IMG/VR virus record: IMGVR_UViG_3300013131_000260
Location: 1-22,733 of that record
DNA: 22,733 nt
Direction: 5' to 3' (one strand)
From: a virus
Shown in pieces: positions 1 through 22,733 of the stretch. The notes beneath the pieces are model-generated. The model searched no databases. It had not been told where the DNA came from and saw only the letters and a program-made list of their open reading frames with translations. How positions within the stretch are numbered: position 1 is the stretch's first letter; each line of letters starts with the position of its first letter. The translations under genes and the position numbers were made by a program.

Positions 1-2
1 AG

Positions 3-212
3 AACCAAGACCAGAATCAGAACCAAGACCAGAATCAGAACCAAGACCAGAATCAGAACCAAGACCAGAATCAGAACCAAGACCAGAATCAGAACCAAGA
101 CCAGAATCAGAACCAAGACCAGACTCAGAACCAAGACCAGAACCAGAACCAGAACCAGAACCAAGACCAGACTCAGAACCAAGACCAGACTCAGAACCAA
201 GACCAGAATACC
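3..212 (+). repeat. 18-bp coding tandem repeat (NQDQNQ)
   Basis: The unit AACCAAGACCAGAATCAG occurs six times without change (3-110). It is followed by variants: AAT becomes ACT at 111-128, 159-176 and 177-194, AAT becomes AAC at 129-146, and a 12-bp partial unit NQNQ lies at 147-158. The last unit, at 195-212, ends NT. The period is a multiple of three, so gain or loss of units changes protein length without breaking the frame. The array may extend left of the window. Confidence 0.95.
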
Positions 213-773
213 GACACCAAACCAAATGTAGACCCTCCTAAGCCGCCGGAAGAACCTCCTAAGCCACCGGAAGAACCTCCTAAGCCACCGGAAGAACCTC
301 CTAAGCCGCCGGAAGAACCGCCGGAAGAACCTCCTAAGCCACCGGAAGAACCTCCTAAGCCACCGGAAGAACCGCCGGTAGATCCTACTAAGCCGCCGGT
401 AGATCCTCCTAAGCCGCCGGTAAAGCCCCCGGTTACGCCTCCTAAGCCGCCGGTAAAGCCTCCGGTAAAGCCAAGAAGTCCGCTTGACGAAATACTTGCT
501 CAACAGCAAGTGCAAGCCAGAGCGGAAGAAGGTAAGCCATTGGAATATTTATATGATTTTGGTAGTATCTTGGGGCAGTCTGAGCTGCGTTATATGCCTA
601 ATAAACCCAAGAATTTAAATAAAAACTTGTCGCCAGAAGAATTGGCTAAGTCTGAAGAAAAGGCAAAAACTGAAGAGCGTAATCGTGAGCCTGTATACGC
701 ATTCTCTAGCGGAGGTGCAGTTAATGATTACGATGCAGTCACGATGGAATTACTTAAATTTTTGCGGAGGTAG
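3..773 (+). CDS. Repeat-rich virion-type protein, 5' end cut by window edge
   Basis: The frame is open from the first bases to TAG at 771-773, so at least 256 residues are present and the true start lies outside the window. A GTG at 510 could be taken as a start, but the frame continues upstream through two coding repeat arrays, so it is almost certainly internal. Order of parts: NQDQNQ hexapeptides (bases 3-212), a Pro/Lys/Glu array of PPKPPEE type shading into PPKPPVK (234-473), then a non-repetitive charged tail of about 95 residues ending [12 protein letters not shown] and a basic LLKFLRR. I recognise no enzymatic motif. The flexible repeats and its place directly ahead of structural-type genes on the same strand suggest a virion or fibre-associated protein, which is inference. 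The next gene starts 2 bases after the stop, with its GGAGG ribosome site inside this gene's last codons. Confidence 0.75.
234..473 (+). repeat. 21-bp coding tandem repeat (PPKPPEE / PPKPPVK)
   Basis: Seven-codon units of the type CCT CCT AAG CCN CCG GAA GAA repeat with shortened 12-bp units (CCG CCG GAA GAA) between them. They drift at the 3' side to units ending GTA GAT or GTA AAG. The product is a proline-rich, charged stalk-like segment. Unit length varies only in whole codons. Confidence 0.9.
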
Positions 774-775
774 GT

Positions 776-1840
776 ATGAGCGACGGATATGTAGATGACT
801 ACGACGTTGGGGGCGGAACTTACGAGGGTTCTGATCAGTACCTTGGAAGTAGTTCAGATAGTGGCGATACTAGCTATCTTTATGATTATGGGGTAGGTAG
901 TGATTACGTAAATAGTTGGGGAAATGCGGGCAGTTGGGATTGGACCCAACCCGAACAAGCTACTGAAATCCCTAACACTGCGTTGCCGGGGGATATTGGA
1001 TACGGCTGGAAATACTACTCAGATGGTACTGCAATCGGTCCTGATGGTAAGTATTACTACAAAGGTGAATTAGCTTGGAGTCCCGAAGGGAGCGGTATCC
1101 TTAGCAAATTAGGGCAAGGTGTAGCAAGTGCATTAAAAGGTGCGTTTACTAAAAACGGGCAGACTGATTGGCGGTCGGTAGCAAGTGCGGCTGGTGGTTT
1201 GTACGGTATGTATAAAGGTATGCAGGGGCAAAACCAACAAAAAGTTGGGTACCAAGGAGGTATTCCTTCTTATACTGCGATACGCGAACAAGTTCCGGTA
1301 GCCGAAACCCCCGCCGGTATGCAAGATCGCCGCCCCGGTTCCGCAGGTAGAAGATACTTTACCGATGTTAAATACGTGCCTAAATCAGACACGGAGGGTA
1401 TTACGGCTGCACAAACAGCGTCAGCGGCACAAGCTAACGCGTTATCCGCAGCTCAGGCACCTAATACGCCAATACCTCAACCCGCGCAAGCAGTTGAATC
1501 GCAGCCTGTAAATAGGCAGACTTTTTATAATGATCTTATGAACCAGACGACCCCCTTAGCTAGTGGGGGGATTGCAGCTCTAAAGCAAGGGCGGTACCTC
1601 AAAGGTGGTACTGACGGTATGGCTGATAAGATCTCAACAAGTATTGATGGTAATCAACCTGCTGCACTTTCTCATGGGGAGTTTGTGATCCCTGCGGACG
1701 TAGTAAGTCATCTTGGTAACGGTAACTCAGAAGCTGGGGCGCAACGTTTGTATTCCATGATGGATCGGATTCGCAAAGCCCGTACTGGTACAACCAAGCA
1801 GGGTAAACAGATTAACCCTAATACACATCTCCCTGCGTGA
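776..1840 (+). CDS. Phage structural-type protein with conserved C-terminal 'GEFVIPADVVSHLGNG' region
   Basis: 354 residues. The ATG is preceded by GGAGG (about 5 nt spacing) and starts 2 bases after the upstream stop. The first ~70 residues are rich in Gly, Ser, Tyr and Asp. The middle holds a segment with IPSYTAIREQVP followed by RRPGSAGRRYFTDVKYVP. The C-terminus has LASGGIAALKQGRYLKGGTD, LSHGEFVIPADVVSHLGNG and LYSMMDRIRKARTG. From memory these segments recur in proteins of uncultured aquatic podovirus-like phages, where they are annotated as hypothetical or structural. No signal peptide or enzymatic motif is seen. It lies in a + strand run of virion-type genes and likely shares their late transcript. 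Function beyond a probable virion role is unknown. Confidence 0.8.
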   Translation: MSDGYVDDYDVGGGTYEGSDQYLGSSSDSGDTSYLYDYGVGSDYVNSWGNAGSWDWTQPEQATEIPNTALPGDIGYGWKYYSDGTAIGPDGKYYYKGELAWSPEGSGILSKLGQGVASALKGAFTKNGQTDWRSVASAAGGLYGMYKGMQGQNQQKVGYQGGIPSYTAIREQVPVAETPAGMQDRRPGSAGRRYFTDVKYVPKSDTEGITAAQTASAAQANALSAAQAPNTPIPQPAQAVESQPVNRQTFYNDLMNQTTPLASGGIAALKQGRYLKGGTDGMADKISTSIDGNQPAALSHGEFVIPADVVSHLGNGNSEAGAQRLYSMMDRIRKARTGTTKQGKQINPNTHLPA

Positions 1841-1847
1841 GGTAATT

Positions 1848-2738
1848 ATGACAACGACAGCTACGACAGCTACGACTGGTGCGACTGGAAATACCGGAAC
1901 AACCGCTCAACAAACGGGCGTAGGGCTGGAAACAGGAAGAGAGTCTTCTCTTTCAAATTGGGCGGGGCCGTATGTAACTAATATGTTAGGGCAGGGGCAA
2001 GCACTTAGTTACACGCCTTATCAAGCTTATACCGGCCCACTAACAGCAGGGCAATCCCAACTTCAACAACAAGCTTTTTCAGGTTTGGCGGGGCTGACTG
2101 TTCCTCAAGTAGGCTCAATGAGTGACCAAAACACAGTCGCTCAGTACATGAACCCGTACATCATGCAGGTGCTGCAACCTCAAATTGCAGAAGCGCGGCG
2201 GCAATCAGAAATAGAAAACCTTGGGAATCGTGCGGCACTAACTAAGGCCGGTGCTTTCGGCGGGTCTCGTCAAGCAATTATGGAGTCGGAAAACCAACGT
2301 AATCTATTGCAAAACTTGTCAGGGATTACAGGTAAAGGGTACGCTACTGCTTATGACAAAGCCCTTGAAGCAATCGACAAAGAACGTAATTACGGTCTCG
2401 GTGCGTTAACAAAACAAGCCGAACTCGGTGGCGTACAGCGAGATATTGAGCAGCAGGGGATCGATGCGGACATTCGGCAGTTTGAAGCTGAGCGGGATGA
2501 CCCCTTCAAGAAAGTGCAGTTCCAACAGTCACTGCTTCAGAATTTACCACTAGCTACCCAGTCTATGACTTACTCACAACCTAGCCTAATGTCTCAAATA
2601 GGTAGCAACGTTGGTGGTATCCAGCAGCTATATGATTTGATTTTTGGCGGGAACAAGACTTCTACAGTTACTGGTGGTGGAGGCAATGATACAGTTGCTG
2701 GTGGTGGGGGCAATGACACAGTTACTACACCGGGGTAA
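1848..2738 (+). CDS. Phage structural-type helical protein with C-terminal RTX-like repeats
   Basis: 296 residues, with GAGG in the preceding stop region. It begins with a Thr/Ala/Gly-rich low-complexity stretch (about residues 1-25). The central part includes YTGPLTAGQSQLQQQAF, YMNPYIMQVLQPQIAEARRQ, LTKAGAFGGSRQAIMESENQ and GGVQRDIEQQGIDADIRQFE. From memory this pattern is common in structural proteins of aquatic podovirus-like phages. The core is Gln-rich and probably helical. The tail holds two exact RTX-type nonapeptides (GGGGNDTVA and GGGGNDTVT, residues 276-293), which is unusual. It sits between two other virion-type genes with 3-7 bp gaps, consistent with an operon. It could be an internal or ejection protein, but this is inference. 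Confidence 0.8.
   Translation: MTTTATTATTGATGNTGTTAQQTGVGLETGRESSLSNWAGPYVTNMLGQGQALSYTPYQAYTGPLTAGQSQLQQQAFSGLAGLTVPQVGSMSDQNTVAQYMNPYIMQVLQPQIAEARRQSEIENLGNRAALTKAGAFGGSRQAIMESENQRNLLQNLSGITGKGYATAYDKALEAIDKERNYGLGALTKQAELGGVQRDIEQQGIDADIRQFEAERDDPFKKVQFQQSLLQNLPLATQSMTYSQPSLMSQIGSNVGGIQQLYDLIFGGNKTSTVTGGGGNDTVAGGGGNDTVTTPG
2673..2726 (+). repeat. Two tandem 27-bp units coding RTX-like nonapeptides
   Basis: Two consecutive 27-bp units code GGGGNDTVA and GGGGNDTVT, each fitting the calcium-binding RTX pattern GGxGxDxUx. They end four codons before the stop codon. The units differ mainly at third codon positions. Confidence 0.85.
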
Positions 2739-2741
2739 ATT

Positions 2742-4625
2742 ATGATTGATCAGCAAATTAGTTCTCGTGTCGCGGCTTACCGCGATAATCCTCAACAGCT
2801 ACAGCAGCGTTACGCTGTGTCCCAAGAGCTGATTGACTTGCTTGCGCTTCAAAAAATCAAGTCAGACAAAGAAGCTGCTGCTCGTGAGATGCAGCTTAAG
2901 ATGGCACAGCAACAAGCCGCAAACGGTGAAATGCCGACGGTTGCACAGCAACGCGAAAATGAAGTCATGGATCTGACTAAGCAGGAGATTGCTAGCCAGC
3001 GCGGGGACTTGTTGCAGCAGCAGGAAAAAGAAAAGCAACAACGCATGAACCAACTAATGAGTGGTGTTGCTAATGCCCCCGGCGCACAGAACGCCATGAC
3101 CCAGCAAGCTATGGCTGCGGGTGGGATTGTTGCGTTTAGTGGGGAAGATCAGAGTTATGTCCCACGTAGTGCAGTAGCACCTTCGCCTTTCGGTGGCCCA
3201 GCGGCAGAGCGTGGCACCGGTGCGCCAAAAGTTTCTTTGTCTAATGAAGATGAGCGAGATATTCTTGCACGTATAGAAGCTAAGATTAAAGACGGCACCG
3301 CTACTCCGTCTGAAATACGTAGAGCAAATGGTATCCGTGCACGACTTCTTGGCAATAGGGCAGAACCTCGACCCGCTCCTCCTGCTGCCGCTGCTCCTGC
3401 TGCCGCTCCTACTTCGCCCCCTTATTCAGACAGCGATGCGGCGGAACGCGCAGATCGCATGACAGGCTCTGTTACGCCCCCACCATCCCAAAACAAACCA
3501 CCACAACAACAACAACGTCCTCCACAAGCGGGGATACCTGCTGCCCTACCTCAAGGGGGTGCTCCTGCTTCTGCTCCGGCTGCGTCGGCTGCTCCGGCAG
3601 GGATACCTTCAGCATTACCCAGAGAAACGCCGCCTGAACTTCCAACAAACCCTGCGCTGGAGAATGCAATTAACAAAAATGTTGGTATAGATCCTGAAGC
3701 ACGTCAACAGGCAGAAGAAACAAGAATTGAGAACAAAAGAAAGCTAACCCCCGACCAACGTGCGGTATATCAAGCTGGTATTGATGAGCGTGATCGCATG
3801 ATGAAGGAAGAGTTTGATCCTGAACGGCAACGATTGGAAGGAATTAAACGTTTTCTTATTGGTATGGGCGGCAGAGCTTACGGCGAGTTGGGTGCAGGTG
3901 CTTCTGCGTCTATGGGGTATGAAGACGCTCAACGTCAAGCTAGGAAGAAAGCGTTTGAAGATTTACAAAAATCGCGTGAGGGCTTAATTGGGTTAGACCG
4001 TAAGGCTGTAGAAGAAGGCATAGCAAGTGGGATGGAATCACGTAAGAGCGCAACAGACTTACAGAAAACGGCTACTTCGGCAGGTGCTTCTATTCTCGGA
4101 GACCGCACTAAAGCAGCAGAAGGTATATACCAATCACGTGTTGCAGAACGTGGGCACGACGTTAACGCCGCTACTCTACTACGTGGGCAGAATCTTAATT
4201 ATTCTTCTCAAAAACTTGATAGAGAGTCTCTAGAACGTAGAAATGCGCTTTCAAACGCTGTGGAAGCCAAGAAAGCTGAAGCCATGTTGGAAGCTAACAA
4301 ACTGGCAAAAGAACAAGCCAATGAAAGTAGGATTCAAAACTTCATCTCTAATACTGAAAAATGGATGGCGCAAGAAAAACGTAAGATTGAGGAATCTATA
4401 CAAAAAGATCCTCGTATTTATCAGCTAATGCTAATGGACCCTAAAAAACTTTCTAAAGCTGAAAGAAACGATGTGGAAACCGCAAAACTAGAAATACAAT
4501 CAGCTAAAGCAAAAATAGACGAGTCTATGGGACCGGTGTTAGATCGAGCTAGAGCTAAATTAAGTATAGGTACGGGGCTGTCTAAGGAAGATGAATCACT
4601 TGTAGCTAAACACCTTGGTAAGTAG
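2742..4625 (+). CDS. Long helical phage structural-type protein with Pro/Ala linker
   Basis: 627 residues. The ATG lies 3 bases after the upstream stop. Residues 1-120 are Gln-rich and probably coiled coil. They are followed by MAAGGIVAFSGEDQSYVPR (about 126-144) and a long Pro/Ala/Gln low-complexity linker (about 205-310). The C-terminal half (about 320-627) is highly charged and predicted helical, including FLIGMGGRAYGELGAGASAS, and ends in SKEDESLVAKHLGK. No catalytic motif is seen. The helix-linker-helix layout and the position before the giant protein fit an internal virion (ejection) protein, which is inference. The stop TAG is separated from the next ATG by one base. Confidence 0.78.
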   Translation: MIDQQISSRVAAYRDNPQQLQQRYAVSQELIDLLALQKIKSDKEAAAREMQLKMAQQQAANGEMPTVAQQRENEVMDLTKQEIASQRGDLLQQQEKEKQQRMNQLMSGVANAPGAQNAMTQQAMAAGGIVAFSGEDQSYVPRSAVAPSPFGGPAAERGTGAPKVSLSNEDERDILARIEAKIKDGTATPSEIRRANGIRARLLGNRAEPRPAPPAAAAPAAAPTSPPYSDSDAAERADRMTGSVTPPPSQNKPPQQQQRPPQAGIPAALPQGGAPASAPAASAAPAGIPSALPRETPPELPTNPALENAINKNVGIDPEARQQAEETRIENKRKLTPDQRAVYQAGIDERDRMMKEEFDPERQRLEGIKRFLIGMGGRAYGELGAGASASMGYEDAQRQARKKAFEDLQKSREGLIGLDRKAVEEGIASGMESRKSATDLQKTATSAGASILGDRTKAAEGIYQSRVAERGHDVNAATLLRGQNLNYSSQKLDRESLERRNALSNAVEAKKAEAMLEANKLAKEQANESRIQNFISNTEKWMAQEKRKIEESIQKDPRIYQLMLMDPKKLSKAERNDVETAKLEIQSAKAKIDESMGPVLDRARAKLSIGTGLSKEDESLVAKHLGK

Positions 4626-4626
4626 T

Positions 4627-7600
4627 ATGGATCTACAAACTGTACTCACTGCGCTACGTAACGCTGATGCTGCTGGTAATGTTGAAGATGCGCGTAAGTT
4701 AGCGCAAATAGCTAGGCGACTTCAAGGACAACCTCAAGCTGGTGAGGAGCTGGAATCGACGCGCATACAGCGTCGGTTAGCGGAACTACGCGCTCAGCCG
4801 CCGGAACCTCCTGAGACAACAGTCAGAGGGAACGTCAAAGAATTCTTCAAAGGAATTGTCCCCGGTGCAGTGGGTCTTGCCGAAACCGCAGGAACTGGCA
4901 TCGCTGCTATGCTGCCAGAAGAAACCGAAAAGGCTGCGCGAGAGAAGATCAAAGAAATTGCAGGGATCGTAAAGAAACCCTTTGAAGCTGCCGAAGGTTA
5001 CGAAGACAGTGTGGGTCGCAGGTTAAGTGAAGGTCTTGGATCTACGATACCTTTCTTTTTACTTGGCCCTGCTGGGTTGGCTGGCAGAGCTGCTGCCGCT
5101 GGTCTGGGTGTAGCTGCTGGCGCTGGTGAAGCGCGAGAATCCGCAGAACAAAAAGGTGCAACTGCTGAAGAAAGACGCACTGCCACACTACTCGGCGCAC
5201 CGACAGGACTGCTTGACCTTCTTGCGCCCAACATTCCGGGCTTTAAAAGTATTATTACTACGGCGCTTGCACGAGGTGGTATTGAGGGTGCTACGGAAGC
5301 TGCACAAAAGATTTCTCAGAACCTTATCGCTAAAGGTGTTTACGATCCTAGCCAACCCGTACTAGCCGGATCAGGCGAAGAAGGTGTCTATGGTGCAGGG
5401 GTCGGTGCGCTTGCCAGTCTGATCTTAGACCTGACGGTAGGGCGCAAAGCCAGACAAGCTCGCTTCGGGGAAAAGCCCCCAGAGACACAACCTCCTCCCC
5501 CACCCCCGGAATCAGGAGTGCAAGCTCCGACAGCGCAAGCTCCACAGGGTGAGTTGTTTCCGGCTGAGTTGGCACAGGCACAAGAAGAAGTTGCCAAACG
5601 TGAAGGCCCGCCCACATCGGCCATGCGGCAAGAAGAACCTGCACGTGAACCCACTGCGGCAGAAGCAGGGCAGATGTCATTGTTTGAAGGCGAAGCCGGA
5701 CCTTCGGAGTTAGAGACCAAGCAACCTGACTTGTTCGGTATGGTGATGCCTGACAAGAAAGAAGAAGCTGTCCAACAAGAACCTGAAGTTGTAGCCGAAC
5801 GCGACGAGCGGCAGCAAGAATTACCGCTGACCGGCGGACGTACGCTTGACCAACAAATCATAGAGTTGTATGCAGGAGAACAAAACAGGCAAGAAGTAGA
5901 GCGGATTCAACAAGCGAGAGCAAGATCCGAAGCAGAAGCTCAAGCGGAAGTAGAAAAAGCCAGACTGCGGTTTGAGTCAGATCTTGAGAGTGTCAATGCA
6001 CGTTTGCAAGACACAAGAGATAAGACAACAGAACAAAATCGTATGGCGGTTTTACTACCTATTATTGAATCTGATACAAAAAATATACCACGTGAATTTA
6101 GCCGTCAGCTTGCAATCAAAGGGTTTACAAATACAAACCTTACCGATGCAGAACGTGCGTTAATTAAACGCGTCTACGATTTCCGACTTGCTGTACCTGC
6201 GACTCCTGCTGCACCGGAAGTTGAACCTTCTGCACCAGCCGAATTGACCGAGCTAGAAGGTGCAGTGCCTGAAAAGAAAGAAACAAGAATTCCTGAACAG
6301 ATAGGGTTCCCCGGCATGGGCAAGCCGAAAGGCGTAGCACCTGTACAAGAACCTGTACAAGAAGAGGAAGTAGAGACTGAATTTTCGCCCGTTATAACGC
6401 CTGACTTATTAGATGGTACGGGGCTGTCAAAGCAATCGGGGTACTACAAACGACTTGTCAACAAAGACATGACTGTCCCCGAGCAGCAGAACCAAGTACG
6501 TGATGTCTTAGTGGATGCGCGTTCAAACCCTAACCTGTCTGCATCGACCAAGCAAGGTATAGAACGTGTAGCGATGCAAGCTTTCGGTGCGTTAGCAAAG
6601 CAAGGTGAGTTGTTTGGACCAAAAGGTGGTGTAGCCAAACCAGCTCCAAAACCGAAGCCCGCCCCCAAAACCGAAGCTAAAAAAGAAACCCCCAAAACCG
6701 AGGAGAAGAAAGATGTTCCAAAAACTGAGCCTAAGAGAGAAGCTCCAAAAACTGAAACTACGCAAAAGACAAGCACAGGTGACGGCGATAACAAACCGCG
6801 ATCTGGAACTAGCGCTCCAAGTGGTAAGTCAGATAAGTCAGAGAAACGCGGTGAGAGTACCGAAAAATCTGGAACATCTGAACGAGATGGAGTGGGCAAA
6901 AATGCACCAGCTACTGATGAGACTGGAGTACGAAAAGAAGGTGCTGGGAGTACATTAAAGAAGGAAACGCAGAAGACTGAGGGAAAGAAGGAAACGCAGA
7001 AGACTGAGGAAAAGAAAGAAGCACCGAAGACTGAGGGAAAGAAGGAAACGCAGAAGACTACGCCACGTCCTGAGCTATCTACTGTAAGGAAGGCTGACCC
7101 CAAGCTTGGGTTTTACGACAGAGTTGCTACTGAAGGTGTAGTGGAGACCTCAGCGGCAGGTGAACCTATGGTCGGTAAAGGCGATGCAATTGATGCGTTA
7201 GCCTACGATGTTTACGTTGCTTCGATGTTTGCTGAAAAAGGTGGACTAGTAAGCACCGCCAAGATGACCAAGATGATGTTGGATCTAAAGGCAGGAAGGG
7301 TTCCTGAAGATCTTAATTTTGGTGGGCCGACGACGGTAAGTACACCAGACTCCGGCGGTAAGTATGCACGTTCATTCCTTGAGTCTTTAGACGAACCAGG
7401 TTTAAAGCGGTTTAGAGAAGCTTTGCTTAACTACTTTACAAAAGTAGAAGCGCAGATTCAAATGGGTGTATCACGCTTCTCTGATCGGCAAGCCTATGAA
7501 AGAGCGTTACAAGAACAGCTCACTCGCCCCGAAGGTGTAGAAGCTCCCAAGGGTGGGGACAGAGTTCCCGCACGTAAACCCGTACCAGTTGCTCAACACG

Positions 7601-10600
7601 GTGACTACAAGCCGCCGAGACCTCTGGGGATGCGCGTCGGGGCTATGGATTTTGCGGACCTACCCAGTGGCGCAAGTCATCCTGCACCTGAAGAACTCAA
7701 GCGTGAGTTTGTAGTCTTCTATCAACCTGTGCATCCTGCTGTGACCAAAGCTCTTCAGAATGGTGATCTGGTCGGTGCGCTTACCTTACTTGGCAAAGCC
7801 CACCTTGGACGTGCGTCTATGGTTGCAAAGGTGCTGGCCCCCCTAATGAAGGGCGTTAAGGTAGAACTTGTTGAAGATTTAAAGAACGCTCAAGGTCGCC
7901 CTCTTGCTGGTTCATACGACTATGCCACCAAGACGATCCGGCTAAATGTAGATAAATACATGAGTCCACATGCGCTGCTACATGAAGCAACGCACGCCGC
8001 ATTTGCCAACGTATTGAGTAACAAGTCACACCCTGCGTACAAGCAACTATCTGAACTCTATAACAACGTCAAAGACTCACTTGATACGGCGTATGGTTCG
8101 CGGTCTCTTGAAGACTTTGTATCGGAAGCGTTCAGTAATCCTGAGTTCATTGCCAAGCTCGCCGCAATCAACCCACGTGGGGAAAAGATCAGTGCATGGC
8201 GGCGGTTCTCTACCGCAGTTCTTAATTACTTGCGGAGTGCAATTGGACTAGAAACTAAAGGTTTGAACTCTGCGCTTGATACTACAGACCGTGCGCTTCT
8301 GGACTTGCTTGCACCGAATGCACAGGCTTTGGGGGTTGGGTCGTTGTATCAAGCATCAGTGCTAGGCACCGGAGCAGAAGTCTTTAAGGCTATCGACAAT
8401 CGCATCTTGTCGTTTCCTGTTATTAATAGCAATTGGGGCACCAAGCTCTACGAACTTATTCGCAATAAGATTCCCGGCGTATCCAACACCCTAGTCCTAC
8501 GTAGCTTGCCGCTTAACGCGCTGGTTGAAGTTGCTGTAAAAGATATACCGATGGCGACTAAGTTAGATACGCTAGAGAAACAATGGAACGGTGCAGTTGA
8601 CCGTCGTCGCCGTGAAGCTGATGCAACGATGACCCGTATTCAGCGGTGGTTGAAGAACGATAAAAATAAAGAAACAATCTTAAATGATGTTGTGACTCAA
8701 TCGACACTTGAGCAGGTGGACCCCAGTAAACCTAGGGATTACTATAAAGATAAGACGAGTGATAAGTACAAAGAAACTGTCAAACAAGTCATATGGGATC
8801 AGTTGCAACCTCAGTGGAAGAACTTGGGGGAAGAAGGGCAAGCAATCTATAAACAGATGCGCGATACCTACGCCAACTACCAAGAAGATCTAATGAACAT
8901 GTTGTTCAATCGGATTGACGCTTCTGGTATACCTACTGAAGAAGGTAAAAAACTTAAGACTGAAATCTATAAGCGGCTTGCAGTCAAGGGTAAGATCGAA
9001 CCCTACTTCCCGCTTACTCGCTCAGGTGGCTATTGGCTTGCTTACAATGGCAAGGGTCCAGACGGTAACGTTGAACGGTTTGTCGAAGCCTTCCCCACGT
9101 CGGTTGAACGCGAGCTTGCGATTAAACAGCTTGAACAAAACAGCGATGTGGATAAGAAGTCCATTGAACGATTTGCTCAACTAGCTAAAAAATCTTATCG
9201 GGATGCACCTCCGACATCATTTGTAAACAACGTACTACGTATCTTGGAAGCTAACAAGGTTAACCCCGAAACCACTGATGAAGTGATGCGGGCGTTCTTG
9301 GCTACGCTACCGGAAACTTCTTTTGCACAGTCTTTCCGTACTCGGAAAGGCACGCTGGGTTTTAACCCCAATGCAGCCGCTGCGTTCTACGGCAAATCCA
9401 TCAGCATGTCGCACCAACTCGCAAATCTTGAGTACGGTGCAAAGATGTACAAGCTGCGCGATGAGATGGAAGAGTTTGTTAAAACCAAAAACAATACCGA
9501 TACCGCAAACTCTCTTCTGACAGAACTCAATAGCCATATCAGAACGCTTGTATCTCCCAGCATTTCTCCATTGTCAAAAGGGTTGACCTCCGGTGCGTTC
9601 TACTGGACTTTGGGTGCAAACGTGTCATCCGTTATTGTTAACTCTGCGAACATACCGATGGTTGTGATGCCTTATCTTGGCGGTAACTATGGGTACAAAG
9701 AAGCGAATACAGCCATAGGTAAAGCTACCCGCATCTTCTTTGGTAGTGGGGTAGACCGTTCGACGTTGATGTCAGGTACCGAGAAAGGTAAAGACGGCAG
9801 CACTATCAGGATGAAGTCTGGGTTTTCATTTGATAACTACGACTTTGATAAATTCGATGCTGCCGTTGCCGCACATGTAAAAAAATCTGGGAAGGAACCT
9901 ACCGCAAAAGAACGTTTGCAAATTGCAAAAAATGTAGGGGTACCTGAAAACGTTATTGAACTTAAAGAACTCGCCACGCTATCCACCGAATACGGCTTAC
10001 TCAACCGCTCCATGATGCAAGACTTACTTGAATCTGATAAGGGTGATTCTCCACTTGATAAAGTTAACAAATATTTCAGCTTCCTGTTTCACCACGGCGA
10101 GCGCATGAACCGGCAGATAACTATGCTGGCTTCTTATATGTTGGCACTTGACAAAGTGCGGGCTGCTGACGGCTCAACAACTTCCGAGCAGCGACAGGCA
10201 GCAGCAGAACAAGCGGTTAAAGAAACAGAACTACTTAACGGTGGGGCCAGTGCAGGAAGTGCGCCGCTGCTGGCTAAAAATTCACTGGGTAAGATAATGT
10301 TTATGTACAAACGGTACGGCGTATCGATGTACTACATGCTGTTTAAAACGACTCGTGACATGTTAGCCAACGAAAACCCGGAAGTTAGGGCCGCAGCTAA
10401 AAGACAGATTGCGGGGGTCTATGCCACATCTGCCCTACTTGCTGGAGCGCAAGGAATACCGATGTTTGGTATTGCCGCTTTGATCTACAACATGTTTAAA
10501 GATGACGATGAAGATGACTTTGAAACCGCCGCCCGTAAGTATCTTGGCGAAGGCATGTTCAATGGTGCGTTGAATTACTTTACAGGTCTTGCAGTCTCTA

Positions 10601-11250
10601 ACCGTATCGGACTGACCGACTTACTGATGCAAAGCACAGGATACAAAGATCAAGAAAACATTATCCTTTCTTTCTTACAGCTTGTGGGTGGACCTGTCTA
10701 CGGCGTCGGTGAACGTATGGCCCGTGGCGCTAAGCAAATGTGGGAGGGGGAACTACAGCGCGGGCTTGAGCAGATGGCACCTGCGGCAATCGGTAACGCC
10801 ATGAAGTCCATCCGGTACGCAACAGAAGGTGCGAACACTTTGCGAGGTGACCCCATCGTCGGAGAAATCGGCGCGTGGAATGCTTTTGCACAGTTCTTTG
10901 GATTTATGCCAGCCGAATACGCCCGTCAGATAGAAATCAACGCATCCCTGAAGAACATCGAGCGAAGCGTACTTGAAGACCGGACCAAGCTGCTACGCCG
11001 CTACTACATCGCGGTTCGCAACGGTGACTCACAAGAAGCAGCAGACACAATAGGTGAGATGAACAAGTTGAGCAGTAAGCACCCCGGTGCAAGGATCACG
11101 GCGGAAACAATCCGAAACTCCATGGCTCAACACCGTAAGACTTCTGCTGAGATGTACGCTGGGATAACGCTCAACAAGTCAATGCGAGCCGAACTACTAG
11201 CAAGTGCTCGTGAGTTTGACGATGACGACTATGGGGATGATGAGGACTAA
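4627..11250 (+). CDS. Giant polyvalent virion-type protein: HEATH metallopeptidase motif, PLxRFG-like and LPD38-like regions
   Basis: 2,207 residues from ATG 4627. A TTG at 4615 in the same frame is less likely because it lies within the upstream gene. Order: helical N-terminus; hydrophobic Gly/Ala segment (about 137-170); a second small-residue segment (about 254-275); Pro/Gln/Glu linker (about 280-560) with QGELF, QMSLF and QPDLF; Lys/Thr/Glu repeat region (about 665-815); zinc-peptidase motif H1119-E-A-T-H1123 with a plausible third ligand E1167 in FVSEAF; PLTRSG at 1462-1467 within YFPLTRSGGYW, matching the PLxRFG signature; hydrophobic segment (about 1655-1690); and an LPD38-like C-terminal part (about 1880-2010) with RYGVSMYYMLFKTTRDML, a small-residue hydrophobic stretch and DDDEDD. 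The tail is very acidic. LPD and PLxRFG domains are known from phage polyvalent proteins thought to enter the host with the DNA. Domain names come from pattern memory, not a profile search. Confidence 0.82.
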   Translation: MDLQTVLTALRNADAAGNVEDARKLAQIARRLQGQPQAGEELESTRIQRRLAELRAQPPEPPETTVRGNVKEFFKGIVPGAVGLAETAGTGIAAMLPEETEKAAREKIKEIAGIVKKPFEAAEGYEDSVGRRLSEGLGSTIPFFLLGPAGLAGRAAAAGLGVAAGAGEARESAEQKGATAEERRTATLLGAPTGLLDLLAPNIPGFKSIITTALARGGIEGATEAAQKISQNLIAKGVYDPSQPVLAGSGEEGVYGAGVGALASLILDLTVGRKARQARFGEKPPETQPPPPPPESGVQAPTAQAPQGELFPAELAQAQEEVAKREGPPTSAMRQEEPAREPTAAEAGQMSLFEGEAGPSELETKQPDLFGMVMPDKKEEAVQQEPEVVAERDERQQELPLTGGRTLDQQIIELYAGEQNRQEVERIQQARARSEAEAQAEVEKARLRFESDLESVNARLQDTRDKTTEQNRMAVLLPIIESDTKNIPREFSRQLAIKGFTNTNLTDAERALIKRVYDFRLAVPATPAAPEVEPSAPAELTELEGAVPEKKETRIPEQIGFPGMGKPKGVAPVQEPVQEEEVETEFSPVITPDLLDGTGLSKQSGYYKRLVNKDMTVPEQQNQVRDVLVDARSNPNLSASTKQGIERVAMQAFGALAKQGELFGPKGGVAKPAPKPKPAPKTEAKKETPKTEEKKDVPKTEPKREAPKTETTQKTSTGDGDNKPRSGTSAPSGKSDKSEKRGESTEKSGTSERDGVGKNAPATDETGVRKEGAGSTLKKETQKTEGKKETQKTEEKKEAPKTEGKKETQKTTPRPELSTVRKADPKLGFYDRVATEGVVETSAAGEPMVGKGDAIDALAYDVYVASMFAEKGGLVSTAKMTKMMLDLKAGRVPEDLNFGGPTTVSTPDSGGKYARSFLESLDEPGLKRFREALLNYFTKVEAQIQMGVSRFSDRQAYERALQEQLTRPEGVEAPKGGDRVPARKPVPVAQHGDYKPPRPLGMRVGAMDFADLPSGASHPAPEELKREFVVFYQPVHPAVTKALQNGDLVGALTLLGKAHLGRASMVAKVLAPLMKGVKVELVEDLKNAQGRPLAGSYDYATKTIRLNVDKYMSPHALLHEATHAAFANVLSNKSHPAYKQLSELYNNVKDSLDTAYGSRSLEDFVSEAFSNPEFIAKLAAINPRGEKISAWRRFSTAVLNYLRSAIGLETKGLNSALDTTDRALLDLLAPNAQALGVGSLYQASVLGTGAEVFKAIDNRILSFPVINSNWGTKLYELIRNKIPGVSNTLVLRSLPLNALVEVAVKDIPMATKLDTLEKQWNGAVDRRRREADATMTRIQRWLKNDKNKETILNDVVTQSTLEQVDPSKPRDYYKDKTSDKYKETVKQVIWDQLQPQWKNLGEEGQAIYKQMRDTYANYQEDLMNMLFNRIDASGIPTEEGKKLKTEIYKRLAVKGKIEPYFPLTRSGGYWLAYNGKGPDGNVERFVEAFPTSVERELAIKQLEQNSDVDKKSIERFAQLAKKSYRDAPPTSFVNNVLRILEANKVNPETTDEVMRAFLATLPETSFAQSFRTRKGTLGFNPNAAAAFYGKSISMSHQLANLEYGAKMYKLRDEMEEFVKTKNNTDTANSLLTELNSHIRTLVSPSISPLSKGLTSGAFYWTLGANVSSVIVNSANIPMVVMPYLGGNYGYKEANTAIGKATRIFFGSGVDRSTLMSGTEKGKDGSTIRMKSGFSFDNYDFDKFDAAVAAHVKKSGKEPTAKERLQIAKNVGVPENVIELKELATLSTEYGLLNRSMMQDLLESDKGDSPLDKVNKYFSFLFHHGERMNRQITMLASYMLALDKVRAADGSTTSEQRQAAAEQAVKETELLNGGASAGSAPLLAKNSLGKIMFMYKRYGVSMYYMLFKTTRDMLANENPEVRAAAKRQIAGVYATSALLAGAQGIPMFGIAALIYNMFKDDDEDDFETAARKYLGEGMFNGALNYFTGLAVSNRIGLTDLLMQSTGYKDQENIILSFLQLVGGPVYGVGERMARGAKQMWEGELQRGLEQMAPAAIGNAMKSIRYATEGANTLRGDPIVGEIGAWNAFAQFFGFMPAEYARQIEINASLKNIERSVLEDRTKLLRRYYIAVRNGDSQEAADTIGEMNKLSSKHPGARITAETIRNSMAQHRKTSAEMYAGITLNKSMRAELLASAREFDDDDYGDDED
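6958..7062 (+). repeat. 27-bp coding tandem repeat (KKETQKTEG)
   Basis: Four 9-codon units code KKETQKTEG, KKETQKTEE, KKEAPKTEG and KKETQKTT, in frame within the giant protein. Looser Lys/Pro/Thr/Glu copies (PKTEAKKETPKTEEKK and similar) lie upstream from about 6640. The repeat makes a long, highly charged, probably disordered linker before the peptidase-like part. Confidence 0.85.
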
Positions 11251-11275
11251 AAAAATCCCCGGCCTTGCACCGGGG
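11249..11275 (-). terminator. Intrinsic terminator of the replication block, overlapping the convergent stop codon
   Basis: Read on the minus strand, a 6-bp G+C stem (CCCCGG / CCGGGG, 11257-11262 with 11270-11275, 7-nt loop) is followed by seven T residues one base later. It lies 34 bp past the stop of the last minus-strand gene. The T run includes the TAA stop (11248-11250) of the giant + strand gene. In the + direction no T run follows, so termination there should be weak. Confidence 0.8.
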
Positions 11276-11308
11276 TAAGCACAACTCAAAGGAGACGTGA
11301 TTAGTGTA

Positions 11309-11572
11309 TCACAACAATCTCCAAATACGCACCCCCCACATACCATTCTCGATGCGGGGTCTAAACTCTAGCGTCCAAAACCATTCCTCTGTGATGAAGC
11401 GCACCTGTCGTACGCACTCAAGGCTGTTAACGCAAGGTACGAATATCGACATTCCTACGTTGAACTCTTCCCAGTTCACGATGATTCGCACCCCATCGGG
11501 TGCGAAGTCAGATTTACGTAGTCTGTTTTTGAATGCTCGCGGCGGTTGCCGCCATTGACTGCTCAGTCTCAT
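11309..11572 (-). CDS. Small conserved-looking phage protein of unknown function
   Basis: 87 residues if ATG 11572 is used. The start lies inside the primase-helicase gene in another frame (59-bp overlap), with no clear ribosome site, so the true start is uncertain. The sequence from FAPDGVRIIVNWEEFNVGMS through FVPCVNSLECVRQVRF to IENGMWGVRIWRLL is compact and aromatic-rich and looks like a real folded protein. From memory, small phage proteins with a VFVP stretch and a GVRVWR-type end sit near replication genes. It is the last gene before the terminator. No function can be assigned. A + strand frame opposite it is a weaker candidate. Confidence 0.6.
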   Translation of the reverse strand: MRLSSQWRQPPRAFKNRLRKSDFAPDGVRIIVNWEEFNVGMSIFVPCVNSLECVRQVRFITEEWFWTLEFRPRIENGMWGVRIWRLL

Positions 11573-14375
11573 CGCTCATAAATGCAGAACAGTTAATCGT
11601 AAGCACGTCAACCGGAGGCCAATTGATGTGCGTCCCTCTACATAACCGAATCTTCTCACGCTTAGCTTTAGTACGCCCGTTCTTTAACGCGTCAACAAAC
11701 CCTGCGTAATTGTGCTGCTGCTTACCGCACCATTCTTTTAATGGTTTAGGCAGTAAGTAAAGCTTCTTAATATCATATTCGTACCGGCCAATGAACGCCA
11801 TACGGGGGCTTGCTTCAGGGTGTATTAAATGATCTAACCCGTTTGGAGCTTTACGGCTATCATCAGTAGACTTGATGCGAAGTATGTTGTTATAGTTTTC
11901 GGCAAGGTATTCGGTTAAGATGTTTTCAGGATTGACTGCCATTTCTGCAAACGCCGACTTAGCTGTTTTTAGTAGGTCAATAGCCCACTTAAATATAGCT
12001 GGAATATCCCAATTGAGCAGCCCGACTTTCTTTGCAACCATGATCCCTGCAATACTTCTTGATGCAAGCACCGACCAGTATCGGTTTTCTGCTTTTAGCG
12101 CAGCAGCTTCGTCAACTCTGATTTGCGTGTGAAGAGCAATTTCTTTAACAGCAGCTAAGTTATTGATAACATATTGAACAAAAGGTACGCCCGCATGTCC
12201 GTAATTTTCTTTTATCTTCAAGGATAGCTGGTCAGTTTCGTCCTTCGATGCAAATGAAAAGGGTTCAGCCCGATACTCTAGTATGCGTTGGGCTTCGGCT
12301 TGCGGTAATGATTTGTACAAACTTACTCGCTCGATGATGCTGGTGTTGCCCGTGCTGCAAAATATTAGCTTCCACGGTGCCCCTCTTGTACGTTCTTCGT
12401 TACCTTGCCCACTCATGCGGTTACGTTGCATACCGCTTGGCACTTGGTACAACAATTCAGAAAGTTCTTTCGGTGATGAATTAGTCATCTCGTCCAACAG
12501 CGGAGGCAGGTTCTTATAGATTTCTGCACGGTTCATCTTAGAGTTAAACGTATCCCGCTCTTGTAACATGAACAGCTCGGGTTCTCCCCATATCGACGCA
12601 CCCGACAACATGGCAGTTGTTTTACCAAGCCCTGATCCTTTACTGTGCATATGAAAGACTGCACCATTGAGCGGTTGAAACTCCATCAGTATGGAACCAA
12701 AAGACACCCCAATCGCAAACTGGTGCATCTCCAAACCCGGACGGTTATAAAACTCCATAATCTCCATCCATGTTTCAAATGATCCCTTCTTATGGAATAT
12801 CGGAAACAACTTCCCTGTTGCCTTAGAGGGAGGGTTTATCTCAACACGATCCCCAAAGATTTCTACCCCACCCAGTACAAATGATTTACCCTCATTACTT
12901 GTCCATCCAAACTGTTTCCTTGCTTCATCAGCTTCGGTTTCGTATTGAAGTTGTTCTACCCACTTCATGGTGTACTCCATAAGTTCTGTTACGTTAAGGA
13001 CTGTTACGCCTTGGCTGGCGAGATGTTTTCGGAACTCTTCTTTACTACCCACTGCGGTTAACGGCACCATAAATTCTTTAGCACCATCTTTAGGGAGGTG
13101 CAATCGCATCACGACAACCTCACCAAGATCAGGATCTTTCACACGCCCAATAACATATAAGTCGTTAAGGTAAACAACAATGTCTTTAGCATCATCGTCC
13201 TCTCCTTTTCCCCGCTTAAATACCCCACCGTTCTTCCCCCTAAAATAAGGGTTTGGATACTTGGGGATAGTGTATGTAACAGGTTCTGCGTTAGGGGCAC
13301 CTTTGGGTGTATCTACAATCGTATTGTCTTCTTCAGTAGCTTCCTGAATCTCCCGCCCTAATACAATCGGCCCAGTTATTTTTTTCCAGTGCTTGCATTC
13401 GGGGCACACTCCTTTGTTATATTCATCAAACCTTACGCATTTGTACGGACCTTTAATTCTGCCAGCTTTCTCTTCAGTGCCTTCAGGCGTGTATTCCGGG
13501 TGCCTGTTTGATATCTTATGTATAGCAACGTTGCCATCAACACAGAACTTAGCAACTGACAGCCCTGCTCGCCACATCGGTTCAGACAAGTTAGCTTGAT
13601 TTGTTACCACTTCACGCAACTGCTCACAACCTTTACCTTCCATGGTCTTGAGCATGATGGTCTTAAACCGATTCTTCATACTGCCCGTCAGTGCATCCAT
13701 GACGGCATCCGCTTCTCTCGGCGTGTATTTACGTGGCTGCTTTAGTACATCTTCAATCGGTGTGTGACTTTCAATTAACGATTTAAACGCTTGAAAAGTT
13801 ATGGGTGTACCAAGCTCCCCTACAAACTTAACTTCTTTAGGGGTTTCATCCTTGTGGTTATGAGTGCCGGGGATACGTAAGATACGCGCCGCATCCGCTG
13901 TCACTACGGGGTCGGCAAACAACTCATGCTTCTTACATAAAGCTTTTAGTCGTTCGGCAATAGCTAGCCATGTTTCACGTGAAACAGCTTCGGTCAACGC
14001 CCAGTACACATGCAACCCCCGACCTGAATTAACGACAGTAGGGCGAGGGAAATTTAAAGCTTTACATACGGTGCGTAGTTTGGTGTATGCCTCCTGTTGG
14101 CTTGCGTATTCTTTTGAAGGCCCGCAGTCTAAATCTAAAAAGAACGATTTAAGTTCTTTTACATTAGCAACCTTCCGAGAACCTGTAACCTCAAAAGTTG
14201 CCAGTGCAAAGTACGTATCAAATCCATCTTCGTCTAGAGCTTGGGCAGAACGGATTACAGCGTCTATGGTTTCATGGAACTCCTGCAATCTGCGGTTATC
14301 TGATGCACGATTCGCAAACACACAGTAGTACCCCGACCCCCCTAGCACCGTCTCCAAAAATGTTTTTGTTTCCAT
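11514..14375 (-). CDS. Primase-polymerase (AEP) fused to a DUF927-like helicase
   Basis: 953 residues starting METKTFLETV. The N-terminal archaeo-eukaryotic primase (PrimPol) core shows all three motifs: DLD (D81, D83) in FFLDLDCG, SGRGLH (S117-H122), and D161 in ADAARILRIPGTHNHK. A middle region (about 230-330) carries a probable zinc site with C313, C324, C327 and perhaps H329. The C-terminal P-loop ATPase has Walker A GSGLGKTT (580-587), Walker B LLDEM (D628, E629) and a sensor-like STGN (674-677), fitting the DUF927/D5-like superfamily 3 type helicases. It would prime and unwind DNA for the phage polymerase encoded upstream in the same direction. It is preceded by a terminator hairpin and has a weak ribosome site. 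The gene contains a perfect parS palindrome. Confidence 0.9.
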   Translation of the reverse strand: METKTFLETVLGGSGYYCVFANRASDNRRLQEFHETIDAVIRSAQALDEDGFDTYFALATFEVTGSRKVANVKELKSFFLDLDCGPSKEYASQQEAYTKLRTVCKALNFPRPTVVNSGRGLHVYWALTEAVSRETWLAIAERLKALCKKHELFADPVVTADAARILRIPGTHNHKDETPKEVKFVGELGTPITFQAFKSLIESHTPIEDVLKQPRKYTPREADAVMDALTGSMKNRFKTIMLKTMEGKGCEQLREVVTNQANLSEPMWRAGLSVAKFCVDGNVAIHKISNRHPEYTPEGTEEKAGRIKGPYKCVRFDEYNKGVCPECKHWKKITGPIVLGREIQEATEEDNTIVDTPKGAPNAEPVTYTIPKYPNPYFRGKNGGVFKRGKGEDDDAKDIVVYLNDLYVIGRVKDPDLGEVVVMRLHLPKDGAKEFMVPLTAVGSKEEFRKHLASQGVTVLNVTELMEYTMKWVEQLQYETEADEARKQFGWTSNEGKSFVLGGVEIFGDRVEINPPSKATGKLFPIFHKKGSFETWMEIMEFYNRPGLEMHQFAIGVSFGSILMEFQPLNGAVFHMHSKGSGLGKTTAMLSGASIWGEPELFMLQERDTFNSKMNRAEIYKNLPPLLDEMTNSSPKELSELLYQVPSGMQRNRMSGQGNEERTRGAPWKLIFCSTGNTSIIERVSLYKSLPQAEAQRILEYRAEPFSFASKDETDQLSLKIKENYGHAGVPFVQYVINNLAAVKEIALHTQIRVDEAAALKAENRYWSVLASRSIAGIMVAKKVGLLNWDIPAIFKWAIDLLKTAKSAFAEMAVNPENILTEYLAENYNNILRIKSTDDSRKAPNGLDHLIHPEASPRMAFIGRYEYDIKKLYLLPKPLKEWCGKQQHNYAGFVDALKNGRTKAKREKIRLCRGTHINWPPVDVLTINCSAFMSDETEQSMAATAASIQKQTT
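13971..13986. promoter_or_regulatory. Perfect parS-consensus palindrome (putative ParB loading site)
   Basis: The 16 bases TGTTTCACGTGAAACA form a perfect palindrome identical to the bacterial chromosomal parS consensus TGTTNCACGTGAAACA. They lie inside the primase-helicase gene and code the end of A130 through T135 (A-VSRET). I saw no other match when scanning CACGTG sites in the window, and no parA or parB gene. Whether ParB binds here is not shown by sequence alone. Confidence 0.75.
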
Positions 14376-14402
14376 AACTGCCGATCTCGTGTGGTTGGGT
14401 AC

Positions 14403-14434
14403 AAAAAGAAAGGGTAGGGAGCGACCCTACCCTT
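14403..14434 (-). terminator. Intrinsic terminator after the ssDNA-binding-like gene
   Basis: Read on the minus strand, a perfect 10-bp stem (AAGGGTAGGG / CCCTACCCTT, 5-nt loop) is followed by TCTTTTTG. It lies 12 bp after the stop of the ssDNA-binding-like gene and 28 bp before the primase-helicase start. It should reduce read-through into the primase gene or act as a processing or attenuation site. No clear separate primase promoter was seen. Confidence 0.8.
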
Positions 14435-14445
14435 GAAACAACTTA

Positions 14446-15363
14446 TTAGTCGTCCCAGTTACCCACGATATCAGCAATATCATCCTTAACAACAGTAGGT
14501 GCAGACTTCTTTGTTACCTTCACAGGTTCTTCAACGGCTTCAACCTCCACAGGCGCAGCTTTCGGCGCGGCCTTTACAGGCTTTGCTTCTTGCTTAGGTG
14601 GGGGAGGAAGCTCTTTAGCTTTAGGTGTAACACCGTCCATTTGTGATACGGTAAGTGTTATCGCCTTAACAGCGTCAGGGTGCTCGCGCAAAGGAATTAC
14701 ATCTTCCAACTCTGCATCCTCCAACGCACGTACAGGTTTGAACACAAGCTTCGGTGTCGATGATTCAAGATCAAAACGCATCTCGGTCACGATACTGATG
14801 GCGTGTGTGTTGTGCGCCTTGAGGTAACGGCTATATGCTTGAAGCGGCATCTTGTTACCCTCGGCATCCCCAAAGATTGAGGTGCTTGGTAACGTGATCT
14901 GATGAATGGATTTCTTATTAACCTCAGACTCAAGCACCACAGCCAACCTTTGTTGGAAGCGGCAAGCACGACCCTCGCCCGCAGCAGCAGAACCCTTAAC
15001 GTTTTGTGGGCAGTCACGGCATTTAGCAGACTGCCGATTCTCTACGGGCACTGCCTCGTCAGGTGTTTCGCAATCCTTAGACCAGCAGGTTGGTGGGCTT
15101 ACCTTACCTTTTACATACGCACCTGCGAAGTACATACGGGAGATGGGCGCAGCGTTAACGATCACCACATTCATCGCACGTTCTTCAGATACGCGAACTT
15201 CTTTACCGTTGATGAACTCACGAAACACGCCGCCATCAATGCTGATGCGCTTGTTGCCACCGCCATTATTACCCAGTGCTTTCGCAAGCGGATCTTCAAT
15301 ATCCCCCAAAAGCGAGAGGGCTGCGCTGCTACGTTTTCCAAACAAGGTTAGTTCATTAGACAT
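14446..15363 (-). CDS. Probable zinc-containing single-stranded DNA-binding protein
   Basis: 305 residues. ATG is preceded by AAGGAG with good spacing. The N-terminal two thirds look like a mixed alpha/beta fold with clustered cysteines: C93, C98, C115, C118 and C134, compatible with a structural zinc site. A Pro/Lys/Ala-rich linker (about 240-285) leads to an acidic tip DDIADIVGNWDD, like the protein-interaction tails of ssDNA-binding proteins. The start MSNELTLFGK resembles a clamp-binding type motif, but this is speculative. It follows a helix-turn-helix gene (11 bp gap) and precedes the primase-helicase. The call rests on layout, acidic tail and context; no ssDNA-binding family was confirmed, and another recombination protein is possible. 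Confidence 0.55.
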   Translation of the reverse strand: MSNELTLFGKRSSAALSLLGDIEDPLAKALGNNGGGNKRISIDGGVFREFINGKEVRVSEERAMNVVIVNAAPISRMYFAGAYVKGKVSPPTCWSKDCETPDEAVPVENRQSAKCRDCPQNVKGSAAAGEGRACRFQQRLAVVLESEVNKKSIHQITLPSTSIFGDAEGNKMPLQAYSRYLKAHNTHAISIVTEMRFDLESSTPKLVFKPVRALEDAELEDVIPLREHPDAVKAITLTVSQMDGVTPKAKELPPPPKQEAKPVKAAPKAAPVEVEAVEEPVKVTKKSAPTVVKDDIADIVGNWDD

Positions 15364-15374
15364 TTGTTTCTCCT

Positions 15375-15647
15375 TCAGATGTCTCTATCGGGGTTACTGT
15401 AAAAATCAAACTCTAACTGCACAGGGGGCTTCAATTTATCTTCGGACTGCTCCTTTTTAACATCGTCTTTCTGTGTCGTGTTCAAGTGATCCAGAATCTT
15501 AGGGATACTGAATCGGTACGTATTACCAATCTTCAAGTAACTATTTCTTGGTACATGCCCAACTCGCATCCATACACGAATTGTCGATACCGATACTTTG
15601 AAATACTTGGCTACCCCCTCAATCGGCACAAGTCCGTCGTCCGTCAT
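15375..15647 (-). CDS. MerR/excisionase-type helix-turn-helix DNA-binding protein
   Basis: 90 residues from ATG 15647, with AGGAGG about 5 nt upstream. A GTG one codon earlier is also possible. The N-terminal 50 residues, VPIEGVAKYFKVSVSTIRVW then GHVPRNSYLKIGNTYRFSIPKI, match the helix-turn-helix and wing pattern of MerR-like or excisionase proteins (HTH_17 style). The C-terminal part is charged and ends VQLEFDFYSNPDRDI. The stop of the upstream gene overlaps the start (TGATG), indicating coupled translation. It may regulate the local promoters or act in replication initiation or recombination. No effector domain is present. Confidence 0.75.
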   Translation of the reverse strand: MTDDGLVPIEGVAKYFKVSVSTIRVWMRVGHVPRNSYLKIGNTYRFSIPKILDHLNTTQKDDVKKEQSEDKLKPPVQLEFDFYSNPDRDI

Positions 15648-16051
15648 CACTTCCTCCTAACTGTGATACTGTATTCGCTATCCACTTGTAGCCCCGGTGG
15701 ATGCAAATCGGGGTTGTCTTCCATAAACTGCTTCATGTTTGTTTGGTGTAACCGCTCGTGCAAAAGCTCGGGTACGTTGTGCTCAACAATGAACTTACGC
15801 ATGGAGTCCCAGTCGCTTGTCCAGTAGTTGGTCTTCACCGTGCGGTAAAACAAACCTTCATTAGTGCGAACGCTCTCGACGTTCTGACCTTTACAGTAAG
15901 CCAAAAGCGTAGCCTTGACTTTTGCCATCTGCTCTTTTAACTTGGTTTCTTCTTCCTCGTACGCTTTACGCTTCTCAGTCAGCGCCGCATTCATCTTGAG
16001 GTAGACTTTTACCAGCTTTTCAACCGGTATTTCGGTGGTTTCTTCAGACAT
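15647..16051 (-). CDS. Conserved-looking phage coiled-coil protein of unknown function
   Basis: 134 residues. ATG is preceded by AAGGAGTGAGGAAAA. The N-terminal half is a Lys/Glu-rich probable coiled coil (about 8-50). The C-terminal part contains VESVRTNEGLFYRTVKTNYW, then HERLHQTNMKQFMEDNPDLH and PPGLQVDSEYSITVRRK. From memory this C-terminal pattern is common in phage proteins near ssDNA-binding or recombination genes, where it has no assigned function. It is the first gene of a small operon with its own promoter just upstream, followed by the helix-turn-helix and ssDNA-binding-like genes. Confidence 0.75.
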   Translation of the reverse strand: MSEETTEIPVEKLVKVYLKMNAALTEKRKAYEEEETKLKEQMAKVKATLLAYCKGQNVESVRTNEGLFYRTVKTNYWTSDWDSMRKFIVEHNVPELLHERLHQTNMKQFMEDNPDLHPPGLQVDSEYSITVRRK

Positions 16052-16058
16052 TTTTCCT

Positions 16059-16079
16059 CACTCCTTGGGTTGTGGAGTG
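16059..16079 (-). promoter_or_regulatory. Inverted repeat at the 5' end of the coiled-coil gene mRNA, covering the ribosome site
   Basis: On the minus strand CACTCC and GGAGTG (6 bp arms, 9-nt loop) pair, and the second arm contains the GGAG ribosome site of the 134-aa gene. The expected transcription start falls within or next to the first arm. The element could therefore be an RNA hairpin hiding the ribosome site or a DNA operator at +1. Confidence 0.45.
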
Positions 16080-16082
16080 TTA

Positions 16083-16111
16083 ATTATAGTGAGTATTTTT
16101 TAGTTATGCAA
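16083..16111 (-). promoter_or_regulatory. Sigma70-like promoter of the coiled-coil / HTH / ssDNA-binding-like operon
   Basis: On the minus strand TTGCAT, a 17-bp spacer rich in A, and a perfect TATAAT (16083-16088) lie 31 bp upstream of the ATG. The -35 is a 3 of 6 match. The -35 overlaps the TAA stop of the helicase gene. It would start a transcript with a leader of about 25 nt. Confidence 0.65.
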
Positions 16112-17645
16112 GTAGTTCGCTGTAAAGCTCTACTATCTTTGAGTGAACGTCTATTTTACTATCTAATAACTTGTATACGTGTCTTTCCATACCTGATCCT
16201 ACAAGCTGGACGACTGTCGAAGGGTGTCGTTGACCACTTCTATGTACACGGGCGTTTGCTTGGGCGTAAGTCTCTAAGCTACTTGTCGGTCCCCACCACA
16301 CCACAGTATTCGCAGCCGTTAGCGTAACCCCATGGGCGGCAGCTTGCGGCTGAATGATCAGCACCTTGGTTCCGTTGGGGTCAGTTTGGAATCGGTTGAA
16401 GATGTCGGTGCGCTTGCCTACGCTGACTTCCCCGTAGATAACTTCGGTAGTAACGCCGTCGGCGTTGAGTTTATCTGCAAGGATGTTGATCACGTGCTTG
16501 AACGGCACAAAGACTAAAACCTTTTGACTTGACTCTTCTATAACTTCTTTCAGCACAGCATACCGCTTGCTGATGTCAAACTCTAAGGTCTCACCTGCGT
16601 CAGAGTAGACTGCCCCACAACTTATCTGGAGAAGCTTGTTCATATTGACCGCTGCGTTCACTGACGTGATTGCCTCCCCTGCTGCCTCAATCGCCATGCG
16701 GTTCTTCAACATCTCGTAGTACCGCTGCTGTTGCTTGGTCAACTCCACCTGCCGCTTGACATATGTCATCTCAGGCAGATCAAGGCACTCGTCTTTGGTA
16801 AACCGAATCGCAGGTTGCAGTGCGTTGTAGACTACTTGGGTTGCATTTTCCTTGGGGACATACCGGAAGTTTGTGAGCTTAAACATCACCATGTCACGGT
16901 AAGTTGAAAAGAACTTAGGCACTCCCATAGGGTTAACTAACTTGGCGATGCCGTAAGCATCAAGGGGGGACTGTGCAGCGGGGGTTCCCGTCAACATCCA
17001 CAGCCAAGTATCGTGCTTGATCAGGGAGTTTAAAGCTCTCCACCGTTTGGTCTGTGCATTCTTATAAGCGTTAGCCTCATCAACCACAATCAAGTCAAAG
17101 CCACCGTTGGCAATCTCGTCCTTGATGATCTCCACGCCGTCGTAGTTAATGATGATAAATTCAGCGTTGCCCTTAACAATCGCTTGCCGCTTGTCTCGTG
17201 GGCCGTAAGCAATGTCCACTGTACGGTGCATAGCAAACTTAAACAAGTCAGCACGCCATGCAGAATCCATGATTGACAGGGGGCAGATCACCAAGACGCG
17301 CCGAATCCGCTTTTGGGTAAGCAGGTAGTCAGCCGCCCAGATAACTGATCCGGTCTTGCCTGTACCCTGCTCGTTGAGGCAAAACGCCTTACGGTTAAGC
17401 GTCAGGAACGCTGCGGTTGTCTTCTGATGTTCAAAGGGTTTGTATTGTCCGGGCCAGTTGTACTGCCCTAGTATGGGGGACGGCACGTTGCGGATCTTGA
17501 GGTTCTTCAGCACCTGTGCTTCGTCAAGCCCCCACCTCACCAGCACTCGGTTGTCGCTAAGTTCTTTACTTTTGGGAATCACCGTAGTAACCCGTTGTGG
17601 GTTCTTCAGCGTAAGTAAAAGTGCTTTATTTTCAATGATTTGCAT
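16104..17645 (-). CDS. SNF2-type superfamily 2 DNA helicase/translocase
   Basis: 513 residues. Motifs: PFEHQ (70-74, Q-motif like), Walker A NEQGTGKT (91-98), VVDEAN (187-192, a DEAN instead of DEAH/DEAD box), LTGTPA (218-223), AAAHGVTLTAANTVV (about 435-449) and AQANARVHRSGQ (461-472, motif VI). The ARVHRxGQ form of motif VI is typical of the SNF2 family. It likely remodels or translocates on DNA in phage replication or recombination; it lacks extra targeting domains. It is preceded by a ~160-nt leader with its own promoter and a strong hairpin. No good ribosome site lies before ATG 17645; a short overlapping frame might couple translation. Confidence 0.9.
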   Translation of the reverse strand: MQIIENKALLLTLKNPQRVTTVIPKSKELSDNRVLVRWGLDEAQVLKNLKIRNVPSPILGQYNWPGQYKPFEHQKTTAAFLTLNRKAFCLNEQGTGKTGSVIWAADYLLTQKRIRRVLVICPLSIMDSAWRADLFKFAMHRTVDIAYGPRDKRQAIVKGNAEFIIINYDGVEIIKDEIANGGFDLIVVDEANAYKNAQTKRWRALNSLIKHDTWLWMLTGTPAAQSPLDAYGIAKLVNPMGVPKFFSTYRDMVMFKLTNFRYVPKENATQVVYNALQPAIRFTKDECLDLPEMTYVKRQVELTKQQQRYYEMLKNRMAIEAAGEAITSVNAAVNMNKLLQISCGAVYSDAGETLEFDISKRYAVLKEVIEESSQKVLVFVPFKHVINILADKLNADGVTTEVIYGEVSVGKRTDIFNRFQTDPNGTKVLIIQPQAAAHGVTLTAANTVVWWGPTSSLETYAQANARVHRSGQRHPSTVVQLVGSGMERHVYKLLDSKIDVHSKIVELYSELLA

Positions 17646-17733
17646 TTGGGTTCTTATAGTCCAGAGAAAAAGAATCCGGCGAGATAGGGTTCCCTATCTC
17701 GCCTTCATCACCACAACCAACAGGAGTGTCCAT
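17632..17733 (-). CDS. Possible 33-residue leader peptide overlapping the helicase start
   Basis: An ATG at 17733 opens 33 codons (MDTPVGCGDEGEIGNPISPD, ending KNPNANH) with TGA at 17632-17634, overlapping the helicase start by 14 bases. It runs through the leader hairpin. No ribosome site is seen upstream, so translation is doubtful. If translated it could couple to the helicase, which itself lacks a clear ribosome site. Confidence 0.25.
   Translation of the reverse strand: MDTPVGCGDEGEIGNPISPDSFSLDYKNPNANH
17665..17703 (-). terminator. Perfect 12-bp hairpin in the helicase leader (terminator or attenuator)
   Basis: GGCGAGATAGGG and CCCTATCTCGCC pair perfectly around a 2-nt centre (17678-17703). 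Read on the minus strand it is followed by GGATTCTTTTT, so the T run starts about six bases after the stem. It lies between a promoter (17812-17840) and the helicase ATG. It may end a ~140-nt RNA, or attenuate helicase expression. The rest of the 191-bp gap (17646-17836) holds the promoter, a weaker GGCTAGC/GCTAGTC stem and no other recognised gene. Confidence 0.6.
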
Positions 17734-17811
17734 ACGAGCGCGGTTACAGGGTAAGTTATCCTTCTTCCCCGACTAGCTCACTCACGCCTAACAGCTAGCC
17801 TATTAATCTAA

Positions 17812-17840
17812 ACTGTATCCCCGCAACGGGGGAATGTCAA
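17812..17840 (-). promoter_or_regulatory. Sigma70-like promoter with an inverted repeat in its spacer
   Basis: On the minus strand a perfect -35 TTGACA (17835-17840), a 17-bp spacer and TACAGT (-10, 4 of 6; 17812-17817). The spacer contains the inverted repeat CCCCG-TTG-CGGGG (17819-17831), placed like a repressor or MerR-type operator. The -35 overlaps the TGA stop of the HNH gene. It would drive the SNF2 helicase or a short leader RNA. Confidence 0.65.
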
Positions 17841-18133
17841 GCAGGTTTTTTGCCCCCCGGCTCATGTACGCTGTGGCCGTTCCTTGCGCGATTTTTAGCC
17901 GCTGACATGAGGCGGATACCAGTTCTGTTAGACCCACCTTTGGATAACATCTTTACGTGATCGATGTCTTTCCCCTCACGGCGGTCGGCTTTGCCGTTAC
18001 CGTTCTTGTCTGCGCCTGTCTTGTCCATCTCTCGTCGTGCGCGTTGCCGTTCCATTCGGTCAGGGTGCTCGCCACGCTTTTTCTGCATAGCGTATTCATG
18101 TGCGTAGGGGCGGGGGGACTTGGTGTACGGCAT
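17837..18133 (-). CDS. Small HNH endonuclease with an EF-hand-like loop
   Basis: 98 residues. ATG has GGAAGGA upstream and lies 2 bases after the previous gene's stop. The core KDIDHVKMLSKGGSN (D58-H59, GGSN 66-69) with a later N81 in AAKNRARNGH fits the small HNH endonucleases common in phages. Directly before it, DKNGNGKADRRE (42-53) fits the 12-residue EF-hand calcium loop pattern. The N-terminus is basic and Arg-rich. It may nick or cut DNA in replication, recombination or packaging. Other basic phage proteins with a DH pair cannot be excluded. Confidence 0.7.
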   Translation of the reverse strand: MPYTKSPRPYAHEYAMQKKRGEHPDRMERQRARREMDKTGADKNGNGKADRREGKDIDHVKMLSKGGSNRTGIRLMSAAKNRARNGHSVHEPGGKKPA

Positions 18134-18135
18134 GA

Positions 18136-18810
18136 TTAATTCCTTCCGTTATGGGGGCAACTCAACACCACGCAGTGCTTCTTACATAAACCTGACGGGT
18201 GTGGGTTCCAGACGTTCTTGTCATAAGCAGTCTTCATACGTCCGTAGTTGTGCATCCACTTCTCCCAAAGCTTAGCTTCATCCTGCCTATGGAAGTTAGC
18301 TTTTGGAAACGACTTAGCCACTACAAACAACAACCCTGCCTTGATCGACTGCACTTCGGGGAAGTGCTTGAACACCGCTAACGCCATCAACTCAAGCTGA
18401 CCTGTGTCTGCATACTTAGCCGACGCGCCTGTCTTGTAGTCCAGCACCCGAGCCACCCCATTATCCTCTAGGATAATTAAGTCAGCAATCCCCCGCCACC
18501 ACACGTTGGGAGCTTTAAACGCGCACGGTTCTAGGTTAGCGGTCAACCCCATTTCATACTCGCACAGCTTTCGGCCCGGTCTTTGCTTTAAGTTATCTAA
18601 AGAACTCTTGGCAAACTTAAACTTCTCAGGCAATGGAGAGGTGCCATTGATGTAGTCTTCGGCTGCTTTGTGAAACTCCGTGCCGTAGACAAGGTGCTGT
18701 GCGTTCTGATCTTCCACATAGTCCTTCATCACCTTCAAGTGATAATACTTCTTCGGACATTGTTCAAACGTCTTTATGGATGAAAAGGACCATGAAGGGG
18801 TTGCGTTCAC
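18136..18810 (-). CDS. Cas4/RecB-like PD-(D/E)XK nuclease with probable Fe-S cysteines
   Basis: 224 residues, starting with GTG at 18810, which overlaps the upstream stop by 4 bases (GTGA). Motifs: SFSSIKTFEQCPKKYY (C18), GTEFHKAAEDYI (H47), E84/E86, GIADLIIL (D110), VLDYKTG (D124, K126) and TGQLELMAL (Q138), the RecB/Cas4-type PD-(D/E)XK order. Cysteines C18, C209, C213 and C218 (one N-terminal, three C-terminal) match the iron-sulfur layout of Cas4/AddB-like nucleases. It probably processes DNA ends in phage replication or recombination. It lies in the replication block with no CRISPR array or cas1/cas2 near, so it is not part of a CRISPR system here. Confidence 0.85.
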   Translation of the reverse strand: MNATPSWSFSSIKTFEQCPKKYYHLKVMKDYVEDQNAQHLVYGTEFHKAAEDYINGTSPLPEKFKFAKSSLDNLKQRPGRKLCEYEMGLTANLEPCAFKAPNVWWRGIADLIILEDNGVARVLDYKTGASAKYADTGQLELMALAVFKHFPEVQSIKAGLLFVVAKSFPKANFHRQDEAKLWEKWMHNYGRMKTAYDKNVWNPHPSGLCKKHCVVLSCPHNGRN

Positions 18811-18992
18811 CGTTGGTTTTCCTGTTCAAGTTTAATTGCGCTAATTGCAAACCTTAAAAACACGATCATCTCTAGTCCTATTTCGATAGCCCGCTCGTAG
18901 TCCTTATGTTGCATCGCGTCATACATCCTGCGTTGCCCTTCGTTTACTCTGACCAAATATTCCGCGTAATCATTCACTTCAGCAATCTCCAT
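18807..18992 (-). CDS. Small helical protein of unknown function
   Basis: 61 residues. ATG overlaps the preceding stop by one base (TAATG), and its stop overlaps the nuclease GTG start (GTGA), so it is translationally embedded in the operon. It is predicted all-helical and mixed charge, with a hydrophobic segment EMIVFLRFAISAIKL near the C-terminus. No motif was recognised. Its tight coupling supports it being a real gene. Confidence 0.65.
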   Translation of the reverse strand: MEIAEVNDYAEYLVRVNEGQRRMYDAMQHKDYERAIEIGLEMIVFLRFAISAIKLEQENQR

Positions 18993-19951
18993 TAACTCAC
19001 TACCTTATAAGCTTCTCGTTTACGTAAGGGGCCAGACCCACGGACAAACGGCCCCCACCAATAGACACCACTTTGCCTAACTTTAAAGTGACCCCGCACG
19101 TAATGCGCGGCTAGATCCGAACGCTTAGATACGAACCCAGATGTCTCTGATACAGATTCTATCTCAGACAATGATAGTACGGTGTACTTAGAACATGATC
19201 GCTTCTTACTCGCTTGACCTTCATAGTTTGGGGGTGCTTTTTTAGCGGGCACTTCTGTCTTGGTAACCCCTGATTTACAGTTGATAAGCGACAGAGCTGC
19301 AAACATGAGTGTAGATAATTCTTCTACAGTTTCAGTAGCTGCTCTTTTAAACAGGTCAGGGTCTTTACGAAATTGATAGTTTAGTGCGTGTGCTATAAGC
19401 GGATCTGCGCCAGTTGCCCATACTGATGAAAGCATCATATGAACGGATATCATTCTCCCGTTGGGGAGCACTATCATTGCCTTAGTAAGTTTATCGCAAA
19501 CACTTTCAGGTGCATTAAACACAACTGACAGCATAGTTACCTCAACTACATGATTGTCTTCGTATTGCCAATATGGTTGAGCAATTATTGCTCCTTCTGG
19601 CTGAGCTTTTAGATGTACTCCAACTTTACATATAGTGTTTGTTGCATGTGGATCTTTATTGTCCCGTAAAGCTTTAACTTCCGGGGTCAAGTTCATTTCA
19701 ATTACGGTCTCTGGATAAGGAAGACGTACCTCTTTTAAATCTTCAGGTACAACGTTCGACTTTGTTTTGGATAACTTCTGTGCAGCTAACCCTAACTCGT
19801 CAGATAATACAAATATCTGTGCTTTTCTATCAGTTAAGTACGTACTATACTTTACGTTTAGTACGCGATCATCGGAAAAAATTTTTTGACTATCGTACTC
19901 TCCACTAGCAATTTGAGCGTACAAAGGTTTATAGTGTTTAGCAGTCGCCAT
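18992..19951 (-). CDS. Phage protein with C-terminal RGHF/WWGP domain, function unknown
   Basis: 319 residues from ATG 19951, which overlaps the polymerase gene end by 14 bases. A GTG eight codons earlier is less likely. Residues 1-240 include an alpha/beta part with VIEMNLTPEVKALRD and VVEVTMLSVVFNAPESVCDK, without a recognised fold. The last ~40 residues, AHYVRGHFKVRQSGVYWW then FVRGSGPLRKREAYKVV, match a small domain I recall in many phage and plasmid proteins (RGHF, WxP, RG pattern) of unknown function. A linker around 245-270 is Lys/Pro-rich. Its place next to the polymerase suggests a replication-associated role; no activity can be assigned. Confidence 0.7.
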   Translation of the reverse strand: MATAKHYKPLYAQIASGEYDSQKIFSDDRVLNVKYSTYLTDRKAQIFVLSDELGLAAQKLSKTKSNVVPEDLKEVRLPYPETVIEMNLTPEVKALRDNKDPHATNTICKVGVHLKAQPEGAIIAQPYWQYEDNHVVEVTMLSVVFNAPESVCDKLTKAMIVLPNGRMISVHMMLSSVWATGADPLIAHALNYQFRKDPDLFKRAATETVEELSTLMFAALSLINCKSGVTKTEVPAKKAPPNYEGQASKKRSCSKYTVLSLSEIESVSETSGFVSKRSDLAAHYVRGHFKVRQSGVYWWGPFVRGSGPLRKREAYKVVS

Positions 19952-21764
19952 ATGATTTCCCCACTCCAGATTCACAGTTAACGGGTAATCCTTCTGCCCA
20001 GTCAGGCACCCAACGCATACTTTCTTCTACGTAGTGTCGGGCTTCTTCGACATCAACATCACGGCACACAATCGCAATCGCATCATGCACTGTCAGTACA
20101 ACTTTGTACTTCTTTGATATACGCAACATCTGCTCGCCAATGATACATCGGGCAATCGCTTGGCACACATTCTCTATAACTTTCCCACCGTAGATCCGAG
20201 TGCGCCCCCTGCGAGTCTGATAACTAAACTCAACACCCTTGTCAGTCTCGTTAAACTCTAAGTCGTCATAGCGCATCAACAAACCTGAAGGTAGGCGGAT
20301 AGCGGATTCGGCGGGTACAACTTCTAGTACACCTTCCCTACCCAGTACGGCGGGGTCTTTGAGGGACAGGTTTACTAAGACGTTTTGAGCTTGCCGCCAC
20401 AGTCGTGTGATTGCATCATTAGTGCGTCGATAGATGTCAATAATTCTCCGGGCTTCGTCGATGTCCACTTCTACACCAAACGTCTTAAGTTGTGCCTGAA
20501 ACTTAATCGCACCCATGCCATACCCTGCACCAAGAATTGTGGTCTTACCGACGAACCGTTGCTCCTTGGTAATTTCTTCTTCCTCTACCCCGTAGATCGC
20601 GCTAGCCATCTTTCGGTAAACATCTTTACCTTGAGCGAATGCTTCGACCAAATCTTCCTGCTCCGCAAGCCATGCCAACACACGTGCTTCAATCTGTGCT
20701 GAGTCTGCATCAATGATGCTATAACCCTCGGGTGCGCGGATCGCTTTCTTTAACTTGTTCGCATGTTCTCCACGGCTTGGCAGATTCTGCATGTTGATCT
20801 TGTCATCCCCGCCGAACCTGCCAGTATGTGCGGCGTAGTAACGTATCGGTACAGGCAACCGGCCTCGCTGCGCGATATCAATGAACCGCTGCGTTCTAGT
20901 TTCTTCAAGCGTTGACTTCGTACCAAGACGCGCTGAAACTAGCCCTTGCACATCGGGGTCCGGGTGGTCCAAAAGTTCTTTAAACCCCTCGTCGTTCTTG
21001 GCGAACGCGAACGTCTGCTGACCTGTGGCAGGGCTTTCTTTCATCGGGGGTTCTACACCAAACTTGATAAGCAGTTCCGCAAACTTCGGGTTACTCATCA
21101 ATTCTTCCTTCTCCACCCCACAATAAGTCAGCAGTTGTTCCTTACGCTCCTGCACTTCTTTCAGGTGCTGCTCCAACAAGTCCTTATCCAACTCAAGCCT
21201 AGGTTCAATGAACATGCGTAGGGTTACATCAATAAGTTGTAGCTCTTTCTTGGGAAAGGAACGCGCCATGCGTTTGAACAAGTTATAAGTTATCTCTACG
21301 TCATTAACGCAGTAGTCCCCGTACCGTGACAGGCTGTACTCATCGAAATCGGCGCGTCGTTTACCGATAGCTGCTATGACTTCTGTACCTTTCTCACCCA
21401 ACTTATAACGTTCTGCCATAGCTTTAAGTGAACCGCCCACCTCCACACCATGCAAAGCCCTACCCATGCACAGAGTGTCAAGCCATACGCGAGGATAAAC
21501 GTCAAAGCGCCAACTAAGTATAGAGCCGTCAAACATTGTGTTATGGGCGAGAACCATCGCGTCCGACCATTTGAATGACCCATGCAACCAATCCTTAATC
21601 TGTTTGTGCGTACCGCTAGCCCACTGCGTCTGCTCGTTGTTGACTTTGATGCCAACACCAATTACTTCAAACAAGTCGGAACGAACATATTCCTCGGTTG
21701 TAATTTTTGAGAGTGAATACTCTCGGTCGTAATAAGTTTCAAAATCAATTGTGATGATGTCCAA
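19938..21764 (-). CDS. polA-like: Family-A DNA polymerase with 3'-5' exonuclease
   Basis: 608 residues. The start is TTG at 21764: AGGAG lies 7 nt upstream and no ATG/GTG precedes the exonuclease motif. Exonuclease motifs: D7-F-E9, N75 to D79 (NTMFD) and Y151 to D155. Polymerase motifs: A, D354-SAQIEAR; TGRF..NMQNLPS before it; B, R403-xxx-K407-xxx-L411-G-xx-Y415-G; C, VH560-D561-A562. No 5' nuclease domain is present, as usual in phage enzymes of this type. L411 is equivalent to E. coli Pol I residue 762. Motif C is HDA rather than the usual HDE. It is the phage replicative polymerase and works with the primase-helicase downstream. Confidence 0.95.
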   Translation of the reverse strand: MDIITIDFETYYDREYSLSKITTEEYVRSDLFEVIGVGIKVNNEQTQWASGTHKQIKDWLHGSFKWSDAMVLAHNTMFDGSILSWRFDVYPRVWLDTLCMGRALHGVEVGGSLKAMAERYKLGEKGTEVIAAIGKRRADFDEYSLSRYGDYCVNDVEITYNLFKRMARSFPKKELQLIDVTLRMFIEPRLELDKDLLEQHLKEVQERKEQLLTYCGVEKEELMSNPKFAELLIKFGVEPPMKESPATGQQTFAFAKNDEGFKELLDHPDPDVQGLVSARLGTKSTLEETRTQRFIDIAQRGRLPVPIRYYAAHTGRFGGDDKINMQNLPSRGEHANKLKKAIRAPEGYSIIDADSAQIEARVLAWLAEQEDLVEAFAQGKDVYRKMASAIYGVEEEEITKEQRFVGKTTILGAGYGMGAIKFQAQLKTFGVEVDIDEARRIIDIYRRTNDAITRLWRQAQNVLVNLSLKDPAVLGREGVLEVVPAESAIRLPSGLLMRYDDLEFNETDKGVEFSYQTRRGRTRIYGGKVIENVCQAIARCIIGEQMLRISKKYKVVLTVHDAIAIVCRDVDVEEARHYVEESMRWVPDWAEGLPVNCESGVGKSYGDC

Positions 21765-21774
21765 CTAAGTTCTC

Positions 21775-22005
21775 CTAGAATGGTGCTTCTTCAATGTCGG
21801 TGGGTTGGTTGTCTATCTTGGCTCGCTTAACTGCTTTCTTATTGACGAATGCGTATACCGGAAACGGCCAATCTGTTTGGGGTATCCGTAGGTAATAAAA
21901 GTCACCGTCTTCTTTGACTATGTACCCTACTTCTCCCGTGGCTTTAACAATAACTTTTGTATCAGGGTGCACGGGTTTTTCCCCCCGCTTCTTTCCAACC
22001 ATCAT
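21775..22005 (-). CDS. Small basic protein of unknown function
   Basis: 76 residues from ATG 22005, with AAGG 5 nt upstream; the adjacent ATG at 22002 is equally possible. A frame start at 22062 is rejected because it extends far into the preceding gene. The sequence GEVGYIVKEDGDFYYLRIPQ looks like a small beta barrel (SH3-like), an inference from alternating strands. It ends DIEEAPF, an acidic-hydrophobic tail. It overlaps the previous gene by 44 bp and lies 10 bp before the polymerase start. Confidence 0.6.
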   Translation of the reverse strand: MMVGKKRGEKPVHPDTKVIVKATGEVGYIVKEDGDFYYLRIPQTDWPFPVYAFVNKKAVKRAKIDNQPTDIEEAPF

Positions 22006-22195
22006 AAAAGCCTTCACGCCAAGCCGTCTCCCAAGCGATACACCACAGATCGTATGACCCATCGGCGGGGAATTTGAAATCTTCTTTGTCTTTCATCATT
22101 GCCTTGACATCTCTTCGCTTGATGAATGCTTGCCAAGCTTTGTCTCGCTCGTGGTTGACGATGGGTACGTCATCAAACAATCCTTTCTTACTCAT
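21962..22195 (-). CDS. Small acidic/aromatic phage protein of unknown function
   Basis: 77 residues. ATG overlaps the upstream stop (ATGA), with AAGGAG 6 nt before it. Tail: YDLWCIAWETAWREGFYDGW is Trp-rich and looks like an amphipathic helix. No domain was recognised. It belongs to a run of small overlapping genes ahead of the polymerase. Confidence 0.65.
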   Translation of the reverse strand: MSKKGLFDDVPIVNHERDKAWQAFIKRRDVKAMMKDKEDFKFPADGSYDLWCIAWETAWREGFYDGWKEAGGKTRAP

Positions 22196-22410
22196 TGCTT
22201 ACTCCTTGCTCGTATTGCTTTGAGGGCGTTCTCCGCTGTAACCGAGTACACCGGTTTGACTCGTTTAATTTCATCTTCAACTTCTTTCGCACACGCCTCA
22301 CGCTCGGCAGCGGCAACAAAAGCAGCGAACTTGCGCAACATTGCATTCGACCCGTCAAACCCGACAAACCCCGCCTCCCGCGCCATATGGGTAATGTCTT
22401 CTCTATCCAT
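22192..22410 (-). CDS. Small phage protein with AAERxACA helix, paralogue of its upstream neighbour
   Basis: 72 residues from ATG 22410 (MDREDITHMAREAGF), preferred over a start at 22512 that would lie deep in the preceding gene; AAGGGG lies upstream. It contains FVAAAEREACAKEVEDEI and ends ALKAIRARSKQ. The same AAERxACAK and KAIRAR features occur in the neighbouring 84-aa gene. From memory such small proteins are frequent in phages and have no assigned function. It overlaps the upstream gene by 8 bp and the downstream gene by 4 bp. Confidence 0.7.
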   Translation of the reverse strand: MDREDITHMAREAGFVGFDGSNAMLRKFAAFVAAAEREACAKEVEDEIKRVKPVYSVTAENALKAIRARSKQ

Positions 22411-22657
22411 GATTGCATCCCCTTGCTCGTATAGCTTTCGCTGCCAACTTTGTAATGTCTGACGCATATTCAGGATGTACGGCAAGCACATCACACACCT
22501 TTGCACACGCATTTCGCTCGGCAGCGACGGCAGCGTTTATTAATTTCAGTACATCACTACACATCACCTTAACCGAGTTGTACCCCTCGTGATCGCCTCG
22601 GTCTGCGAGGTCGTAAGCTTCAGACATGATCCGCTGCCTGATTTGTTTAATGTCCAT
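22403..22657 (-). CDS. Small phage protein with AAERNACAK helix
   Basis: 84 residues, ATG with AAGGA upstream. Predicted helical, with AAVAAERNACAKVCDVLA and LAAKAIRARG near the C-terminus, shared with the downstream gene. It overlaps the upstream partial gene by 11 bp. Its function is unknown. The shared features suggest tandem duplication. Confidence 0.7.
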   Translation of the reverse strand: MDIKQIRQRIMSEAYDLADRGDHEGYNSVKVMCSDVLKLINAAVAAERNACAKVCDVLAVHPEYASDITKLAAKAIRARGCNHG

Positions 22658-22733
22658 GATTGCGTTCCTTCAGCTTGGCTTCTGCCCACGCAACGACCGC
22701 TTCAAAAGCTTCTTTTTCTGCCCAGCCCCAACG
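22647..22733 (-). CDS. 3' end of a gene cut by the right window edge
   Basis: An open frame enters from the right edge and ends at TAA (22647-22649) after 28 codons: RWGWAEKEAFEAVVAWAEAK then LKERNHGH. It overlaps the next gene's ATG, like the other junctions here, and its AAGGAACGC gives that gene's ribosome site. Too little remains for a function. Confidence 0.55.
   Translation of the reverse strand, partial: RWGWAEKEAFEAVVAWAEAKLKERNHGH

Follow-up and report, generated by a model that had tools for sequence, protein, structure and literature searches.

An environmental Leu762 DNA polymerase in which two unusual residues occur together with altered partner residues

Viral family A DNA polymerases (PolA) with leucine at the position equivalent to E. 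coli 762 have been described in groups with SNF2 and RecB-like neighbours. In Leu762 Group I, an SNF2-like helicase lies near polA in 55% and a RecB-like helicase in 70% (Nasko 2018, PMC6302109). In published viromes the Leu762 type is the commonest, and residue 762 serves for guessing phage lifestyle from metagenomes. The link between Leu762 and temperate phages is a published correlation, and a Leu mutant of Taq polymerase is cited in the same work as slower and more accurate (Nasko 2018, PMC6302109). Following the failure of a T7 Leu mutant, a 2026 preprint puts forward the mechanisms by which natural Leu762 enzymes compensate as a key direction. Residues 703, 734 and 883 are not mentioned in the main texts of Nasko 2018 (PMC6302109) and Keown 2022 (PMC9069017); unlike those texts, the current work links these residues with the state of position 762 and that of motif C.

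The closest named phage by tblastn is RHph_TM3_14A, whose PolA (35% over 100%) shares Leu762. Like the window (the whole stretch of 22,733 nucleotides analyzed here, Table 1), it has RecB-like, SNF2 and primase-helicase genes in the same stretch; it differs in retaining E883 and in having Ala at 703. The PolA of KPP25 (Kochitakasuvirus) is about 34% identical over 98% and shares Leu762 and Tyr734. KPP25 also has a RecB-like exonuclease and a helicase near polA, but it retains E883, has Thr at 703 and shows a distinct gene order. E. coli Klenow and T7 gp5 share the catalytic residues of the window PolA, and Klenow, by sequence and model, has the same fold; both differ in having Phe or Tyr762 with His734, and Glu883 with Ser or Gly703. 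The PolA of phage Tt72 resembles the window PolA in that the Glu of motif C is replaced, and differs from it in having Phe at 762; its natural residue at 883 is Ser, it is active, and its S616A variant, with Ala at that site, retains 76% of activity in an exonuclease-dead background (PMC9324360).

Like the published Leu762 groups (PMC6302109; PMC9069017), the window combines Leu762 with an SNF2-like helicase, the Group I trait, and a RecB-like gene by polA, and no ribonucleotide reductase was found among the 17 window proteins scanned. The RecB-like neighbour is a helicase in Group I (PMC6302109) and a PD-(D/E)XK nuclease in the window; within this protein Pfam detects no helicase domain. This nuclease is 22% identical to the RecB family exonuclease of KPP25 (8e-12), and the SNF2-type protein is 27% identical to the putative helicase of KPP25 (2e-36). 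The DUF927 protein matches phrog_8841 primase/helicase (7.5e-36). The 327-aa open reading frame, as listed, overlaps the end of the polymerase gene by 38 bases. Neither tRNAs nor Rfam families were found in the window.

Table 1. Coordinates of the polymerase gene, its domains and motifs, and neighbouring genes in the window
Feature	Position	Strand	Description or evidence
Family A DNA polymerase (PolA)	19938..21764	-	608 aa, TTG start; 3'-5' exonuclease and polymerase domain
3'-5' exonuclease domain, aa 1-168	21261..21764	-	Pfam DNA_pol_A_exo1; residues D7, E9, D79, Y151, D155
Polymerase domain, aa 197-608	19941..21176	-	Pfam DNA_pol_A match spans 197-606
Motif A: D352 (E. coli S703), catalytic D354 (D705), steric gate E359 (E710)	20682..20711	-	
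Y383, codon TAC (E. coli H734, T7 H506)	20616..20618	-	candidate partner of L411
Motif B: R403, K407, L411, Y415	20520..20558	-	L411 (CTT) is position 762
Motif C: V559, H560, D561, A562	20079..20090	-	A562 (GCG) in place of E883
327-aa open reading frame directly downstream of PolA	18992..19975	-	function unassigned; phrog_20769 1.3e-8
RecB-like PD-(D/E)XK nuclease, 224 aa	18136..18810	-	PF12705 6.9e-16
Small protein, 98 aa	17837..18133	-	phrog_4590, unknown function; without Pfam match
SNF2-type helicase, 513 aa	16104..17645	-	PF00176 8e-23, PF00271 2.5e-16
DUF927 primase/helicase-like protein, 953 aa	11514..14375	-	PF06048 1.3e-22

The polymerase open reading frame matches Pfam DNA_pol_A (PF00476) at 1.5e-39, with 136.5 bits against a curated cut-off of 34.3, and phrog_17 at 6.2e-93. 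Its AlphaFold model has a mean pLDDT of 92.3 and, over residues 1-608, matches the Bst, Taq and Klenow polymerases with Z up to 29. The Pfam match together with the match of the model to these enzymes places the assignment to PolA beyond chance. The score for DNA_pol_A_exo1, 22.7 bits, lies slightly under the cut-off of 23.6. The exonuclease call is based on D79, Y151 and D155, which align with D424, Y497 and D501 of E. coli PolA, and on the alignment of D7 and E9 with D5 and E7 of T7, the E. coli residues D355 and E357 being misaligned at the far N-terminus. All five residues are kept in 157-158 of 158 aligned sequences.

The residues that define family A (D354, D561, R403, K407 and Y415) are present. 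The Glu that follows the motif C Asp is absent (A562); it is not used to define the family because it is usual, not universal. In the alignment with E. coli PolA, R403, K407, L411 and Y415 correspond to R754, K758, F762 and Y766, and D354, E359, D561 and A562 to D705, E710, D882 and E883; in that with T7 gp5, L411 and A562 correspond to Y526 and E655. A phmmer alignment with Klenow concurs on motifs A and B and stops short of motif C. A sequence-only reading had given motif B as R403-xxx-K407-xxx-L411-G-xx-Y415, motif A as DSAQIEAR and motif C as VHDA; these were confirmed in the open reading frame, which reads R403-FVG-K407-TTI-L411-GAG-Y415, D354-SAQIEAR and V559-H-D561-A562, and the placement of L411 at position 762 is agreed upon by the alignments to E. 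coli PolA, T7 gp5 and Klenow. The two catalytic aspartates, D354 and D561, are intact as that reading stated. The partners of the odd residues, D352 (two residues upstream of D354) and Y383, were missing from its list.

On its sequence, the window PolA appears to belong to a large environmental Leu762 clade, with Pseudomonas phage KPP25 and Rhizobium phage RHph_TM3_14A among its relatives. Leu762 is ordinary for this group, since the window PolA and all 157 of the environmental relatives aligned carry it. Within motif A, S355, Q357, I358, E359, A360 and R361 occur in 81/81 sequences (the window and 80 relatives), and at position 356 there is A in 70 of them and S in the other 11; judged from this alignment, DSAQIEAR is the clade norm. 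At residue 883, the group (n=161) has A in 104, S in 33 and E in 24 members. HDA had been singled out as a feature of this protein; with HDA or HDS in 137 of 161, the idea of a quirk of the window protein alone was rejected. An acid at 883 is absent from 147 of 305 sampled PolAs, a sample weighted toward the relatives of the window. It is very improbable that the HDA motif is a sign of a polymerase that is inactive or in decay. The literature counts E883 as one of the acidic residues crucial to the active site of Pol I, which would favour such a reading; the frequency of HDA and HDS in the group, the retention of the exonuclease and other polymerase catalytic residues in at least 155 of 158 sequences, and the activity of Tt72 PolA with Ser or Ala at this site argue against it. 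The example of that natural Ser883 enzyme supports the activity expected in the sequence-only reading.

The loss of the acid at 883 is accompanied by a change at residue 703 of motif A. Among the 161 group members, A or S at 883 occurs with D, N or E at 703 in 137/137, and E at 883 with A, V or T in 24/24. The analysis was extended to 305 non-redundant PolAs, which are 316 representatives minus 11 without the required motifs (from an earlier set of 234, 9 and then 3 more were set aside). In this sample, Asp, Glu or Asn is found at 703 in 138 of the 147 sequences that have lost the acid and in 2 of the 158 that keep it; the residue class was fixed on the first 161 sequences, and with Gln added the former count is 141. 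"Carboxylate" is too narrow a term for 703, since Asn, which is no acid, is there in 37 rows. The column comparison used reduced residue classes and was restricted to residues 180-608 of the window PolA. Column 352 (residue 703) is the best of 428 for the 883 state, with a normalised mutual information of 0.844 and the next at 0.501. It also ranks first among the Leu762 rows (n=212; 0.904, next 0.708) and, by a small lead, among the other 93 rows (0.756, next 0.733).

The 883/703 pairing recurs in a separate Leu762 lineage, in which L287 has HDQ with D703 among HDE relatives, although the branches have support of 90-93, under the mark of 95. It is also seen in the Phe762 phages HMO-2011, Vibrio 1.215.A, Friunavirus P1489 and RHEph02. 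Two HDD enzymes, with S or A at 703, were counted as retaining the acid, a choice made after the rows were seen. Nine rows have lost the acid without D, E or N at 703: six are L403, JD007, D266, UEM6, L555 and L633, and the other three (PollyC, L614 and L609) have Gln. Further exceptions are L616 and L624, which combine D703 with E883.

A second pairing involves residues 762 and 734. His734 in T7 and Klenow contacts dNTP phosphates. Leu762 occurs with Tyr734 in 207 of 212 sequences and Ile762 with Tyr734 in 2/2, whereas Phe or Tyr762 occurs with His734 in 90 of 91, the remaining row being a gap. Of the 428 columns, 383 (residue 734) follows the state at 762 best (0.894, next 0.834). Outside the main Leu clade it is still first by a small lead (0.724, next 0.679), and Tyr734 is found there in 7/11 Leu rows versus 0/91 rows with F or Y. 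The exceptions with His are L616, L624 and, by eye, L552; L553 is ambiguous. In L510 the alignment puts Arg at 734 and was counted so, although the raw sequence has GDPY with a shift of one residue. A coupling of Leu762 to the loss of E883 was considered and rejected: in the ranking of the 428 columns against the state at 762, column 562 comes 419th and column 352 306th, and the independent pairs on the tree disagree.

Both pairings were found through column scanning and were not predicted in advance. The matched pairing of odd residues looks new; a search of the open-access literature gave nothing on 703/883 or 734/762. The pairings may instead be clade markers, produced by changes that happened a few times long ago and were passed on to many relatives, with no direct functional link between the sites, and we regard this as a substantial possibility, with a likelihood of clearly less than half. 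A tree of 149 rows contains about 7 switches of 883 and about 7 of 762, with 4 supported independent pairs for each pairing. For 883/703, 2-3 of these are concordant and 0-1 opposite; for 762/734, 0-2 are concordant and 0 opposite, and the phylogenetic sign test is never significant. Other columns track clades too, as the runners-up at 0.501 and 0.834 show. Against simple inheritance stand the wide lead of column 352 and its first rank among the Leu762 rows as well as among the rest, the first rank of column 383 in all rows and in those outside the main Leu clade, the repetition of the first pairing in L287 apart from the window clade, and the position of the partner sites near active-site residues in sequence or known function.

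The reading that we lean towards, somewhat above even, is that the window PolA replicates the DNA of a virulent-type tailed phage as an active enzyme with proofreading, its two features being matched pairs. DNA synthesis would proceed by the ordinary two-metal mechanism using D354 and D561. The third active-site acid may have shifted from motif C (E883 to A562) to motif A (S703 to D352); D352, two residues ahead of the motif A aspartate, would then be a polar group that has moved to the vicinity of the metals. In the second pair, L411 takes the place of the ring at 762, by which the incoming nucleotide is held, and the exchange of His734 for Y383 is proposed to restore the contact lost at 762. 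The functional compensation within the pairs, like the enzyme activity and the virulence, is what we infer from these data, and the pairing suggests how such enzymes remain active. A wider proposal, held more tentatively and a little below even, is that Leu762 PolAs represent a second stable way of building the nucleotide pocket and not a crippled or simply slow Pol I; the aromatic contact would have moved from 762 to 734 and, independently, the acid at 883 may move to 703.

If true, the 762/734 exchange would explain why a single Leu disables T7 polymerase yet Leu762 dominates viromes. Tyr734 is a concrete and strongly associated candidate for Leu762 compensation, testable by single and double substitutions. 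The 703/883 exchange, if true, means that Pol I active sites can carry their third acid at another position, which would be useful to polymerase annotation and engineering.

The sequence-only reading had taken Leu762 as the sign of a slow, accurate polymerase and of a temperate-like phage, in line with the published correlation and the Taq mutant cited above. This now appears improbable. The T7 mutant Y526L lost 97% of its activity, which makes further differences in native Leu762 enzymes probable; the T7 fidelity trade-off was unseen for Tyr versus Phe and not measurable for Leu, which makes "slower, more accurate" an unsafe conclusion from Leu762. Virulent Bradyrhizobium elkanii phages have been reported with Leu762. 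CRPAP1904, of the genus of KPP25, is a reported lytic phage whose burst is about 109; it is fifth in the tblastn list and the nearest relative for which a lifestyle description was considered here, the Leu762 motifs having been read in its genus-mate KPP25. The four closest records in that list are Rhizobium phages of the RHph_TM3_14A type, which are isolates.

The window's record is a fragment of 22.7 kb. In the records of relatives, tyrosine integrase (PF00589) was found in 0/23 records, serine resolvase (PF00239) in 0/12 virus records and ParA (PF13614) in 0/14. A scan of 84,980 species, each represented by a single genome, with two peptide patterns gave 23 loci, all in contigs titled MAGs or metagenome bins, which also speaks against a temperate source. 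A temperate life would be favoured by the attL annotated in RHph_TM3_14A, by a weak match of a 91-aa HTH protein of the window to phrog_66, "excisionase and transcriptional regulator" (7e-5), and by short HTH_3-like proteins in 8/14 relatives' records (2 above the cut-off), because of which a small repressor is possible. The "putative integrase" of RHph_TM3_14A was rejected as lifestyle evidence; it is a homologue of the DUF927 primase-helicase of the window (25%, 4e-61). The source of the window is probably an uncultured lytic phage, and Leu762 should carry less weight as a sign of temperate phages. A scan for Vibrio 1.215.A gave 2 loci.

The alignment of the window PolA to E. coli PolA and T7 gp5 places L411 at E. 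coli F762 (T7 Y526) and A562 at E883 (T7 E655), confirming the sequence-only reading, in which motif C is HDA and position 762 is leucine. The catalytic aspartates D354 and D561 correspond to E. coli D705 and D882 (T7 D475 and D654), and phmmer against Klenow concurs at motifs A and B. Catalytic residues of both domains are kept in at least 155 of 158 sequences, comprising the window and 157 environmental relatives. The AlphaFold model (mean pLDDT 92.3) matches Klenow, Bst and Taq over the full length; in this predicted structure, residues 348-355 form a single strand, and 555-559 with 562-568 the motif C hairpin.

Neither Leu762, which is already known, nor HDA is by itself very unusual. Leu762 was found in all of the best 80 of at least 593 IMG/VR relatives (69-87% identical to the window PolA), and motif C among the window and these 80 is HDA in 51/81 and HDS in 30/81. 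A second scan, seeded with Pseudomonas phage KPP25, added 77 sequences, all with Leu762; at 883 they carry A (53), E (21) or S (3).

The part worth following is the pairing of these sites with two other positions. The first is 703 (E. coli S703, window residue 352), two residues ahead of the catalytic motif A aspartate. Among 161 group sequences, D, N or E occupies 703 in all 137 with Ala or Ser at 883, and A, V or T in all 24 that keep E883. The sample was widened by scans from HMO-2011, Vibrio 1.215.A, Leu762 siphophage, Rollin, T7 and RHEph02 queries, with named phages and cellular PolAs added; 669 proteins gave 316 representatives at 80% identity, 305 of them with both motifs. D, E or N stands at 703 in 138 of the 147 that have lost the acid at 883 (141 counting Gln) and in 2 of the 158 that keep it. 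By normalised mutual information with the 883 state, column 352 heads all 428 (0.844, next 0.501), and it keeps that place when the 212 Leu762 rows (0.904, next 0.708) or the remaining 93 (0.756, next 0.733) are taken separately. A separate Leu762 lineage, L287, combines HDQ and D703 amid HDE relatives (branch support 90-93), and two HDD enzymes, which keep the acid, have S or A at 703. Acid-lost exceptions are L403, JD007, D266, UEM6, L555 and L633, with three more carrying Gln; D703 occurs together with E883 in L616 and L624. The HDS/HDA polymerases L518 (JD007), L524 (D266), L561 (UE-M6) and L555 have Gly at 703. In a tree of 149 rows the 883 state changes 7 times, and supported branches give only 4 independent pairs (2-3 concordant, 0-1 opposite), so that a sign test cannot reach significance.

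For the 762 state, the top column is window 383, equivalent to E. coli H734 and T7 H506 (0.894, next 0.834). Tyr734 is present in 207/212 Leu762 rows and both Ile762 rows, and His734 in 90/91 Phe/Tyr762 rows, the remaining one having a gap. Outside the main Leu clade the column is still first (0.724, next 0.679), with Tyr734 in 7/11 Leu rows and 0/91 Phe/Tyr rows. On visual inspection, Tyr is present in L510 as well, one residue out of register; L552, L616 and L624 combine Leu762 with His734, and L553 is unclear. Position 762 changes 7 times in the same tree, with 4 supported independent pairs (0-2 concordant, 0 opposite). The tree and column comparison showed the 762 state and the 883 state to be uncoupled as far as they could reveal it.

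In the Pol I family two aspartates hold the metals and E883 is an accessory acid close to them; F762 packs against the incoming dNTP, whose phosphates are contacted by H734. The proposal is that D352 may stand in for E883 as the accessory acid, and that Y383 may supply a contact that disappeared together with the aromatic 762 side chain. Asn is common at 703 (37 rows), so what is restored close to the metals may be polarity or a hydrogen bond, not charge alone. The proposed takeover fits the T7 paper, in which the Y526L change costs the enzyme 97% of its activity and keeps it from finishing the cycle, and whose authors expect compensating changes, as yet unknown, in natural Leu enzymes; it also fits the report on Tt72 polymerase (PMC9324360), which is active with Ser at 883 and tolerates Ala at 76%. 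Both pairings came from a post hoc search and were not predicted beforehand, and independent events are few; they are thus hypotheses with strong association and a proposed mechanism. Neither was found in the open-access literature searched, which is not proof of novelty; in word searches, the main texts of the three main Leu762 papers nowhere named position 703, 734 or 883, nor did that of the T7 paper name 473, 506 or 655.

The suggestion that Leu762 indicates a temperate-like lifestyle draws on a correlation reported in Nasko 2018 (PMC6302109), and is unsupported here. Virulent Bradyrhizobium phages are reported to carry Leu762, and CRPAP1904, a member of the genus of KPP25, is reported to be lytic (burst about 109) without an integrase homologue. 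Among relatives, tyrosine integrase (PF00589) was found in 0/23 distinct records (among them KPP25, Rhizobium phage RHph_TM3_14A and nine 60-66 kb IMG/VR contigs), serine resolvase in 0/12 virus records, and ParA in 0/14 records. In a 61.65 kb relative (65/66 ORFs of at least 75 aa, called within 20 kb pieces), no integration function appeared among the matches listed (25/36 Pfam families; 25/66 PHROGs at 1e-8). Short HTH_3-like proteins in 8/14 records, 2 over the cut-off, make a small regulator possible. The RHph_TM phages are the closest records, and one has an annotated attL. The "putative integrase" of RHph_TM3_14A (L082:30610-33693) is homologous to the window DUF927 primase-helicase, and that record has no PF00589 match. 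A 91-aa protein (15375-15650) is the sole lysogeny hint noticed in the window, whose own lifestyle, as it is a 22.7 kb fragment, can only be inferred.

Also on lifestyle, two peptide patterns searched in a single genome from each of 84,980 species led to 23 loci, all on contigs titled MAG or metagenome bin. A window-like PolA (L498:9699-11845; 55% identity in the best segment) lies in a 1.12 Mb Dehalococcoidia MAG chromosome (CP070693.1), its frame split by a stop in the ORF table; with an Hjc-like resolvase gene it sits between bacterial tatA/tatC and etf genes, perhaps a phage-gene remnant and not a prophage. PF00476 matched 14 and 9 stretches in two MAGs (G027 and G028, of loci L501 and L502) and 2-4 in each of the other 19 genomes, a pattern that points to either numerous binned phage contigs or numerous copies of polA.

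The SNF2 helicase and RecB-like nuclease near the window polA resemble Leu762 Group I as reported in Nasko 2018 (PMC6302109), with RecB-like neighbours in 70% and SNF2-like in 55%. The nearest named phages by PolA, RHph_TM3_14A (35%) and the KPP25 group (about 34%), have the same gene kinds arranged in other orders.

Features of the window discussed in the text
Feature	Coordinates	Strand	Description
Tandem repeats	1-472		Repeat units of 18, 21 and more bases; encoded protein, cut by window start, has low-complexity stretches of NQDQ and PPKPPEE type
296-aa protein	1848-2738		C-terminal GGGGNDTV repeats match RTX calcium-binding repeat (2.7e-5)
2211-aa protein	4615-11250		Large polyvalent protein domain LPD39; HEATH (HExxH-like) stretch
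91-aa protein	15375-15650		HTH_17 weak, below cut-off; excisionase/regulator PHROG weak (7e-5)
134-aa protein	15647-16051		Within replication module; phrog_13900 "minor head protein" match (2e-19)
DNA polymerase (PolA)	19938-21764	-	608 residues, TTG start

Either the name or the location of the phrog_13900 match is odd; KPP25 carries a gene labelled minor head protein near its own polA. In the 61.65 kb relative, one ORF encodes 2086 aa, and LPD39 matches a single protein.
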